NCBI RefSeq assembly: GCF_013402795.1
Contig: NZ_CP058595.1
Span: 159,501-223,500, forward strand
Direction of reading: 5' to 3'
Source of the DNA: Costertonia aggregata
GTDB taxonomy: Bacteria; Bacteroidota; Bacteroidia; Flavobacteriales; Flavobacteriaceae
DNA: 64,000 nt
Shown piece after piece: positions 1 to 64,000 of the stretch. Both the position numbers and the translations under genes were made by a program. How positions within the stretch are numbered: position 1 is the first letter of the stretch; the number at the start of each line of letters is the position of its first letter. Under the pieces are notes generated by a model, which ran no database searches, was not told the DNA's origin, and saw nothing but the letters and a program-made list of their open reading frames with translations.

Positions 1-18
1 GTCAAAGTACTGGAATGA
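1..18 (+). CDS. 3' tail of an upstream gene, probably an ECF sigma factor
   Basis: The first frame of the window reads Val-Lys-Val-Leu-Glu and ends with a TGA at 16-18. That stop overlaps the ATG of the next gene at 15-17 in the ATGA arrangement typical of translationally coupled genes. The identity is inferred only from context: in Flavobacteriia an ECF sigma factor commonly precedes a small membrane protein and a Spy-like 'sensor of ECF-type sigma factor', which are the next two genes. Only five codons are visible, so the sequence itself does not name the family. Confidence 0.4.
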   Translation, partial: VKVLE

Positions 19-524
19 ATAATATCGATAAAAAAAATCCGTTCAAAACACCTAAAGGCTATTTTGATAGTTTTCAGGCCCGTTTGATGGATAAATTAGT
101 CCAAGAGGAACCAAACGTTCCAAAAAATGACGGATTTCAAGTTCCCGAGGGTTATTTTGAAAATCTAGGGAACGACATAGGCCAAAAGTTGAAGAACGAA
201 ACCAAGGTTGTTCAACTACATCCCTTCAAAAAATACTATATCGCAATAGCATCCATAGCGGCAATGATGCTTCTTGTATTGGGATTGAACATGAATACCG
301 ATAAAAACATTGCATTTACAGATTTGGCCGATTCGGATATCGAAGCGTATTTTGACACCCATGAACTTGATCTGTCTCCCTACGAAATCGCAGAAATGAT
401 TCCTGTAGATGAGTTAGAGGTAAGCGATATTATCCAAAACCAAATTCAAGAGAATCATATTTTAGAATATTTGAACGAAAATATTGATGATTTTGAAGAA
501 CTTAATATGATTGAAAATGAGTAA
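15..524 (+). CDS. Single-pass membrane protein of a sigma-factor operon (possible anti-sigma partner)
   Basis: This 169-residue protein has no recognised enzymatic domain. A hydrophobic segment at about residues 74-93 predicts one membrane pass, with an N-terminal cytoplasmic part and an acidic C-terminal part (rich in Asp/Glu, residues 100-169). The N-terminal part holds a short motif twice: NPFKTPKGYFDSF at 8-20 and GFQVPEGYFENL at 40-51, each followed by a Lys-rich helix. The start overlaps the preceding stop (ATGA) and the stop overlaps the next start, so it lies inside a tightly coupled operon. By position it could be the anti-sigma partner of an upstream sigma factor; that role is inference. 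Confidence 0.7.
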   Translation: MNNIDKKNPFKTPKGYFDSFQARLMDKLVQEEPNVPKNDGFQVPEGYFENLGNDIGQKLKNETKVVQLHPFKKYYIAIASIAAMMLLVLGLNMNTDKNIAFTDLADSDIEAYFDTHELDLSPYEIAEMIPVDELEVSDIIQNQIQENHILEYLNENIDDFEELNMIENE

Positions 525-954
525 GTTGTTTTTATACCTGTTTTTATTGACCACAACCCTATCTTTTGCCCAAAATAGGCCCAATAGGGAAAAAATAAAA
601 TCCCTTAAAGTAGCCTTTATTACTGAACGTTTGGATTTGGGCAGCAAGGAGGCCCAAGCCTTTTGGCCCGTTTACAATACGCATGAGGAGAAAATGGATG
701 CGTTTCGTAAAACAGAAAGAATGGAAATACGTTCCAAGTTAAAGAATCTGGATAGCATAACGGAAAGAGAAGCAAAAGATCTTGTCGAGAAATTCAACCA
801 GCTTCAGGAAAACAAGCACAAAGAGCAAAAATCCTTTATCAATACAATGCAAGGCATTATTTCTGCAAAGAAAACCATTCTTCTTATGAAAACAGAAGAG
901 GACTTTAAAAGAAGGTTGATCAAACAATATCGAAAAAATAAGGGAGGAAACTGA
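517..954 (+). CDS. Secreted Spy/CpxP-like 'sensor of ECF-type sigma factor'
   Basis: A 145-residue exported helical protein. Residues 1-19 form a signal peptide (MSKLFLYLFLLTTTLSFAQ) with likely cleavage after AQ. The rest is charged and helical, with the family pattern REKIKSLKVAFITERLDL followed by EAQAFWPVYN, as in small Bacteroidota proteins annotated as sensors of ECF sigma factors. The ATG at 517 is preferred over the in-frame TTG at 511 because it gives a clean signal peptide and an 8-nt coupling overlap with the upstream stop. It is the third gene of the sigma/membrane protein/sensor set and presumably acts in the periplasm; what it senses is not visible. Confidence 0.8.
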   Translation: MSKLFLYLFLLTTTLSFAQNRPNREKIKSLKVAFITERLDLGSKEAQAFWPVYNTHEEKMDAFRKTERMEIRSKLKNLDSITEREAKDLVEKFNQLQENKHKEQKSFINTMQGIISAKKTILLMKTEEDFKRRLIKQYRKNKGGN

Positions 955-971
955 TTTTACAATGAATGCAC

Positions 972-2000
972 CTATGGCTTAAAAGTCAATTTAGCGATTC
1001 TATTTTTTCCCGCAGCATACGCAACGGAGTCGTTTTGAAATCGAATTGTATAAAACGGTTCGTTGGAAAGCTCTTGCCATGTGTACCCCATATTGCTGGA
1101 ATACACGATTCCAGTAAAACCAACAGCGACTATGCCTTTAGCATTGGAATTGGGCACAAACCGAATGCAGCTTTTATAACCTGGCGCTTTGCCATTGGCC
1201 AATAATCGCCATGTTTTACCGCCATCTTTGGTAATTGCCTTATTGGCGATAGTGTTCTCAGGTTTGGTGTAATCCCCACCTATGACTACACCTATCTTAT
1301 CGTTATAAAAATCAATGGAGTAAATCCCTTGGGTGGGCTCTTCGGTTTGAATCGGCGTATCAAAAGCCTTCCAGGTTTTTCCCTTATCCTTGGAGTACAG
1401 CGTTCGCTGTGTAGTTCCTATCCAAGTGTTATTCCCAATCGTTTTGATATTTGTGTTACTGGCCGCAAAGGCACCTTCCCCCTGTATACCTTCAGGCAAT
1501 CTGGAGCAAGGTAATTTGGCCCATGTGCTGCCTCCGTCACGTGTTATGATGATACTCATACAACCGTTCATACTGTCGCCAACGGCTATACCTTCTCTAT
1601 CGTTCCAAAAAGTCATCGCATCGTAAAAAACCGCATCGCTCTCCTCCATATATACCAATTTCATTGTACCGCTCTCGCCTGTTTTGTATAACAATGCGGG
1701 ATTGGCCACAGAGAGCATAAAAAAATCTGTAGGTGTATGTGCTATAGCCCTAAATTCAGGAATACTGGTATGGTATTTTTCAATATTGGCCCTGACCTTT
1801 CCGGTTTTTAAATCGATAGTGCCAAATGTTCCCTTATTCGCTGCAAAAGCAAGGCTGTTACCCATAATTTCAATGGCGCGAATACTCAATGAGTCTTGAT
1901 AAAGTACATCAATGTCAACCGACGCAAATGGCTTTTTTTCGATGGCAGGGCTACAGGAAACCATTAAACTCAAAATCATTATAACAGTGAAGTATCGCAT
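972..2000 (-). CDS. Lipoprotein with BNR/YCF48-like beta-propeller
   Basis: A 342-residue lipoprotein. The signal peptide ends in a lipobox LMVSC with the lipidated Cys at residue 16 when translation starts at 2000. The upstream ATG at 2018 would put six extra residues, including Gly-Lys, before it and would start inside the promoter region. Several Asp-box type repeats are visible (TRDGGSTWAKL, SKDKGKTWKAF, TKDGGKTWRLL, SSNMGYTWQEL), which mark a beta-propeller like YCF48/BNR repeat proteins, often mis-annotated as oxidoreductases or sialidases. No catalytic residues can be assigned. It converges with the gene ending at 954 and is divergent from the methyltransferase at 2082. Confidence 0.8.
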   Translation of the reverse strand: MRYFTVIMILSLMVSCSPAIEKKPFASVDIDVLYQDSLSIRAIEIMGNSLAFAANKGTFGTIDLKTGKVRANIEKYHTSIPEFRAIAHTPTDFFMLSVANPALLYKTGESGTMKLVYMEESDAVFYDAMTFWNDREGIAVGDSMNGCMSIIITRDGGSTWAKLPCSRLPEGIQGEGAFAASNTNIKTIGNNTWIGTTQRTLYSKDKGKTWKAFDTPIQTEEPTQGIYSIDFYNDKIGVVIGGDYTKPENTIANKAITKDGGKTWRLLANGKAPGYKSCIRFVPNSNAKGIVAVGFTGIVYSSNMGYTWQELSNEPFYTIRFQNDSVAYAAGKNRIAKLTFKP

Positions 2001-2015
2001 AGGTACAAATTTTCC

Positions 2016-2045
2016 CAAAAATAAACGGAATCACTTCTAAAACAA
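2016..2045 (-). promoter_or_regulatory. Bacteroidota-type promoter for the BNR lipoprotein
   Basis: On the minus strand TTG (2043-2045) is followed after exactly 19 nt by TATTTTTG (2016-2023), an exact match to the Bacteroidota -33/-7 pattern TTG and TAnnTTTG. The -7 element lies 15 nt before the ATG at 2000, which supports that start. Confidence 0.65.
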
Positions 2046-2053
2046 TACCTTTG
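2046..2053 (+). promoter_or_regulatory. -7 promoter element for the RsmB-like gene
   Basis: TACCTTTG matches the Bacteroidota -7 consensus TAnnTTTG and lies 28 nt upstream of the ATG at 2082. No good TTG -33 element was found at the usual distance. It abuts the divergent promoter of the BNR lipoprotein, so both genes would start from one roughly 40-bp region. Confidence 0.5.
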
Positions 2054-2081
2054 CACCCTTAATTTTAGGAGCATTATATAT

Positions 2082-3296
2082 ATGAAACTGCACAGAAATT
2101 TGGTTTTTGCCGTTATAGACGCACTCAATTTGATATTTAATGAAGGGGAGTATGCCGACAAGGTCGTTCAAAAAGTATTAAAGTTCGATAAAAGATGGGG
2201 CTCACGAGATCGAGGCTTTATTGCCGAAACCACCTATGAAATGGTACGATACAAAAGATTATATACCGAAATAGCAGAAGTTAAAGCCCCATACAGCAGA
2301 CCCGACCTATTTCGAATGTGGGCGGTTTGGGCCGTTTTAAAAGGAATAACATTGCCCGATTGGAAACAACTGGAACCCACTCCCGAAAGACGTATCAAGG
2401 GGAAATTTGATGAACTTTCAAAAATAAGAAAGTTTAGGGAAGCCGTACCGGACTGGATAGATGAGCTCTGCGAAAAGTCGTTAGGCGCTAAGCTATGGAC
2501 TGCCGAAATCGCAAAGCTTAACGAGCCGGCAGAGGTCATTCTTCGCACCAACACTTTAAAGATCACCAAAGAAAAACTACGAAGGGTATTACTGGATGAA
2601 GGTATTGTTGTAGAACCCATTAAAGGATATCCTTTGGCTTTGAGTCTACCGGAAAGGGCGAACGTTTTTGTAACGGAGTCCTTCAAAAAAGGCTTTTTTG
2701 AGGTACAGGATGCCTCGTCCCAATTAGTCGCAGCATTTTTAGACGTAGAACCAGGGCAAAGAGTGGTGGATACTTGTGCCGGAGCGGGAGGAAAATCGCT
2801 TCATATGGCGGCTCTCATGGAAAATAAGGGGCAATTGATCGCTTTGGACATTTACAACAGTAAATTAAAAGAGCTGAAAAGACGTGCAAGAAGAAATGGC
2901 GCACACAATATTGAGCCTAGGGAAATCAGTTCTACAAAAGTGTTCAAAAAACTGTACGGCACAGCAGACAGGGTTTTGATAGACGCCCCTTGCACCGGAC
3001 TAGGTGTTATTCGAAGAAATCCGGACACCAAATGGAAAATGCAGCCAGATTTTCTTGAAAGAATTACCAAGACCCAAAAAGAAATCATACGCAACTACAG
3101 TAAAATCGTAAAACCAGGTGGTAAAATGGTCTATGCTACCTGCTCTATTCTTCCCCAGGAGAACAACGATCAGGTAAAGTCCTTTTTATCATCTGATGAG
3201 GGAAAAGAGTTCACCTTGGTAAAAGAAAATAAAATCTATGCTTCAAAAAGTGGGTTTGATGGATTTTACATGGCCTTGTTAGAGAAAGTGAAGTAA
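2082..3296 (+). CDS. RsmB/RsmF-family RNA (cytosine-5) methyltransferase
   Basis: A 404-residue S-adenosylmethionine-dependent m5C methyltransferase of the RsmB/NOL1/Nop2/Sun family, expected to modify rRNA in the cytoplasm. The SAM-binding motif I is DTCAGAGGKS at 230-239. Motif IV is DAPCTGLGV with Cys304, and motif VI is YATCSILPQEN with Cys354; these two cysteines are the paired catalytic/release residues known for the family. The N-terminal 130 residues are helical and NusB/RsmB-like but diverged. Which nucleotide is modified cannot be read from sequence. It is a stand-alone gene with its own promoter. Confidence 0.92.
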   Translation: MKLHRNLVFAVIDALNLIFNEGEYADKVVQKVLKFDKRWGSRDRGFIAETTYEMVRYKRLYTEIAEVKAPYSRPDLFRMWAVWAVLKGITLPDWKQLEPTPERRIKGKFDELSKIRKFREAVPDWIDELCEKSLGAKLWTAEIAKLNEPAEVILRTNTLKITKEKLRRVLLDEGIVVEPIKGYPLALSLPERANVFVTESFKKGFFEVQDASSQLVAAFLDVEPGQRVVDTCAGAGGKSLHMAALMENKGQLIALDIYNSKLKELKRRARRNGAHNIEPREISSTKVFKKLYGTADRVLIDAPCTGLGVIRRNPDTKWKMQPDFLERITKTQKEIIRNYSKIVKPGGKMVYATCSILPQENNDQVKSFLSSDEGKEFTLVKENKIYASKSGFDGFYMALLEKVK

Positions 3297-3363
3297 TCAA
3301 CGATCTGTTAATTTTTAAACATAATAATTCATCGGCCCTATTTAAAAAAAGGCATTAATAAAC

Positions 3364-3371
3364 TAAATTTG
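3364..3371 (+). promoter_or_regulatory. -7 promoter element for purL
   Basis: TAAATTTG matches TAnnTTTG and ends 32 nt before the purL ATG at 3404. No TTG is present at about 19 nt upstream, so the assignment rests on the -7 box alone. Confidence 0.4.
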
Positions 3372-3403
3372 TGCTTTATTAAACCTAACAATCCACTGGG
3401 GCA

Positions 3404-6400
3404 ATGATTTACTTTTTTGGAGACGTAAACACCAAAGTTTTTGCAGTACAAACAGACCAAGATCTTTCTGCAGAAGATACAGACAAGCTCACATGGCTTT
3501 TCGGCAACCAACCTAAAATACAAGCGGCGTCTCTAGACGCCATTTTTGTTGGGCCACGTTCGGCAATGATAACCCCATGGAGTACCAATGCTACAGAAAT
3601 TACCCAAAACATGGGGATAAGAGGGATTATTCGTATCGAGGAGTTTCATGCATCACAAAGAGAGCCTAGCGATTTTGACCCTATGCTTTTCCAAAAATTC
3701 AACGGGTTGCAGCAAGGTATTTTTGACGTTGATATTACTCCGGAAGCCATCTTAAATATTGACGATATAGCATCCTATAATCAACAGGAAGGTTTGGCCC
3801 TTAGTGATGAAGAGGCAGACTATTTGCAGGGGTTGTCCAAAAAAATGGGGAGAAAACTTACCGATTCCGAAGTGTTTGGCTTTAGTCAGGTAAACTCTGA
3901 GCATTGCCGCCATAAAATCTTTAACGGCACTTTTGTGATCGATGGCAAAGAAATGCCATCATCCCTTTTTAAGCTTATCAAAAAAACTTCCCAGGAAAAC
4001 CCGAACGATATTGTTTCGGCATATAAGGACAATGTCGCCTTTATAAAAGGCCCCAAAGTAATACAGTTTGCCCCAAAAAGTGCCGATAAACCCGACTTTT
4101 ACACAGAAAAGGAATTTGAATCGGTTATTTCCTTGAAAGCGGAAACACATAATTTTCCGACAACAGTAGAACCCTTTAACGGTGCCGCCACGGGTTCAGG
4201 GGGCGAAATACGCGATAGGCTCGCCGGTGGAAAAGGCTCATTGCCCTTGGCAGGTACAGCTGTCTACATGACCGCTTTATCAAGACTGGAAAAGGATAGG
4301 CCTTGGGAACAAGGTATGAAAGAACGGCCATGGTTATATCAAACGCCAATGGATATTCTTATAAAAGCATCCAACGGGGCATCGGACTTTGGGAACAAAT
4401 TCGGGCAACCTTTGATTTGCGGCTCTGTGCTGACCTTTGAGCACCAAGAAAAAATCGCACCGGGCAAAGCCGAGATACCTAGGCGACTAGGTTATGACAA
4501 AGTTATTATGCAAGCGGGGGGTATTGGCTATGCTAAAGCGGAACAAGCTTTAAAGGACCAACCCAAAAAAGGCGATAAAATCGTCATCTTAGGGGGTGAT
4601 AATTACCGTATCGGCATGGGTGGCGCAGCTGTTTCCAGTGCCGATACGGGAGAATTCAGTGCAGCAATCGAATTGAATGCCGTACAGCGTTCAAATCCTG
4701 AAATGCAGAAAAGAGCCGCTAACGCCATTCGTGGTATGGTAGAAAGTGATAAGAATCCCATTGTGTCCATTCATGACCATGGTGCTGGCGGACATCTCAA
4801 CTGTCTCTCGGAATTGGTAGAAGAAACCGGTGGCAAAATAGATTTGGACAAACTACCCGTAGGCGACCCCACGCTCTCCGCCAAGGAAATTATAGGAAAC
4901 GAATCACAGGAACGTATGGGCTTGGTCATTGGAAAAGACGAGGCTGAACTGTTGGGCAGAATTGCTAAACGGGAACGTTCCCCTATATATGAAGTAGGCG
5001 ATGTTACCGATGACGACCGTTTTACCTTTGAATCTAAGACCACTGGAGAGAAACCAATGGATGTAAATCTATCGGACATATTTGGCAGCTCCCCAAAAAC
5101 CATGTTGAACGATAACACGGTCAAAAGAAGCTATGCCGAGGCTGAATATTCGTTGGAATTCTTTCATGATTATCTGGAGCAGGTTTTGCAATTGGAAGCT
5201 GTAGCCTGCAAAGATTGGTTGACGAACAAAGTCGATAGATGTGTAGGTGGCCGGGTAGCCAAACAACAATGTGCCGGGCCCTTACAGTTGCCTTTGAACA
5301 ATATAGGCGTAATGGCACTCGATTTTAAAGGAAAAGAAGGGGTTGCCACCAGTATTGGCCATTCCCCCATTTCAGGCCTTATTGACCCCTCCGCTGGAAG
5401 TAAAAACAGTATCGCCGAAGCCTTGACCAACATTGTCTGGGCACCGCTAAAAAACGGTTTGAAATCGGTTTCCCTTTCCGCCAACTGGATGTGGCCCTGT
5501 AAGAACGAAGGAGAAGATGCCAGACTCTACGAAGCGGTTCAAGCAGTTTCAGATTTTTCAATTGCACTTGGCGTTAACGTGCCAACGGGAAAGGATTCCC
5601 TTTCCATGAAACAAAAATACAAAGATGGTGATGTAATATCACCAGGAACAGTGGTAATCTCCGCTGCCGCAAATTGTAATGATATCACCCAAGTGGTTGA
5701 ACCTGTATTGCAGAAAGACGGGGGAAACATCTATTACATCAACCTTTCCAAAGACAATTATAAACTCGGAGGTTCTTCATTTGCCCAAATTAGAAATGCC
5801 ATTGGTAGTGAAGCCCCAACTATAAAAGATGAAACGTACTTTGAATCTGTTTTCAATTCAATTCAAACTTTGATAAAAAAAGGGCAAATCATTGCAGGAC
5901 ATGATATAGCCTCAGGAGGGCTAATTACAACTTTATTGGAACTTTGTTTTGCCGATGTAGATTTAGGAGCGGAACTGGACCTCTCTAGTTTGGGCGAATC
6001 TGACACGATCAAACTCTTGTTTTCCGAGAACGCGGGCATTGTTTTTCAGGCGAAAGATGCATCCATAGAGCAAATACTAATAGCCGCGAATATCGATTTC
6101 AAAAAAATAGGAAAAGTTACATCCGTGGCGGAATTGACTATCAAGAACGGCGGTATGGAAATGGGCTTGAATATTTCTTCGCTACGAGATACTTGGTTCA
6201 AGACTTCATACTTGTTGGACAATAAGCAAACTGCAAATGGGTTGGCAAAAGTCCGATTCGATAATTACAAGGAGCAGGGGTTGCGATATGAATTCCCAAG
6301 TCAATTTACAGGAAAACTGCCTGTCGCTTCGAGCGGAGTCGAGAAGCCAAAAGCAGCTATTCTCCGTGAAAAAGGCAGTAATTCCGAACGTGAAATGGCC

Positions 6401-7099
6401 AATGCTATGTATTTGGCAGGGTTTGATGTTAAAGACGTTCATATGACGGATCTAATTTCGGGGCGTGAAACCTTGGAGGACATTCAGTTTTTGGGTGCCG
6501 TTGGCGGATTCTCCAACTCCGATGTACTTGGAAGCGCCAAAGGCTGGGCAGGAGCCATAAAATACAATGAAAAGGCGAATAAGGCCATTATGGACTTTTT
6601 TGCAAGACCCGACACGCTTTCCGTTGGAATTTGCAATGGTTGCCAATTGTTCATGGAATTGGACCTTCTTAATCCCGAACACGAAACGCATGGAAAGATG
6701 ACGTACAATGATTCCGGTAAGCATGAAAGTAATTTTACTTCGGTCAAAATTCAGAAAAACAACTCTGTGATGCTCTCATCTTTAGAAGGAAGCACCTTAG
6801 GCGTTTGGATATCCCATGGCGAGGGCAAGTTCAGTCTCCCCCACTCTGAAGACAAATATAACATCGTTGCAAAATATGGGTATGAAAACTATCCCGCCAA
6901 TCCCAACGGTAGTGATTTTAACACCGCTATGCTCTGTGATAAAACTGGCCGCCACTTAGTGACCATGCCACATATGGAGCGTTCTATTTTTCCTTGGAAT
7001 TGGGCACACTACCCAAAAGACAATCAAAGCGATAAAGTTTCGCCTTGGCTACAAGCCTTTGTTAATGCCAAGGAGTGGGTGGAAACAAAAAAGGGGTAA
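3404..7099 (+). CDS. purL: Phosphoribosylformylglycinamidine synthase, large single-chain type
   Basis: This 1231-residue enzyme carries out step four of purine synthesis: FGAR plus glutamine and ATP to FGAM. It is the fused form (Escherichia coli PurL is about 1295 residues), with an N-terminal PurS-like region, a linker, two AIRS-synthetase-like halves and a C-terminal class I glutamine amidotransferase. Visible landmarks are the QVNSEHCRHK motif near residue 165, ETHNFPTTVEPFNGAATGSGGEIRD near 247, and the amidotransferase nucleophile Cys1077 in GICNGCQLF, with a later HGEGKF segment and a terminal PHMERS. The linker before the amidotransferase (974-981) is encoded by a palindromic repeat-like sequence. 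Cytoplasmic and expected to be essential for purine prototrophy. Confidence 0.97.
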   Translation: MIYFFGDVNTKVFAVQTDQDLSAEDTDKLTWLFGNQPKIQAASLDAIFVGPRSAMITPWSTNATEITQNMGIRGIIRIEEFHASQREPSDFDPMLFQKFNGLQQGIFDVDITPEAILNIDDIASYNQQEGLALSDEEADYLQGLSKKMGRKLTDSEVFGFSQVNSEHCRHKIFNGTFVIDGKEMPSSLFKLIKKTSQENPNDIVSAYKDNVAFIKGPKVIQFAPKSADKPDFYTEKEFESVISLKAETHNFPTTVEPFNGAATGSGGEIRDRLAGGKGSLPLAGTAVYMTALSRLEKDRPWEQGMKERPWLYQTPMDILIKASNGASDFGNKFGQPLICGSVLTFEHQEKIAPGKAEIPRRLGYDKVIMQAGGIGYAKAEQALKDQPKKGDKIVILGGDNYRIGMGGAAVSSADTGEFSAAIELNAVQRSNPEMQKRAANAIRGMVESDKNPIVSIHDHGAGGHLNCLSELVEETGGKIDLDKLPVGDPTLSAKEIIGNESQERMGLVIGKDEAELLGRIAKRERSPIYEVGDVTDDDRFTFESKTTGEKPMDVNLSDIFGSSPKTMLNDNTVKRSYAEAEYSLEFFHDYLEQVLQLEAVACKDWLTNKVDRCVGGRVAKQQCAGPLQLPLNNIGVMALDFKGKEGVATSIGHSPISGLIDPSAGSKNSIAEALTNIVWAPLKNGLKSVSLSANWMWPCKNEGEDARLYEAVQAVSDFSIALGVNVPTGKDSLSMKQKYKDGDVISPGTVVISAAANCNDITQVVEPVLQKDGGNIYYINLSKDNYKLGGSSFAQIRNAIGSEAPTIKDETYFESVFNSIQTLIKKGQIIAGHDIASGGLITTLLELCFADVDLGAELDLSSLGESDTIKLLFSENAGIVFQAKDASIEQILIAANIDFKKIGKVTSVAELTIKNGGMEMGLNISSLRDTWFKTSYLLDNKQTANGLAKVRFDNYKEQGLRYEFPSQFTGKLPVASSGVEKPKAAILREKGSNSEREMANAMYLAGFDVKDVHMTDLISGRETLEDIQFLGAVGGFSNSDVLGSAKGWAGAIKYNEKANKAIMDFFARPDTLSVGICNGCQLFMELDLLNPEHETHGKMTYNDSGKHESNFTSVKIQKNNSVMLSSLEGSTLGVWISHGEGKFSLPHSEDKYNIVAKYGYENYPANPNGSDFNTAMLCDKTGRHLVTMPHMERSIFPWNWAHYPKDNQSDKVSPWLQAFVNAKEWVETKKG
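6323..6346. repeat. REP-like palindromic repeat in frame inside purL
   Basis: A GC-richer 24-nt stretch containing CTTCGAGCGGAGTCGAGAAG differs from the surrounding codons and forms an imperfect palindrome (CTTCGA against TCGAGAAG). From memory, close variants of this sequence are frequent intergenic repeats in Flavobacteriaceae genomes. Here it is read in frame as VASSGVEK (residues 974-981) in a linker between domains. No second copy was found in this window, so repetition has to be tested on the whole genome. Confidence 0.45.
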
Positions 7100-7180
7100 T
7101 ATATTCAAAATACGAAATATCGTATTTCCAACAAAACTGAGGTTAGGTAATTTCTTGATTCTGTGGTATCTTTATAAAAG

Positions 7181-9706
7181 ATGGTCAACTACAATGAAAA
7201 CAAAACTTACAGGTCAATAAAACCAATACTACTTTTGTTTTTATTATTCTCAGTATATGTAAATTCTCAGAAGACAAACCATACAATACATACCGAGAAA
7301 ATATACCTTCATATCAACAAAACCTTTTTCACTGCCGGAGAAGATATTTGGTTTAAAATATATTTGGTAAATGGCATTACCAATAGGCCGCTAACGCCCA
7401 GTCAAATAGTTTATGTTGAACTCATTGGTCCAAATTTTAAAATATTGGAGAAAAAAACTTTTAAGAGTGTTGAAAGTAACGATCATGGCAATTTCAAAAT
7501 ACCTGTTCGTGCAAAAAAAGGTGTATACACTTTACGTGCCTATACCAACTACATGAGAAATTTTGATGATAGTATTTTTTTTAGAAAAAATGTTTTCGTG
7601 AATACCAGCAATACGTTAAAAAACAAGTATAAAAATAATTCAAAGCCCGATACTGTTGATGTTACTATAAACAAAAATATATCTACTTCAAATAAACAAA
7701 ACATCGATATTCAGTTTTTCCCCGAAGGAGGGCATATGGTCAACGGTTTTTTAAATCATGTTGCCTTCAAAGCCATAGATTCTAATGGAAAAGGAATACC
7801 GGTCTCTGGGGAAATTATAGATGAAACTGGCACAAAAATTATTGAGTTTAATACCTCATATCTAGGCATGGGGAAGTTCTATTTTATTCCAAAAAGCGGA
7901 AAAACCTACTGGGCCACTATTTCAGATATAGATTTGGGAAAATCTTTTTTTCTGCCCAAGGCCCTTAATAATGGTATTCTCATGACCCTTGTAGATGATA
8001 GGGAAAATTACAGATTAGATATCAGGTCATCTTTGAAAAGGGAAATCAACAACTTTAAAATAATCGGTAAACAAAAACAGAATATAATTTTTGAGACCAA
8101 AATCAATACAGACAAAAAAAGCTCTTCAGCCATTGTAAGAATAACGAAAGATATATTCAAAGAAGGTATTGTACAGCTAACCCTTATGGATAATCAAAAT
8201 AAACCCTTAGCTGAACGACTTTTATTTCATGACAATGGGAATAAAAACACCCAATCTATTGTTTCAGCATCTGAAAATAAAAATGTGTCGAGAAATCTGA
8301 TCAATTTGGAAATCGATATGAAACCATATTATGATACAGACGAAACTGTGAATATGTCGTTAGCAGTGGTTGACAAAGCCGTAACCGCCCCACAATACAG
8401 TACAGATATAAAAACCTTTTTATTATTGAATTCACAATTGCGTGGCAAAATTGAACAACCAGGTTATTACTTTTATTCAAACGGTTCCGACCGAAAGCAA
8501 CACCTAGATTTATTAATGATGACACAAGGTTGGCGCCAATACCTTGTTGATAAGTATGAAGTGAAAACCAAACCCGCTGTTACATTTTTACCCGAAAACG
8601 ACATAAGCATTAAGGGCAAAGTCAAATATCAATACCATTCCAACAAACAGATTAATGCAGAAGTATCTTTATTCTATAAAAATAAAGAGGAAATGGGGCA
8701 AGACAAAATCAAAACAGATACACTAGGTAATTTTGTTTTTAGCAATCTTACTTTTACCGATACAACAACGGTTTTACTTACTGCCGCACAATATGGTCAA
8801 AGTGCACCAAAGAAAAAAAATGAAAAGGATTTTAGTTATGTTATTGAATTAGATTCATTGGAGTCTCCTAAAATTAGAAGTGAGATGCATAACCAAATCA
8901 TAAGAAAGAAGTTTGTTTTTGACGATTTTACATCACTACTGGAAAGAGCCGAAAACAACAGTAACAAATTCTTTTATTCTAACAATATCATACAACTGAA
9001 AGAATATACAGGCAATGCCCAAAAGAATAAAAAAAAGACCAAATATGAACTTAAAAGAAGGTTTGCATTATATAATGTGCCTTCCCATACTGTTGATTTT
9101 GAAGAGTTGAGGAGAGACTTTCCAAATATTGATCCAATACTAGCATTGCAAGGAAGAATACCCGGCTTGTCAATTCGAGGAAACGGTGCTTTTCTGAGAG
9201 GTTCGGGTTCATTGTCGGGTAGTACAAATAACAAAGTATTACTGCTTTTGAACGGCACACCTATATTTGACGACCCTTTCTTATTGGCTATTGATATTGA
9301 TTTTATAGATATCATAAAAGGCCCTAGGGCTGCTATTTATGGGTCTAGAGCGGCAAATGGTATAATAGCGATTTACACGAGAGATGGCAGCGAAGAATCT
9401 TTTGATGCCAATAATGGTGATAAAAGTAATAGTATACATTTTTCACACCAAGGGCTTAATAAACCAAAAAAATTTTATGAGCCAAAATACGATATCAAAG
9501 AGAATACCCTTGATGAACCTGATTATAGAGACACTTTGTGTTGGAGGCCCAATATAACGTTGGATGAAAACGGTATGGCAAAAATATCCTTTTATGCGTC
9601 AGATATACCATCAACCTACAAGGTAATTTTAGAAGGTGTTACCTCAAAAGGGAATCCTATAAAAGCAATTACACAATTTGATATAACAGCTCGCAAAGAA
9701 AAATGA
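7181..9706 (+). CDS. Exported MG2-domain protein with C-terminal TonB-plug-like domain
   Basis: An 841-residue exported protein with a signal peptide (about residues 1-29, ending YVNSQ). Near the N-terminus is a macroglobulin MG2-like domain (KIYLHINKTFFTAGEDIWFK and GVYTLRAYTNYMRNF, about 40-150). The middle part is beta-rich. Residues about 640-750 resemble a TonB receptor plug: LALQGRIPGLSIRGNG, then LLLLNGTPIFDD, then IDIIKGPRAAIYGSRAANG. No C-terminal outer-membrane barrel follows, so it is not a full receptor. In Bacteroidota such proteins are often labelled TonB-dependent receptor plug or carboxypeptidase-regulatory-like proteins and their role is unclear. Its stop overlaps the acetyltransferase start by 4 nt. 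Confidence 0.8.
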   Translation: MVNYNENKTYRSIKPILLLFLLFSVYVNSQKTNHTIHTEKIYLHINKTFFTAGEDIWFKIYLVNGITNRPLTPSQIVYVELIGPNFKILEKKTFKSVESNDHGNFKIPVRAKKGVYTLRAYTNYMRNFDDSIFFRKNVFVNTSNTLKNKYKNNSKPDTVDVTINKNISTSNKQNIDIQFFPEGGHMVNGFLNHVAFKAIDSNGKGIPVSGEIIDETGTKIIEFNTSYLGMGKFYFIPKSGKTYWATISDIDLGKSFFLPKALNNGILMTLVDDRENYRLDIRSSLKREINNFKIIGKQKQNIIFETKINTDKKSSSAIVRITKDIFKEGIVQLTLMDNQNKPLAERLLFHDNGNKNTQSIVSASENKNVSRNLINLEIDMKPYYDTDETVNMSLAVVDKAVTAPQYSTDIKTFLLLNSQLRGKIEQPGYYFYSNGSDRKQHLDLLMMTQGWRQYLVDKYEVKTKPAVTFLPENDISIKGKVKYQYHSNKQINAEVSLFYKNKEEMGQDKIKTDTLGNFVFSNLTFTDTTTVLLTAAQYGQSAPKKKNEKDFSYVIELDSLESPKIRSEMHNQIIRKKFVFDDFTSLLERAENNSNKFFYSNNIIQLKEYTGNAQKNKKKTKYELKRRFALYNVPSHTVDFEELRRDFPNIDPILALQGRIPGLSIRGNGAFLRGSGSLSGSTNNKVLLLLNGTPIFDDPFLLAIDIDFIDIIKGPRAAIYGSRAANGIIAIYTRDGSEESFDANNGDKSNSIHFSHQGLNKPKKFYEPKYDIKENTLDEPDYRDTLCWRPNITLDENGMAKISFYASDIPSTYKVILEGVTSKGNPIKAITQFDITARKEK

Positions 9707-10155
9707 AGATTCGCCCGGCAACTAGGAATGATATACCTGCCATCGTTGGTTTGATAGCCGATGATAAACTGGGCAAACTACGTGAAGATTATCAAGATCC
9801 GTTACCAAAAAAATATTATGACGCTTTTGATAATATAGTTACCGACCCTAACCAAGAGTTAATAGTGCTCGAGACGGCCAAGCGACAAGTTATAGGAACG
9901 TTGCAATTATCCTTTATTCAATATTTGACCTACCAAGGCGGTCTACGTGCACAAATTGAAGCGGTACGGGTTCACGAAAGCTATCGCAACCAAGGCATAG
10001 GCCAACAATTATTTGAATGGGCGATAAAGGCAGCCAAAGAAAGGAATGCCCATGTTGTACAGCTAACTACCGATAAAAAACGACCGGAAGCCCTCAAATT
10101 CTACGAAAAACTTGGTTTTAAAGCCAGCCATGAAGGTATGAAATTGCATATTTAG
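9703..10155 (+). CDS. GNAT-family N-acetyltransferase
   Basis: A 150-residue single-domain acetyltransferase using acetyl-CoA. The N-terminus MKIRPATRNDIPAIVGLIAD is typical of GNAT strand 1/helix 1, and the acetyl-CoA pyrophosphate-binding motif is RNQGIG at 95-100, followed by helix FEWAIKAAKE. The C-terminal EKLGFKASHEGMKL is the usual final GNAT segment. The substrate is unknown. The ATG overlaps the stop of the MG2/plug gene (ATGA), so the two are cotranscribed, which may be coincidental in function. It converges on the glycosidase-like gene with a 2-nt gap. Confidence 0.9.
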   Translation: MKIRPATRNDIPAIVGLIADDKLGKLREDYQDPLPKKYYDAFDNIVTDPNQELIVLETAKRQVIGTLQLSFIQYLTYQGGLRAQIEAVRVHESYRNQGIGQQLFEWAIKAAKERNAHVVQLTTDKKRPEALKFYEKLGFKASHEGMKLHI

Positions 10156-10157
10156 CT

Positions 10158-11273
10158 TTATTGGTTTTTTTCATACTCTTTGTAAATGGCCTTTTCAAAC
10201 GCTTCCCAATGCTCCGTTTGCATGCGTTCGGGAGTAAAAAGGCAAATGCCAGTAGCGCCATTTTCCATTGAAGTCCGTATAGCTGTTTCAATTTCTGAAG
10301 GTAATAACCCATGGTTTTCCGGGTCGTTCTCTTTGGTCTTATCTTCGGAGTTGGGGCAAATAAACAATCCACTATAAATTGGTTTTGAGCCGTTTACCGC
10401 ATTTACCTCTTCTGTAACCATCTCTCCTACCCATTCAGGGCCTTTTACATAAAAATCATTATAGTTCATAGGGTATACCGCATCCAAATCCCATTTATCC
10501 CACTCTTGGCGTACAAGTTTTTTTGCAATGGTCGGGCCAGGGAATACCGCAGCGTTTATGACTTTGTCTTTACCATGCACCACTTTTGCCAAACGTGATA
10601 CCATATTTGTTATCAGGTCATACCGGTACTGTTTCCATTCCTGTATCTGTGAAGCATCATCAACTTCGGTAATATCGATTCCGGTTTTCCCATTGAAATC
10701 CGATGTACATGTATCACAATAACAATAATCGTACTCGGGATATTCCTTATCCATTACCAAACCGTATTTATCCCAAAGGCCTTCTGCCAAGATAACATCG
10801 GGAAAGCGTATGTAGTCCAAATGTATACCATCTATATGTTCAACTGCGGCTACGTTTCCGTATAAATCAGCCAAAAAATTATAGGTACCTTCTTTGTTCG
10901 GGCATAAAAACTTATAATAATCCACATACGCAGGTTTGTCGAAGGCCGATTCCCCATTTCGGTTATGGGCGTATAGGTCTTTGGAAATTTTAGGGTTCTC
11001 CCCTTGTACCATCGTAGGTATCCATGCATGAAATTGCATACCTGCTTGTTTTACCAAGGCTCCTACTCTTTTATAAGTTTCGGGATTATGCCCGCCATTG
11101 TACATCAATCCATCTATTCCCTTGTCTTTGAAGTCCTTGAACTTGATCAGTAATTCCTCGTCACTATCGTTTCCCGGGCCTCCTGTCCAGGCATAGACCG
11201 GAATTTTGGGCCGCTCTTTAGAGCATGACACCAATGTAAATAACGCCAAACAAATCAATATAACTTTCTTCAT
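10158..11273 (-). CDS. Lipoprotein of the GHL10-type glycoside hydrolase-like family
   Basis: A 371-residue lipoprotein (Cys17 in LFTLVSCSKE). The ATG at 11273 is chosen because it starts directly at the signal peptide MKKVILICLALF; upstream in-frame ATGs at 11318 and 11282 only add a polar extension. The body looks like a TIM-barrel of the family-10-like glycosyl hydrolase group (GHL10): DGLMYNGGHNPETYKRVGAL, then VEHIDGIHLDYIRFPD, then DAVYPMNYNDFYVKGP. The Asp/Tyr/Arg cluster in the HLDYIRFPD motif is characteristic. It is expected at the cell envelope and to act on a glycan; substrate is unknown. No polysaccharide-utilisation genes flank it. Confidence 0.75.
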   Translation of the reverse strand: MKKVILICLALFTLVSCSKERPKIPVYAWTGGPGNDSDEELLIKFKDFKDKGIDGLMYNGGHNPETYKRVGALVKQAGMQFHAWIPTMVQGENPKISKDLYAHNRNGESAFDKPAYVDYYKFLCPNKEGTYNFLADLYGNVAAVEHIDGIHLDYIRFPDVILAEGLWDKYGLVMDKEYPEYDYCYCDTCTSDFNGKTGIDITEVDDASQIQEWKQYRYDLITNMVSRLAKVVHGKDKVINAAVFPGPTIAKKLVRQEWDKWDLDAVYPMNYNDFYVKGPEWVGEMVTEEVNAVNGSKPIYSGLFICPNSEDKTKENDPENHGLLPSEIETAIRTSMENGATGICLFTPERMQTEHWEAFEKAIYKEYEKNQ

Positions 11274-11503
11274 ATTTACCATATTTTCAATATTAACAGT
11301 AAAGTAATGAAAATACAAAGGTGATATATCAAAACTTAGCCAAACAGCACTTGCACAATTATAAACAACACCAAATTTTATGTAACGTCAAAATTTATTG
11401 ATAGAAATTAAAAAATCGACAAATTAATCTTTGTTATTTATGATTACCATTTTAAAATCCCACGTTCTTTCCCTATTTTGCAATATCCATTTAGAAATCT
11501 AGT

Positions 11504-13276
11504 ATGCAAAACGTAACCCGACTTTTTGATTTTCCATATTATCAGTTAGAAAAATATAATCTTGATAAAGCTCTTGTAACCAAATATAAGGGAAAGTGGG
11601 TTGCAACATCTACCAAGCAATATCTAGATCAGGCCAATGCTTTGAGCAGGGCTCTTTTGCGAATGGGCGTAAAACCCAACGACAAAGTGGCCATCATATC
11701 AATGAACAACCGTACCGAATGGAATATCTGCGACATTGGCATCTTACAGATTGGTGCCCAAAACGTGCCTATTTACCCTACCATATCAGAAGATGACTAC
11801 GAGTATGTTCTGAATCATTCAGAGGCGAAATACTGTTTTGTATCGTGCCAAGAAGTGTTGGATAAGATACTCGCTATTAGTGGTAAATTAAAAAAATTAA
11901 AAGATGTATATTCCTTTGATGAGCTAAAGAATTGTCACCATTGGTCAGAAGTGCTGAAAAAAGGGGAAGATACCGGCAACCAAGAAGAGGTTGAACAGCT
12001 TAAGGCTAAGGTTACGCCCAAAGACCTGGCCACTCTGATCTACACTTCCGGCACAACGGGAAGACCCAAAGGGGTTATGCTGTCGCATGAAAATTTGGTA
12101 AGTAATGCCATAAACAGTGAACCTAGAATTCCTGTTGAAAACGGAAGTGCGGATGCCCTTAGTTTTCTTCCGCTCTGCCATGTATACGAGCGTATGCTCA
12201 TTTATTTGTATCAATATACCGGAACAAGTATTTACTATGCGGAATCATTGGAGACCATAAGTGATAATTTAAAGGAAGTAGCGCCGCACGTTATGACGGC
12301 AGTGCCAAGGCTACTGGAAAAAGTCTATGACAAAATTATTGCCAAAGGCCATGCATTGACAGGTATAAAAAAGAAACTTTTCTTTTGGGCCGTAGAGGTG
12401 GGGCTAAAATATGAGCCCTATGGCAAAAACGGCTGGTGGTACGAGCAGAAATTGGCCATTGCACGTAAATTGATATTTAGTAAGTGGAAAGAAGGCCTTG
12501 GTGGCAATTTATCCACCATCGCCTCAGGAAGCGCTGCTTTACAACCACGTTTGGCACGCATATTTAATGCAGCTGAATTTGGCCTAATGGAAGGCTACGG
12601 ACTCACGGAGACTTCTCCCGTGGTTTCCGTTAACGATATGCGTAACGGTGGTTTTAGAATAGGTACGGTTGGTAAGCCAATAGCGGATACCGAAGTCAAA
12701 ATAGCCGAGGACGGGGAAATCTGTATCAAAGGCCCACAAGTGATGATGGGCTACTACAAAGACCCCGAAAAAACTGCCGAAGTCATCATCAATGGCTATT
12801 TTCATACTGGAGACATCGGAGAAATAGATGCAGACGGTTTTCTAAAAATTACCGATCGTAAAAAAGAGATGTTCAAGACATCGGGCGGTAAATATGTTGC
12901 CCCACAGTTATTGGAAAACCGATTTAAACAGTCTCGCTTTATCGAGCAACTAATGGTTGTAGGAGAAGGTGAAAAAATGCCCGCGGCATTGATTCAACCG
13001 GATTTCGACTATCTTTTTGAATGGGCTAAGGACAACAATATCACCATAAGCGAAAATTCCGATATCATATTGAACGAAAAAGTGTTGCAACAATTTCAAG
13101 AAGAAGTTGACCTTGCCAATGAGAATTTTGCCAAATGGGAAAAAGTGAAAGCTTTTAGATTGACTCCAGATATCTGGAGTATCTCCGATGGTCATCTAAC
13201 GCCAACGATGAAATTGCGCCGCAAAATCATAAAGGAAAAATATATCGGCCTTTATAATGATATCTACCAACATTAA
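11504..13276 (+). CDS. Long-chain acyl-CoA synthetase (AMP-forming)
   Basis: A 590-residue AMP-forming ligase that activates fatty acids to acyl-CoA, the first step of beta-oxidation. The ATP/AMP-binding P-loop LIYTSGTTGRPKGVMLSHEN lies at about 178-197, with later landmarks EGYGLTETSPVVS, YFHTGDIGEIDADGF and ITDRKKEMFKTSGGKYVAP. The length and the DRKKE/GKYVAP signature match long-chain ligases (FadD-like) rather than acetyl-CoA synthetase. It lies immediately upstream of the marR-fadNAE operon in the same direction but separated by 379 nt, so it is likely a separate transcript in the same pathway. No signal peptide. Confidence 0.92.
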   Translation: MQNVTRLFDFPYYQLEKYNLDKALVTKYKGKWVATSTKQYLDQANALSRALLRMGVKPNDKVAIISMNNRTEWNICDIGILQIGAQNVPIYPTISEDDYEYVLNHSEAKYCFVSCQEVLDKILAISGKLKKLKDVYSFDELKNCHHWSEVLKKGEDTGNQEEVEQLKAKVTPKDLATLIYTSGTTGRPKGVMLSHENLVSNAINSEPRIPVENGSADALSFLPLCHVYERMLIYLYQYTGTSIYYAESLETISDNLKEVAPHVMTAVPRLLEKVYDKIIAKGHALTGIKKKLFFWAVEVGLKYEPYGKNGWWYEQKLAIARKLIFSKWKEGLGGNLSTIASGSAALQPRLARIFNAAEFGLMEGYGLTETSPVVSVNDMRNGGFRIGTVGKPIADTEVKIAEDGEICIKGPQVMMGYYKDPEKTAEVIINGYFHTGDIGEIDADGFLKITDRKKEMFKTSGGKYVAPQLLENRFKQSRFIEQLMVVGEGEKMPAALIQPDFDYLFEWAKDNNITISENSDIILNEKVLQQFQEEVDLANENFAKWEKVKAFRLTPDIWSISDGHLTPTMKLRRKIIKEKYIGLYNDIYQH

Positions 13277-13600
13277 TTTTTTAAAAAAATTGTTATCCTG
13301 AATAGAATTATAGATTGGTGTTAAAAAATATACTATCTGAAACTGTTCAAATACAAAAAATAATTTTGGCAATAAACTTTCTTGGTCGGGCAACAAAGGC
13401 TTTATGTTGGGAAATGTATTTATCATATTATGAGCGATCATGAAAATACTATCACATTTTTGGTACCCATCATTTACCACTTAGCGGTAATCCCATCTAT
13501 CTTCAGTACAAAAATAGGAGCTGAAATCATAAACAGAGAGCAAATAAACACCTGAACATTTACTTTTCTTTATAATCAAGATTTAAAAAACTTTACATAC
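13277..13600. other. Intergenic stretch between the acyl-CoA ligase and marR
   Basis: AT-rich and without a convincing gene. It holds a 41-codon open frame (13430-13555, plus strand) with no recognisable family and a small hairpin (TTACC at 13474-13478 with GGTAA at 13486-13490). No terminator with a clear T-run was seen after the ligase stop. Confidence 0.5.
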
Positions 13601-13624
13601 ATTTATTATGCACGCATAATAAAT
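13601..13624. promoter_or_regulatory. Perfect palindromic operator upstream of marR
   Basis: ATTTATTATGC (13601-13611) and its exact reverse complement GCATAATAAAT (13614-13624) are separated by AC. Such an 11-bp-arm palindrome is the usual kind of site for a MarR dimer. It lies 7 nt upstream of the -7 box and covers the expected -33 region, so binding would block the promoter of marR-fadNAE. Autoregulation by the adjacent MarR protein is inferred. Confidence 0.75.
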
Positions 13625-13630
13625 TTTTAA

Positions 13631-13638
13631 TATATTTG
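13631..13638 (+). promoter_or_regulatory. -7 promoter element of the marR-fadNAE operon
   Basis: TATATTTG matches the Bacteroidota -7 consensus TAnnTTTG and ends 17 nt before the marR ATG. The -33 position falls inside the 24-nt palindrome. Confidence 0.6.
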
Positions 13639-13655
13639 ATTGCAATTAAGATCCT

Positions 13656-14111
13656 ATGAAGGAAATTACGATTGATTATGCTCTTCGTGCCACTTGGCAA
13701 GCAGTAGCTCGTATGTATAATGAAGAAGCTAAACAATTTGAGACCACCATGGCCGTAGGCTTTACCTTATTGAGCATAGATCCAAAAACTGGTACACCAT
13801 CTACCGCTTTAGGACCTAAAATGGGCATGGAAGCTACGAGCCTTTCCAGGATTTTAAAAAGTATGGAAGAAAAAGGTTTGATTGAAAGGCGACCTAATCC
13901 CTCAGATGGCAGAGGCGTGTTGATTCATTTGACCAATTTTGGCCTCGAAAAAAGAAAAGACTCCAAAGATGTGGTGTTGCGCTTTAACGAGGTTATCAAA
14001 AAACATGTTCCAGAGGAGAAATTAAATCATTTTTTTGAGGTGACAGAGACTATCAATAAGCTTATATCCGATAAAAAAGTATATATAAAAGACATATCAA
14101 ATCATTCATAA
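13656..14111 (+). CDS. MarR-family regulator of the fatty acid degradation operon
   Basis: A 151-residue winged helix-turn-helix regulator. The DNA-binding part is at about 50-110: a helix ending in TALGPKMGMEATSLSRILKSMEEKGLIERRPNPSDGRG, where the recognition helix and the wing (RRPNPSDGRGV) are typical of MarR. Flanking N- and C-terminal helices would make the dimer. It is the first gene of marR-fadN-fadA-fadE and lies just behind a perfect palindrome, so repression relieved by a fatty-acyl ligand is the simplest model. Ligand and mode are inference; MarR regulators of acyl-CoA metabolism are known in other bacteria. Confidence 0.88.
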   Translation: MKEITIDYALRATWQAVARMYNEEAKQFETTMAVGFTLLSIDPKTGTPSTALGPKMGMEATSLSRILKSMEEKGLIERRPNPSDGRGVLIHLTNFGLEKRKDSKDVVLRFNEVIKKHVPEEKLNHFFEVTETINKLISDKKVYIKDISNHS

Positions 14112-14126
14112 TAGCAGTTTACCATA

Positions 14127-16532
14127 ATGAACAAGCATATTAAAAAAGTAGCGGTAATCGGTTCAGGTATCATGGGTAGCGGTATCGCATGCCATTTTGC
14201 CAACATTGGCGTAGAGGTACTACTCTTGGATATTGTTCCCAGAGAACTTACCGATAAAGAAAAAGCCAAAGGCCTATCTTTAGATGACACTATTGTAAGA
14301 AATAGGTTGGTAAACGATTCGTTGGCCACAGCATTAAAATCGAAACCCTCACCAATTTACCACCAGAAATTCGCCGACAGAATTACAACGGGTAATTTGG
14401 AAGACGATACAGTAAAGGTTTCTGAAGTTGATTGGATAATCGAGGTTGTCGTTGAACGCTTGGACATTAAACAAAAAGTGTTTGAAAATCTTGAAAAACA
14501 TAGAACACCGGGAACTTTGATTACTTCTAATACATCAGGGATTCCTATAAAATTCATGTCCGAAGGGCGAAGCGATGATTTCCAAAAGCATTTCTGTGGT
14601 ACGCATTTCTTCAATCCAGCACGTTATTTAAAACTTTTTGAAATTATTCCAGGCCCAAAAACCTCATCAGAAGTACTGGATTTTCTAAACGGGTATGGGG
14701 AGCAGTTTCTTGGAAAAACTTCAGTAGTTGCCAAAGATACTCCTGCTTTCATCGGAAACCGTATCGGTATATTCAGTATTCAGAGCCTTTTTCATATGGT
14801 CAAGGAAATGGGGATGACCGTTGAAGAAGTTGATAAATTGACAGGTCCCGTTATCGGTCGGCCAAAATCGGCCACTTTTAGAACGGTCGATGTAGTTGGG
14901 TTGGATACCTTGGTGCATGTAGCCAATGGTATTGCGGAAAATTGTAAGGATGATGAGCGTCATGCCTTGTTTTCGTTACCGGATTTTATTTCCACCATGA
15001 TGGAAAATAAGTGGCTGGGAAGCAAAACCGGGCAAGGCTTCTACAAAAAATCCAAAGACGCCAAAGGCAAAACCGAAATCTTGACGCTGGACTTGGATAC
15101 CATGGAGTATCGGTCAAAAAAGAGTGCGAAGTTCGCCACTTTGGAATTGACGAAGACCATAGATAAAGTAGTGGATAGATTTTCTGTTTTAACGGGAGGA
15201 AAAGACAAAGCTGGAGAATTTTATAGAAAGAGCTTTGGTCAGTTATTCGCTTACGTATCGCATCGAATTCCTGAAATCACTGACGAATTATATAAGATTG
15301 ATGACGCTATGAAAGCCGGTTTTGGCTGGGAGCATGGCCCGTTTCAGATTTGGGATGCCGTAGGATTGGATAAAGGTCTGGAATTTATAGCTGCTGAAAA
15401 TCAAGAAGCGGCCTCTTGGGTGGCGGATATGAAAGCAGCTGGAATCGATTCCTTCTATAGTGTAAAGGACGGTGCGACCTATTTCTATGATATTCCAAAG
15501 AAAGAAATGGTAAAGATTCCTGGACAGGACGCCTTCATCATTTTGGACAATATTAGAAAATCAAAAGAAGTCTTTAAAAATAGCGGTGTTGTTGTAGAGG
15601 ATTTAGGCGATGGAATCCTAAATGTGGAATTCCAATCCAAAATGAATACGATTGGCGGGGATGTCTTGGCCGGATTGAACAAAGCCATTGATCTGGCAGA
15701 AAAAGATTTTCAAGGACTGGTCGTAGGAAATCAAGCAGCCAACTTCTCCGTAGGAGCAAATATCGGGATGATATTCATGATGGCGGTGGAGCAAGAATAC
15801 GATGAGTTGAACATGGCCATTAAAATGTTTCAGGATACTATGATGCGTATGCGATATTCGGCCATACCCACGGTATCGGCTCCACATGGCATGACACTCG
15901 GAGGTGGCTGCGAACTTTCGCTACATGCTGATAAAGTAGTCGCTGCTGCGGAAACTTACATTGGTTTGGTAGAATTTGGTGTCGGGGTAATTCCTGGCGG
16001 TGGCGGTTCCAAAGAATTTGCCTTAAGGGCCCAAGATTCCTTTAGAAAAGGTGATGTAGAATTGAACGTTTTGCAAGAATATTTCTTGACCATCGGGATG
16101 GCAAAGGTTTCCACATCGGCCTATGAAGCCTATGATTTAGGCATTCTGCAACATGGAAAGGATGTTGTAGTCGTAAATAAAGACCGTCAAATAGCAACAG
16201 CCAAAGCCCATGCGAAATTAATGGCGGAAGCCGGATATACGCAACCTGTAAAACGAAAGGATATCAAAGTTCTAGGGAAGCAGGCACTTGGAATGTTCTT
16301 GGTAGGCACCGATTCTATGGAAGCAAGTCACTACATTAGTGAGCACGACAAGAAAATTGCCAATAAATTGGCATATGTCATGGCTGGTGGGGATTTATCC
16401 GAACCAACATTGGTCAATGAACAATATTTGTTGGATCTGGAACGCGAAGCTTTTTTATCACTTTGTACCGAAAGAAAAACATTGGAGCGTATTCAGCACA
16501 TGTTGAAAACGGGAAAACCTTTAAGAAATTAG
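14127..16532 (+). CDS. fadN: 3-hydroxyacyl-CoA dehydrogenase / enoyl-CoA hydratase (FadN type)
   Basis: An 801-residue bifunctional beta-oxidation enzyme. The NAD-binding dehydrogenase domain is N-terminal (VAVIGSGIMGSGIACHFANIG at about 9-29, GTHFFNPARYLKLFEI near 160). The crotonase domain follows at about 490-700 (NFSVGANIGMI, LGGGCELSLHAD, GVIPGGGGSKE). This order is the reverse of E. coli FadB/FadJ and matches Bacillus subtilis FadN, about 789 residues. The next genes, fadA and fadE, reproduce the fadNAE order of Bacillus. It follows marR by 15 nt. Cytoplasmic; probably works with the thiolase as a complex. Confidence 0.93.
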   Translation: MNKHIKKVAVIGSGIMGSGIACHFANIGVEVLLLDIVPRELTDKEKAKGLSLDDTIVRNRLVNDSLATALKSKPSPIYHQKFADRITTGNLEDDTVKVSEVDWIIEVVVERLDIKQKVFENLEKHRTPGTLITSNTSGIPIKFMSEGRSDDFQKHFCGTHFFNPARYLKLFEIIPGPKTSSEVLDFLNGYGEQFLGKTSVVAKDTPAFIGNRIGIFSIQSLFHMVKEMGMTVEEVDKLTGPVIGRPKSATFRTVDVVGLDTLVHVANGIAENCKDDERHALFSLPDFISTMMENKWLGSKTGQGFYKKSKDAKGKTEILTLDLDTMEYRSKKSAKFATLELTKTIDKVVDRFSVLTGGKDKAGEFYRKSFGQLFAYVSHRIPEITDELYKIDDAMKAGFGWEHGPFQIWDAVGLDKGLEFIAAENQEAASWVADMKAAGIDSFYSVKDGATYFYDIPKKEMVKIPGQDAFIILDNIRKSKEVFKNSGVVVEDLGDGILNVEFQSKMNTIGGDVLAGLNKAIDLAEKDFQGLVVGNQAANFSVGANIGMIFMMAVEQEYDELNMAIKMFQDTMMRMRYSAIPTVSAPHGMTLGGGCELSLHADKVVAAAETYIGLVEFGVGVIPGGGGSKEFALRAQDSFRKGDVELNVLQEYFLTIGMAKVSTSAYEAYDLGILQHGKDVVVVNKDRQIATAKAHAKLMAEAGYTQPVKRKDIKVLGKQALGMFLVGTDSMEASHYISEHDKKIANKLAYVMAGGDLSEPTLVNEQYLLDLEREAFLSLCTERKTLERIQHMLKTGKPLRN

Positions 16533-16535
16533 AAA

Positions 16536-17726
16536 ATGAGAACTGCATACATAGTAAAAGGCTATAGAACAGCCGTAGGAAAAGCACCTAAAGGAGTTTT
16601 TCGTTTTAAGCGAACAGATGAATTGGCCGCGGAGACCATCGAATATATGATGAAGGAGCTCCCAAATTTCGATAAAAAACGAATTGACGATGTTATTGTG
16701 GGGAATGCCATGCCAGAAGGTTCTCAAGGACTGAATATGGCCCGATTGATTTCATTGATGGGATTGGATATCGTTGATGTACCTGGAGTAACCGTAAACC
16801 GATTTTGCTCCTCGGGAATTGAAACTATAGGAATTGCTACGGCCAAGATTCAAGCTGGAATGGCAGATTGTATTATTGCCGGCGGAGCGGAAAGCATGAG
16901 TTCTGTTCCGATGACGGGATACAAGACCGAACTCAACTACGATTTGGTAAGTGAAGGTCATGAGGACTATTACTGGGGCATGGGAAATACGGCAGAAGCA
17001 GTTGCCAATGAATATAAAGTTTCTAGGGAAGACCAAGACGAATTTGCATATAATTCGCACATGAAAGCATTGAAAGCGCAAGCAGAAGATAGGTTTCAGG
17101 ACCAAATTGCACCTATTGAAGTAGAGCAGACCTATATTGATGCCAATGGTAAAAAAGCAACCAAAAAATATACGGTGACCAAAGATGAAGGACCCAGAAA
17201 AGGTACTTCGGTAGAAGTGTTGAACAAATTGCGCCCTGTTTTTGCAGCGGGTGGAAGTGTTACAGCGGGGAATTCTTCTCAAATGAGCGATGGTGCTGCG
17301 TTTGTGATGGTAATGAGCGAAGAAATGGTCAAAGAATTGAATTTAGAACCCATTGCACGTTTAGTCAATTATGCCGCTGCCGGTGTACCCCCAAGAATTA
17401 TGGGGATTGGTCCTGTGGCTGCCGTACCTAAGGCATTAAAACAAGCTGGATTAAAACAGGAAGATGTTGAGTTGATTGAATTGAACGAGGCCTTTGCTTC
17501 TCAATCCTTGGCCGTAATAAGAGAATTAGGGTTAAATCAAGACATTGTAAATGTAAACGGCGGAGCCATTGCCTTAGGTCATCCTTTGGGCTGTACAGGA
17601 GCTAAACTTTCCGTTCAATTATTTGATGAAATGCGAAAGCGTAACATGCAGGGTAAATATGGTATGGTTACCATGTGTGTAGGAACAGGACAGGGAGCTG
17701 CTGGAATTTATGAGTTTCTATCATAG
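16536..17726 (+). CDS. fadA: Acetyl-CoA acyltransferase (3-ketoacyl-CoA thiolase)
   Basis: A 396-residue thiolase that cleaves 3-ketoacyl-CoA with CoA in the last beta-oxidation step. The acyl-accepting nucleophile is Cys91 in VNRFCSSGIETI, the catalytic His349 is in GHPLGCTG, and the second Cys381 is in TMCVGTGQG. The length is standard. It begins 3 nt after fadN ends, so the two are translationally linked and expected to form a functional pair. An unrelated four-helix-bundle gene separates it from fadE. Confidence 0.95.
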   Translation: MRTAYIVKGYRTAVGKAPKGVFRFKRTDELAAETIEYMMKELPNFDKKRIDDVIVGNAMPEGSQGLNMARLISLMGLDIVDVPGVTVNRFCSSGIETIGIATAKIQAGMADCIIAGGAESMSSVPMTGYKTELNYDLVSEGHEDYYWGMGNTAEAVANEYKVSREDQDEFAYNSHMKALKAQAEDRFQDQIAPIEVEQTYIDANGKKATKKYTVTKDEGPRKGTSVEVLNKLRPVFAAGGSVTAGNSSQMSDGAAFVMVMSEEMVKELNLEPIARLVNYAAAGVPPRIMGIGPVAAVPKALKQAGLKQEDVELIELNEAFASQSLAVIRELGLNQDIVNVNGGAIALGHPLGCTGAKLSVQLFDEMRKRNMQGKYGMVTMCVGTGQGAAGIYEFLS

Positions 17727-17730
17727 AGGA

Positions 17731-17755
17731 AAGAAACAAGAGCAAAGAAGCAAGA
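17731..17755. repeat. Left arm of heptad-built inverted repeat around the four-helix-bundle gene
   Basis: The arm reads as successive heptads of the form AAGANNC (AAGAAAC, AAGAGCA, AAGAAGC, AAGA...). Its reverse complement matches 18123-18147 at 21 of 25 positions. The arms lie just outside the start and stop of the small gene, so the gene plus repeats looks like one inserted unit. Confidence 0.7.
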
Positions 17756-17762
17756 CTTGAAA

Positions 17763-18122
17763 ATGGGACGTCATAATTTTAAAAAACTTAAGGTTTGGGA
17801 AGAAGGGATGAGCTTGGTTGATGAAACTTATAGGCTAATAGATGCTTTTCCCCGTTCTGAAAAATTTAATCTAGTGTCTCAACTTATGCGATGTTCTGTA
17901 TCTATTCCTTCAAATATTGCCGAAGGTACCAGCAAAACAACTGATAAACATTTCAATAAATATATTGAGGATAGTTTAGGTTCCGCATTTGAATGGGAAA
18001 CCCAACTTATAATAGCTAACAGACAAGGATACATCGAAAAAGAAAAGTTCAAATCCCTAGAAAATAAAATACAACAATTACAAAAAATGATTTCAGGATT
18101 TCAAGGTGGATTAAATAAATAA
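17763..18122 (+). CDS. Four-helix-bundle protein (S23 / 23S rRNA intervening-sequence protein family)
   Basis: A 119-residue helical protein with the family pattern FKKLKVWEEGMSLVDETYRLIDAFP at the N-terminus, then SVSIPSNIAEGTSK and FNKYIEDSLGSAFEWETQLIIA. The ATG at 17763 is preferred over the in-frame TTG at 17757, which lies in the inverted-repeat arm. The family is known from 23S rRNA intervening sequences and as stand-alone chromosomal genes in Bacteroidota; its molecular role is unsettled, and related bundles (Avd) bind nucleic acid and reverse transcriptase in diversity-generating elements. It is flanked by inverted heptad repeats and interrupts fadNAE, which suggests insertion as a mobile unit. 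Confidence 0.88.
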   Translation: MGRHNFKKLKVWEEGMSLVDETYRLIDAFPRSEKFNLVSQLMRCSVSIPSNIAEGTSKTTDKHFNKYIEDSLGSAFEWETQLIIANRQGYIEKEKFKSLENKIQQLQKMISGFQGGLNK

Positions 18123-18147
18123 TCTTGATTCTTGTCTCTTGATTCTT
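18123..18147. repeat. Right arm of heptad-built inverted repeat around the four-helix-bundle gene
   Basis: The arm begins at the first base after the TAA and consists of heptads TCTTGAT, TCTTGTC, TCTTGAT, TCTT. It pairs with 17731-17755 at 21 of 25 positions, so a transcript of the region could close into a long stem around the gene. Confidence 0.7.
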
Positions 18148-18160
18148 AAACCTCAAAAAC

Positions 18161-19975
18161 ATGAGCACAGAAACAATACAAAAAAACGACTTACTACGAG
18201 GAGGCCAATTCCTAGTCAAAGAAACCAATTGTGAAGACGTTTTCACTTTGGAAGATTTAAACGAAGAACAGCGCATGATGCGCGAGAGTACCAAAGAATT
18301 TGTAGATAGAGAACTTTGGGCACATTGGGAACGGTTTGAAAAGAAAGACTATGCCTACACTGAGGAAACCATGCGCAAGGCTGGTGAGCTTGGGCTCTTG
18401 AGCGTAGCGGTACCGGAATCTTACGGCGGTATGGGAATGGGATTTGTCTCCACTATGTTGGTCTGCGACTATATTTCTGGAGCAACAGGCTCTTTTAGTA
18501 CAGCTTTTGGCGCTCATACCGGAATTGGGACCATGCCCATTACACTTTACGGCACCGAGGAACAAAAGCAAAAATATGTGCCAAAATTGGCTTCGGGCGA
18601 ATGGTTTGGTGCCTATTGCTTGACAGAACCTGGGGCGGGTTCAGATGCAAATTCGGGAAAAACGAAAGCTGTATTGTCAGAAGACGGTACATATTACAGT
18701 ATTACCGGGCAAAAAATGTGGATTTCCAATGCAGGCTTCTGTAACGTGTTCATAGTATTTGCACGAATTGAAGATGATAAAAACATTACCGGATTTATTG
18801 TTGAAAACGACCCTGAAAATGGAATTTCATTGGGCGATGAAGAGAAAAAATTAGGTATCCACTCCTCCTCTACCCGCCAAGTATTCTTCAACGATACCAA
18901 GGTACCCGTAGAAAATATGCTATCTGAAAGGGGCAACGGATTCAAAATAGCTATGAATGCTTTAAATGTAGGTCGTATCAAATTAGCGGCAGCTTGTTTG
19001 GAAGCGCAAAGAAGAGTGGTGAACGAGGCTGTAAAATATGCCAATGAGCGTGTTCAATTTAAGACCCCCATCATAAATTTTGGTGCCATTAAGGCTAAAA
19101 TTGCAACGATGGCCACAAATGCATACGTTGGCGAGTCCGCTTGCTATAGAGCCGCAAAAAATATCGAAGATAGAATAGCCATTCGTGAATCGGAAGGCAA
19201 TTCACACCAAGATGCAGAATTAAAAGGTGTTGAGGAATATGCCATAGAATGCTCCATACTCAAAGTCGCCGTTTCTGAGGATTGTCAAATAACTTCGGAT
19301 GAAGGTATACAAATTTTCGGGGGTATGGGCTTTAGCGCAGATACCCCAATGGAATCTGCATGGAGGGATTCACGAATAGCTCGTATTTATGAAGGCACCA
19401 ACGAAATCAATAGAATGTTGGCCGTGGGCATGTTGGTCAAAAAAGCCATGAAAGGTCATGTTGACCTATTAGGTCCGGCAACAGCGGTAGGAGAAGAATT
19501 AATGGGAATTCCTTCCTTTGACACTCCTGATTTTTCTAAACTGTTTGCAGAAGAAAAAGATTTGATCAAACGATTAAAGAAAGTGTTCTTAATGGTTGCC
19601 GGTTCCGCAGTGCAAAAGTTTGGCCCTGAACTGGAAAAGCACCAACAATTGATGCTTGCAGCATCTGACATTCTTATCGAAGTCTATATGGCCGAAAGTA
19701 CTATCCTTAGAACAGAGAAAAATGCAAAACGTTTTGGTGAGGAAGCTCAAGCTACACAAATAGCGATGTCCAAGCTATATCTTTATGAGGCCGTGGAAAT
19801 AGTAATGAAAAAAGGTAGGGAAGCCATAGTTTCCTTCGCCGAAGGAGATGAACAAAGAATGATGTTAATGGGACTAAAACGTTTTACAAAATACACCAAT
19901 TACCCCAACATAGTGGCTTTACGTACACAAATTGCGGACAAAGTAGCTGTTGATAACGGGTACACCTTTGACTAA
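18161..19975 (+). CDS. fadE: Acyl-CoA dehydrogenase (FadE type)
   Basis: A 604-residue FAD-dependent enzyme for the first oxidation of beta-oxidation. The flavin/substrate region includes YCLTEPGAGSDANSGKTKA (about 155-173) and MWISNAGFCNVFIVFAR. The catalytic-base region is RIYEGTNEINRMLAVGML near 412-430. It has a C-terminal helical extension beyond the usual 380 residues, as in the 594-residue FadE of Bacillus subtilis. It is the last gene of the operon; a strong terminator follows 35 nt later. The four-helix-bundle insertion upstream lengthens the fadA-fadE gap to 434 nt. Confidence 0.93.
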   Translation: MSTETIQKNDLLRGGQFLVKETNCEDVFTLEDLNEEQRMMRESTKEFVDRELWAHWERFEKKDYAYTEETMRKAGELGLLSVAVPESYGGMGMGFVSTMLVCDYISGATGSFSTAFGAHTGIGTMPITLYGTEEQKQKYVPKLASGEWFGAYCLTEPGAGSDANSGKTKAVLSEDGTYYSITGQKMWISNAGFCNVFIVFARIEDDKNITGFIVENDPENGISLGDEEKKLGIHSSSTRQVFFNDTKVPVENMLSERGNGFKIAMNALNVGRIKLAAACLEAQRRVVNEAVKYANERVQFKTPIINFGAIKAKIATMATNAYVGESACYRAAKNIEDRIAIRESEGNSHQDAELKGVEEYAIECSILKVAVSEDCQITSDEGIQIFGGMGFSADTPMESAWRDSRIARIYEGTNEINRMLAVGMLVKKAMKGHVDLLGPATAVGEELMGIPSFDTPDFSKLFAEEKDLIKRLKKVFLMVAGSAVQKFGPELEKHQQLMLAASDILIEVYMAESTILRTEKNAKRFGEEAQATQIAMSKLYLYEAVEIVMKKGREAIVSFAEGDEQRMMLMGLKRFTKYTNYPNIVALRTQIADKVAVDNGYTFD

Positions 19976-20010
19976 TTCGGATTGAAAAAATTCGGTTTTA
20001 ACACAGAAGG

Positions 20011-20040
20011 AAAAAACACTCATAAAAGAGTGGTTTTTTT
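20011..20040 (+). terminator. Rho-independent terminator of the fad operon
   Basis: CACTC (20017-20021) pairs with GAGTG (20028-20032) around a six-base loop, and the A-run before it can pair with the T-run after it apart from one mismatch. It lies 35 nt after the fadE stop and ends in seven T. The A/T flanks could also stop converging transcription. Confidence 0.75.
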
Positions 20041-20113
20041 ATACCTGAAATACGTTTCAATTCAGCGTTCATTTTTTGAACCGTCAGAAAATAAAATAAT
20101 TTCTAACAGTGTT

Positions 20114-21220
20114 TCAGCCTAGTGCTCTTATGAAATATTTCATTTCTTCCATAGTTCCAATTGATATTCTTGACCATTGACCATCTTCCTCATAAACTCG
20201 GGTTCCTGTTATGTTAGCTTTTTTAAGCTTATCAAAAAAATCATGTGTATAATCCGCCAAGGAAAAATAAATAAAATTGGTGTAAGAAGGGATGCATTTA
20301 ATATTCAATTGTTCAAGTTGCTTGATAGTGTACGCTCTTGCCTTTTGATTCAACATACGGGTACGTTCCGTAAAATCAACATCATATAAGGTGGCTAAAG
20401 CAGCTGAGGATGATACCACACCTATACCTATACCCGACCAAGTTCTTAGTTTCTTAATCTTGCGCATTAAGTTTTCGTTTGCCAAGGCATAACCTACCCT
20501 AGCCCCTGCAAGTCCATATATTTTAGAAAACGTTTTGGTTATAATCAGGTTCTGATTTGAGGTCAACATATCACTCAAAGAATTTTGATCGGTAAATTCC
20601 AAATAAGCTTCGTCCAATAAAACCAATGTCTTTTCGGTCGCTTTTTTTACAAAAGACCTAAGCTCTGATTCGTCACATAAAGTTCCCGTTGGGTTATTGG
20701 GATTGCAAACATAAACCAACTGTGTGTTAGTATCTATGGCTGCGAACATGGCATCCAAATCATGTTGTTTATCCCGCGTTAGGGGAATAGAAATCTTGTT
20801 CAAGCCCAAAGCCTCAGCTGCCGACCCCCAATAATTAAAAGTGGGCTCAGCTGTTATGAAATTTCCTTTCTGTAGCGAAGCAAATTGCGCGACCAAATCC
20901 AATATCGCCGATGAACCTGGGGACATGAGGATATTGTTTTTAGATAGGCCATTTTTTTTGGCCAGACTTTCTGCCAGTTGCATGGTAATATTCATGCCAT
21001 AGCGATTGTTTTTACTCAAACTTTCGAGTATTGCTTTTTTTGCCAATTCAGATGGCCCGTACGGGTTTTCATTGGACCCCAACAAAATAGGAACATTGTT
21101 ATGGTTTTTGTATTCTGGTAAAATAGTTTCAGAACCATACCCATTCATACTCGCCAACCCAAAACCTGCAATACCTAGGCCAACTTGTTTTAACCAATTT
21201 CTTCTATCGTTTGTTTCCAT
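20114..21220 (-). CDS. Class I/II PLP aminotransferase, histidinol-phosphate type, with Tat-like signal
   Basis: A 368-residue fold-type I PLP enzyme close to histidinol-phosphate aminotransferases (HisC-like): GSNENPYGPSELA at 49-61, NPNNPTGT at 173-180, LLDEAYLEF at 201-209, and the Schiff-base Lys233 in TKTFSKIYGLAGARVGY. The N-terminus METNDRRNWLKQVGLGIAGFGLASM has an RR pair at 6-7 followed by a hydrophobic stretch, like a twin-arginine export signal. The ATG at 21220 is used; longer in-frame starts to 21388 would bury the signal and overlap the divergent gene. Not in a his operon, so a role outside histidine synthesis is likely. Export is inferred. Confidence 0.8.
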   Translation of the reverse strand: METNDRRNWLKQVGLGIAGFGLASMNGYGSETILPEYKNHNNVPILLGSNENPYGPSELAKKAILESLSKNNRYGMNITMQLAESLAKKNGLSKNNILMSPGSSAILDLVAQFASLQKGNFITAEPTFNYWGSAAEALGLNKISIPLTRDKQHDLDAMFAAIDTNTQLVYVCNPNNPTGTLCDESELRSFVKKATEKTLVLLDEAYLEFTDQNSLSDMLTSNQNLIITKTFSKIYGLAGARVGYALANENLMRKIKKLRTWSGIGIGVVSSSAALATLYDVDFTERTRMLNQKARAYTIKQLEQLNIKCIPSYTNFIYFSLADYTHDFFDKLKKANITGTRVYEEDGQWSRISIGTMEEMKYFIRALG

Positions 21221-21301
21221 TTTATTCCTATTTTGTGTGCTTAGTGGAGCTACTGTATACTTTTTCTTAAAAATACATAAAAAACACATAGTCAATAAAG
21301 T

Positions 21302-22732
21302 ATGGATAAATCTATTCTTAAAAAGGCATATGCCACAGATGATTTTAGAAAACGTGGACATCAACTTGTTGACGAGCTGGCCGACCATTTAGAAGACAAG
21401 CTTCAAGAAAAGTCACGTAAAGCCATTCAGTGGAACGAACCGGATACTGAGCTTGAATTTTGGAACGATTTTCTTCAAAACGGAAACAAAAACACCTTGT
21501 TTTCGCAAATTACCCAGCGTACCACGTATGTGCACCACCCAAAATATATTGGACATCAAGTGAGTCCTACAGCTCCAATTACCGCTTTGACAGGGATGAT
21601 CAGCGCTTTGCTGAACAACGGCATGGCAGTTTACGAAATGGGTATGGCACCTTCGGCAATTGAGAGAGTGATCACGGATTGGCTATGTGAAAAAATTGGT
21701 TTTGAAAAAAAATCCAGTGGCTTTTTGACATCAGGCGGAACATTGGCCAATTTAACGGCTCTTTTGAGCGCACGAAAAGCCATAATTGCAGATGATATTT
21801 GGAATGAAGGGCATTCTGAAAATCTCGGAATCATAGTTTCGGAAGAGGCCCATTACTGTGTTGATCGTGCCGCAAAAATTATGGGGTTGGGAGAAAAAGG
21901 AATTATTAAAATTCCTGCTACCGAAGGCTTTCAAATGAACACTTTGCTTTTAGAGGAGGCCTTTCAAAAGATCACCGACAAAGGAATAAAAATATTTGCC
22001 ATTGTGGGAAGCGCACCATCGACCGCAACGGGAATCTATGATAATTTGACCGAGATAAACGATTTTGCCAAAAAAAAGGATTTATGGTTTCATGTAGATG
22101 GCGCCCACGGCGGAGCTGCTATTTTTTCCAAAAAACACAAGCATACCTTGGAAGGTATCGACAAAGCAGATTCTGTAGTTATAGACGGACACAAAATGAT
22201 GATGATGCCCACTATAACCACTGCCCTGCTTTTTAAGGACGGTAAAAACGCTACAGCTACATTTAGTCAAAAAGCAGATTATCTGCTCACGCAATATGAC
22301 CATGAAGATTGGTACAATTCTGGCAAGAAAACCTTCGAATGCACCAAAACCATGATGAGTATTCATTGGTACGCCATGCTCAAATTTTATGGTGAGGACA
22401 TTTTTGAGGCGTACGTTACCCACCTTTATGACATGGGACATCTTTTTGGCAATATCGTTGAAAATGATCCGTATTTTGAAATAGCCACAAAACCGGTTTC
22501 CAATATTGTTTGTTTTCGATTTGTAAAGCCGACACTTGATATAGATACCGCAAATACCTTGAATGAAAAAATCCGTCGAATTTTACTGGAAGATGGGGAA
22601 TACTATATCGTGCAGACCAAATTACGGGGAGTTCATTATTTGCGATGCACTATAATGAATCCGTTTACCACAGAAAAACATTTGAAATCGCTTTTAGAAA
22701 AAATAAAAAACATCGCCGATGGATTGATTTAA
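21302..22732 (+). CDS. PLP-dependent group II decarboxylase
   Basis: A 476-residue decarboxylase of the family containing tyrosine, glutamate and 2,4-diaminobutyrate decarboxylases. Features are SAPSTATGIYDNL near 238, HVDGAHGGAAIF (the PLP-stacking and pyridine-contacting region) near 264-275, and the PLP Lys298 in IDGHKMMMMP. The C-terminal part contains GEYYIVQTKLRGVHYLRCTIMNPFTT. No signal peptide is present. The substrate cannot be decided; diaminobutyrate, aromatic amino acids or aspartate are all possible. It is transcribed divergently from the PLP aminotransferase with 81 nt between the starts, which suggests shared control. Confidence 0.85.
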   Translation: MDKSILKKAYATDDFRKRGHQLVDELADHLEDKLQEKSRKAIQWNEPDTELEFWNDFLQNGNKNTLFSQITQRTTYVHHPKYIGHQVSPTAPITALTGMISALLNNGMAVYEMGMAPSAIERVITDWLCEKIGFEKKSSGFLTSGGTLANLTALLSARKAIIADDIWNEGHSENLGIIVSEEAHYCVDRAAKIMGLGEKGIIKIPATEGFQMNTLLLEEAFQKITDKGIKIFAIVGSAPSTATGIYDNLTEINDFAKKKDLWFHVDGAHGGAAIFSKKHKHTLEGIDKADSVVIDGHKMMMMPTITTALLFKDGKNATATFSQKADYLLTQYDHEDWYNSGKKTFECTKTMMSIHWYAMLKFYGEDIFEAYVTHLYDMGHLFGNIVENDPYFEIATKPVSNIVCFRFVKPTLDIDTANTLNEKIRRILLEDGEYYIVQTKLRGVHYLRCTIMNPFTTEKHLKSLLEKIKNIADGLI

Positions 22733-22753
22733 AAGCACATTTCAGACGTGCTT
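22733..22753 (+). terminator. Weak hairpin after the PLP decarboxylase
   Basis: AAGCAC (22733-22738) pairs perfectly with GTGCTT (22748-22753) starting one base after the decarboxylase stop. No T-run follows, so it could be a processing or rho-assisted end rather than an intrinsic terminator. Confidence 0.3.
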
Positions 22754-22864
22754 ACCGTTAGAATACCATAGCTTACACCAAGATTATAGGCACTCCTATC
22801 ACAAAATAGAAGGCGCGATTAACTACAGCCTGACCATGTCGTGTAAACAAATCAAAACTAGATT

Positions 22865-23716
22865 TTACTCGGTCAAAACATTGGAGGCGAACAATTGTTC
22901 CGTCAAATACCGCAAAGAAGATTTCCATTTACCACTGGTAGCTAGACGTTGTCCAGAATTTTTATTTAGAAATACGTTTTCGGAAAAATCTACTTCAAAG
23001 GTTTCCACATCATTATCTACCTGGTACAACCTTAGGTTTATCATACGCTCAAGTTGACTGTTGTCATTTGCGGCATCTGCCATAAAATCTGATGGTGTAG
23101 CACTATTTTTTTCATTTTCATCTATGGATAGATATAGGATAAATTCCGTTCCAAAAATCTTCCGTAATGCATCTGGGGAAGCTTGCCTGAGTTTGCTATA
23201 ATTTACACCGGCGTTTACCAATTTTTCAATGGCTTTGTCCATTTCCAACACTTTTAAGCCTTTGGTTTTTGCTTTGCCCGATATTAAACCAACGGTATAT
23301 TCAGTTGCATTGCTCGCCAAGGTTTTTTCATAAGATCCATTGCGTTTGAAGTCCAAAGGTACTATGGCCACCGAGTTTTCCTCATAACTGGGCAATACCG
23401 GAATCTCATTTTTTGGAGGTAAAGTATTCTCTACCGTTAAATTTTTGTTTGTCGATCCATCAGTACTCTTGGTACCACCAAAATTTTGTGTTCTTCCGCT
23501 GGCAAAGACTATTTTTTCAACTCCATCGGATTTTATCTCATTAATGACGGTTTCCCCGGGATAATTAAAGCTAATGACGTTTTCGGTCACTTTAGTCACC
23601 TTTACCTGCAGCAACTCACCGTTTGCGGTCATGATGATATCATTTTTTGAAGCGTTCTGCTGAGCGATTAAGGCACCACAAAACAATAAACTGAATATTA
23701 CTATAATTTTTTTCAT
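22865..23716 (-). CDS. Exported protein of unknown function, end of the ECF sigma operon
   Basis: A 283-residue exported protein with signal peptide MKKIIVIFSLLFCGALIAQQ. The N-terminal part carries a pattern seen in many flavobacterial exported proteins: DIIMTANGELLQVKVTKVTE then ISFNYPGETVINEI and VEKIVFASGRTQ, followed by a Ser/Thr/Asn-rich linker. The C-terminal half (about 110-283) is mixed alpha/beta with no family I recognise. It is the last of four leftward genes (sigma, anti-sigma-like, barrel-like, this one) and lies 90 nt after the barrel gene, so it probably belongs to the same regulon. Confidence 0.7.
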   Translation of the reverse strand: MKKIIVIFSLLFCGALIAQQNASKNDIIMTANGELLQVKVTKVTENVISFNYPGETVINEIKSDGVEKIVFASGRTQNFGGTKSTDGSTNKNLTVENTLPPKNEIPVLPSYEENSVAIVPLDFKRNGSYEKTLASNATEYTVGLISGKAKTKGLKVLEMDKAIEKLVNAGVNYSKLRQASPDALRKIFGTEFILYLSIDENEKNSATPSDFMADAANDNSQLERMINLRLYQVDNDVETFEVDFSENVFLNKNSGQRLATSGKWKSSLRYLTEQLFASNVLTE

Positions 23717-23806
23717 CTCATAAACATTTAAATTAGTTCAAATACACAAAAACAGATTTTTATCGGTTTTTAAATAACCTTTTGTTAAATTTTACTCAGA
23801 ATATAT

Positions 23807-24928
23807 TTACAGATCTAGCCGAATACCTACCGATACGAACTGTTCATCTTTTACGCCATTTTCAAAAATGGAATTCAAATCATACTTTCCGTAAAGCGAA
23901 AAAGCACCGATACCCACATAACCGCTTAGCCCATAAATTTGGTTGTTCACTTGATAATCATCTATGACCTCAGCAACGTAAAACCTGCGCTGACCTGCAA
24001 TCGAAGTGTACTCCAACCGCTGACGGGTCCTTAAGTTAATGCCTACATAACCCCCAACACCTATTTTAAACTGGTTGCTAGACGAGTAGTACGTGTTTTT
24101 ATGGTTACGTTTCTTTTTAGTAGGGCCAAACTCCAATTGTACCGGTACCACTAAATTGGTCATCACAAAATTGGATTCCCGTAACAACGAAGGAAACTCC
24201 TGTAGTGCCGTTTGATTATCGGTTACACCAAAAAATCTGTTGCCATTTGATTCAAGTTCGTTCCATTGTAAGGATAGGCCATATTTTAACCGTATACCAT
24301 TTTTTTTAAAGAGTGGTGTTTTTAAGGCCAAACCTATTTCCAAAAAACGAGAGCTGTAAAATTCATAATCGAGCTCGTCTTCAATATCTTGCCAAGAGAT
24401 ACCGTCGCTTATGGTATTGTTAAGTCCGGTGGCGAAAACAAGGTCAAGGGTCGTTGGGTTTTTAACGATAACGTTCTGTTGATCTTGTTGTGTTTTTTGA
24501 ACAGGTGAGGTATTGTTTGGAGTGTTCGTACTTATATTGGTAAGACTCATTTGAATTCCTTCATTTTCTTTACTGTATGTATCCACATCTAAAAAAATCT
24601 CAACATTATCTGACTTTTGGTTCTCTTCCGATTTTTCCAAAAAGGCAATCGTTTTCAATAACACCGATTTTCTATCTGTAATGCGCCTGCTGCGCTCTTG
24701 TGCAGCCTTTAATTTCAGATTATTGGCGGCTTCAACATCTAGCACCCCATTTTCCAAAAGGCTGTTTATATCCTCTACCTGTTTTCGTAACGCTTCCTTT
24801 TCTTCTTTTTCTATACTTTTAATCTGTTGCCGCAATAAAGAAATGGTCTGCTCCCTTTCATTTTGTTGGGCACTGCTTATTTGTGATATGAGCATAAAAA
24901 GCACAGCAAAAAATAGAATACGCATCAT
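23807..24928 (-). CDS. Outer-membrane beta-barrel-like protein with N-terminal coiled coil
   Basis: A 373-residue exported protein (signal MMRILFFAVLFMLISQISSAQ; a start at the second Met, 24925, is equally possible). Residues about 22-95 are strongly charged with heptad-like spacing (QQIKSIEKEEKEALRKQVED), which predicts a coiled coil. The C-terminal half, from about 165, alternates aromatic and polar residues in beta strands (GLALKTPLFKKNGIRLKYGL, FKIGVGGYVGINLR, SVGIRLDL at the end), ending in a hydrophobic residue as barrels do. Family unknown. Third gene in the ECF sigma operon, so probably an envelope protein under that sigma factor. Confidence 0.7.
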   Translation of the reverse strand: MMRILFFAVLFMLISQISSAQQNEREQTISLLRQQIKSIEKEEKEALRKQVEDINSLLENGVLDVEAANNLKLKAAQERSRRITDRKSVLLKTIAFLEKSEENQKSDNVEIFLDVDTYSKENEGIQMSLTNISTNTPNNTSPVQKTQQDQQNVIVKNPTTLDLVFATGLNNTISDGISWQDIEDELDYEFYSSRFLEIGLALKTPLFKKNGIRLKYGLSLQWNELESNGNRFFGVTDNQTALQEFPSLLRESNFVMTNLVVPVQLEFGPTKKKRNHKNTYYSSSNQFKIGVGGYVGINLRTRQRLEYTSIAGQRRFYVAEVIDDYQVNNQIYGLSGYVGIGAFSLYGKYDLNSIFENGVKDEQFVSVGIRLDL

Positions 24929-24966
24929 AATACCTTTTTTACATTACACGGTTATTTTTTCTAAAA

Positions 24967-25647
24967 CTAATTAGCCATAACGGCTTTAAGTTTTGTGTAA
25001 CCCTTTTTTATCTGTTTGTAAAAGTTACCTTTCTTTGAACGGTTTATCTCTTTCTCGGCATTTACGAGCATTCTTTCAACCTGTAATTGTTGAACTCTTA
25101 GAAGATTATCTTCCCGCTCGTTTAATTGTTTTGCCTTTAGCAATAAAGCATCCAATTCAACGTCTGTAACCTTTTCAGGACTTTTGAACTTGTCAAGTAG
25201 CGTCCCTTGTTTCTTCGTTTTTACAGTTAAACTACTGTTGTCATTATTGGTTTGAATACGTTCTTTACCAATAAAACGTTTCTTTTCAACAGGTTCAAAT
25301 ACTTGCTTTTTTATTGGGATTGAAATGGGTTTGTTTGCAGTGATGTCCTTTTTCATTTTATCATCCCTAATCGTACTAAGCAATTCGGTATCAGTAACGC
25401 CGACAGCCCCCTCAAAAACCATTGACACTGTTTTTCGGCTCTCCCAAATTTTATTATCCAAATACCCATGGCAAAGAAGCACCATACAAATAATCATGGC
25501 TATTTTGGTGTAAAAAGCTTTTTTGCGCCGTTTTTTCTTGAATGTTTCCATTTTCGCACAGAGTACATCCCAAGATTCTTTTTTCGGATCAAGCGTAAGC
25601 TTGTCAAAAGTTTTTTTAGCGTATGTATCCAAATTAGAGTGCTTCAC
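24967..25647 (-). CDS. Single-pass membrane protein, probable anti-sigma factor
   Basis: A 226-residue protein with a Lys/Arg-rich N-terminal cytoplasmic part (MKHSNLDTYAKKTFDKLTLDPKKESWDVL, KKKRRKK at about 36-42), one membrane segment at about 45-62 (IAMIICMVLLCHGYL), and a long periplasmic tail that is charged and helical (LLLKAKQLNEREDNLLRVQQLQVERML). It starts inside the sigma gene with a 14-nt overlap, a layout typical of sigma/anti-sigma pairs. No zinc motif (HxxxCxxC) is present. The function is inferred from topology and position. Confidence 0.65.
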   Translation of the reverse strand: MKHSNLDTYAKKTFDKLTLDPKKESWDVLCAKMETFKKKRRKKAFYTKIAMIICMVLLCHGYLDNKIWESRKTVSMVFEGAVGVTDTELLSTIRDDKMKKDITANKPISIPIKKQVFEPVEKKRFIGKERIQTNNDNSSLTVKTKKQGTLLDKFKSPEKVTDVELDALLLKAKQLNEREDNLLRVQQLQVERMLVNAEKEINRSKKGNFYKQIKKGYTKLKAVMAN

Positions 25648-26194
25648 TTTTTTTTCTTTGTAGTTCTAATTTCTTCCTGAGAATTTTTCGTGCTTTCGAA
25701 AGCTTTGATTTTGAAGTGTTTTCAGAAATCTGCATTACCTTGGCTATTTCAATATGTTTGTATCCCTCAACGGCATGGAGCATAAAAACAAATCGGTACC
25801 CCATGGGCAATTCATCAATTATCCGTAATAAATACTCGGCATCTGCCTTTAATGAGATATTGGGGCTACAAAAACTTTCACGATCAGCCAGGTTTTTATA
25901 AAACACCAATGGGCGGTTCTTTTTAATAAAGTTCAAGGCTTCATGTATCATTATACGCTTGACCCAACCTTCAAAACTACCCTTGCCCCTAAACGTATGT
26001 AATTGTAGAAATACTTTGTAAAAACCTTGTATCATTACATCTTCGGCATAATGCTTATCGCGTACATACCGCCTGCAGACCGCCAACATAATTGGTGCAT
26101 ATTTGTCATAGAGTCCCCGCTGTGCCGCTTTGTTGGCGGACAATGCCTTGCGAATGAGGATGGTCTCATCAGTATACAGGGGAATTACTTTCAT
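25634..26194 (-). CDS. ECF-type RNA polymerase sigma factor
   Basis: A 186-residue sigma-70 family factor with only regions 2 and 4. Region 2 is RGLYDKYAPIMLAVCRRYVRDKHYAEDVMIQGFYKVF with the DNA-melting part RGKGSFEGWVKRIMIHEALN. Region 4 is LPMGYRFVFMLHAVEGYKHIEIAKVMQISENTSKSKLSKARKILRKKL, a helix-turn-helix for -35 recognition. It is first in a leftward operon with a membrane protein overlapping by 14 nt, then a barrel-like and an exported protein. It probably controls its own operon, as ECF factors usually do; the regulon is unknown. Confidence 0.92.
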   Translation of the reverse strand: MKVIPLYTDETILIRKALSANKAAQRGLYDKYAPIMLAVCRRYVRDKHYAEDVMIQGFYKVFLQLHTFRGKGSFEGWVKRIMIHEALNFIKKNRPLVFYKNLADRESFCSPNISLKADAEYLLRIIDELPMGYRFVFMLHAVEGYKHIEIAKVMQISENTSKSKLSKARKILRKKLELQRKKSEAL

Positions 26195-26511
26195 TTTTTG
26201 TGTATATTATGACCAAAATAAATCTGTTGACCTATACTACTATGTAGACATTTTATAGCATCAAAAAGTTCCCCAAAGATTTGGATTTAATCAAATTTTA
26301 ACATGTTTAACATTAAATATTGATCAGATTAACGTTTTAAGTGCGTAACCTGGTATTCGAGTCAAATTATGTTAGCCATTATTTTAAATCGATGTGTTTA
26401 TAAGGAAGAGTAAAATAGTGTATGTAGAGTATTGAACACATAAAAAGCGATAGGTATACTCAACTACAAGAATTGGACCTATTTGCGTTATTTCCAAAAT
26501 ATAAGTGTATA
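26195..26511. other. Intergenic region between the ECF sigma gene and the GH15 gene
   Basis: No gene is seen in these 317 nt. The part next to 26194 should hold the sigma operon promoter, but no exact TAnnTTTG was found, which fits use of its own ECF promoter. The other half has two nested inverted repeats: TGTAGAGTAT (26423-26432) with ATACT and CTACA (26456-26468), and GCGATAGGTATAC (26447-26459) with GTATACTATCGC (26507-26518) at the GH15 stop. These could form the 3' end structure of the GH15 transcript. Confidence 0.5.
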
Positions 26512-28311
26512 CTATCGCATGGACTCCAGCACCTTTTCCTCGGTTTCTTTTCTTGAGAAGTTTATGGCGCATTCAATTAATGCCAAATGGGAATAGGCCT
26601 GCGGAAAGTTCCCCAGCAGGCGCTTGGTCTTAAAATCGATATCCTCACTGAACAACCCAAGATGATTACTGTAGGAAAGTAACCTATCAAACTGTTTTGT
26701 TGCTTTTTCTTCCTCCCCTATTTTGAACAGGGCATTGATAAACCAAAAGGTACAGATGGTAAAAGATGATGAAGGTAGTCCAAAATCGTCTTCGTTCTTA
26801 TAGCGATATAACAAACCGTCATTACTCAGTTCTTTTTCAATCGCTTTTACCGTGCTTACAAATTTTGGGTCCTTGGCGTGAATAAAACCATAGGACTCCA
26901 TCAATAAAACGGAAGCGTCCAAATGTGGGGAGCTATACGATTGTGTAAAGGCATTGACTTTTGGGTTCCATGCATTTTCATGGATATCGTTCTTTATTTC
27001 CTGCTCCAACTGCGTCCATTTTTCCAATTTTCGGGTCTTATGAAGAATTCTCGCCACTTTGATGGCCCTATCTATCGCCACCCAACATAAGACTTTTGAG
27101 AAAGTAAAATGACGGTCCTCGCTCCTGAATTCCCATATTCCCTTATCGGCCTCTTTCCAGTGTTTGGCAACGATCCATACAATACCCTTGGTAATGCCCC
27201 AAAGCTCCTCACCATTTTCGATATCATTACTGTAGTGGGTAAGCTGTTCGCAGATAACATCCATCAAAATACCATAAATATCGTTCTGCTTTTGTTTGTA
27301 GGCGGCATTGCCGATGCGTACTGGACTTGAGCCCTTGTACCCTTTTAAATGCCCCAATGTTTGTTCGGTCAACTTTTTCTCTTTATTGATGCCGTACATG
27401 ATCTGAAGTTTTTCGTCCTTGTCGGGAATAAGGTCTACAATAAACTGTAAATATCTTTTGGCCACGTTCCTATGCCCCAATTCCCCTATGACCTTAATGG
27501 CCATAGAAGCATCACGTATCCAACAAAAACGATAGTCCCAATTACGTACCTCCCCTATGGTCTCTGGCAAAGACGTAGTGGCCGCGGCCAATACGGCTCC
27601 TGTTTTATCGTAACTCAATAGTTTTAATGTGATGGCACTACGGCTGATTTGATTGTTGTACTTGTTGTAATTTGGGGTTTTACTGCTCCAGTTCAACCAG
27701 TACACCTTGGTACGCTCCAGCTCTGTATATATTTTGCGTACCGTGGGCTTGAATATTTTTTCGTTATAGCCCAAAAGAAAATAGCCATCGTTATCCAGTT
27801 CTATCTCACGGCCTTCCACTACGGCATTTTTGTTGAACGAGGTATATAAAAAACAAGTGTCGAATTTGTCGCCATGGGTAAGGCTTACGACAAAATTCTT
27901 TTTTACATAGGTCTCCGTCTTACTGGCCGCATATTCTAATTTTGGATTGTACAGTATTTTAAATTTGGGCTTTCCTGCGATGTATTTAAAATAACGAACC
28001 ACTTCTGGCGGAGAATTATAACCACCACCCTCTTTACGGTAGCGGGGCATAAAATCCCTTATTTCGAACGCATTTTCCCCATCGGAAAAGTGGGTGATCA
28101 AAATGGCCGTATGTTTTTTGTAACGCTGCTTAATGGTATAGCTGTCATCGACCAAGACTTCAAAACTCCCCCCCTTTTTGTCGTCCAATAATTTTGCAAA
28201 GACCGAAGAAGAATCAAATTCGGGCAAACAACACCAATCCATTGCACCCGTTTTTGATATTAATGCCGCACTTCTGCAATTTCCTATAATTCCGTAATCT
28301 AAATTATCCAT
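26512..28311 (-). CDS. Glycoside hydrolase family 15 protein (glucoamylase or trehalase-like)
   Basis: A 599-residue cytoplasmic enzyme with an N-terminal beta-sandwich (DYGIIGNCRSAALISKTGAMDWCCLPEFDSSSVF) and a C-terminal (alpha/alpha)6 barrel. GH15 landmarks are RNWDYRFCWIRDASMAIKVIGELGH, the general-acid region GIWEFRSEDRHFTFSKVLCWVAIDRA near residue 390, and GNFPQAYSHLALIECAIN near the C-terminus for the general base. It is divergent from the OtsA-OtsB gene (102 nt between starts), which fits a trehalase or an enzyme acting on the same alpha-glucan pool; some GH15 proteins in other bacteria are known trehalases. Substrate is inference. No signal peptide is present. Confidence 0.88.
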   Translation of the reverse strand: MDNLDYGIIGNCRSAALISKTGAMDWCCLPEFDSSSVFAKLLDDKKGGSFEVLVDDSYTIKQRYKKHTAILITHFSDGENAFEIRDFMPRYRKEGGGYNSPPEVVRYFKYIAGKPKFKILYNPKLEYAASKTETYVKKNFVVSLTHGDKFDTCFLYTSFNKNAVVEGREIELDNDGYFLLGYNEKIFKPTVRKIYTELERTKVYWLNWSSKTPNYNKYNNQISRSAITLKLLSYDKTGAVLAAATTSLPETIGEVRNWDYRFCWIRDASMAIKVIGELGHRNVAKRYLQFIVDLIPDKDEKLQIMYGINKEKKLTEQTLGHLKGYKGSSPVRIGNAAYKQKQNDIYGILMDVICEQLTHYSNDIENGEELWGITKGIVWIVAKHWKEADKGIWEFRSEDRHFTFSKVLCWVAIDRAIKVARILHKTRKLEKWTQLEQEIKNDIHENAWNPKVNAFTQSYSSPHLDASVLLMESYGFIHAKDPKFVSTVKAIEKELSNDGLLYRYKNEDDFGLPSSSFTICTFWFINALFKIGEEEKATKQFDRLLSYSNHLGLFSEDIDFKTKRLLGNFPQAYSHLALIECAINFSRKETEEKVLESMR

Positions 28312-28413
28312 TCAATAAAAATCTTGATTCATTCGGGCGTTGAATTGTTATTGCCCTTCTTTTTCCCGAAATTGAGAGAAATTAAGTTTAAATCAAAACA
28401 AAACCCCTTATTT

Positions 28414-30618
28414 ATGGGCAAAACTATCATAATCTCAAATAGACTACCTGTACAATTACAGATTAGCAACGAAAGCATTACCGCAATACCGAGTGTTGGT
28501 GGGCTAGCTACCGGTATGAAATCGGTACATTCTGGCGGAGATAGCCTTTGGATCGGTTGGAGCGGGCTGACCGATGAAGAGATACCCCAAGAGCTTGCTC
28601 CAAAGATAGATGAGGCCCTGGCCGAACATGGTTCTTCAAAGGTAAAACTGACTTCGGCAGAAGTAGATGGGTTTTATTATGGTTTTAGCAATCGTACCAT
28701 TTGGCCTTTGTTCCATTATTTTTTAGAGTATTCGGAATTTGAACTGGCCAGCTGGGACATCTATAAAAAAGTAAATCAAAAATTCGCGGACGCCATTTTG
28801 GAAAAAGCGACAGATGACGATACCATATGGGTACACGATTACCAATTAATGTTGGTACCACAGATGGTACGGGAAAAACGGCCCGATATTTCCATTGGTT
28901 TCTTTCTGCACATCCCTTTCCCATCTTACGAAATTTTCCGTACTATGCCTTGGCGTAAAGAAGTGTTGTCTGGACTTTTAGGGGCGGACCTTATCGGGTT
29001 TCACACCTATGATTACGAGCGTCATTTTTTAAGTTCGGTACGTAGGCTGTTGGGGTTGGATGTAAGTTTTAATGACATATATCTAGACGATAGGACCATT
29101 AAGGTAGATTCTTTTCCCATGGGCATCGATTATAAAAAGTTCAGTGATGCCGCAAAGGAGCATGCCCAGCGTTCCGAAGAACAAAAATCCGAACTGCAGA
29201 AAAGATTGGATACACATAAAAAGTCCACACCCGATGCCAAGTTCTTTTTGTCCATTGATCGTTTGGACTATTCCAAGGGTATCGCCAAGCGATTAAATGC
29301 CTTCGAGTATTTCTTGAATAAATATCCGCAATACAAAGAGAAAGTACGTTTGATTATTTTGGCGGTGCCATCACGTTCCAATGTACCGCAATATCAATTG
29401 TTGAAAAAAGAAATCGATGAACTGGTGGGCCGTATCAATGGTGAGCTTTCTACCGTAAGCTGGACACCTATTTGGTATTTTTATAGATCCATGCCCTTTG
29501 AAAACCTTATAGATTTATACACTACCTGCGATATAGCTTGGCTAACGCCCATACGTGATGGTATGAATTTGGTCGCCAAAGAATATATTGCGACAAGAAC
29601 GGATAAAACCGGTGTATTGATCTTGAGTGAAATGGCGGGCTCGGCCAATGAAATGAACGAATCCATACTTATAAATCCCAATAATTTTGAACAGATTGCC
29701 GACGCATTGAATCAGGCCATTACAATGCCCAAGGCTGAACAGCAAAACCGGAACAGCATTTTGCAAAAAAGACTGGAACGCTATAACGTTGAAAAATGGG
29801 CCAATGATTTTATGACTTCTTTGCGCAACCAAAAAGAAGGCAACACAACCTACGTATCAAGAAAGCTTTCGGTAGATTTAATGAATACCATTACCAAAGA
29901 CTTTGGAAAATCAAATAAACGTTTATTGTTCATTGATTACGATGGTACTTTGGCCGGTTTTCACAACGACCCGCAAAAAGCGAGTCCCGATGCGGAATTG
30001 TACGAACTGTTGGATCAAATTTCCAATAGGGAGAATACCGATATGTACCTGATCAGCGGTAGGGACAAAGAAACCTTTACCAAATGGTTCTTACCCAAAA
30101 AATACAATATGATCGTGGAGCATGGCGTGTGGATTTCACAAAACGGCGAGGAGTTTCGTATGCTTGAAAATGTAAAGAAAGATTGGATGGAAAAAATTCA
30201 TCCCGTGTTGGAGTCCTTTGTAGACCGTACACCAGGTAGTTTTATCGAAGAAAAAAATTATTCCCTCGCTTGGCATTATCGCAATACCGATCCCGATTTT
30301 GGGCAAAAAAGGGCCACAGAACTCAATACCGTGCTGACCAGCCTTATCGCCAATGACGATTTAAGTGTGTTGAACGGGAACAAGGTTATGGAAATTAAAA
30401 GCAGTAATGTGAACAAAGGACGGGCCGCCATGCGTATATATGCCGAGGACGCATATGATTTTGTATTTGCCATTGGTGATGACTGGACAGATGAGTTTAT
30501 GTTTCAAGAATTGCCCGAAAGTGCGGTTACCATTAAAGTAGGCAGGCAAAAAACGCAGGCAAAATACTATGTGGACAGCATCAAAAACGTTCGTGACCTC
30601 TTAAAACGATTTACCTAA
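28414..30618 (+). CDS. otsAB: Bifunctional trehalose-6-phosphate synthase / phosphatase
   Basis: A 734-residue fusion making trehalose from UDP-glucose and glucose-6-phosphate. Residues 1 to about 490 are the GT20 synthase: GKTIIISNRLPVQL, then WVHDYQLMLVPQMV, FFLHIPFPSYEIFR, and IRDGMNLVAKEYIA. Residues about 500-734 are the HAD phosphatase with the nucleophile in FIDYDGTLAGF (Asp508, Asp510) and the late motif GDDWTDEFMF. The ATG at 28414 is used since it starts directly at the GT20 strand; the frame extends to 28324 but those 30 residues do not belong to the family. It heads a run of rightward genes and faces the GH15 gene. Confidence 0.95.
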   Translation: MGKTIIISNRLPVQLQISNESITAIPSVGGLATGMKSVHSGGDSLWIGWSGLTDEEIPQELAPKIDEALAEHGSSKVKLTSAEVDGFYYGFSNRTIWPLFHYFLEYSEFELASWDIYKKVNQKFADAILEKATDDDTIWVHDYQLMLVPQMVREKRPDISIGFFLHIPFPSYEIFRTMPWRKEVLSGLLGADLIGFHTYDYERHFLSSVRRLLGLDVSFNDIYLDDRTIKVDSFPMGIDYKKFSDAAKEHAQRSEEQKSELQKRLDTHKKSTPDAKFFLSIDRLDYSKGIAKRLNAFEYFLNKYPQYKEKVRLIILAVPSRSNVPQYQLLKKEIDELVGRINGELSTVSWTPIWYFYRSMPFENLIDLYTTCDIAWLTPIRDGMNLVAKEYIATRTDKTGVLILSEMAGSANEMNESILINPNNFEQIADALNQAITMPKAEQQNRNSILQKRLERYNVEKWANDFMTSLRNQKEGNTTYVSRKLSVDLMNTITKDFGKSNKRLLFIDYDGTLAGFHNDPQKASPDAELYELLDQISNRENTDMYLISGRDKETFTKWFLPKKYNMIVEHGVWISQNGEEFRMLENVKKDWMEKIHPVLESFVDRTPGSFIEEKNYSLAWHYRNTDPDFGQKRATELNTVLTSLIANDDLSVLNGNKVMEIKSSNVNKGRAAMRIYAEDAYDFVFAIGDDWTDEFMFQELPESAVTIKVGRQKTQAKYYVDSIKNVRDLLKRFT

Positions 30619-30634
30619 TAACAACACATCGAAT

Positions 30635-31819
30635 ATGAAAAGACTGATTGCCCTATCCGCTTTTTTTGCATGCACCATACTTTTTGCCCAACCGGATACT
30701 GAAGTGTATACCTTTAACATCGAAACCGAAGACGGAAAAATAAAATTGACCAACCCTAGAAATATATCCAATAATCAAGGGTATGACAATCAACCCTCGT
30801 TTTATGATAACAACACCGTTTTATTTGCATCTACACGAGACGGACAGACCGATATCCTAAAATTCAACATTCAAGATGGCAGTACTACCTCTTGGATTAC
30901 CGATACCCCTACAGGAAGTGAATATTCACCCTTGCGCATTCCCGAAAGCGAGGCGATATCGGCCATACGATTAGATTTAAACGGATTGCAGAGACTTTAT
31001 GAATACGACATCACCAATGGCACATCCAAAGTATTATTGAAAAACGAAAAAATTGGATATCACGTATGGTATACTTCTGATATGTTGGTGGCAACAGTGC
31101 TCAAGGGAGACCGAATGGATTTGGTCACGCATTACATAGCGGATACTTGGCCCAAAACCGAGCAAAAGAACGTAGGAAGGTCTTTACAAAAAATACCCAA
31201 TTCAAAACTTGTGAGCTATGTAAGCAAAGAGAATAACGATAATTGGGAATTGAAATCGTTGAATCCCATAACCGGAGCAACAAAAAGAATCATAAGCCTC
31301 GGCAAAATTGAAGATGTTTGCTGGCTACCCAACGGTACATTGATTGCCGGGCGTGGAAAAAATCTTTTAAAGTTCAATCCAAAAACAGATAAGGATTGGA
31401 GCCTCTTACAAAAATTTACGGACAAGAACATCAACAACATTACCCGATTGGCCGTTAATAAAGATGCCAGCCGATTAGCCTTTGTGGCGGAGACATCGCC
31501 CGAGAATATTGTTCAAGAACAATTGGATGCCTACAATGCAAGAAATATAGAGGCATTCTTGGGCACCTACACTCCTGACGTAGAGGTTTACGATTTTCCC
31601 AATACACTTAGATATAAGGGAATTCAAGAAATGCGAAAGCGTTATGCCGGTTTTTTTGATACCACTCCCGATTTAAACTGCGAAATCAAAAACCGAATCG
31701 TGATAGGCAATAAAGTGATTGATGAAGAATATATAACGGCAAACAAAAATAATTTTGGAGCCGTAGCCATTTATGAAGTAAAAAATGGTAAAATTGCCAA
31801 GGTCACTTTCGTAAGATAA
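30635..31819 (+). CDS. Exported PD40 beta-propeller protein with C-terminal SnoaL/NTF2-like domain
   Basis: A 394-residue exported protein (signal MKRLIALSAFFACTILFAQ). Residues about 35-290 carry TolB/PD40-like repeats (NTVLFASTRDGQTDILKFNI, LIAGRGKNLLKFNPKTDKDW). From about residue 290 a SnoaL/NTF2-like domain begins: IVQEQLDAYNARNIEAFLGTY, TPDVEVYDFPNTLRYKG and VAIYEVKNGKIAKVTFVR at the C-terminus. This pairing of a propeller with an NTF2-like domain is unusual, and no function is known. It starts 16 nt after otsAB ends, so it is probably cotranscribed, and the next gene begins 2 nt after its stop. Confidence 0.8.
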   Translation: MKRLIALSAFFACTILFAQPDTEVYTFNIETEDGKIKLTNPRNISNNQGYDNQPSFYDNNTVLFASTRDGQTDILKFNIQDGSTTSWITDTPTGSEYSPLRIPESEAISAIRLDLNGLQRLYEYDITNGTSKVLLKNEKIGYHVWYTSDMLVATVLKGDRMDLVTHYIADTWPKTEQKNVGRSLQKIPNSKLVSYVSKENNDNWELKSLNPITGATKRIISLGKIEDVCWLPNGTLIAGRGKNLLKFNPKTDKDWSLLQKFTDKNINNITRLAVNKDASRLAFVAETSPENIVQEQLDAYNARNIEAFLGTYTPDVEVYDFPNTLRYKGIQEMRKRYAGFFDTTPDLNCEIKNRIVIGNKVIDEEYITANKNNFGAVAIYEVKNGKIAKVTFVR

Positions 31820-31821
31820 GT

Positions 31822-32988
31822 TTGAAGCAAAAAAACCATATTCTTCCCATAATCATTCTATCGCAATTCGCCTGTACCTCGCCATGGTTTGCCGGAAACG
31901 CCATTATCGATGAACTTACCGTTAAAACAGGTCTGGGCATCGAGATTATGGCGTATGTACTCGCCTCCGTTCAACTAGGCTTTATAAGCGGCACCTTGGT
32001 ATTCGCACTTTTTATGATTGCAGATCGCTTTTCCCCATCGGTAGTATTTATGATTTGTGCTATTTTGGCGGCACTCTGCAATCTTAGCCTGTTGTCAGAA
32101 CATATCGGAAAATGGAGCTTACTTTTGGCCAGATTCGGCACAGGGTTCTTTTTGGCGGGAATTTATCCCGTGGGCATGAAAATCGCTGCGGATTATTATG
32201 AAAAAGGCCTGGGTAAAGCCTTGGGGTATTTGGTAGGTGCATTGGTCTTGGGAACAGCGTTTCCTTACCTCATTAACGGAACAGCATTTGGAAGAAATCC
32301 CGATATGGTCATAAAAATCACCACGGGATTTACGATAATGGGTGGTCTGCTAATGGTAGTGCTAGTACCCAACGGCCCATTTAGAAGACCTAGTACCAAA
32401 CTCCAATTACAATCGGGACCAAAGCTTTTCAAAATTGTCAATTTCAGAAAGGCGGCCTTTGGATATTTTGGCCATATGTGGGAACTATATGCCTTTTGGG
32501 CATTTACCCCGTTGGCCATACAAACGTTCAATACCTTGACAGGAAACACTTTGGAGGTTTTTCTATGGACAGGTATAATCATTATGCTTGGGGGTATCTC
32601 ATGTGCACTGGGCGGTATATTGTCCATACGTTTCGGTAGCTATACTGTGGCATTTGTGGCCTTATTGGCTTCTGGGTTTTTATGTTTGGTATCGCCTGTA
32701 TTGTTCAGTTCGTATCCTGTGGTGTTCTTGGGCGTATGGTATGTTTGGGGCATGGCAGTGACCGCAGATTCTCCCCAGTTTTCCAATTTAGTGGCTAGCT
32801 CTGCACCAGCGGAATTAAAAGGAACAGGATTGACATTGGTCAACTGTATCGGTTTTGCCATAACCATAGGCAGTATTCAGCTGTTGTCCTTTCTTTCAAA
32901 TGAGATAAGTCCCGAATATATTTTTATGGTTTTGGCCATAGGCCCACTATTTGGGGTTTGGCAGTTATCAAGTCGTAAAACCGATTAA
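31822..32988 (+). CDS. MFS transporter
   Basis: A 388-residue inner-membrane carrier with about 12 hydrophobic segments (for example ILPIIILSQFACTSPWFAG, FISGTLVFALFMIA, GFFLAGIYPVGMKIAADYYEKGLGKALGYLVGALVLG, IIIMLGGISCALGGILSI). The start is a TTG at 31822, two bases after the upstream stop; no ATG near the start would keep the first membrane helix intact, so TTG is the best choice. The family resembles sugar/drug carriers but the substrate is unknown. The middle gene of the otsAB run; a link to trehalose or its precursors is only a possibility. Confidence 0.85.
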   Translation: MKQKNHILPIIILSQFACTSPWFAGNAIIDELTVKTGLGIEIMAYVLASVQLGFISGTLVFALFMIADRFSPSVVFMICAILAALCNLSLLSEHIGKWSLLLARFGTGFFLAGIYPVGMKIAADYYEKGLGKALGYLVGALVLGTAFPYLINGTAFGRNPDMVIKITTGFTIMGGLLMVVLVPNGPFRRPSTKLQLQSGPKLFKIVNFRKAAFGYFGHMWELYAFWAFTPLAIQTFNTLTGNTLEVFLWTGIIIMLGGISCALGGILSIRFGSYTVAFVALLASGFLCLVSPVLFSSYPVVFLGVWYVWGMAVTADSPQFSNLVASSAPAELKGTGLTLVNCIGFAITIGSIQLLSFLSNEISPEYIFMVLAIGPLFGVWQLSSRKTD

Positions 32989-33008
32989 TTTTTAATACAT
33001 TTAAAGTT

Positions 33009-33632
33009 GTGAAATATCTGCATAATATCAGTAGGATAGAAGCCTTTAGCGATGCCGTTTTTGCCTTTGCCGCTACTTTGTTGGTAGTATCGGTGGGAAT
33101 GGAAGAAAGCAACTCGGTCATAAAGATAGATTGGTTGGCCTTTATAGGTTTTGGGGTCAGCTTTTTTGTATTGGTCGCGCTATGGTGGTTGCACTACAAT
33201 TTTTTTAGGAGAACGCAATATGTAGATGGGGCAATAATAGCACTCAATGCCATACTTTTGTTCGTAGTGCTCTATTATGTTTTTCCGTTGAAATCGCTCA
33301 TCAATTCAATGACTGGTCTCCAAAGGCTATCCATCAAGGAAATATCATCCTTGTTTCAGCTCTATAGCTTAGGCTTTTTTCTTATTTTTTTGTGTTTATC
33401 GCTTATGTACTACGTATCTTTTGTCAAAACCAAAAAAACCGATTTCAATACTGACTTACTTTTTTATGCCAGGCATTTCACCATATACATATTCGTATCG
33501 TTTGTATCGATTATCCTGGCAAAGACACAACTCGGCATTAAATGGGCTTTACCAGGTATGATTTACATGCTGTTGGGCCCTCTTTGCTATTTTCATGGTG
33601 CTTGGTTCAACAAAAATTATAATATAAATTAA
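33009..33632 (+). CDS. TMEM175-family (DUF1211) potassium-channel-like membrane protein
   Basis: A 207-residue protein with about six membrane helices. The N-terminal helix has the TMEM175 signature RIEAFSDAVFAFAATLLVVS, where the F-S-D residues line the conduction path in characterised family members, which are potassium channels of lysosomes and bacteria. The start is a GTG at 33009. It lies 20 nt after the MFS gene and one base before the M28 gene, so it is inside the operon. The potassium function follows from the family, not from direct evidence here. Confidence 0.87.
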   Translation: MKYLHNISRIEAFSDAVFAFAATLLVVSVGMEESNSVIKIDWLAFIGFGVSFFVLVALWWLHYNFFRRTQYVDGAIIALNAILLFVVLYYVFPLKSLINSMTGLQRLSIKEISSLFQLYSLGFFLIFLCLSLMYYVSFVKTKKTDFNTDLLFYARHFTIYIFVSFVSIILAKTQLGIKWALPGMIYMLLGPLCYFHGAWFNKNYNIN

Positions 33633-33633
33633 G

Positions 33634-34968
33634 ATGAAAAAACAATTACTCCTATTTTTATTGATCGTTATTAGTTCTATTTCTTTTGCCCAAACCGATC
33701 AGCGTATTTATGATATTATTGATGCGGTCTCGGCAGAACGCATAAAGACCGATGTTACCCAACTAGCCAATTTCGGCACACGCCATACGCTAAGTGATAC
33801 CGTTTCACAAACTCGAGGGATTGGGGCCGCAAGACGATGGATCAAAAGTGAATTCGATAAAATTTCCAATGCTTGTGATAATTGTTTAGAGGTGTCTTTT
33901 CAGAAAGATCTTGTAAAAAAGGGAACCAATCCCCGCATCGTGAAAGATGTGTATGTAGTGAACGTGGTAGCCGTTCAAAAGGGCACAAAATACCCTAATC
34001 GATATATCATCATGAGCGGTGATATCGACTCCCGGGTAAGCGACCCCAACAATTTTACCGATGATTCCCCAGGCGCCAATGATAACGCAAGTGGTATGGC
34101 CGGCACCATTGAAGCTGCACGTGTACTTTCTAAATACAAGTTTGACAGTAGTATTATTTACTTGGGGCTTTCCGGCGAGGAACAAGGACTTTTTGGCGGT
34201 CAAGGCCTGGTAAAAAAAATGAAAGCGGATGGATGGGATATCATCGGTATTTTCAATAATGACATGATAGGAAATATAAAGGGGGTGGACGGTATTATCA
34301 GCAATACCGATTTTAGGATATTCTCCGAACCCATACCCGCTACCGAAACGGAACAACAAAGAAAGGCCAGGCGCTTTTACGGGGGCGAGGTAGACGGAAT
34401 CTCCCGCCAATTGGCACGGTATGTGCATAAAACCACTAAAACCTATATGCCCGAAATGAATCCCATGATGATCTACAGGCTAGACCGTTTTGGTCGTGGC
34501 GGTCACCATAGGCCTTTCAACGATGCCGGCTATGCGGGAATACGCATTATGGAAGCGCACGAAAATTACACCCAACAACATCAGGATATTCGCGATGAAG
34601 ACGGCATTGCCTATGGCGATGTTCTGGAGCACGTAAACTTTGCTTACGCCAAAAAATTAACGGCCGTGAATGCCATAAACATGGCCTCACTGGCGTGGGC
34701 ACCGCCCGCACCGGAAAAAGTTGAGATAGGAGGCATTGTTGAACCTTCCGCAAAATTCAAATGGAGCAAGGTTGACGGTGCCGCAGGTTACAAAATATAT
34801 TGGAGAGATACCACCTCGCCTACATGGGACAATAGTAGGTATGTAGGCGACGTAACTGAATTTACATTGCATGGCATCGTAATTGATAATTACTTTTTTG
34901 GAATTTCATCGGTAAGCGAAGATGGTTTCGAGAGCCCGGTGGTCTTCCCTAACGGTATATTTAGGTAA
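33634..34968 (+). CDS. Exported M28-family metallopeptidase with C-terminal FnIII-like domain
   Basis: A 444-residue exported peptidase (signal MKKQLLLFLLIVISSISFAQ). The M28 core has GANDNASGMAGTIEAARVL with the bridging Asp150, GLSGEEQGLFG with Glu182/Glu183, and FNNDMIG. The usual first ligand motif His-X-Asp is Asp130-Ile-Asp132 here (SGDIDSR), a His to Asp change. From about residue 355 a fibronectin III-like domain follows (PAPEKVEIGGIVEPSAKFKW, AAGYKIYWRDT). The start lies 1 nt after the previous stop. Probably an aminopeptidase in the periplasm or outside the cell; activity with the changed ligand is untested. Confidence 0.88.
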   Translation: MKKQLLLFLLIVISSISFAQTDQRIYDIIDAVSAERIKTDVTQLANFGTRHTLSDTVSQTRGIGAARRWIKSEFDKISNACDNCLEVSFQKDLVKKGTNPRIVKDVYVVNVVAVQKGTKYPNRYIIMSGDIDSRVSDPNNFTDDSPGANDNASGMAGTIEAARVLSKYKFDSSIIYLGLSGEEQGLFGGQGLVKKMKADGWDIIGIFNNDMIGNIKGVDGIISNTDFRIFSEPIPATETEQQRKARRFYGGEVDGISRQLARYVHKTTKTYMPEMNPMMIYRLDRFGRGGHHRPFNDAGYAGIRIMEAHENYTQQHQDIRDEDGIAYGDVLEHVNFAYAKKLTAVNAINMASLAWAPPAPEKVEIGGIVEPSAKFKWSKVDGAAGYKIYWRDTTSPTWDNSRYVGDVTEFTLHGIVIDNYFFGISSVSEDGFESPVVFPNGIFR

Positions 34969-34995
34969 CCCTATCCATACATTGACGTACCCACA

Positions 34996-36669
34996 ATGAA
35001 GAATTCAAAAAAGCCTAATATGAACAAAACCATATTTTTTCTTAGCGCAATACTCTGTTTTTCTGTTGCTTCACAGGCACAATTACTGCAAGAAAAACAA
35101 CAATTCACAAAACAGGATACGCTACGTGGCAGTATTACTCCCGAACGTGCCTGGTGGGACCTTAATTACTATAATCTGAATATTAAGGTGCAGCCGGACA
35201 AAAAGTTTCTGGCAGGGTACAACATCATACGATACAAGGTTTTGGAAGAACACGATGTTATTCAAATCGATTTACAGGAACCATTGAAAATTACGGCCGT
35301 GTCACAAGACCAACAAGCATTGGATTTTGAATCGGTCGGTGCGGCCCATTTCATACGCTTAAAAAAGAAACAGGTGCCGGGCGAATACAACGAGCTGTAT
35401 GTTCAATATTCCGGTCACCCCAAAGAAGCGGTTCGCGCACCTTGGGATGGGGGTTTTTCTTGGAAAAAAGACAACAACGGCAAGCATTTTGTCGCAACGT
35501 CCTGCCAAGGTCTGGGCGCTAGTGTCTGGTGGCCCAACAAGGACCATATGTACGATGAAGTGGATAGTATGCGAATAGCCATAGATGTACCCAAAGACCT
35601 TATGGCAGTGTCCAACGGGCGATTGCGAAGTGTTTACGATTATGAGTATGGCGATTTTAAGAACTATGAGTGGTTCGTATCCAACCCCATCAATAATTAT
35701 GGTGTTAACGTAAATATTGGGGACTATGTGTATTTTGGGGAAAAGTACGAAGGTGAAAAAGGTACCTTGGATATGGAGTATTATGTGTTGAAGGACAATT
35801 TGGAAAAAGCCAAAAAACATTTTACCGATGCCCCAAAAATGATGAAGGCCTTTGAACATTGGTTTGGCCCCTACCCCTTTTATGAGGATAGCTTTAAACT
35901 GGTAGAAGTGCCGTATCTGGGTATGGAACATCAAAGCTCTATCACCTATGGCAATAAATACAAACAGGGCTATTTGGGTCGTGATTTGTCGGGAACCGGT
36001 TGGGGCCTAAAGTTTGACTTTATCATTATACACGAAGCGGGGCACGAATGGTTCGCCAATAACATTACCTATAAGGATATTGCGGATATGTGGATTCACG
36101 AAGGGTTTACGGCCTATTCCGAAAATCTGTTCTTGGACTATTATTACGGTAAGGAAGCCTCGGCCGAATACGTTATCGGTACCCGTGCCAATATCCAAAA
36201 CGACAGACCCATTATTGGGCGGTATGACGTAAACCACGAAGGTAGCGGCGATATGTACTACAAGGGCGCCAACATGTTACATACCATTCGCCAATTGGTA
36301 AACGATGATGAAAAATGGCGTGACATCTTAAGGGGATTGAACAAAGAATTCTATCACCAGACCGTCACCACAAAGCAAATAGAAAATTACCTTTCCGAAA
36401 AGTCGGGGATAGATTTATCCAAAGTATTTGACCAATACTTACGCACTACAATGATTCCTGTTTTGGAATATAAACTATCACCGGGAAAATTGGAATACCG
36501 CTATACCAATGTCGTAAAGGATTTTAGCATGCCTATACAACTATTGATTGATGGGGAAGCACATGACATACACCCAACCACTGAATGGAATACCAGTACA
36601 CTTATTACCAAAACACCTAAGCTGCTAGAAATAGACGCTGATTATTATATTGAATCTATACGGTTATAA
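34996..36669 (+). CDS. Exported M1-family metallopeptidase
   Basis: A 557-residue exported zinc peptidase. The signal peptide is near residues 9-29 (MNKTIFFLSAILCFSVASQAQ); the ATG at 35020 would start directly there and is an alternative start. The N-terminal beta domain is followed by the M1 motif HEAGH at 346-350 with Glu369 in WIHEGF, 18 residues after the second His, and an upstream LGMEHQSS segment in the place of the family GxMEN motif. Family members trim N-terminal residues from peptides. It closes a run of genes starting at otsAB, next to an M28 peptidase, which suggests joint peptide scavenging. No C-terminal sorting domain is seen. Confidence 0.9.
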   Translation: MKNSKKPNMNKTIFFLSAILCFSVASQAQLLQEKQQFTKQDTLRGSITPERAWWDLNYYNLNIKVQPDKKFLAGYNIIRYKVLEEHDVIQIDLQEPLKITAVSQDQQALDFESVGAAHFIRLKKKQVPGEYNELYVQYSGHPKEAVRAPWDGGFSWKKDNNGKHFVATSCQGLGASVWWPNKDHMYDEVDSMRIAIDVPKDLMAVSNGRLRSVYDYEYGDFKNYEWFVSNPINNYGVNVNIGDYVYFGEKYEGEKGTLDMEYYVLKDNLEKAKKHFTDAPKMMKAFEHWFGPYPFYEDSFKLVEVPYLGMEHQSSITYGNKYKQGYLGRDLSGTGWGLKFDFIIIHEAGHEWFANNITYKDIADMWIHEGFTAYSENLFLDYYYGKEASAEYVIGTRANIQNDRPIIGRYDVNHEGSGDMYYKGANMLHTIRQLVNDDEKWRDILRGLNKEFYHQTVTTKQIENYLSEKSGIDLSKVFDQYLRTTMIPVLEYKLSPGKLEYRYTNVVKDFSMPIQLLIDGEAHDIHPTTEWNTSTLITKTPKLLEIDADYYIESIRL

Positions 36670-36701
36670 GGGGAATATAGTTACTGGTAACTATATACAA
36701 T

Positions 36702-36711
36702 TGTTGGCTGT
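36702..36711. repeat. GTTGGC boundary repeat, left side
   Basis: TGTTGGCTGT is the exact reverse complement of 37413-37422. The pair brackets the single gene at 36727-37407 closely on both sides. From memory, sequences ending in TGTTGGC/GCCAACA around single accessory genes are common in Flavobacteriaceae genomes. Confidence 0.5.
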
Positions 36712-36726
36712 AATTTAAAAAAATTA

Positions 36727-37407
36727 GTGATTGAAAAAACAGACATTGAGGAATTGGTGCTAGAAAACAAAAAAAGCACACTTGGAACCCATTTCAATGA
36801 TGCGTTCTTTTACAACACTTTAAAGTATAGTGGAGAAATACGGAAAAGTGAAATTCTTCTATGGACTTCATCTTATTGGCTAAGAGGCGGATATCCCATT
36901 TTTCACTTAAAGTTCGATTCCGAAAATCGACTTAAAGGAATTTCTAAGGAATTAAATCCGTTTGGAAAATTTATCAACCTATTAACGTTCGTTGCGCTTG
37001 GACTTTTTGCCATTCTTCCCCTATTTGGAAATGAACTAAAAGAAGGACTCGCTCTTTCACTATTCATTTTGGTAACAGCACTTTTTTTGTTTCTTATTAT
37101 GCGAAAAGCAACAATTCACGAGAAAAAAATAATGACCGAGGAATTAAAAGTGGCCATTGAAAATATTGAAAGAAAAAAATATCCTGAAAAATTCAAAAAC
37201 CTGCCAAGACAAGAAATACCAAAAGAAAATGAGTGGACTCTAAAGAAAATTTTAACCCGAATTATATTTTATCCTGTTTGTATTGTAATTATTTATTTCT
37301 GCCTGACCGAAATATTGCCGAATGGAAAAGCGATTCACGGACTTTTCGGAATTGGAGTTTGTGGAGCATATTTAGTCGCTGACATTTTGAATATTTTAAA
37401 AAAATAA
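36727..37407 (+). CDS. Hypothetical multi-pass membrane protein of the accessory region
   Basis: A 226-residue protein with a GTG start at 36727. Residues 1-75 are polar. Two hydrophobic stretches follow at about 78-97 and 100-118 (FINLLTFVALGLFAILPLFG, LSLFILVTALFLFLI), then a charged segment, then two more near 175-193 and 202-222. No family is recognised. The gene stands alone between inverted TGTTGGCTGT and ACAGCCAACA copies and is AT-richer than the genes on its left, both of which point to recent transfer. The GTG start is the first in the frame with reasonable spacing; a TTG or ATG start later is possible. Confidence 0.6.
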   Translation: MIEKTDIEELVLENKKSTLGTHFNDAFFYNTLKYSGEIRKSEILLWTSSYWLRGGYPIFHLKFDSENRLKGISKELNPFGKFINLLTFVALGLFAILPLFGNELKEGLALSLFILVTALFLFLIMRKATIHEKKIMTEELKVAIENIERKKYPEKFKNLPRQEIPKENEWTLKKILTRIIFYPVCIVIIYFCLTEILPNGKAIHGLFGIGVCGAYLVADILNILKK

Positions 37408-37412
37408 AAACC

Positions 37413-37422
37413 ACAGCCAACA
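37413..37422. repeat. GCCAAC boundary repeat, right side
   Basis: ACAGCCAACA begins 6 nt after the preceding stop codon and is the exact reverse complement of 36702-36711. The following bases (CGGTGTACAATTAATTGC) contain further short palindromic parts. A similar GCCAACA begins 5 nt after the pseudogene stop at 42036. Confidence 0.5.
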
Positions 37423-37606
37423 CGGTGTACAATTAATTGCTTGGCAATTGCCTACTTGAAAAACTCGATGCAGATTTTCGCTGGGTATATAACGTAAAAA
37501 TTAAGTGCTAAAACATGCAAATACCCGTAGCCAATAATATATATAGTAATAACGTGTTGTTATAATCTAAGATACTTAAATTAAGCTTTTTTAGACGCAA
37601 AAAATA

Positions 37607-38425
37607 ATGATCTCATTTAACAAAACAATTTCCTATACTAAAAATTGGAAACATACTTTTTTGATTGCACTAGTGTTAGGTGCATTGGTTCCAATCTTGT
37701 TAATGACCTTGGAACCCTTTGATAATAGTAATATTTTCGCATACAAATATTTAATTATTTCGGGTTATGCACCTTGTATAATAATTCCGGTATTACTCGT
37801 TCATCCGCTTGAAAATTACTTTTACAAAATTCAAACCAACCGTTGGTATATCGTAAATGAGTTTTTTTACATTATAGCGACACTATTCGTAATATTCCTT
37901 TTCACTTTTTTTTATCATTTTTACGTAGTTAGCGGTTTGACTTCGTTTACTTATAAATCAATATTTGATTTTGTCAAATCATTTGGGTTACCATTTACAC
38001 CCATAGCAGTTCCTTTATGGTTGTACTTACGCTCTAAATATGGGTTGATAGAGATTCCATTGTACGATAAGAGCGGTACTAAAAAAACGAATGCCATAAC
38101 AATTGTTGGGAACAATAAATCTGAAACCTTAACCATTTCTGAAGCAGATTTTATTTTTGCAAAAGCACAGCAAAATTACGTAGACGTTTACTACAATACT
38201 GAAAATGGTATGCAACAAGAAACATTTCGTAGTACACTATCAAATATTATGAAACAATTACCAAAAGCTTGGCAAGTACACCGTTCTTATCTGGTAAATC
38301 TAGATTATCTCAAATCTGTAGAAGGAAATGCTAGAAAGCGTTATATAAAAATCTCTCCAACAGAAGAAACTATCCCAATCTCCCAAGTTTACTATAAAGC
38401 CTTAAGTAAACTACCTCAGTGCTAG
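37607..38425 (+). CDS. LytTR-family regulator with membrane-embedded N-terminus
   Basis: A 272-residue regulator. The N-terminal 130 residues hold about four membrane helices (TFLIALVLGALVPILLM, YLIISGYAPCIIIPVLLV, FFYIIATLFVIFLFTFFYHFY, and one near 125-145). Residues about 165-270 are a LytTR DNA-binding domain: EADFIFAKAQQNYVDVYY, LPKAWQVHRSYLVNLDYLKSV and ETIPISQVYYKALSK. Such proteins sense at the membrane without a kinase partner; the signal is unknown. No partner gene is nearby. A GCTAG/CTAGC hairpin (38421-38434) overlaps its stop and may end the transcript. Confidence 0.87.
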   Translation: MISFNKTISYTKNWKHTFLIALVLGALVPILLMTLEPFDNSNIFAYKYLIISGYAPCIIIPVLLVHPLENYFYKIQTNRWYIVNEFFYIIATLFVIFLFTFFYHFYVVSGLTSFTYKSIFDFVKSFGLPFTPIAVPLWLYLRSKYGLIEIPLYDKSGTKKTNAITIVGNNKSETLTISEADFIFAKAQQNYVDVYYNTENGMQQETFRSTLSNIMKQLPKAWQVHRSYLVNLDYLKSVEGNARKRYIKISPTEETIPISQVYYKALSKLPQC

Positions 38426-38644
38426 CACACTAGCCATTAATGCGAAACGGAATTTTAATTTTTGGGCAAGCCCAGGGGTGTTATACTCTTTGGCGGTGCC
38501 AATAAAAGGCTTTCAAATTCGTCCCTACATCGTCAAAATCAGCCCAAAAAATTCAATTTCAACCCAAAAACTTCAGGCTGGTCACACTCCTTTTTTGCTC
38601 TTGTTTTTTTGTATTCTCTTTGTTGAGAACTTAAAAACAAACAA

Positions 38645-39859
38645 ATGAAAACTTGTAACATTTTTATCTTGATAATTTTAATAACACTGCTTACATGTTG
38701 TTCTTCAAGCAAATATGTAAATTATTTAAAAGAACATACAGAAGTAGTTAAAATGGCAGATTCGCTTCAGTTTAATTCATTAGATAATACTTTTTATAAA
38801 AACAAACTCTTTCTAGTTGGTGAAGTACATGAAGTTGAAACATCCCCAAGAATAGACTTTGCACTATTTACGCAACTCAACGAAAAAATAAAAGTTGATA
38901 TTTATTTAGCCGAAATGGATGTCGCTCAAGGCTATTATTTACAAGAATATATAAATGGGTCTAATTCAATTACACTTAAAAATATACTGAAAAAATGGCC
39001 CGTATATATAGGAAGTGTATCAGAGCAATACAGAAATAAATGGTTGAAAATGAGAACATACCACACCCAACTTCCTAAGAGCTCAAAATTTAAGCTTGTT
39101 GGCATTGATAGGATTGCAGACTTTGAACTCATCCGAAGATTATTAAAAGAAAAACTTCCGGAGAAATATCATAAAGGGATTCATAGTGAGCAGAACTCCT
39201 TAATAATATGGTCTAAAGAGAGACTCAATAGCATTATAGAAAAAGAGAAACAACGTTTTGATAGCAACACTTTAAATTTATTAAACAACATAGAGTATAA
39301 TCTCTCTAATTATAAAAAAATAAGAAATAGGGATACATTTATGTATCAAAACTTTAAACGATTGTATGCACAAGACCAATGGGAAAATAAGAATATTTAC
39401 GGCGGTTTTGGTTTTTCTCACACCCTACAGGCGTATGATAACACTTTTGCAGGACTAGTAAAAAAAGATACTACATTATTATACACTAATAAAATGGTTA
39501 GTTTAAACACCCTGTATGTAGACTCAAAACTAACGGTAGATAGTAAATCGTTGCCAAAGTTTATGCAAGACAAGGGCAAAGCGTTTACGAGATTTAAGTA
39601 CTCACAGGACAATAGGCTGTTTATGTACATAAAAGGCATAGCAGATTATAAAAAGGTATCAAAACCTAATACCATAAGTTTAATTAATTTGAGTGCCAAG
39701 GGTTCTCCTTACTTAAATTCTACAAGAGGAACTAAAGTGAAAAAACTGATAACTATTTGGGAGGCTTATGATATCTTAGATGATACATCTACTACAGACT
39801 ATGCCCAATATATATTATTAGTTCGAAATGCAGACTGGATTCGACCGGATGAAAAATAA
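38645..39859 (+). CDS. Lipoprotein of the ChaN/TIKI/erythromycin-esterase-like fold
   Basis: A 404-residue lipoprotein (signal MKTCNIFILIILITLLTC with lipidated Cys18 or Cys19). The strand-turn FLVGEVHEVETSPRIDFALF at about 57-76, with the GExHE pattern, and later VDIYLAEMDVAQGYYLQEYI and KFKLVGIDRI resemble the TIKI/ChaN/EreA superfamily, whose conserved Glu and His residues bind metal or haem or serve as catalysts. GGFGFSHTLQAY later supplies another His. The membership is a pattern-based judgement, and the function in this protein is unknown. AT-rich accessory gene with no operon partners. Confidence 0.6.
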   Translation: MKTCNIFILIILITLLTCCSSSKYVNYLKEHTEVVKMADSLQFNSLDNTFYKNKLFLVGEVHEVETSPRIDFALFTQLNEKIKVDIYLAEMDVAQGYYLQEYINGSNSITLKNILKKWPVYIGSVSEQYRNKWLKMRTYHTQLPKSSKFKLVGIDRIADFELIRRLLKEKLPEKYHKGIHSEQNSLIIWSKERLNSIIEKEKQRFDSNTLNLLNNIEYNLSNYKKIRNRDTFMYQNFKRLYAQDQWENKNIYGGFGFSHTLQAYDNTFAGLVKKDTTLLYTNKMVSLNTLYVDSKLTVDSKSLPKFMQDKGKAFTRFKYSQDNRLFMYIKGIADYKKVSKPNTISLINLSAKGSPYLNSTRGTKVKKLITIWEAYDILDDTSTTDYAQYILLVRNADWIRPDEK

Positions 39860-40051
39860 TCACACCTATATTTTATACAATAAAAGACGTTTGAAAGTAG
39901 GATTTTAAGTTTGGTTTCTCAAGCCTATCCTGGTTTAAACTAAAATCAGCATAAACAAATCCGCTACTTATTATACTTAGCATAAATAGTAAACATTTTA
40001 AAAAACGCAAATATTTTAAAATTAAAAAAACGAAAAAAATCAATATAAAAT

Positions 40052-40942
40052 ATGACTGTAGTAAGGATAAGAAAAGTAATTGTTTGTAGTTTTTTGATTT
40101 GTAGCACTTTTCATTTAAATGCTCAACCAGATAACTTTAAAACTCAAAGAACAAAAATGGCATTATACAATGTAGGTGTAAATGCTTTATTTGGAGGTGT
40201 TGGGAGTCTTATCAATAAAAAAGCTGATGAAACTAATTTCAAGACCTTTATTAACGGGTTTTATAAAGGAGCTATCGGAGGAACAGTCAGTCATGTTGGA
40301 CTTTCTATGTCTCATCTAATTGAGTCAAAACAAAATATTTCATATGCTTGGCCTGCGAGATTCGTGAATGCAATTGGTAGTTCAATAGTTCAAAATGCTG
40401 CAGAAAACAACAGAATGTTTGAACGTTTACATTTTAATTTGTATGCTGCGAGACTTGAATATTTTCCATACCAAAAAAGATTTAATGCTAGACTTTTTAC
40501 ATCGTCTATTTATGGTATTGCAGTGGTCGGTAGTGGGAGTAGATTTGATTTAAATACCTCTTTAAAGTCGGGAGTACTTTTCTTTGAATCCGATGGAAGG
40601 TTTGAAAATGCACTTGGATCGGGAAGAGCAACTGGTCAAGTAAGCTCAATAGGGATGCAGTCCGATATTCAAGGAGACTTGTTTTATAAAGTATTTGCAG
40701 AAGAGGTAGCCCATATACAACAATATGATCGCAAAGTTGGTGGCAATGCTTTTGCCGTTAAACTTGATGCAAATTGGAAAAGAAATTCAAAATTTTATAA
40801 GAATACATCCAAGTATATCTACTTTGATTTAAATGGTCCTTTGTTTTTTATAGCTTATGCCATTGAAGAAGGTGGTAAATGTAATTTTTTCGAGCAGGAG
40901 GCTGTGAACTATGCAAATAGAATTGTAAACCCTTGCAATTAA
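40052..40942 (+). CDS. Exported protein of unknown function
   Basis: A 296-residue protein with a signal peptide to about residue 25 (VIVCSFLICSTFHLNAQ). The middle is Gly/Ser-rich with short hydrophobic stretches (LFGGVGSLINKK, GFYKGAIGGTVSHVGLSM). Residues about 217-232 read VFAEEVAHIQQYDRKVGG, an ExxH-type helix that could bind metal, but no complete protease motif can be confirmed. The family is not recognised. It stands alone in the AT-rich island between a lipoprotein and a decayed gene. Confidence 0.6.
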   Translation: MTVVRIRKVIVCSFLICSTFHLNAQPDNFKTQRTKMALYNVGVNALFGGVGSLINKKADETNFKTFINGFYKGAIGGTVSHVGLSMSHLIESKQNISYAWPARFVNAIGSSIVQNAAENNRMFERLHFNLYAARLEYFPYQKRFNARLFTSSIYGIAVVGSGSRFDLNTSLKSGVLFFESDGRFENALGSGRATGQVSSIGMQSDIQGDLFYKVFAEEVAHIQQYDRKVGGNAFAVKLDANWKRNSKFYKNTSKYIYFDLNGPLFFIAYAIEEGGKCNFFEQEAVNYANRIVNPCN

Positions 40943-41163
40943 AAATATCTTTAATATTGATTGGATTTTAATAAAATTTAACAAAAATTTCTTGAAAATC
41001 TATATAAAAATTGTGGAAAATATAGTTTTTGTAAATTTTTAGAAAGGCCTAAACTTTTTAAATTTGGCTTTTAAAATAAAAACAAAACATAAAAATTCGG
41101 CTCTGTGTTAATCCCAAAAGTCAGTGTCTTTTACACGCCACGTTTCATACACAAGACCGTTGT

Positions 41164-42036
41164 ATGCCATTTGACCAAATAGAAAAATTGAACTGGGAAT
41201 TATATAATCTAACAGGATTTGTAGGTTTAAACGAAAAATCACCTAATGGACTTTATGTCCTTCATTTTTCTGGTGGTCATTTGGACAAAGATTTGTGGGT
41301 AAGCGGAAAATTAGCATTAATATGAAATGGAGAGATACTATTTCAAAAAATAATGGAACGTCCCAATGATTGCAAAGTGAGTAATGACGGAATTGTGATT
41401 TGTTGCGACTGGTTGAATTGGACTGAATTAAGTGGCTGTTTTAAAATTTTCGACAGCTTCGGCGAAGAACTTATTTCAATTAAAACTAAAGCCAATTTAG
41501 GTAATAGCTCTATCAGTTTAGACTCTAAAATAGCTCTTGTTGAAACCCATAATTCGGACAACGAAGATGGAGACAAAATATTCCTTTTTGACATTCCAAA
41601 CCGCAACTTAATAGCCAAATTAGACAGACCTACTTCGTTCGTAAAAGCTAAAATAATCTCTAGTTAAAAACGAATAGTTTTTGTAGATAACAAAAATTTT
41701 AAATACGAAATCGACTTTGAGGGAAATCAAACCAATTCAGAAAGCTATTATAATCAAATAATTAATAAAGGCAACGCCGACGACATCCTATCCTACTTTT
41801 ATGGTCTACCCAAAGAAATCAAACTAACGGACGAAAATTATTTAAATGCTTTAATAGAAATTACGGAGAAACAAGATAACCGTTCAGGACTGGATATGAT
41901 TTACAGGGAAATAGGAGAGTTTTACGAGCTTTCTGGAGAAATGAACAAAACAATTGAATACTGGAACAAGGCTATCGCTTTAAACCCTAAATGTGGTGTA
42001 AAAAGGAGGTTGAATAAACTCAGGACGGAAAAATAA
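41164..42036 (+). pseudogene. Decayed TPR-containing gene with two in-frame stops
   Basis: One continuous frame runs from ATG 41164 to TAA 42034-42036 and is broken only by TGA at 41323-41325 and TAA at 41665-41667. The three parts read as one protein: MPFDQIEKLNWELYNLTGFV with LYVLHFSGGHLDKDLWV at the start, a WD-like middle (ICCDWLNWTELSGCFKIFDS), and a C-terminal tetratricopeptide-like end (EFYELSGEMNKTIEYWNKAI). Without frameshifts, point mutation to stop is the simplest cause. A full-length version would have about 290 residues. GCCAACA follows 5 nt after the final stop, as at 37413. Confidence 0.75.
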
Positions 42037-42157
42037 CTATTGCCAACAATGGCTCCTATGAAAAGCCATAGTCCAGTGTCTCAAAGATAATTAATATGTT
42101 GTTTAATCTTAAACCACCCTTTTTTTCTTTTAATATAACTTGCTCCGCATCCTATAT

Positions 42158-42285
42158 GTGATAGACCTTTTGGTCTTCACCGGCATCTGTATGATCATAA
42201 GTTAATCAGTCCGGTCACTTGCTAACCGATGTGATAGATCTTAAAAGCCGATCTTCACCCACATTGTTCTGTGATCTGGACTATG
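42158..42285 (-). ncRNA. Candidate IS110 bridge/seek RNA region
   Basis: Downstream of the transposase stop, in transcript sense, lie two near-identical hairpins: 42231-42258 and 42158-42180. Each has a GTGA-A-GATC/GACC arm pairing with GATC/GGTC-TATCAC, including the same unpaired A, and they differ mainly in the loop. Between them CGGT (42212-42215) pairs with ACCG (42225-42228). Conserved stems with variable loops in a non-coding end are what guide RNAs of IS110-family transposases look like. The exact RNA ends are unknown, and the function is inferred from the family. Confidence 0.4.
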
Positions 42286-42319
42286 TTACTTCTTGTTGAG
42301 CTTTGTTATCAATTTATAT

Positions 42320-43375
42320 TTATTCTATGACCCCTATTTGATAGGGAGTCTCCGTCTTTATTACTGCAAGGGTTCTGCTCAGTAGTTTTCTAGCTACCTT
42401 CACTATAATCGATTTAACGTTCTTGCCCCGGTGTTTTCTATAATACCCCTGCATCACGGGATCGGTTCGAATAGCTTGCCAAGACGCTTCTATAAAGTAA
42501 CTCCTCATCAAGCGGTGAGCACGCATGGTGATACCCGTATTGCGGAAAGTGTCGCCACTCTGGTAAACCCCAGGGGCCATGCCCACATAACCTGCCAAGT
42601 GCTTGATGTTCTTGAAACGGCGCAGGTCGCCCAGCTCACTTAAAATACCACTGGCGACTATGCCCCCTATCCCGGGAATACTCTTCAATAACTCAAAGTC
42701 CTTCTTATAATATTGCTTGGTGTACTTGCGAAGGCTCGTCGATACATCCCTGAACTCCTTGTCGATAAACCTGAAACTGCGCATACGGCTCGCAAGTACA
42801 ATATTGCACGGTTCGTAATCGAAGACCAACGTGTCCAACCAAGTACGGAACCTATGGCTCCAATGGTCATTGTCGAACTCCTCCGGTACCGTTATCCCGT
42901 AATACAACAACTGCATCTTGATATAACTCTTGACCTGGCGCATATCCTTGACCAGATCGTTACGCCTTCTAAAGAGACTTCGCAATTGTTCCCGCTTGGG
43001 GTCGGGCACTTGTATGCTCTCCAAACGACCATCTTTAAGCTCCCTGGCTATGAGCTGTGCATCTATCCTATCGGTCTTGGTATGGCGTTCCTTACCTCTC
43101 CTGAAAATATCCGCAGGGTTCACCACCAAAGAACGCCAACCATAACCCTCGAGGCAACGATGGGCATGGTAACCGCAACAGCCAGCTTCATAAGCTGTTG
43201 TAACATCGTAATCGGGATAATACTTCTCAACATAGTTTAGAAGCAGTTCAGGCTCGGGCGACATTGAAAAAGTCCTGCCGGAACTAAGGTCGGTAGCACA
43301 GTGGACCTTCCAGCTACGTTTGTGTATGTCGATACCAATGAATAACTTAGGTCTTGCAGTTTGTTGTGTTTCCAT
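42320..43375 (-). CDS. IS110-family transposase (DEDD plus Transposase_20)
   Basis: A 351-residue recombinase. The RuvC-like DEDD domain shows Asp16 in FIGIDIHKRSWKV, Glu63 in TAYEAGCCGYH, and Asp102/Asp105 in TKTDRIDAQLIAREL. The C-terminal Transposase_20 domain has SIPGIGGIVASGILSELGD, then HLAGYVGMAPGVYQSGDTFRNTG with the likely catalytic Ser273. All landmark residues are present and the frame is intact, so the element may be active. The long non-coding segment on its 3' side suggests the IS1111-like layout. Confidence 0.95.
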   Translation of the reverse strand: METQQTARPKLFIGIDIHKRSWKVHCATDLSSGRTFSMSPEPELLLNYVEKYYPDYDVTTAYEAGCCGYHAHRCLEGYGWRSLVVNPADIFRRGKERHTKTDRIDAQLIARELKDGRLESIQVPDPKREQLRSLFRRRNDLVKDMRQVKSYIKMQLLYYGITVPEEFDNDHWSHRFRTWLDTLVFDYEPCNIVLASRMRSFRFIDKEFRDVSTSLRKYTKQYYKKDFELLKSIPGIGGIVASGILSELGDLRRFKNIKHLAGYVGMAPGVYQSGDTFRNTGITMRAHRLMRSYFIEASWQAIRTDPVMQGYYRKHRGKNVKSIIVKVARKLLSRTLAVIKTETPYQIGVIE

Positions 43376-43437
43376 ATCTTTTGATTTTAACGGATCTTAA
43401 AGATACTCGACAGGCTGCTTTTTCATAGATGCTAAAC

Positions 43438-43527
43438 GTAATGCTGACTTTAGGGCATAATCGAGAGGCAGTGTACATTTATGAAGTCACTAAATCTTAT
43501 GGATTTCGCTTTGGAATAAAAAAGAAA
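43438..43527. repeat. Direct repeat, copy 1 (left of the MazE/MazF module)
   Basis: This roughly 90-nt segment, beginning GTAATGCTGACTTTAGGGCA and ending near TTTCGCTTTGGAATAAA, recurs at 44279-44369 in the same direction with five mismatches and one indel. It lies between the IS110 element and the toxin-antitoxin module. Confidence 0.8.
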
Positions 43528-43630
43528 AAGCAAAACCAAAGGCTTTAGCTTAGTGCCTAAACCGGAACATAAAGTTTCCCTGCCTGCCTCATTTCCCGTA
43601 GTCTTATCATTGTCATTAATACCAAAAAAC

Positions 43631-43660
43631 TTGCAGAAATAAATAAATGTAATAACTTTG
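43631..43660 (+). promoter_or_regulatory. Promoter of the MazE/MazF-type module
   Basis: TTG (43631-43633) is followed after exactly 19 nt by TAACTTTG (43653-43660), an exact match to the Bacteroidota -33/-7 pattern. It ends 18 nt before the antitoxin ATG. Confidence 0.7.
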
Positions 43661-43680
43661 TAACTACAACATAAAGTTAT
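43652..43680. promoter_or_regulatory. Probable autoregulatory operator of the toxin-antitoxin module
   Basis: ATAACTTT (43652-43659) and its exact reverse complement AAAGTTAT (43673-43680) are separated by 13 nt. The left arm covers the -7 box and the right arm includes the first bases of the antitoxin ATG. AbrB/MazE proteins bind such repeats as dimers, so autorepression is expected. Confidence 0.5.
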
Positions 43681-43924
43681 GGAAGCTGCAATCATAAAAA
43701 TCGGAAATTCTAAAGGTTTGCGTCTAAGCAAAACGATACTTGAAAAATACAATATTAAGGATAAGGTCGAAATGATTTTGGAAAAAGGACAAATAATCCT
43801 GAAACCAATAGATAGCCCTAGAAAAAATTGGGACAAAGCATTCGAAAAAATGCGCGAAAACAATGATGACCGTCTATTGTTCAACGATGTCTTCGAAGAT
43901 GAAAACTTTGAAGAATGGAATTAA
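43679..43924 (+). CDS. MazE/AbrB-type antitoxin
   Basis: An 81-residue protein with an N-terminal swapped-hairpin DNA-binding domain: AAIIKIGNSKGLRLSKTILEKYNI, the MazE/AbrB signature (KIGNSKG), then VEMILEKGQIILKPI. The C-terminal 35 residues are acidic (NNDDRLLFNDVFEDENFEEWN), as needed to wrap the toxin. It overlaps the toxin gene by 10 nt and sits behind a good promoter and operator. Confidence 0.92.
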   Translation: MEAAIIKIGNSKGLRLSKTILEKYNIKDKVEMILEKGQIILKPIDSPRKNWDKAFEKMRENNDDRLLFNDVFEDENFEEWN

Positions 43925-44238
43925 AACAATATTCCATAATACTCGTAAATCTTGACCCTACAATCGGTAGTGAAATTAAGAAAACACGACCATGTGTAAT
44001 ATTATCACCTAATGAAATAAACCGATTTTTAAATACGATTGTTGTTGCCCCTATGACAACTAATTTAAAAAAGTATCCGACCAGAATTCAAGTGGGGCAT
44101 AATAATAAAAAGGGGATGGTCGCCATCGACCAAATTCGGACAATTGATAAATCACGGATAATAAAAAAGTTTGACCGATTAACAAAATCCGAAATTCAAA
44201 ATTGTAAGGATGTTATCAAAGAAACATTCGTGGATTAA
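43915..44238 (+). CDS. MazF/PemK-type mRNA-cleaving toxin
   Basis: A 107-residue SH3-like endoribonuclease. The family signature is present: YSIILVNLDPTIGSEIKKTRPCVILSPNEIN, with the catalytic Arg in KKTRPCV, then TIVVAPMTTNLKKYPTRIQV, GMVAIDQIRTIDKSRIIKKF. It cleaves single-stranded mRNA at short sites in the cytoplasm when the antitoxin is lost. Start ATG overlaps the antitoxin stop by 10 nt. The module is bracketed by direct repeats, so it may be acquired; the cut site cannot be predicted. Confidence 0.92.
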   Translation: MELKQYSIILVNLDPTIGSEIKKTRPCVILSPNEINRFLNTIVVAPMTTNLKKYPTRIQVGHNNKKGMVAIDQIRTIDKSRIIKKFDRLTKSEIQNCKDVIKETFVD

Positions 44239-44278
44239 AAGCAGAACAGCATAAGATTTACGAATACAAAACCTGAAG

Positions 44279-44369
44279 GTAATGCTGACTTTAGGGCATA
44301 ATCTAGAGGCAGTGTATATTTAAGATGTCGCTAAATCTTATGGATTTCGCTTTGGAATAAAATAAGAAA
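44279..44369. repeat. Direct repeat, copy 2 (right of the MazE/MazF module)
   Basis: This segment matches 43438-43527 in the same direction at about 93 percent. It starts 40 nt after the toxin stop. It also contains TAAATCTTATG (44332-44342), an exact inverted copy of CATAAGATTTA at 44250-44260 just before the repeat, which copy 1 lacks on its left. Confidence 0.8.
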
Positions 44370-44426
44370 GGCTACATAACCATACACGCCTTAAATTTTA
44401 TAAAGACCAATCCTTTGAGTTCTCTT

Positions 44427-44561
44427 ATGGTCCTAATAGGTGGACCATTCGTTGGACTATCATACTTTATCTGGAATAACGGAATTTTAATGTTGATCAG
44501 CTGTGTTGTATTCGCATCTGGGTTAGCGCTACTTCTACATCGAAAGGAAGCAAAAAATTAA
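44427..44561 (+). CDS. Small hydrophobic open frame, possible remnant of a membrane protein
   Basis: A 44-codon frame from ATG 44427 to TAA 44561 encodes MVLIGGPFVGLSYFIWNNG then ILMLISCVVFASGLALLLHRKEAKN, predicting two membrane helices and a basic tail. The frame is already open from 44361, just inside the end of direct repeat copy 2, and the segment LNFIKTNPLSSL before the ATG reads as coding. It could be a true small protein, or the 3' end of a gene cut by the insertion of the toxin-antitoxin/repeat unit. It converges with the operon ending at 44573. Confidence 0.35.
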   Translation: MVLIGGPFVGLSYFIWNNGILMLISCVVFASGLALLLHRKEAKN

Positions 44562-44572
44562 AATTATTGCGA

Positions 44573-46630
44573 TTAATTGATTACGATTTCATCTACAAAA
44601 AGCCAGCTCTTACCGCCCGGATTTTGATGCCATGATGGGTTTTCAAGAACACTTTTTACCTCAACACGAACATATTTGGCCGTAGTTTTGGGAAATTCGA
44701 TATCAAAAAACTTAGAAGATATCGTAGAGGTAGGTGGCAAAGGTCCCAAATCAACGGTATGTAAGTGTGTAAACCGTTTGCCATCGTCGGAAACCGAAAC
44801 CTTGAACCCTACGGGAAAGAAAATCCAACTCCCGGGCACGGAGAGCGCACCTACCGATACCGAACTGATGTCCTGTTTTTCAGCAAGAGCGAACGTGGCA
44901 TTAAAATGCGTGCCTTCGTACCCCAACCAATTACCATCCACAAAATTATTACTGCCCCGTTTTAGGTCTACCAATGTTGTGCCGCCCTGCGCCGCATATT
45001 TTTCATTGGGCAGCTTGTTCAACGCCACTTTGTCGTAGTTTAAGGTACTCTTCTTAAAATCCGAGGAAACCACATCACTTTTACCCCATCCCGTTTTGTA
45101 GGTTATTGCTTTTATGGTAGCCCTGTCCTTTAAAACTATAGGCTGCGTATACACCAATGAGGTGGTATCGGGAACCGAACCATCTAGCGTGTAGAACATT
45201 TGGGTGTCTTCGAACGGATAACTCATTTCTACGGTCAGCGAATCCATGATAAAGTAGGAATCGGCTATGATCGTGGGTGGGAGCAGCTCGGTCTCTCCAA
45301 AAATATCATCATCAATCTCATGTACCGTGGTTGCAACTTTATCAGTTTTGAACGTATGTATCGCATCGTTGGTGATACTGGTCTGCCAAATGTACAAATC
45401 GGTCAAGTTGGGGAGTTGCCGTAACCTATCCATTACGGTATTCGTCACTTGCGTACCATACAAGTTGAGCGATTCCAACAATGTGAGGTCTTCAGTAAAT
45501 TCCAAGGCTTCATCCGTTATCCCGGTATTATGCAATTGCAATTTTGTCAGATTTTTAAAGGAACGTATTTCCGTAGCGAGCGAATCATGAAAATTAGAGT
45601 TGCCCAAATTCATTTCAACAATATTCTCCGCATAATCGTTCAACAGTTCAAAACTGTTCTTGCTCAAAGTTTTTTTGTTGGAAAGGTTGACCATGTACAA
45701 GGGGCTTTCTTCCTTTAAGGATAATATGGAAATCCCATTGGCCAAAACGGTATTCAACCAAACATCGGGAGCAGGTTCCAATTGTCTGGCCAAAACTGCC
45801 CTGGTAGAGGTATCTTCCTCCAAATCGTTCAAAAAGCCCTGTACTCTTTTATTGCGTTCCAAATCGGCCGTAATACAATCAAAACAGTTGTTGTTTGCTA
45901 TCCACCAATTCAAAAGTGCCACCTCGTTTGGGGTCAACTGCACTTTACCTTTAGGCGGCATATGCTCTTCATCTTCCATGGGCAAGGCTATACGATGTAC
46001 CAACATCGGCGGCCGGGTCTCCGTTGAATCCAAAATACTTCCCGAATCGCCTCCTTTAAGAATTTCAGCTTGAGAGGTCAGCAATAGTTTCCCTTCGGTT
46101 TTTTTCGTATTGTGACAACTTACACATTTTGCATCGAAAATGGGCTGTACAATATCATTGTAGACCAAGGCCTTGTCCACATCTTCAATTGATTTTTTGG
46201 CCTTTGAGGTATCCTTCGTTAAAAAATCCTCGCCGTGGGTCATGCTACCGCCCCAATGCCCCGCAAGTGTCAACATAACATTGGCCAGGATAAAAAGCGG
46301 AAAATACAATTTTGCCAATACCGCTTGTTTTGCCTCTTTTGCGAAAAATAAAATAATGGTGACGGCAGTTAGGCTTATGGCCATCCATTTATGCCTAAAA
46401 AGCAATTCTTCGTCATATGCTCCGTTAGATTCCAGTAAAAGTCCCGTACCTATGGATGCCAATGCGCTCAAAACGCCAAAACCGATAGCCAGTTTAATGA
46501 CCCCGCCAATATTTTGATCTGGTTTTAAGCGTTGGTAAATTTCCAAAATAAAGGCAAAAATGAGTATTCCTATCGGTAGATGTACCAAAACCGGATGAAA
46601 ATTGCCAATATTTATCATTAAGTATGTCAT
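44573..46630 (-). CDS. DUF2231 membrane protein with cytochrome c, LRR and chitobiase-C domains
   Basis: A 685-residue inner-membrane protein. Residues 10-125 form a DUF2231-like four-helix membrane domain with His12, His17, His80 and His125 as possible haem or metal ligands (NFHPVLVHLPIGILIF, TLAGHWGGSM). A PSCyt1-type cytochrome motif follows: CVSCH at 169-173, with MVHRIALPMEDEEHMPPKGK as its distal part. Then leucine-rich repeats at about 310-440 (LTKLQLHNTGITDEAL, LESLNLYGTQVTNTVM), a chitobiase C-terminal-like domain (FYTLDGSVPDTTSLVYT), and a discoidin-like end. Last gene of the five-gene operon, 3 nt after the lipoprotein gene. It could tie periplasmic electron carriers to the membrane; this is inference. 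Confidence 0.82.
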   Translation of the reverse strand: MTYLMINIGNFHPVLVHLPIGILIFAFILEIYQRLKPDQNIGGVIKLAIGFGVLSALASIGTGLLLESNGAYDEELLFRHKWMAISLTAVTIILFFAKEAKQAVLAKLYFPLFILANVMLTLAGHWGGSMTHGEDFLTKDTSKAKKSIEDVDKALVYNDIVQPIFDAKCVSCHNTKKTEGKLLLTSQAEILKGGDSGSILDSTETRPPMLVHRIALPMEDEEHMPPKGKVQLTPNEVALLNWWIANNNCFDCITADLERNKRVQGFLNDLEEDTSTRAVLARQLEPAPDVWLNTVLANGISILSLKEESPLYMVNLSNKKTLSKNSFELLNDYAENIVEMNLGNSNFHDSLATEIRSFKNLTKLQLHNTGITDEALEFTEDLTLLESLNLYGTQVTNTVMDRLRQLPNLTDLYIWQTSITNDAIHTFKTDKVATTVHEIDDDIFGETELLPPTIIADSYFIMDSLTVEMSYPFEDTQMFYTLDGSVPDTTSLVYTQPIVLKDRATIKAITYKTGWGKSDVVSSDFKKSTLNYDKVALNKLPNEKYAAQGGTTLVDLKRGSNNFVDGNWLGYEGTHFNATFALAEKQDISSVSVGALSVPGSWIFFPVGFKVSVSDDGKRFTHLHTVDLGPLPPTSTISSKFFDIEFPKTTAKYVRVEVKSVLENPSWHQNPGGKSWLFVDEIVIN

Positions 46631-46633
46631 ATG

Positions 46634-47440
46634 TTACTCTACTAAAATTTCATCTATAAAAAAGAATGGCAGGGTTCCCTTGCCTTGATGCCACTCGGGA
46701 ATCGCTTCCATTACATTGATTTCAATGGTAATGGCACTGTAATTTCCTACTGTAACAGGGATGTCCAAAAACTGCATTTGAGTAGGTTGTGCCTCTTTGG
46801 GTGTATCAAAGTACACTGAGCCTATTTCTTTGGTATCAGCGATAACGCTAATTGATACTGGAGAAAATATCCATGCATTATGGTCCCTAAGCGTACTCAA
46901 AATTACCTTTGATAGCGATTGTTGCTTTTTAAAATCCAGGTCTATGGCGATTTTTTCGGATTGAAACCCCAACCACTGCTTGCCCGACCTAAATTGTGTA
47001 GTGCCCTTTTGTAAATCTACCAAGGTTCTGCTACCATTACCCCTGTAATTGGGATGGGCCTGGGGCGTGATCGCCATATCAATATCGGCGATGGTGTTTT
47101 TAACCTGTACCAATTTGGTGAGTACTTGGGTGCTAGCCTTATGTTGGGGATGAAAAACACGAAAAGAATATTCGGCCGATCTATCTATTTGAAGCGGATT
47201 TGTGTATACCAATGATGCTTTGGTCACTTCGCCACCATCGGTCGTGTATCTAATTTCAGCATCGGCCAATCCAAAGTCAGCGGTTATTTGTGCGGATGTA
47301 TGGAACAATAAAGAATCGACCACCATACGCGGCGGAGACAATTCAAAAGTTTCAACCGAAGCCAGCACTGGTTTCTCAGTTTTCTTGCAGCATACTACCA
47401 ATAGCATAAGCGCCAATATGTAAGACAACCTTTGCGCCAT
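46634..47440 (-). CDS. Lipoprotein paralogous to the C-terminus of the DUF2231/cytochrome protein
   Basis: A 268-residue lipoprotein (signal MAQRLSYILALMLLVVC with Cys17 or Cys18). Residues about 35-110 form a chitobiase C-terminal-like domain (RYTTDGGEVTKASLVYTNPL) and residues about 125-268 a discoidin-like domain (NGSRTLVDLQKGTTQFRSGK, WLGFQSEKIAIDLDFKK, WIFSPVSISVIADT, WHQGKGTLPFFFIDEILVE). The same pair, in the same order, ends the 685-residue protein encoded next, so the two arose by duplication. It starts one base into the stop of the NHL gene. A carbohydrate-binding or docking role is possible but unproven. Confidence 0.78.
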   Translation of the reverse strand: MAQRLSYILALMLLVVCCKKTEKPVLASVETFELSPPRMVVDSLLFHTSAQITADFGLADAEIRYTTDGGEVTKASLVYTNPLQIDRSAEYSFRVFHPQHKASTQVLTKLVQVKNTIADIDMAITPQAHPNYRGNGSRTLVDLQKGTTQFRSGKQWLGFQSEKIAIDLDFKKQQSLSKVILSTLRDHNAWIFSPVSISVIADTKEIGSVYFDTPKEAQPTQMQFLDIPVTVGNYSAITIEINVMEAIPEWHQGKGTLPFFFIDEILVE

Positions 47441-48474
47441 TATACTCGATATAGTTTGATGGGATATGTTTTACCTGAATTCCATTGGGCAACGTATAGG
47501 TTTTCATCATCATCAACACAAACATCATGTGGGTGATGAAAAACTTTTAGCGTTTGATACATGGGGCTCAAAATTCCGTCTTTATAGGTTGGCTCACAAC
47601 CGCCTGGAGCGGAAACCAATGTATCGTTTTCGTTCAAAATGCTAACAAATCCCGTACCTTCAGAACCATCACCCGACCAAATAGTGGCCAGGTATACATT
47701 TTTGTCGTGAATGACCGGTCTACAAATAAATGCGCCCGGTAAATCTATGGTACTGATGTATTCGCCTTGGAGGCTAAAACGCTTTAACTTATTCTGTTGG
47801 CGTGCCGTTATCAACAAAGAAGGGTTAGAGGCATCCCGTGTATCCAAACAAATACCATGGGCATTATTGAACAAATGATTTTCTTCTCCCCTTCCACCAA
47901 AAACATTCAACAATTCCCCTTTTGCGTTGTAATGCATAATATATTGCTCGCCATACCCATCAGCAATATACACATCGCCATTAGGAGCAATAGCGGTTTC
48001 TGTGGGTATATATTTATCTTTGGCATCATACTTACCCGACGCTTTAGGATAGGGAAAAACCTGCATTACCTTGCCTTGAATCGTGGTTTTTATGACCTCG
48101 TGACGATTGTTATCGGCGATGTATAGAACATCTTCCCCATTTTCCACATGTAAGGTTAGCCCGTGTGCACCGGGATAATCCGTACCCCAAACTTCTAACA
48201 GTTTTCCCGAACGGTCGTAAACAATGATATTATTTTTGGTATGATTGGTCAACAAAATAATTCTGCCTTTAGAATCCTGCACCATTTCATGGCAGTCATT
48301 GACCGGGTAAAAATTGGAATTCAGGGCACCCCACTGCAGGTCAATTTTATACTGATGCGAATTATGGCCTATAATAGCATCTTTATATTGTACAAAACTG
48401 TTTGCTCGAGACATTCCGCTGATCATACCTAATGATAAAACACTAGTATTTTTGACAAAGTTTCTTCTATCCAT
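47440..48474 (-). CDS. Exported NHL-repeat beta-propeller protein with Tat signal
   Basis: A 344-residue protein with a twin-arginine signal (DRRNFVKNTSVLSLGMISGMS). The rest is a six-bladed NHL propeller: DSKGRIILLTNHTKNNIIVYDRSGKLLEVWG, LYIADNNRHEVIKTTIQGKVMQVF, APNGDVYIADGYGEQYIMHYNAKGELLNVFGG, and HHPHDVCVDDDENLYVAQWNSGKTYPIKL. Several blades have the Asp/His-rich loops that bind ligands in related propellers. Tat export suggests folding with a metal in the cytoplasm. Third gene of the operon, overlapping both neighbours by one base. Confidence 0.85.
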   Translation of the reverse strand: MDRRNFVKNTSVLSLGMISGMSRANSFVQYKDAIIGHNSHQYKIDLQWGALNSNFYPVNDCHEMVQDSKGRIILLTNHTKNNIIVYDRSGKLLEVWGTDYPGAHGLTLHVENGEDVLYIADNNRHEVIKTTIQGKVMQVFPYPKASGKYDAKDKYIPTETAIAPNGDVYIADGYGEQYIMHYNAKGELLNVFGGRGEENHLFNNAHGICLDTRDASNPSLLITARQQNKLKRFSLQGEYISTIDLPGAFICRPVIHDKNVYLATIWSGDGSEGTGFVSILNENDTLVSAPGGCEPTYKDGILSPMYQTLKVFHHPHDVCVDDDENLYVAQWNSGKTYPIKLYRV

Positions 48475-49967
48475 TAAACCAACAGATCATTTAGAACGTG
48501 ACCCTCCACATCGGTCAAACGGAATCTTCTCCCTTGGTATTTATAGGTAAGCTTCTCATGGTCAATTCCCAATAAATGTAGCATTGTAGCCTGAAAATCA
48601 TGAACGTGTACAGGGTCTTTTACAATGTTGTATCCAAACTCATCGGTCTCCCCATAAACCACACCGGGTTTTATGCCACCCCCGGCCATCCACATCGTAA
48701 AGCACCTTGGGTGATGATCACGACCATAGTTGGTATCGGTAAGCTGGCCTTGAGAATAATTGGTCCTTCCGAATTCCCCGCCCCATATGATCAGGGTATC
48801 TTCCAACAATCCACGCTGTTTTAGATCGGCAACCAAGGCTGCGGATGCCTGATCCACATCTTTTGCCTGTTTTTCGATTGCCCCGGGCAGGTTATCATGC
48901 TGATCCCAACCCATGTGATACAATTGGATAAAACGAACATCTTGCTCGGCCAGCCTTCTTGCCAATAAACAATTTGCGGCATAGGTGCCTGGGATTTTGG
49001 CATCGGCCCCATACATTTTGTAGATATAATCCGGCTCATTGTCGGTACTCATGACATCTGGAACCGAAGTCTGCATTTTGTAGGCCATTTCATATTGGGA
49101 AATTCTACTTTGAATTTCTGGATCACCAAATTCGTCGTATTGCTTATCGTTGAGCTGTGCCAGTTTATCCAAGATGGCCCTTTTACTTTCTTTGGTGATG
49201 CCTTTGGGGTCGTTCAAATAGAGTACAGGATCTTTTGCCGCCCTAAATTGAACTCCCTGGTGTAGGGAATGTAAAAATCCGTTCCCCCATAATCTTGTAT
49301 ATAGCGGTTGTCCGTTAGGTCTTCCCGAGCCTCTGGACAACAACACTGTAAATGCGGGAAGGTTTTTATTTTCACTGCCCAACCCGTAACTAAGCCAAGA
49401 ACCCATGCTGGGCCTTCCCGGTTGTTGAGAGCCTGTTTGAAAGAAAGTAACCGCAGGGTCATGGTTTATGGCCTCGGTGTACATTGATTTTACGATACAC
49501 AGCTCATCAACCATTTTGGCCGTGTAAGGCAATAGGTCACTGATCCATGTACCGTTACTGCCATATTGTTTGAAATCGAATACGGAGCCCGCCAAAGGAA
49601 AGCTATCCTGACCTGAAGTCATCCCGGTAAGTCGTTGACCGTTACGAATGGATTCGGGCAACTCCTCTCCCCTTCTCTTGATAAGTGTAGGTTTATAATC
49701 GAACAGTTCCAATTGTGACGGACCGCCACTTTGAAATAGATAGATTACCCTTTTTGCCTTTGAAGCATGGTGCAGCGAGTCTAAAATACCTTTGTTGCTC
49801 CCAAAACTGGAGGTTGATGTAATCAATCCGTTTTTATCCTTGCTAAAAAACTCGCATCCCATCAACGAACCTAGTGCCAATGAACCCGCACCCAAGGCCG
49901 CTTTTCCTAAAAAGGACCTTCTGTTTAACAACAGCGAGCGTTCCTCTAAAATTTTCTTTTCACTCAT
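48474..49967 (-). CDS. DUF1501 protein, Tat-exported (alkaline phosphatase/sulfatase-like fold)
   Basis: A 497-residue DUF1501 protein. The N-terminus has a Tat motif followed by a lipobox-like GSLMGC (NRRSFLGKAALGAGSLALGSLMGC). DUF1501 landmarks are KAKRVIYLFQSGGPSQLELFDYKP, FPLAGSVFDFKQYG, RLAEQDVRFIQLYHMGWDQHDNL, DTLIIWGGEFGRTNYSQG and NYGRDHHPRCFTMWMAGGGIKPGVVYGET. The Asp/His clusters resemble the metal site of the alkaline phosphatase superfamily. In Planctomycetes and Bacteroidota it usually sits beside a PSCyt1/DUF1549/DUF1553 gene, as here (2-nt gap). The reaction is unknown. Confidence 0.92.
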   Translation of the reverse strand: MSEKKILEERSLLLNRRSFLGKAALGAGSLALGSLMGCEFFSKDKNGLITSTSSFGSNKGILDSLHHASKAKRVIYLFQSGGPSQLELFDYKPTLIKRRGEELPESIRNGQRLTGMTSGQDSFPLAGSVFDFKQYGSNGTWISDLLPYTAKMVDELCIVKSMYTEAINHDPAVTFFQTGSQQPGRPSMGSWLSYGLGSENKNLPAFTVLLSRGSGRPNGQPLYTRLWGNGFLHSLHQGVQFRAAKDPVLYLNDPKGITKESKRAILDKLAQLNDKQYDEFGDPEIQSRISQYEMAYKMQTSVPDVMSTDNEPDYIYKMYGADAKIPGTYAANCLLARRLAEQDVRFIQLYHMGWDQHDNLPGAIEKQAKDVDQASAALVADLKQRGLLEDTLIIWGGEFGRTNYSQGQLTDTNYGRDHHPRCFTMWMAGGGIKPGVVYGETDEFGYNIVKDPVHVHDFQATMLHLLGIDHEKLTYKYQGRRFRLTDVEGHVLNDLLV

Positions 49968-49969
49968 AA

Positions 49970-52312
49970 TTATCCTCTTGTAATGGTTTCGTCCAAGTTT
50001 AAAACAGTGTGTGCCACCAATGAAAGGGAAGCCAATTGTTTTTCGGAAATTTTTTCATCTGCCCTAAAATCGCCTATTTCAATATATTCCGATGCATTGA
50101 CCGCACCGCTATCAATTTTAGACATCATATCGTTGTAATGTTGCATCAACATTTCCATTTCCTGGTCATCGGGCAAACGCGACGTTGCTTTTTGAAAGAC
50201 ATAGGCAATCTGTTTGTCCAGTTTTTGTGGATATTTTTGGATTGTGTTTGTCGCCAAGGCCCTGGACGCTTCAATAAGCTGTGGATCGTTCAACAATACC
50301 AATGCCTGCAAGGGCGTATTGGTCTCCTGTCGTTTTACGGAGCACAAATCCCTAGAAGACGTATCAAATGTCATCATACTTGGTGGGGGTACGGTTCTTT
50401 TCCAAAAAGTATACAAACTTTTGCGATAGAGGTCTTCGCCCGTACCTTGAACGTATCTTGCCGTACTACCACCCCCGCCACCTGTGGTTTCTTCCCAAAT
50501 ACCGGCAGGTTGATACGGTTTTACACTTGGCCCGCCAACTTCTTTAACAAGTAGCCCACTTATCTGCAAAGCCTGGTCCCTGATCATTTCGGCGGTAAGT
50601 CGCATTCGCGGTGCCCTGGCCAACCATCTGTTTTCCGGGTCTTTTTCGAGTATTACCGGGTCAATTACAGAACTTTGCCTGTAGGTAGCCGACATAGCAA
50701 TGTATTTCAGCATTTTTTTGGTATCCCATCCTTGATCCTGATATTTGAGTGCCAAATAATCCAATAGTTCCGGATGCGATGGCAAAGCCCCTTGATTTCC
50801 GAAATCATATGAAGTGCTTACCAAGCCCGTACCGAACATGCGCTGCCATAATCGGTTTACGGAAACCCGTGCCGTAAGCGGATTGTCCGCATTGAACAAC
50901 CACTTTGAAAGCCCTAACCTGTCCTTTGAATAATTTTCGGGAAAGTCCAATACAGAACTGGGCGTATTGGGATACACCTGGTCGGTAGGTTGGTCGTAGA
51001 CCCCTCTGTTCAAAATAAAGGCAGGTCTTTTTTCTTCCCGCTCATACATTACCATTACAGGAATCTCCTTTTTTTCGGATTTCTGCAAATTGATAAAACT
51101 CAACACCCCATTAGCTTCTTTTTCGGTAATGGTAATGTAGGGTTCGGGGGTCTCATCCGGCAGGGGCACGACCTGTTTCTCTTTATTGTTGTTAAAGAAA
51201 CTGAAAAGTTCAAAATGTTCTTTTTGGCTTACCGGGTCATATTTGTGGTCGTGACAACGGGCACACTCCAACGTAAGTCCCAAAAACGTTGTACCGAATG
51301 TCTGAAGCCTGTCCTCAACATATTCCACATGATATTCCTCGGGAATAACACCACCTTCAAAGGTGATTTTATGGTTACGGTTAAAGCCCGTAGCCAGTAT
51401 TTTTTCCAAATTGGAATCAGGGAGGAGGTCACCGGCCAGTTGATAGGTAACAAACTCATCATAGGGCATATTTTTGTTAAAAGCATGAATGACCCAATCC
51501 CTCCAAGGCCACATGGTGCGCTCAAAATCATCTTGATACCCATGGGTATCGGCATATCGGGCAATATCCATCCATTCTGCCGCCATGTGCTCGGCATAAT
51601 CGGTAGTGTTCAGCAATGAATCCACAATCTGTTCATATGCTGCATCGGAAGAATTATTTACAAAGGCATCAATCTGTTCAGGATTTGGCGGGAGTCCCGT
51701 TAAATCAAAGAAAACCCTTCGTATCAGTTTTTCTTTCTTTGCCTGCTCTGAAGGCCGTAAGCCTTGTAATTTCATTTTTTTGTAAACAAATCGGTCAATT
51801 TCATTTACTCCCCAAGCCGTGTCCTTGACTTTTGGAACCAATTGCGGTTCTGGCGGGATAAATGCCCAGTGTTCTTTATATTCAGCTCCTTGTGCGATCC
51901 ATTTTTCCAAAATGGCCTTTTCTTTAGGCGTCAAAGTTAAATTTGACTCGGGCGGCGGCATGATTATATTAGGGTCGTCGTGATATATACGGTTTACAAC
52001 TTCGCTTTCCTCTGGTTTTTTGGGAACTATGGCATAACGGTCTTTATTTTCGCCCAATGCCTTATAAGCATCTTCGGCGGTATGTAATGAAAGATTGCCT
52101 TCGATCGCATTCTTATCCGGCCCATGACAAATAAAACAGCGGTCGGACAAAATCGGTTTTACGTCAAAAGTGAAATCTATTTTATCGGGAATACCCGCCA
52201 AATCAGCCTTTGCAATAACTTTTTCCTTTGTTGAAGGGTTTTGCTGACATGCATAAAAAACGCTAAAAAATACAAACAATACCACTCCTAAGAAAACTCT
52301 TAGAAACTGCAT
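49970..52312 (-). CDS. PSCyt1-DUF1549-DUF1553 (PSD1) lipoprotein with two haem motifs
   Basis: Read from the ATG at 52312 this is a 780-residue lipoprotein with Cys22 in VFFSVFYAC; an upstream in-frame ATG at 52348 gives 12 more residues. Haem motif CFICH is at 59-63 in the PSCyt1 domain (ending IMPPPESNLTLTPKEKAIL). DUF1549 (PSCyt2) spans about 165-390 and carries a second motif, CARCHDHKYDPVSQ, at 350-363. DUF1553 (PSD1) follows at about 470-760 (PLTARVSVNRLWQRMFGTGL, RLTAEMIRDQALQISGLL, SVKRQETNTPLQALVLLNDP). First gene of the operon. Two haems point to periplasmic electron transfer; the substrate is unknown. Confidence 0.93.
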   Translation of the reverse strand: MQFLRVFLGVVLFVFFSVFYACQQNPSTKEKVIAKADLAGIPDKIDFTFDVKPILSDRCFICHGPDKNAIEGNLSLHTAEDAYKALGENKDRYAIVPKKPEESEVVNRIYHDDPNIIMPPPESNLTLTPKEKAILEKWIAQGAEYKEHWAFIPPEPQLVPKVKDTAWGVNEIDRFVYKKMKLQGLRPSEQAKKEKLIRRVFFDLTGLPPNPEQIDAFVNNSSDAAYEQIVDSLLNTTDYAEHMAAEWMDIARYADTHGYQDDFERTMWPWRDWVIHAFNKNMPYDEFVTYQLAGDLLPDSNLEKILATGFNRNHKITFEGGVIPEEYHVEYVEDRLQTFGTTFLGLTLECARCHDHKYDPVSQKEHFELFSFFNNNKEKQVVPLPDETPEPYITITEKEANGVLSFINLQKSEKKEIPVMVMYEREEKRPAFILNRGVYDQPTDQVYPNTPSSVLDFPENYSKDRLGLSKWLFNADNPLTARVSVNRLWQRMFGTGLVSTSYDFGNQGALPSHPELLDYLALKYQDQGWDTKKMLKYIAMSATYRQSSVIDPVILEKDPENRWLARAPRMRLTAEMIRDQALQISGLLVKEVGGPSVKPYQPAGIWEETTGGGGGSTARYVQGTGEDLYRKSLYTFWKRTVPPPSMMTFDTSSRDLCSVKRQETNTPLQALVLLNDPQLIEASRALATNTIQKYPQKLDKQIAYVFQKATSRLPDDQEMEMLMQHYNDMMSKIDSGAVNASEYIEIGDFRADEKISEKQLASLSLVAHTVLNLDETITRG

Positions 52313-52521
52313 ATTGCTTATTAGTACTGTAAATTTTGTGTTATTCATGAAAATAAAGATAAAGTTCCTTTAAAATTAAGGACAATTGCTCAAGAATATC
52401 CACAAAATTCGACAAATAACAATTTTGAAGTCATCAACATTACTTTACATGTTCACGTTGATTATTTTTATGCTAAATTGAATACTTCCAAAAGGTTACG
52501 CCATATGCAAAAGTTATAAAT

Positions 52522-53097
52522 ATGAAGAATAGACCCGAAATATATTTCAAGAATGCCGCTGAATTTAGGGCATGGCTTGATGAAAACCATCACGTGTGTG
52601 ACGGAATATATCTGATTTTTTACACCATTGCCCACGAAAAGGACAGTATGCGTTGGGAAGAAGCGGTAAGGGTAGCCTTATGCTACGGTTGGATAGATAG
52701 CACCGTAAAAAGTCTCGGCGACGGTAAACGAAGGCAATATTTTTGCCCAAGAAAACCAAAAAGTGTTTGGAGCAAGGTAAACAAGCAACACATAAAAGAA
52801 CTTTTACAAGAGGGATTGATGCATGAAAGCGGACTGGCATCTATCAAAATCGCAAAAGAAAACGGTTCATGGGTCGCCCTGGACGATGTGGAAAACGGGG
52901 TTGTTCCAGAAGACTTGCAAAAAGCCTTTGATAAACACACAAAAGCCTTAAAAAACTACAATAGCTTTACCCGTGGACAGCGTAAAAGTTATCTGTATTG
53001 GTTAAACCAAGCCAAAAGAGACGAAACCAGACGAAAACGTATCGCCGAAATCATAAGGTTGTGCGAAGCAAATATTAAATCGAGAACGCAACGCTAG
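52522..53097 (+). CDS. YdeI/OmpD-associated family protein
   Basis: A 191-residue cytoplasmic protein of the YdeI/OmdA group. The pattern is RPEIYFKNAAEFRAWLDENHH, then GIYLIFYTIAHEKDSMRWEEAVRVALCYGWIDS, KRRQYFCPRKPKSVWSKVN, and a C-terminal FTRGQRKSYLYWLNQAKRDETRRKRIAEII. The name comes from bacteriocin-protection and porin-association work on relatives; its molecular role is not settled. The gene is alone, divergent from the PSD1 operon (209 nt between starts). Confidence 0.88.
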   Translation: MKNRPEIYFKNAAEFRAWLDENHHVCDGIYLIFYTIAHEKDSMRWEEAVRVALCYGWIDSTVKSLGDGKRRQYFCPRKPKSVWSKVNKQHIKELLQEGLMHESGLASIKIAKENGSWVALDDVENGVVPEDLQKAFDKHTKALKNYNSFTRGQRKSYLYWLNQAKRDETRRKRIAEIIRLCEANIKSRTQR

Positions 53098-53114
53098 CAA
53101 ACCCTAAGTTGTCC

Positions 53115-54377
53115 CTAACTTTTTTTTTCAGTATTTAAATGCAATCGCCAATACAGCAAAGAAGCAATGCTACCCACAAAGGAGAACGCCGTCAACATCC
53201 AGAATACATTTTGATGGCCAGGCTCCCCGGGGTTTGAATCCAATAGATACCCATAGGCGGGTCCCGCAAAGATATCCGGAGTATAACCCACCAATGAAAT
53301 TAATCCTACGGCCGTTCCCGTGAGCACCAAAGGAATTTTCCCTTCACGCATAACACTAAAATATAATGCCCTAGCAGCATACACCCCGGCAGCTACAACA
53401 ATTACCGAAAGAAAAAACAGGGCGGTCGTTGATGGTGCTATGAATCCCGAAGTAAAAAGTATACCGCCCAAAACACACAAGACAAAACTCGAAAACAACC
53501 AAAAAGAAATTCTGAAACGATCAACCAGCAAACCGACCAAAATACCGGTAACAGGCCGTAAAAATTGTAAAAACGTACCCACTTGGGCAGATTCAACCTC
53601 GCTGTATAACATCACCTCCTTGGCATATAGCGATAATACGTCGGTTATTTTATACCCCACATAGGCACAAAGAATAATAACCATCAACAACCAAACCGCC
53701 GGTATTTTCAATACGGTGCCTATTTCCTTGACCGAAATTTTTTGTAGTTGAATCTCTTTTTCATCAATATTGGATTTCATAAAAAACCAAACCAAAATAC
53801 CTATAATCGATATGATAAGAGCCGAGCAATAAATAACGTAGGTAAAAGCCTCCTTTCTGTCTGACATTTTAGCTACGTTCAAGCTATCCGTAATAAAAAG
53901 CGAAAAAATAAAAACGCCCAACAAGCCAAAAAGGGCACCGGTCAAGCCCCTTCCCCCATCCAAAAGGCCAAAGGCCTTACCCTGAGACGTATCACCGCCC
54001 CAGACCCTAGCTGCTTTTATCATGGGTGCCCAAAACAAGAAAATCGTCGTAAAGCCCCAATACCCGTATAAAAACCTTAAGGTTGTGTAGCTAGGAAAAC
54101 GGGCAAAGACCAGCCCGCCCAAAGCGGTCATCCAAAGTGCGATAGCTATCAGTTTTCTTGGTGGATATTTATCGGCCAAAGGGCCACCAAACAGATACGA
54201 AGGGATAGCTACGATACCATATACCGAAAAGCAAAGTCCCAATTGAACATTGTCCAACGCAAAAACATCCAACACGGTAGGCCTAAAAATTCTCGGCAAT
54301 ACAAAAGGAAGAATAAATACGGCTTCCCCTGCCAAAATTAAAAGGGCTAGATAATACCAAGTGGCTTTCTGTTTCAT
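53115..54377 (-). CDS. MFS transporter
   Basis: A 420-residue inner-membrane carrier with about 12 hydrophobic segments, the first at WYYLALLILAGEAVFILPFVLP. Helix 2/3 carries the MFS motif-A-like GGPLADKYPPRKLIAIA. Later helices are at IFVFSLFI-like, IPAVWLLMVIILCAYVGYKI and VYAARALYFSVMREGKIPLVLTGTAVGLISL. The ATG at 54377 is chosen; the frame stays open to 54476, but the extra 33 basic residues do not fit the family. Resembles hexose-phosphate/nitrate-type carriers only loosely; substrate unknown. It converges with the YdeI-like gene. Confidence 0.85.
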   Translation of the reverse strand: MKQKATWYYLALLILAGEAVFILPFVLPRIFRPTVLDVFALDNVQLGLCFSVYGIVAIPSYLFGGPLADKYPPRKLIAIALWMTALGGLVFARFPSYTTLRFLYGYWGFTTIFLFWAPMIKAARVWGGDTSQGKAFGLLDGGRGLTGALFGLLGVFIFSLFITDSLNVAKMSDRKEAFTYVIYCSALIISIIGILVWFFMKSNIDEKEIQLQKISVKEIGTVLKIPAVWLLMVIILCAYVGYKITDVLSLYAKEVMLYSEVESAQVGTFLQFLRPVTGILVGLLVDRFRISFWLFSSFVLCVLGGILFTSGFIAPSTTALFFLSVIVVAAGVYAARALYFSVMREGKIPLVLTGTAVGLISLVGYTPDIFAGPAYGYLLDSNPGEPGHQNVFWMLTAFSFVGSIASLLYWRLHLNTEKKS

Positions 54378-54565
54378 ATTTTGGTAAGATAACAAGATCT
54401 GTTTGAACTGTACAAATAAGTTTGTGAGGCGTTTTATTCTAAACGGCAAAAAACGAATCACAATGTATTTTACCAAATTGTAAATTTAATAGTACTTTTG
54501 TGTTAAGTCTTTAAAATGGTGTACCAAGCCAGCGTGTTTCCGTTATTGGTTTTCCGTTTTGATGG

Positions 54566-55342
54566 ATGGTATCAATGTCAAAATTACCCAAAGAAAATCA
54601 GTTTTTGGACCTATCGGATTACGGTAGGCCTGTTGCAAAAGCCATCGCCAACTCACTCAAAAACACGTCGCTCACCCCTATTCATGTTACCGTAGGCTTT
54701 ATAATTTCTGGTCTTTTGGCCATTATCTGTATTTTAAACCATCAGTATTGGGCCACTGCTTTTTTCTTGATTTTAAAATCGATATTGGATGCTGCCGACG
54801 GTGAGTTGGCGCGAGTGAAAAATACGCCTTCGTACACAGGTAGGTATCTGGATTCTGTTTCGGATATCATCTTGAACCTCCTTATACTCATAACGATTTG
54901 GCATATTACCAATGGTTCCCTGCTTTATACTTTGTTGGCCTTTTTTGGACTGCAGTTACAGGGTACACTTTACAATTATTACTATGTGATTTTAAGAAAT
55001 AAGTTTGATGGCGATACTACCAGCCGTGTTTTTGAAAATGAGACGCCCATAGCAATGAGCGGTGAGAAGCAACGAAACGTAAACATTCTTTTTGGCATAT
55101 ACAGCGTTCTTTACGGTGCTTTTGATCGTATCATTTATAGGCTGGACAGGCGGGCCGTTGAAAGCGAAAATTTACCCAACTGGTTTATGACCGTGGTATC
55201 GACTTTTGGACTGGGTTTTCAATTGTTGATCATAGGACTTATGTTGGTGTTGGGTTTTGAACAGTATATCATTCCCTTTTTTATAGCGTACTCCGTCTTC
55301 ATTTTTGTCTTTATAGGCCTACGCAGGTTTATCAATCGGTAA
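54566..55342 (+). CDS. CDP-alcohol phosphatidyltransferase family protein
   Basis: A 258-residue integral membrane enzyme with the canonical signature: DAADGELARVKNTPSYTG then RYLDSVSD, matching D-x2-D-G-x2-A-R-x8-G-x3-D-x3-D at about residues 73-98. The Asp residues hold the metal that activates the CDP-alcohol. Six hydrophobic segments surround it (FIISGLLAIICIL, ILLTLITIW-like, FQLLIIGLMLVLGF). It joins CDP-diacylglycerol or another CDP-alcohol to a second alcohol, making phospholipid or an ether/inositol-type compound; the acceptor is not visible. The start may be the second in-frame ATG at 54575. No partner gene. Confidence 0.9.
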   Translation: MVSMSKLPKENQFLDLSDYGRPVAKAIANSLKNTSLTPIHVTVGFIISGLLAIICILNHQYWATAFFLILKSILDAADGELARVKNTPSYTGRYLDSVSDIILNLLILITIWHITNGSLLYTLLAFFGLQLQGTLYNYYYVILRNKFDGDTTSRVFENETPIAMSGEKQRNVNILFGIYSVLYGAFDRIIYRLDRRAVESENLPNWFMTVVSTFGLGFQLLIIGLMLVLGFEQYIIPFFIAYSVFIFVFIGLRRFINR

Positions 55343-55380
55343 TTCTTATTATCTTTCATTAACATAAATTCTATCCTAAA

Positions 55381-56787
55381 ATGCAAAAAACGCTTTGCCT
55401 ATTGCTCTTGTTATGTTTTGGATGCCATGAACCGGTGAGAGATAAATTTGACCTTGTCATTGCCAACGGAAATATTATTGATCTGGAGACAGGTAAAATA
55501 AGCGTAGAGGATATTTTTATTTCCAATGGGCGCATAAAAAGAATTGAACGTAAGGATGATTCATTTTTGTACGATACAAACCAAACAATCGATGCTACCG
55601 GCAAATATGTACTTCCTGGTTTTTGGGACAATCACGTACACTTTCGTGGTGGCGATTCTCTGATAAGTGCCAATAAAAACTTCTTGAAATTGTACATCGC
55701 CAACGGAGTAACCACGGTACGTGATGCGGGTGGCGACTTGACCGCATCCCTAATGCAATGGAAAGCCGAAATCGCCAAAGGAAGCCTGATAGGCCCCAAT
55801 ATTTTTACCTCTGGGCCTAAAATAGATGGTCCCGCAGCCACATGGGCCGGTTCTTTGGAAGTAGAAAACGAGTTGGACATAGAAAACGCATTGGATGTTT
55901 TACAAAGAATTCCTTCCGATTATGTTAAACTATACGATAGTCGCATTTCAGGGGAAAACTACCTTAAAACCATCCAAGCAGCTGAAACGAGAGGCCTGAT
56001 AACCTCTGGGCACATGCCATTTACCGTTACTTTGGACGAAACCGTTGATGCCGGCATAGATGCCATAGAGCACTTATACTATGTAATGAAAGGCTGCGCT
56101 GCCGATGAAAAGCGTGTTACCGCTAAGCTTAAAAATAAAGAAATTGGTTTTTGGCAGGCCATGCCCTTATTGATGAAAAGTTATGCCGATAGTACCGCAC
56201 AACGTACGTTCACGAAATTAAAAGAAAACAAGGTTTATGTGGTACCTACTTTGCATATTGGAAAAATACTGAGCTATTTGGATGAAACGGACCATACCGA
56301 TGACCCCTATTTAAAGTACATGGGCAAAGGCATAATCAAAACATACCAAGGTCGAATAAATGGTGCGTTGAACGCTTCCAAAAAAGTACGTGCCGACCGT
56401 AAAAACTTAGACGCATTTTTTGGAAAATTGGCCAAATCGCTAAACGATTCGGAGGTTGGACTCTTAGCGGGCTCGGACAGCGGAGCGTTCAATTCGTATA
56501 CTTATCCGGGAGTTTCATTGCACGAGGAATTAAAGCAAATGGTTGCCAATGGTATTTCACCTTTGGATGCCCTGCGGGCCTCCGCACCCAATGGGGCCGA
56601 TTTTCTAAAGCAAGATGCCGATTACGGCATATTGAGCGTAGGTAAAATAAGCGATTTGGTACTGTTGGATGCCAATCCGTTAGAGGATATTGCCAACACG
56701 AAATCGATACATACCGTCGTCAAAGGGAACACAATTATCAATAAGGATAAACTGAACGAATTGCTGAATACTGCAATTCAAAATTGA
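55381..56787 (+). CDS. Lipoprotein amidohydrolase (imidazolonepropionase-like)
   Basis: A 468-residue lipoprotein (LLLLCFGC, Cys15). The amidohydrolase metal site begins with His85-X-His87 in LPGFWDNHVHFRGGD, then a second shell in ITSGHMPFTVTLDE and IDAIEHLYYV, and ends with GLLAGSDSGAFNSY, the catalytic Asp region. The C-terminal SVGKISDLVLLDANPLEDI is the usual closing strand. Related exported enzymes hydrolyse dipeptides or cyclic amides; substrate unknown. It lies 38 nt downstream of the phosphatidyltransferase in the same direction, possibly cotranscribed. Confidence 0.9.
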   Translation: MQKTLCLLLLLCFGCHEPVRDKFDLVIANGNIIDLETGKISVEDIFISNGRIKRIERKDDSFLYDTNQTIDATGKYVLPGFWDNHVHFRGGDSLISANKNFLKLYIANGVTTVRDAGGDLTASLMQWKAEIAKGSLIGPNIFTSGPKIDGPAATWAGSLEVENELDIENALDVLQRIPSDYVKLYDSRISGENYLKTIQAAETRGLITSGHMPFTVTLDETVDAGIDAIEHLYYVMKGCAADEKRVTAKLKNKEIGFWQAMPLLMKSYADSTAQRTFTKLKENKVYVVPTLHIGKILSYLDETDHTDDPYLKYMGKGIIKTYQGRINGALNASKKVRADRKNLDAFFGKLAKSLNDSEVGLLAGSDSGAFNSYTYPGVSLHEELKQMVANGISPLDALRASAPNGADFLKQDADYGILSVGKISDLVLLDANPLEDIANTKSIHTVVKGNTIINKDKLNELLNTAIQN

Positions 56788-57331
56788 AACATCTCACGAA
56801 AAACAGGCATAACCCCCATATTGATTTTTACCCCTACCGGTAACGGATATCAATAAAATAAGTCCTACAGCCACTCATATCAACGATGGCAAAAGTATTT
56901 ATTGAAATGGAAAAGGGAACTGTTCCGGAAAATGATCAAGTTGCTGCTGACCTTGGAAAAATAAGTATCCAAAACAATAAAAAACAACGACATGTACAAA
57001 ACAATCAGTATCGGCACTTGAAAATGCTTAATGTCCAGTCTTACTGAAATACACGCATCTTTTCATACACCGTGACCTATACAAAGCGTATTGGAGAAAT
57101 TTTAAGTTTCCGTCCGGACTGCAAGTCAGAGTTTTTTGTTTTGTGTTTGCTTATTTTGATGGTTTATTTCAAAAGATACAACAGACTTCATGAACAAGCC
57201 ATATTTTTTAATATGGTACTAGATTCTCTAATTTGATAAATTCAATGTTTTTGATTCGTTTTTTCCATGTGCTCTCTAAAAAATCTTGTCAGTTCCAAAT
57301 AAGTAGGTTTTGAGCCTCGAACTTTATCCTT
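56788..57331. other. Intergenic stretch with an orphan 53-codon open frame and a hairpin
   Basis: Within this stretch ATG 56886 to TGA 57047 encodes MAKVFIEMEKGTVPENDQVA then a Lys/Gln/Asn-rich part to the end; no family is recognised and the codon use does not decide whether it is real. Further on, CCATATT (57199-57205) pairs perfectly with AATATGG (57210-57216) around TTTT. A small GACT/AGTC hairpin (57117-57127) followed by T-rich sequence may end transcription from the amidohydrolase. Otherwise nothing is seen. Confidence 0.4.
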
Positions 57332-57778
57332 CTATTTTTCTTGGCTGAAAAGGTTTTTCTGTTGTATTACGTCAACTCGTTCAATTTTACCCTCTTCATC
57401 AAAAGTGAAAATTTCCACAACTGAACTTCCTTCTTTTCTATCAGGGGTAAGCCAAACCTTGTCATGCATGATAAGCCTGTTGTCAATTTCAGCTAAATGT
57501 TGTATCTCATTTCGAACTTCCGGATGATTTTTTAGATGTTCTGCCCGATTATTGTATAACGCTTCAATTCCATCAACTTTTAATACAAAACTACCATCTT
57601 CGCCATACATGTATACTTTTACATTTTCGCTAAAATTGTCAACGTACATCTTAGCGTCTTTTCTATTTACAGCACTTACAATACTTCTAGCTCTATCCTG
57701 TTTAGACCTCTCTTGGGCATTTGAAAGTATAGGAAGTAACATCGTAATAACCAATACAAAAAAATGTATTCTTTTCAT
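57332..57778 (-). CDS. Exported NTF2/SnoaL-like protein
   Basis: A 148-residue exported protein (signal MKRIHFFVLVITMLLPILSNAQ). The rest is a single NTF2-like cone fold: DRARSIVSAVNRKDAKMYVDNFSENVKVYMYG, then GIEALYNNRAEHLKNHPEV and VVEIFTFDEEGKIERVDVIQQK at the end. Members of this superfamily are isomerases, dehydratases or binding proteins; nothing here selects among them. It is divergent from the TPMT-like gene (94 nt). Confidence 0.82.
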   Translation of the reverse strand: MKRIHFFVLVITMLLPILSNAQERSKQDRARSIVSAVNRKDAKMYVDNFSENVKVYMYGEDGSFVLKVDGIEALYNNRAEHLKNHPEVRNEIQHLAEIDNRLIMHDKVWLTPDRKEGSSVVEIFTFDEEGKIERVDVIQQKNLFSQEK

Positions 57779-57872
57779 TTTATTTATTTTTAATATTTAG
57801 TATGATAATTTTAAATACAACAAGTAATTAAATTCTGTTTAAGTTATTAATTTACACAACTTAATAACGAAA

Positions 57873-58472
57873 ATGAATAAAAACTCGTTAGAAAAATATT
57901 GGACCCAAAGATACCAAGATCAAAATACAGGTTGGGATATTGGTTATGCATCTACTCCCATAAAAGAGTATATAGATCAGCTGACCGATAAAAAATTAAC
58001 CCTCCTAATTCCCGGAGCGGGCAATGCCTACGAAGCGGAATATTTATGGGAGCAAGGTTTTACCAATACCTTTGTGATGGATATTTCCAAAATGCCCTTG
58101 CAAGCCTTTAAAGAACGAAATCCCGATTTCCCGCAAGACCAATTACTCTTAACCGATTTTTTTCAACACCGGGGGAAGTACGACCTCATTCTTGAACAAA
58201 CCTTTTTCTGCTCTTTCGTCCCGACCCATAAAAACCGAAACGTCTACGCCGAACATATAGCCAAACTCTTAAAGCCCAAGGGGAAATTAGTAGGTGTTTG
58301 GTTTGATATTCCCCTTACGGGCGATATGGAAAAGCGTCCATTTGGGGGCAGCAAAGAAGAATATCTTAATTATTTAAAGCCCTATTTTACCATCAAAACC
58401 TTTGAGCGTTGTTACAATTCCATTTCGCCACGGCAGGGCAATGAACTCTTTGGGATTTTTGAAAAAAAGTAA
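57873..58472 (+). CDS. TPMT-family SAM-dependent methyltransferase
   Basis: A 199-residue class I methyltransferase of the thiopurine S-methyltransferase group. The N-terminus EKYWTQRYQDQNTGWDIGYAS is typical, the SAM-binding loop is LLIPGAGNAYEAEYLWEQGF at about 49-68, and the acidic end of strand 2 is VMDISKMPLQAF. Later QLLLTDFFQH and DLILEQTFFCSFVP form the active-site edge. Bacterial members methylate small thiols, tellurite, selenite or other acceptors; substrate unknown. Cytoplasmic, with its own short intergenic region. Confidence 0.9.
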   Translation: MNKNSLEKYWTQRYQDQNTGWDIGYASTPIKEYIDQLTDKKLTLLIPGAGNAYEAEYLWEQGFTNTFVMDISKMPLQAFKERNPDFPQDQLLLTDFFQHRGKYDLILEQTFFCSFVPTHKNRNVYAEHIAKLLKPKGKLVGVWFDIPLTGDMEKRPFGGSKEEYLNYLKPYFTIKTFERCYNSISPRQGNELFGIFEKK

Positions 58473-58581
58473 TCTTTCAGGTCAAAGTACAGCAACACGA
58501 CTTTAACCGTCTTAACGTTCCTTTAAGAATTCCTCTATTGGTTTTTGGTATCTTTAAGCGACAAATTAACTTACCGATAAC

Positions 58582-61500
58582 ATGAAACAAAAATTACTTT
58601 TCCTTACGGTGCTTTTTGCATCGGTTTCCCTTTGCGCACAAGAATTTAAAATGAATCTGGTCCAAGATTTAAAACCAAGAAATATAGGTCCTGGCGGTAT
58701 GAGCGGTAGGGTAACCGCAATTGACGTGGTGGTAGATGACCCGGATGTCATGTACGTGGGTACGGCATCAGGCGGATTATGGAAGTCTACCTCTGCCGGT
58801 ATTACATGGGAGCCCATTTTTGATAAGGAGCTCACGGCTTCTGTCGGGGCGGTCGCCGTACAGCAATCCAATCCATCCGTGATTTGGGTGGGTACTGGAG
58901 AAGGCAACCCGAGAAATAGCTTAAATGGCGGTTATGGTGTGTATAAATCTTTGGACGGTGGCAAAACATGGAAAGCTATGGGACTGGAAAAGACACGGCA
59001 CATCCATCGTATTAAAATAGACCCAATGAACCCGAACACGGTTTACGTTGGGGCCATAGGCTCGCCATGGGGCGAGCATCCCGAACGTGGCGTGTTCAAA
59101 ACTACCGATGGCGGCGAAACTTGGGAAAAAATACTTTTTGTAAACAATAAAACAGGGGTTGCCGATTTGGTCATGGACCCGACAAACCCCAATAAACTCA
59201 TCGCCGCAATGTGGGAACATAAGCGCGACCCGTGGTTTTTTAAATCAGGGGGTGCCGGTAGCGGGTTGTACATGACGCATGACGGGGGTACAACCTGGAA
59301 AAAACTATCGGATGAGGACGGTTTGCCCAAAGGGGATCTAGGCAGAATAGGTATCGCCATTGCTGCTGGAAAACCAAATATTGTGTATGCCTTGGTAGAG
59401 GCTAAAAAAAATGCCCTTTACAAGTCTGAGGATGGTGGGTTCAAATGGAAAAAAATCAACGACAAATCGGATATCGGCAACAGACCTTTTTACTATTCGG
59501 AAATCTACGTAGACCCACAGAATGAAAATAGGGTCTATTCCGTCTTTACCTATGTAAACGTGTCACAAGACGGAGGTAAAAATTTCACCGAGCTGATGCC
59601 CGCTTACAATGTTGACAATGGTGTACACCCTGACCACCATGCCTGGTGGATTCATCCCGAAAATGGCGATTTTATGCTCAACGGAAATGATGGGGGGCTT
59701 AACATTACCCGTGACGGTGGTAAATCATGGCGATTTATAGGAAACCTTCCCGTTGCACAATTTTATCACATTAATGTGGACAACGAGTATCCTTACAATG
59801 TTTATGGCGGTATGCAGGACAATGGTTCTTGGAGAGGTCCCGCCTATGTATGGAAAGCCCAGGGTATTCGTAACAGCTATTGGCAGGAAATCGCCTTTGG
59901 CGATGGTTTTGATGTGGTACCCGATAGGGACGATTCACAATACGGTTATGCCATGAGCCAACAAGGTTTTGTATCCAGATATGACTGGAAAACCGGCAAT
60001 AATTACATTGTTCGCCCTACCCCGCCCGATGCAAAAACCAAACTGCGATTCAATTGGAACGCGGCCATAGGCCAAGACCCATTTGATAATAGCACAGTGT
60101 ATTTTGGAAGCCAATTTGTACATAAAAGTACGGATAAGGGACTCACTTGGAACGTTATTTCCCCCGATTTGACCACCAACGATCCCGAAAAACAAAAACA
60201 GAGCGAAAGTGGTGGCTTGACCATGGATGCTACCGGAGCGGAAAACCATTGTACACTTTTGGTAATCGAACCATCTACCTTGGAGAAGGATATGCTATGG
60301 ACAGCTTCGGATGACGGTCGAGTACATTACACACAAAACGGGGGTGCCGATTGGATTGAGGTTACCCAAAACATAAAAGGTCTGCCCAAAGGAAGTTGGG
60401 TGACCCAAATAAAGGCATCCAACAAAAATAAGGGAGAGGCCTTGTTGGTTGCCAATGATTACCGCAGGTTTAATTATACACCATATGCCTACCGTACCAA
60501 AAATTATGGGAAAACTTGGGAGCGTATCGTAGATGGCAATGATATTCAAAGTTACACGCTGAGCATTGTCGAGGATATTGAAAACCCTAATTTGTTGTTC
60601 TTGGGCACCGACGATGGCCTGTACATTTCTTTTGACGCCGCCACAACTTGGCAAAAATGGACGGAAGGTTTCCCTACGGTTTCCACAAAAGATTTGGTGA
60701 TCCAACCCCGAGAGCATGATTTGGTCATAGGAACTTTTGGCCGTGCCGCGTGGGTGTTGGATGACATTCGCCCCTTACGGGCTATCGCCTCGGACAAGTC
60801 AATTCTAGCCAAGGAAGCGAAACTATTCACTCCGCCAACTGCTTACCAAGCCGCATATCAACAACCTACAGGAAGCAGGTTCGGTGCCGATGCACTTTAC
60901 AATGCCGAAAACAAAAAAGCAGGCGCCATGATTACCTATTATTTGAAAGAGGGTAAAAAGAAAGCTGACAAACCCGAAAAGAACGATGGGAACGAAGATG
61001 AAAATACGGGTTCCGAAAAAGACGGGACCTCTGGAGATACCGATGATAAAAAAGAATTGACAGGCGTACAAAAGAAAGATTCCGTACAGTTTGATTTTTA
61101 TGACGGCGACAGATTGATCCGTACCTTAAAATACAAGACCCCGGAAAAGGCAGGTTTTCACAGAATTTACTGGGGGATGGACGAAAAAGGGCCAGACAGG
61201 CCTTCCCGAAAAATTTCAAAGCGCAAGAACGAACCCGGTGGCATTGACGTAAGACCAGGAACGTACATAATTAAGATGAGCTTTGGGGAGATAACTGACG
61301 AAACTACGGTAACCGTGAAACCGGATCCAAGACTAAATGTAAATACAGCTTCTGTAAACGAAGTGTACGAAACCGGGAAAAAGATTCAAGATATGACACA
61401 AATAGCCGCAAATGCCGTAAAACAATTGGTTGAAAGCAAAAATGTGGCCCATAAGTATCAAAAGGAACTGAAAGATATGGACAAAGAGAAATTTAAGGAA

Positions 61501-61833
61501 CAAATCAAAGCTTCGAAGGATATTGTAAAACAAATTGATTCCGTCATTGCTTTATATATTGGTAAAGAGGATAAGCGACAGGGTATTACACGTAATCCCG
61601 AGATAACGGTAATGCAACGTATCGGTAATGCCGGCTACTACACGGGAACCCGGCAAAACGGCATTACCAAGACCGAAAAAGATTTGATACGATATGCCGA
61701 ACAGGAATTAAAAAGTGCTCTGGAAAAGACCAATGTTTTTTTCAACGATACATGGAAAGCCTACCGGGAAGAAATAGAAAAATTGGAAGTTTCCCCGTTC
61801 AAAGCTACCAAGACCTTTACTATGCGACCGTAA
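58582..61833 (+). CDS. Large exported sortilin/BNR-type beta-propeller protein
   Basis: A 1083-residue exported protein (signal MKQKLLFLTVLFASVSLCAQ). Residues about 25-780 hold many Asp-box repeats of a sortilin/Vps10-like double propeller (YKSLDGGKTWKAMGLEKT, FKTTDGGETWEKILF, MTHDGGTTWKKLSDED, YKSEDGGFKWKKIND, RDGGKSWRFIGN). A low-complexity Lys/Asp/Glu-rich segment follows at about 795-830, then an alpha-helical C-terminus. Often annotated as glycosyl hydrolase, but no catalytic acid pair is visible. It precedes an S9 peptidase by 30 nt, the usual flavobacterial pairing; a role in protein or peptide binding is possible. Confidence 0.87.
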   Translation: MKQKLLFLTVLFASVSLCAQEFKMNLVQDLKPRNIGPGGMSGRVTAIDVVVDDPDVMYVGTASGGLWKSTSAGITWEPIFDKELTASVGAVAVQQSNPSVIWVGTGEGNPRNSLNGGYGVYKSLDGGKTWKAMGLEKTRHIHRIKIDPMNPNTVYVGAIGSPWGEHPERGVFKTTDGGETWEKILFVNNKTGVADLVMDPTNPNKLIAAMWEHKRDPWFFKSGGAGSGLYMTHDGGTTWKKLSDEDGLPKGDLGRIGIAIAAGKPNIVYALVEAKKNALYKSEDGGFKWKKINDKSDIGNRPFYYSEIYVDPQNENRVYSVFTYVNVSQDGGKNFTELMPAYNVDNGVHPDHHAWWIHPENGDFMLNGNDGGLNITRDGGKSWRFIGNLPVAQFYHINVDNEYPYNVYGGMQDNGSWRGPAYVWKAQGIRNSYWQEIAFGDGFDVVPDRDDSQYGYAMSQQGFVSRYDWKTGNNYIVRPTPPDAKTKLRFNWNAAIGQDPFDNSTVYFGSQFVHKSTDKGLTWNVISPDLTTNDPEKQKQSESGGLTMDATGAENHCTLLVIEPSTLEKDMLWTASDDGRVHYTQNGGADWIEVTQNIKGLPKGSWVTQIKASNKNKGEALLVANDYRRFNYTPYAYRTKNYGKTWERIVDGNDIQSYTLSIVEDIENPNLLFLGTDDGLYISFDAATTWQKWTEGFPTVSTKDLVIQPREHDLVIGTFGRAAWVLDDIRPLRAIASDKSILAKEAKLFTPPTAYQAAYQQPTGSRFGADALYNAENKKAGAMITYYLKEGKKKADKPEKNDGNEDENTGSEKDGTSGDTDDKKELTGVQKKDSVQFDFYDGDRLIRTLKYKTPEKAGFHRIYWGMDEKGPDRPSRKISKRKNEPGGIDVRPGTYIIKMSFGEITDETTVTVKPDPRLNVNTASVNEVYETGKKIQDMTQIAANAVKQLVESKNVAHKYQKELKDMDKEKFKEQIKASKDIVKQIDSVIALYIGKEDKRQGITRNPEITVMQRIGNAGYYTGTRQNGITKTEKDLIRYAEQELKSALEKTNVFFNDTWKAYREEIEKLEVSPFKATKTFTMRP

Positions 61834-61863
61834 AAATAAAAACATCAATCTAAAACAAGAATT

Positions 61864-63801
61864 ATGAAACAACTCGTTACATTTTTTGCAATTGCCCTAA
61901 TATGGGGCTGTAAAGAAGAGAAGCCCAAAGAACCTACAGTGGCGGAAAACCTAAAAACCTACACAATTGAACAAATGATGGACAATGAAGCCATTGGCGG
62001 TGGTAGCTTTTCGCCTGATAAATCAAAAATGCTGATATCAAGTAACCGATCGGGTATTTACAATATGTATACAGTACCTACATCAGGTGGGGAAATAACG
62101 CCGTTGACCCAATCTGATAGTTCATCGGTATTTGCGACGTCTTATTTTCCCAATGACGAACGTATCTTGTTTCGAATGGATGGAAACGGAGACGAAATAT
62201 ATCATATTTACCTAAGGGACATGGATGGCAGTCAAAGAGATTTGACTCCTTTTGAAGGGGCTAGGGCCGGTTTTTCAGGCTGGACGGACGACAAAAAAGG
62301 ATTTCTGTTTACATCCAATAAAAGAGATGCCAGATATACTGATTTGTATGAAATGGACATAGCTACCTTTACCCCAAAAATGCTATACAAAAACGAAGAT
62401 GGCTATTTTATTGGCGTGCTATCCAAAGACAAAAAATACCTATCTCTCATAAAACCTATCAATACGAACGATGCCGATTTGTTTTTGTACAACATGGAAG
62501 ATAAATCCTTAACAAAAATAAATACAAATCAAAGCGCGAACAGCCCCGAGGATTACTCGCCCGATGGTAAATACCTTTACTACACCACAGATGATGGCAG
62601 TGAGTTTGCCCAATTAATGAAATATAATATTGCCGATAAGACCAGCGAAAAGGTAATGGCCAAAAACTGGGATATTATGGGTAGCTATTTTACGGAAAAT
62701 GGTAAATACAGGGTAACTTATATTAATGAAGATGCTAAAAATACGATTGAAGTAATGGATGTGGCTTCCGGGGAAAATATTGAATTGCCAAATCTTGAAA
62801 ATATGGATATTACCAACGTAGGCTTTTCCCGTGATGAAAAATCAATGCGTTTTTATGCAGGTGGTTCGCATACACCTTCCAACCTATATGTGTTTAACCT
62901 AGAAACAAAAGAGCAGACCAAATTGACCGATGTGCTGAACAATGAAATTCAGCCTCAGGATTTGGTAAATGCCGAGGTAATCAGATATGAATCTTTTGAC
63001 GGGTTGGAAATCCCGGCAATATATTACAAGCCACACCAAGCCACCACAACATCAAAAGTTCCTGCACTCGTATGGGTACATGGCGGTCCCGGTGGTCAAT
63101 CCCGGCAAGGGTTTAGTTCTTTTATCCAATATATGGTAAATCACGGGTATGCGGTTTTGGCCGTTAACAACAGGGGAAGCAGTGGCTATGGGAAAACCTT
63201 TTATAAAATGGATGACCTAAACCATGGTGACAAGGATTTAAAAGATTGTATCGAGGGTAAAAATTGGTTGGCGAAACAACCCGAAATTAATGCTGAAAAA
63301 ATAGGGATAATAGGCGGTTCGTACGGTGGTTATATGACGATGGCCGCTTTAACCTATGCCCCGGAAGAATTTGATGTAGGTGTAAACCTATTTGGCGTTA
63401 CCAATTGGATACGAACCTTAAGAAGTATTCCACCATGGTGGGAGGCCCAAAAAGAAGCTTTATATCTAGAGCTGGGTGACCCCAATAGTGCAGATTCCGT
63501 TCGTTTAAAGAAAATTTCCCCACTTTTTCATACGGATAAAGTGACCAAACCCCTTATAGTGTTACAAGGCGCCAAAGACCCAAGGGTCTTACAGGTTGAG
63601 TCGGACGAAATTGTGGCGGGTGTTCGAAAAAACGGTGTTCCAGTAGAATATGTTCTTTTTGAGGATGAAGGACACGGTTTTGTGAAAAAAGAAAATCAAA
63701 TCGAAGCCTATAGCAAGGTTTTGGAGTTTTTGGACGTGCATTTAAAAGGCGATAAGGGCACCCCGATTAAAGATGGTAAAAGTATTGAAAGCGATATCTA
63801 A
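61864..63801 (+). CDS. Lipoprotein S9-family prolyl-oligopeptidase-type peptidase
   Basis: A 645-residue lipoprotein (Cys16 in IALIWGCKEE). Residues about 40-400 form a PD40/TolB-type beta-propeller (SFSPDKSKMLISSNRSGIYN, SPDGKYLYYTTDDGSEFAQ). The C-terminal alpha/beta-hydrolase domain has an oxyanion region WVHGGPGGQSRQGF, the nucleophile Ser486 in GGSYGGYM, the Asp in LQGAKDPRV and the His in EDEGHGF. Cleaves acylated or proline-containing peptides, probably at the cell envelope. Starts 30 nt after the BNR gene and is likely cotranscribed with it. Confidence 0.93.
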   Translation: MKQLVTFFAIALIWGCKEEKPKEPTVAENLKTYTIEQMMDNEAIGGGSFSPDKSKMLISSNRSGIYNMYTVPTSGGEITPLTQSDSSSVFATSYFPNDERILFRMDGNGDEIYHIYLRDMDGSQRDLTPFEGARAGFSGWTDDKKGFLFTSNKRDARYTDLYEMDIATFTPKMLYKNEDGYFIGVLSKDKKYLSLIKPINTNDADLFLYNMEDKSLTKINTNQSANSPEDYSPDGKYLYYTTDDGSEFAQLMKYNIADKTSEKVMAKNWDIMGSYFTENGKYRVTYINEDAKNTIEVMDVASGENIELPNLENMDITNVGFSRDEKSMRFYAGGSHTPSNLYVFNLETKEQTKLTDVLNNEIQPQDLVNAEVIRYESFDGLEIPAIYYKPHQATTTSKVPALVWVHGGPGGQSRQGFSSFIQYMVNHGYAVLAVNNRGSSGYGKTFYKMDDLNHGDKDLKDCIEGKNWLAKQPEINAEKIGIIGGSYGGYMTMAALTYAPEEFDVGVNLFGVTNWIRTLRSIPPWWEAQKEALYLELGDPNSADSVRLKKISPLFHTDKVTKPLIVLQGAKDPRVLQVESDEIVAGVRKNGVPVEYVLFEDEGHGFVKKENQIEAYSKVLEFLDVHLKGDKGTPIKDGKSIESDI

Positions 63802-63875
63802 AATCACTGGACAACTATAATACGATCGTTCAAAACAATATCTAAAAAAAGATTCTGTCATAAATAAATAATTTA

Positions 63876-64000
63876 ATGAAGAGATTACTTTTGTCATTAT
63901 TAGTGTTTTTTACCATATCGGCCAATGCTCAAGACACGGGAGAGGATGAATGGGGTGCGTGGCTTATGTATTTTGGTATGAACAAAATATCGGAAAAATG
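63876..64000 (+). CDS. Start of a DUF2490-type outer-membrane protein gene (cut by window end)
   Basis: Forty-one codons are visible: a signal peptide MKRLLLSLLVFFTISANAQ, then DTGEDEWGAWLMYFGMNKISEK. The WGAWLMYFGMNKIS pattern just after the signal is typical of DUF2490 proteins, which are small outer-membrane beta-barrels. The gene continues beyond 64000. It follows the S9 peptidase by 74 nt; whether it shares its transcript cannot be judged. Confidence 0.7.
   Translation, partial: MKRLLLSLLVFFTISANAQDTGEDEWGAWLMYFGMNKISEK

What the first reader, a model, noticed from the sequence alone, without database searches (positions are those of the whole stretch)
42067..42319. Structured non-coding end of the IS110-family element: candidate bridge/seek RNA
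Seen: downstream of an intact DEDD transposase, two hairpins with the same stem design (GTGA, unpaired A, GAYC stem) but different loops at 42231-42258 and 42158-42180, with a third small stem between them, and a 10-bp inverted repeat CATAGTCCAG/CTGGACTATG closing 42067-42285. Known: IS110-family recombinases are guided by an RNA from the non-coding end, in the 3' end for the IS1111 group. Inference: the two loops are guide loops for donor and target.
Basis: partly seen in the sequence, partly recalled or inferred. Interest (0 to 1): 0.66.

Follow-up and report, generated by a model that had tools for sequence, protein, structure and literature searches.

The report
Guide RNA of an IS1111-type transposon
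The stretch after this jumping gene's transposase encodes a conserved folded RNA whose internal loops match the DNA it inserts into and the element's own ends, so it is a bridge/seek RNA of the recently described kind, here in marine flavobacteria and aimed at attC-like repeats.

Summary
The element is a 1379-bp IS110-superfamily insertion sequence of IS1111 type (42055-43433, minus strand), with three near-identical copies in its genome. Its 3' non-coding region encodes a ~166-nt RNA (42291-42126) whose structure is supported by compensatory changes across 55 distinct relatives (93.8% of cells paired; 265 cells changed on both sides against 87 in shuffles). A blind covariation scan finds the target guides: the 5' strand of internal loop I (42268-42260) tracks the right insertion flank as its reverse complement, the 3' strand (42229-42224) tracks the left flank by identity; no permutation reached the observed match. 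Internal loop II carries putative donor guides matching the element's own ends. Corrections: (1) the guides are the strands of the internal loops, not the hairpin loops; (2) the 10-bp closing repeat pairs fully in 1 of 53 relatives, the real closing helix is local; (3) the third small stem is a single-sequence artefact. Targets are mostly ends of attC-like palindromes. Verdict: a well-supported new member of a known kind; transcription and function untested.

The parts
42055..43433 (-). Whole insertion sequence, 1379 bp (left end at 43433, right end at 42055)
   Evidence: Shared by three copies with different flanks; ends fixed by empty sites GCGGTT|ATACATTGTT and TTAT|AGCCATTGTT; 1379 bp
42320..43375 (-). 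DEDD transposase/recombinase gene, 351 aa
43417..43433 (-). Left end: 7-bp extension AGCATCT (43433-43427) plus subterminal repeat ATGAAAAAGC (43426-43417)
42055..42066 (-). Right end: subterminal repeat GCTTTTCAT (42066-42058) plus 3-bp extension AGG (42057-42055)
42126..42291 (-). Bridge/seek RNA as modelled (RNA 5' end side at 42291; real transcript ends unknown)
   Evidence: covariance model R1, 153 bits; structure counts
42208..42282 (-). Domain I closed by helix P1: 42282-42278 with 42212-42208, and 42274-42271 with 42218-42215
   Evidence: 95.6% and 100% of cells paired, compensatory changes in 7 of 9 pairs; found without prompting by RNAalifold
42260..42268 (-). Right target guide (5' strand of internal loop I), AACAATGTG; [quoted passage not shown]
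   Evidence: antidiagonal of the blind scan; own-flank match z = 8.9; contrasts 11:0
42231..42258 (-). Hairpin 1 with bulged A, cap of internal loop I (not a guide)
   Evidence: 92% of cells paired, 5 of 8 pairs with changes on both sides
42224..42229 (-). Left target guide (3' strand of internal loop I), TCGGTT; same sense as the left flank
   Evidence: diagonal of the blind scan; own-flank match z = 5.9; contrasts 10:4, not significant
42136..42204 (-). Domain II closed by helix 42204-42199 with 42141-42136
   Evidence: 97.5% of cells paired but only one-sided changes; not returned by RNAalifold
42183..42188 (-). Putative donor guide AGATGC, complementary to GCATCT of the left end
   Evidence: covariation only at left-end position +6 (z = 4.2)
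42158..42180 (-). Hairpin 2 with bulged A, cap of internal loop II (not a guide)
   Evidence: 89% of cells paired, 6 of 9 pairs with changes on both sides
42150..42155 (-). Putative donor guide ATAGGA, same sense as the right end plus the first flank base
   Evidence: the next RNA base shows weak covariation with right-flank position +2 (z = 3.5)
43434..43439 (-). Left target half at this insertion, ACGTTT
   Evidence: 4 of 6 match to the left guide
42045..42054 (-). Right target half at this insertion, AGCCATTGTT
   Evidence: 7 of 8 match to the right guide

Best explanation
The segment is the bridge/seek RNA gene of an IS1111-type element. The RNA lies on the transposase strand and has two stem domains, each with an internal loop capped by a GTGR...A-YCAC hairpin. 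[quoted passage not shown] Loop II probably reads the joined ends of the element. By analogy with the experimentally studied systems, the DEDD recombinase with this RNA brings target and circular donor together and recombines them at a short core that begins with A, inserting the element in one orientation, mostly at the end of attC-like palindromic repeats, without target duplication. Shown here: structure covariation, guide-target covariation, exact ends, empty sites. Inferred: transcription, processing, binding, recombination, and donor reading by loop II.
For: Three genomic copies with exact ends and empty sites; IS1111 layout of 7-bp and 3-bp extensions and 3' non-coding region; 93.8% of cells paired in 55 relatives with 265 compensatory cells against 87 in shuffles, independent consensus fold, strand shown by 124 G-U against 37 A-C cells; blind scan gives antidiagonal and diagonal runs in loop I; own-flank matches z = 8.9 and 5.9; paired contrasts 11:0 for the right guide; loci not used in the scan agree; the RNA model finds only the three elements in the genome.
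Against: No expression data. The left-guide contrast is not significant (10:4, p = 0.18). Donor guides are nearly invariant, so they hardly covary. The window's own copy matches only 4 of 6 on the left, a sister copy 1 of 6. Four Salegentibacter copies share a site that the guide fits poorly. The window sequence alone folds differently in domain I.
Confidence: 0.93

Rival explanations
1. Only domain I is the working guide, a seekRNA of about 80-100 nt; domain II is a precursor or protein-binding part and its resemblance to the element ends has another cause, with the ends recognised through the subterminal repeats and the flanks.
For: In the IS1111 elements studied, an 82-nt seekRNA was sufficient and target flanks around the donor were needed (PMC11187229). 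Donor covariation here is weak. L088 has one donor-guide strand replaced by a small hairpin.
Against: Domain II is as conserved as domain I, with compensatory changes in hairpin 2; both its loop strands match the two element ends at the expected places, and L039 and L045 change guide and left end together; the bridge RNA study reports donor loops in IS1111 elements (PMC11208160).
Confidence: 0.3
2. The structure is only a terminator or stabilising 3' UTR of the transposase mRNA, and the flank matches reflect co-inheritance of elements and repeat types.
For: It directly follows the stop codon on the same strand; related elements share guides and sites, so permutations overstate significance.
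Against: Closely related elements with different guides have correspondingly different flanks (11:0); the structure has two conserved domains with invariant unpaired stretches; the signal falls exactly on the two strands of one internal loop.
Confidence: 0.03
3. The inverted repeats act as DNA, as transposase-binding sites near the right end.
For: Palindromes near element ends often bind transposases (general knowledge).
Against: G-U pairs on the transposase strand exceed A-C cells 124 to 37, which fits RNA pairing rather than DNA palindromes; hairpin sequences change freely while pairing is kept.
Confidence: 0.02

Closest known systems
IS1111 seekRNAs, attC-targeting group (ISKpn4, ISPst6, ISPa25; PMC11187229, and the IS1111-attC group of Tetu and Holmes 2008 cited there)
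   Same: 3' non-coding region, subterminal repeats with 7-bp and 3-bp extensions, top-strand complement 5' of the bottom-strand match, no target duplication, insertion at one end of an attC or attC-like site
   Different: Bacteroidota hosts; no close sequence relative shown; short imperfect subterminal repeats; targets are attC-like only and do not fit the GTTRRRY box strictly
IS621 bridge RNA (IS110 group; PMC11208160)
   Same: Two internal loops, the first variable and covarying with the target, the second conserved and matching the donor; each loop split into two guide strands
   Different: RNA in the 3' end rather than the 5' end; order of the two target guide strands reversed; long subterminal repeats; no evident 5' stem-loop in the modelled stretch
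ISCro4 transposase (PDB 9t56)
   Same: Best solved protein relative, E = 2.2e-12, level with IS621 (8wt6, 2.3e-12)
   Different: Distant, about 50 bits, mainly the C-terminal domain; RNA not compared

Membership tests
IS110/IS1111 superfamily | DEDD N-terminal domain (PF01548) plus Transposase_20 (PF02371) | tested here: met
   E = 1.4e-16 and 2.6e-24, both above curated cut-offs; NF033542 above cut-off
IS110/IS1111 superfamily | G--P----SG motif in the C-terminal domain | tested here: met
   GMAPGVYQSG, read directly from the translation
IS1111 group | Subterminal inverted repeats with 7-bp left and 3-bp right extensions | tested here: met
   AGCATCT|ATGAAAAAGC ... GCTTTTCAT|AGG with ends fixed by empty sites; the repeat is 9-10 bp and imperfect, shorter than the usual 11-13 bp but within the 7-17 bp reported
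IS1111 group | Long non-coding region downstream of the transposase gene | tested here: met
   265 bp downstream (42319-42055) against 58 bp upstream (43376-43433)
IS1111 group | Transposase falls in the IS1111 clade of the phylogeny | not tested
   ISfinder reference set not at hand
Bridge RNA / seekRNA | Conserved secondary structure with two internal loops | tested here: met
   domain I and both hairpins also in the unprompted consensus; closing helix of domain II rests on conservation and one-sided changes
Bridge RNA / seekRNA | Guide strands that covary with the target | tested here: met
   strong for the right guide, weaker for the left
[quoted passage not shown]
   complementary antidiagonal at RNA 28-31, identical diagonal at RNA 64-66
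Bridge RNA | Second internal loop pairs with the joined element ends | tested here: inconclusive
   complementary to both ends but nearly invariant, weak covariation
Bridge RNA / seekRNA | RNA is transcribed and bound by the transposase | not testable with these tools
   needs small-RNA sequencing and co-purification
Bridge RNA / seekRNA | RNA-dependent circle formation and insertion | not testable with these tools
   needs a transposition assay
Target as true integron attC site | Palindromic site with GTTRRRY box, served by an integron integrase | tested here: inconclusive
   palindrome partners enriched (57% against 14%); GTTRRRY fits only in part; nearby tyrosine recombinase below every integrase cut-off

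The most novel reading that the evidence does not exclude
A flavobacterial clade of IS1111-type elements has specialised on the ends of attC-like repeats of an undescribed Bacteroidota integron-like system, with guides that have switched among the repeat-end types; and the target loop also pairs with the occupied left junction (left guide plus the AGCA that begins the element), which would explain why target flanks are needed for excision.
Probability: 0.35. Interest if true: 0.55.

Novelty: new member of a known kind. Interest (0 to 1): 0.4.

Why it matters
It extends RNA-guided IS1111 recombinases to a clade found mostly in flavobacteria, with a defined RNA model, exact ends, empty target sites and many natural guide variants: a ready set of orthologues for testing guide rules, and a probe for attC-like arrays in Bacteroidota. 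It confirms the published mechanism and does not change it.

Tried and rejected
Hairpin loops as guides: rejected. Third stem between the hairpins: single-sequence fold only (against 62). Rfam: nothing above a gathering score in the window. Orphan RNA copies in the genome: none, only the three elements. My first placing of the ends (target core TAGCAT) was rejected by empty sites GCGGTT|ATACATTGTT. The first alignment of the three copies had one in the wrong orientation, redone. The first script for loci outside the scan had a faulty pattern and printed nothing; redone, whose NEW flag mislabels some loci already used (L037, L117, L120), left out of my tally. A pattern count of attC-like sites in the arrays was too strict and found nothing; not used as evidence. 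A DNA fold of one empty attC-like site was better than shuffles (z = -3.6) but did not show the end-to-end palindrome, so it is not used as proof. Literature searches found no description of attC-like arrays or this IS1111 clade in flavobacteria, which is weak evidence of absence.

Full report
Anatomy. The transposase (42320-43375, minus strand, 351 aa) carries both IS110-superfamily domains and scores above NCBI's cut-off for 'IS110 family RNA-guided transposase'. Its nearest solved relatives by sequence are ISCro4 and IS621, both distant. The 3.9-Mb genome holds three near-identical full copies. Read in one orientation they share a stretch from AGCATCTATG to TTTTCATAGG with different flanks. 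Empty sites in this and other genomes read GCGGTT|ATACATTGTT and TTAT|AGCCATTGTT, which places the ends at 43433 and 42055: 1379 bp, no duplication. The left end lies 7 bp outside ATGAAAAAGC and the right end 3 bp outside GCTTTTCAT, the spacing described for IS1111 elements (PMC11187229). The long non-coding region lies downstream of the transposase gene, again as in IS1111.

RNA. A scan of bacterial genomes gave 80 relatives, 55-93% identical in the protein and nearly all from flavobacteria. Fifty-five distinct versions of the region were aligned by sequence alone. A structure of 32 pairs in five helices was counted on that alignment: 93.8% of cells pair (shuffles 81.4%, slid versions 24-43%), 265 cells have changes on both sides (shuffles 87), and no shuffle reached the observed covariation score. 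I drew that structure after looking at the relatives; as a check, RNAalifold, not told it, returns the closing helix of domain I and both hairpins. It does not return the closing helix of domain II, whose support is conservation with one-sided G-U changes only. G-U pairs exceed A-C cells 124 to 37, so the transposase strand is the RNA strand. The covariance model finds exactly the three element copies in the genome at 153 bits and matches in 14 of 151 genomes of the family sample, the window's own included.

Guides. For 49 distinct combinations of RNA and flanks, every variable RNA column was compared with every flank column. The clearest runs are an antidiagonal (RNA positions 28-31 with right-flank positions +6 to +3, complementary) and a diagonal (RNA positions 64-66 with left-flank positions -5 to -3, identical). 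These are the two strands of the internal loop around hairpin 1. Single isolated high values elsewhere rest on few sequences. Matches to the element's own flanks average 7.00 of 8 on the right (6.19 all against all; z = 8.9) and 3.98 of 6 on the left (2.91; z = 5.9), with 0 of 20000 permutations as high for either. These permutations ignore relatedness, so closely related transposases with different guides were paired: own flank better 11, swapped better 0, ties 7 for the right guide (p = 0.001); 10, 4 and 4 for the left guide (p = 0.18). The left guide is therefore less secure. Two elements on one Robertkochia contig (98% identical transposases) show the effect directly: guide AACACCG beside CGGTGTT, and AACAACG beside CGTTGTT. 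In 17 loci not used in the scan the right guide matched 8/8 in 12 (hand tally; some come from the same genome). The window's own copy matches 7 of 8 on the right and 4 of 6 on the left; its sister copies match 7 and 5, and 7 and 1.

Donor. Loop II carries AGATGC, complementary to GCATCT of the left end, and ATAGGA, identical to the right end plus the first flank base. Both are nearly invariant; only left-end +6 (z = 4.2) and right +2 (z = 3.5) covary at the expected places. Donor reading is therefore inferred mainly from complementarity and from the published systems (PMC11208160).

The 10-bp repeat CATAGTCCAG/CTGGACTATG pairs fully in one of 53 relatives; the same 5' strand pairs locally with GGACT at 42212-42208. 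The hairpin loops are not the guides. The small third stem is a single-sequence fold that pairs the left guide with part of the closing helix.

Target. The insertion point is mostly the end of a palindromic, attC-like repeat: left flanks find a partner upstream (10 or more of 14 bases) in 57% of sites against 14% of control positions. Four copies in one Salegentibacter genome share a site that the guide fits poorly. Near the copy at 1.759 Mb, minus-strand genes lie next to a divergent tyrosine recombinase with an empty attC-like site between them. This looks like a chromosomal integron, but the recombinase falls below every integrase cut-off, so I call the repeats attC-like only. IS1111 elements that target attC sites are already known (PMC11187229).

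Verdict. A real, well-supported bridge/seek RNA of an IS1111-type element: a new member of a known kind. Transcription, processing, binding, recombination and the role of loop II are unproven.

Noticed in passing
L104:13375-14250 (G000 1768375-1769250) and the genes to its left, about 1.760-1.768 Mb: A tyrosine recombinase (best NCBIfam: XerA/integron-integrase type, below cut-off) sits beside mostly minus-strand ORFs and an empty attC-like site at 1767593; the layout resembles a chromosomal integron in a Bacteroidota genome.
   Followed up: partly
window 43432-43527 and 44273-44369; L012-L017: Copies of a diverged palindromic repeat, 73-92% alike, scattered in the genome; the insertion sequence interrupts one of them.
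   Followed up: partly
window 43679-44238: Two short overlapping ORFs that look by eye like a MazE/MazF-type toxin-antitoxin pair, lying between the element and the next repeat as a gene cassette would. Not tested.
   Followed up: no
L062, L063, L064, L070: Four copies in Salegentibacter oa5 share one non-attC-like site that matches the guide poorly (6/8 and 0/6); the site is probably inside another repeated element.
   Followed up: no
L088:3611-3789: One donor-guide strand is replaced by a small CCCGCACGTGCGGG hairpin while the rest of the RNA is intact.
   Followed up: no
L037:316-484 and 3070-3238: Two copies of the RNA about 2.75 kb apart on one contig, with identical guides and both beside CGGTGTT flanks.
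   Followed up: no
window 42220-42223 and 43430-43433: The RNA bases after the left guide are almost always AGCA, the same as the first bases of the element; left guide plus AGCA would pair longer with the occupied left junction than with the empty target.
   Followed up: no
window 42043-42054; L002, L003: All three copies in this genome share the right flank AGCCATTGTTGG although their left flanks belong to different repeat types; GCGGTT-type empty sites elsewhere continue ATACATTGTT.
   Followed up: partly
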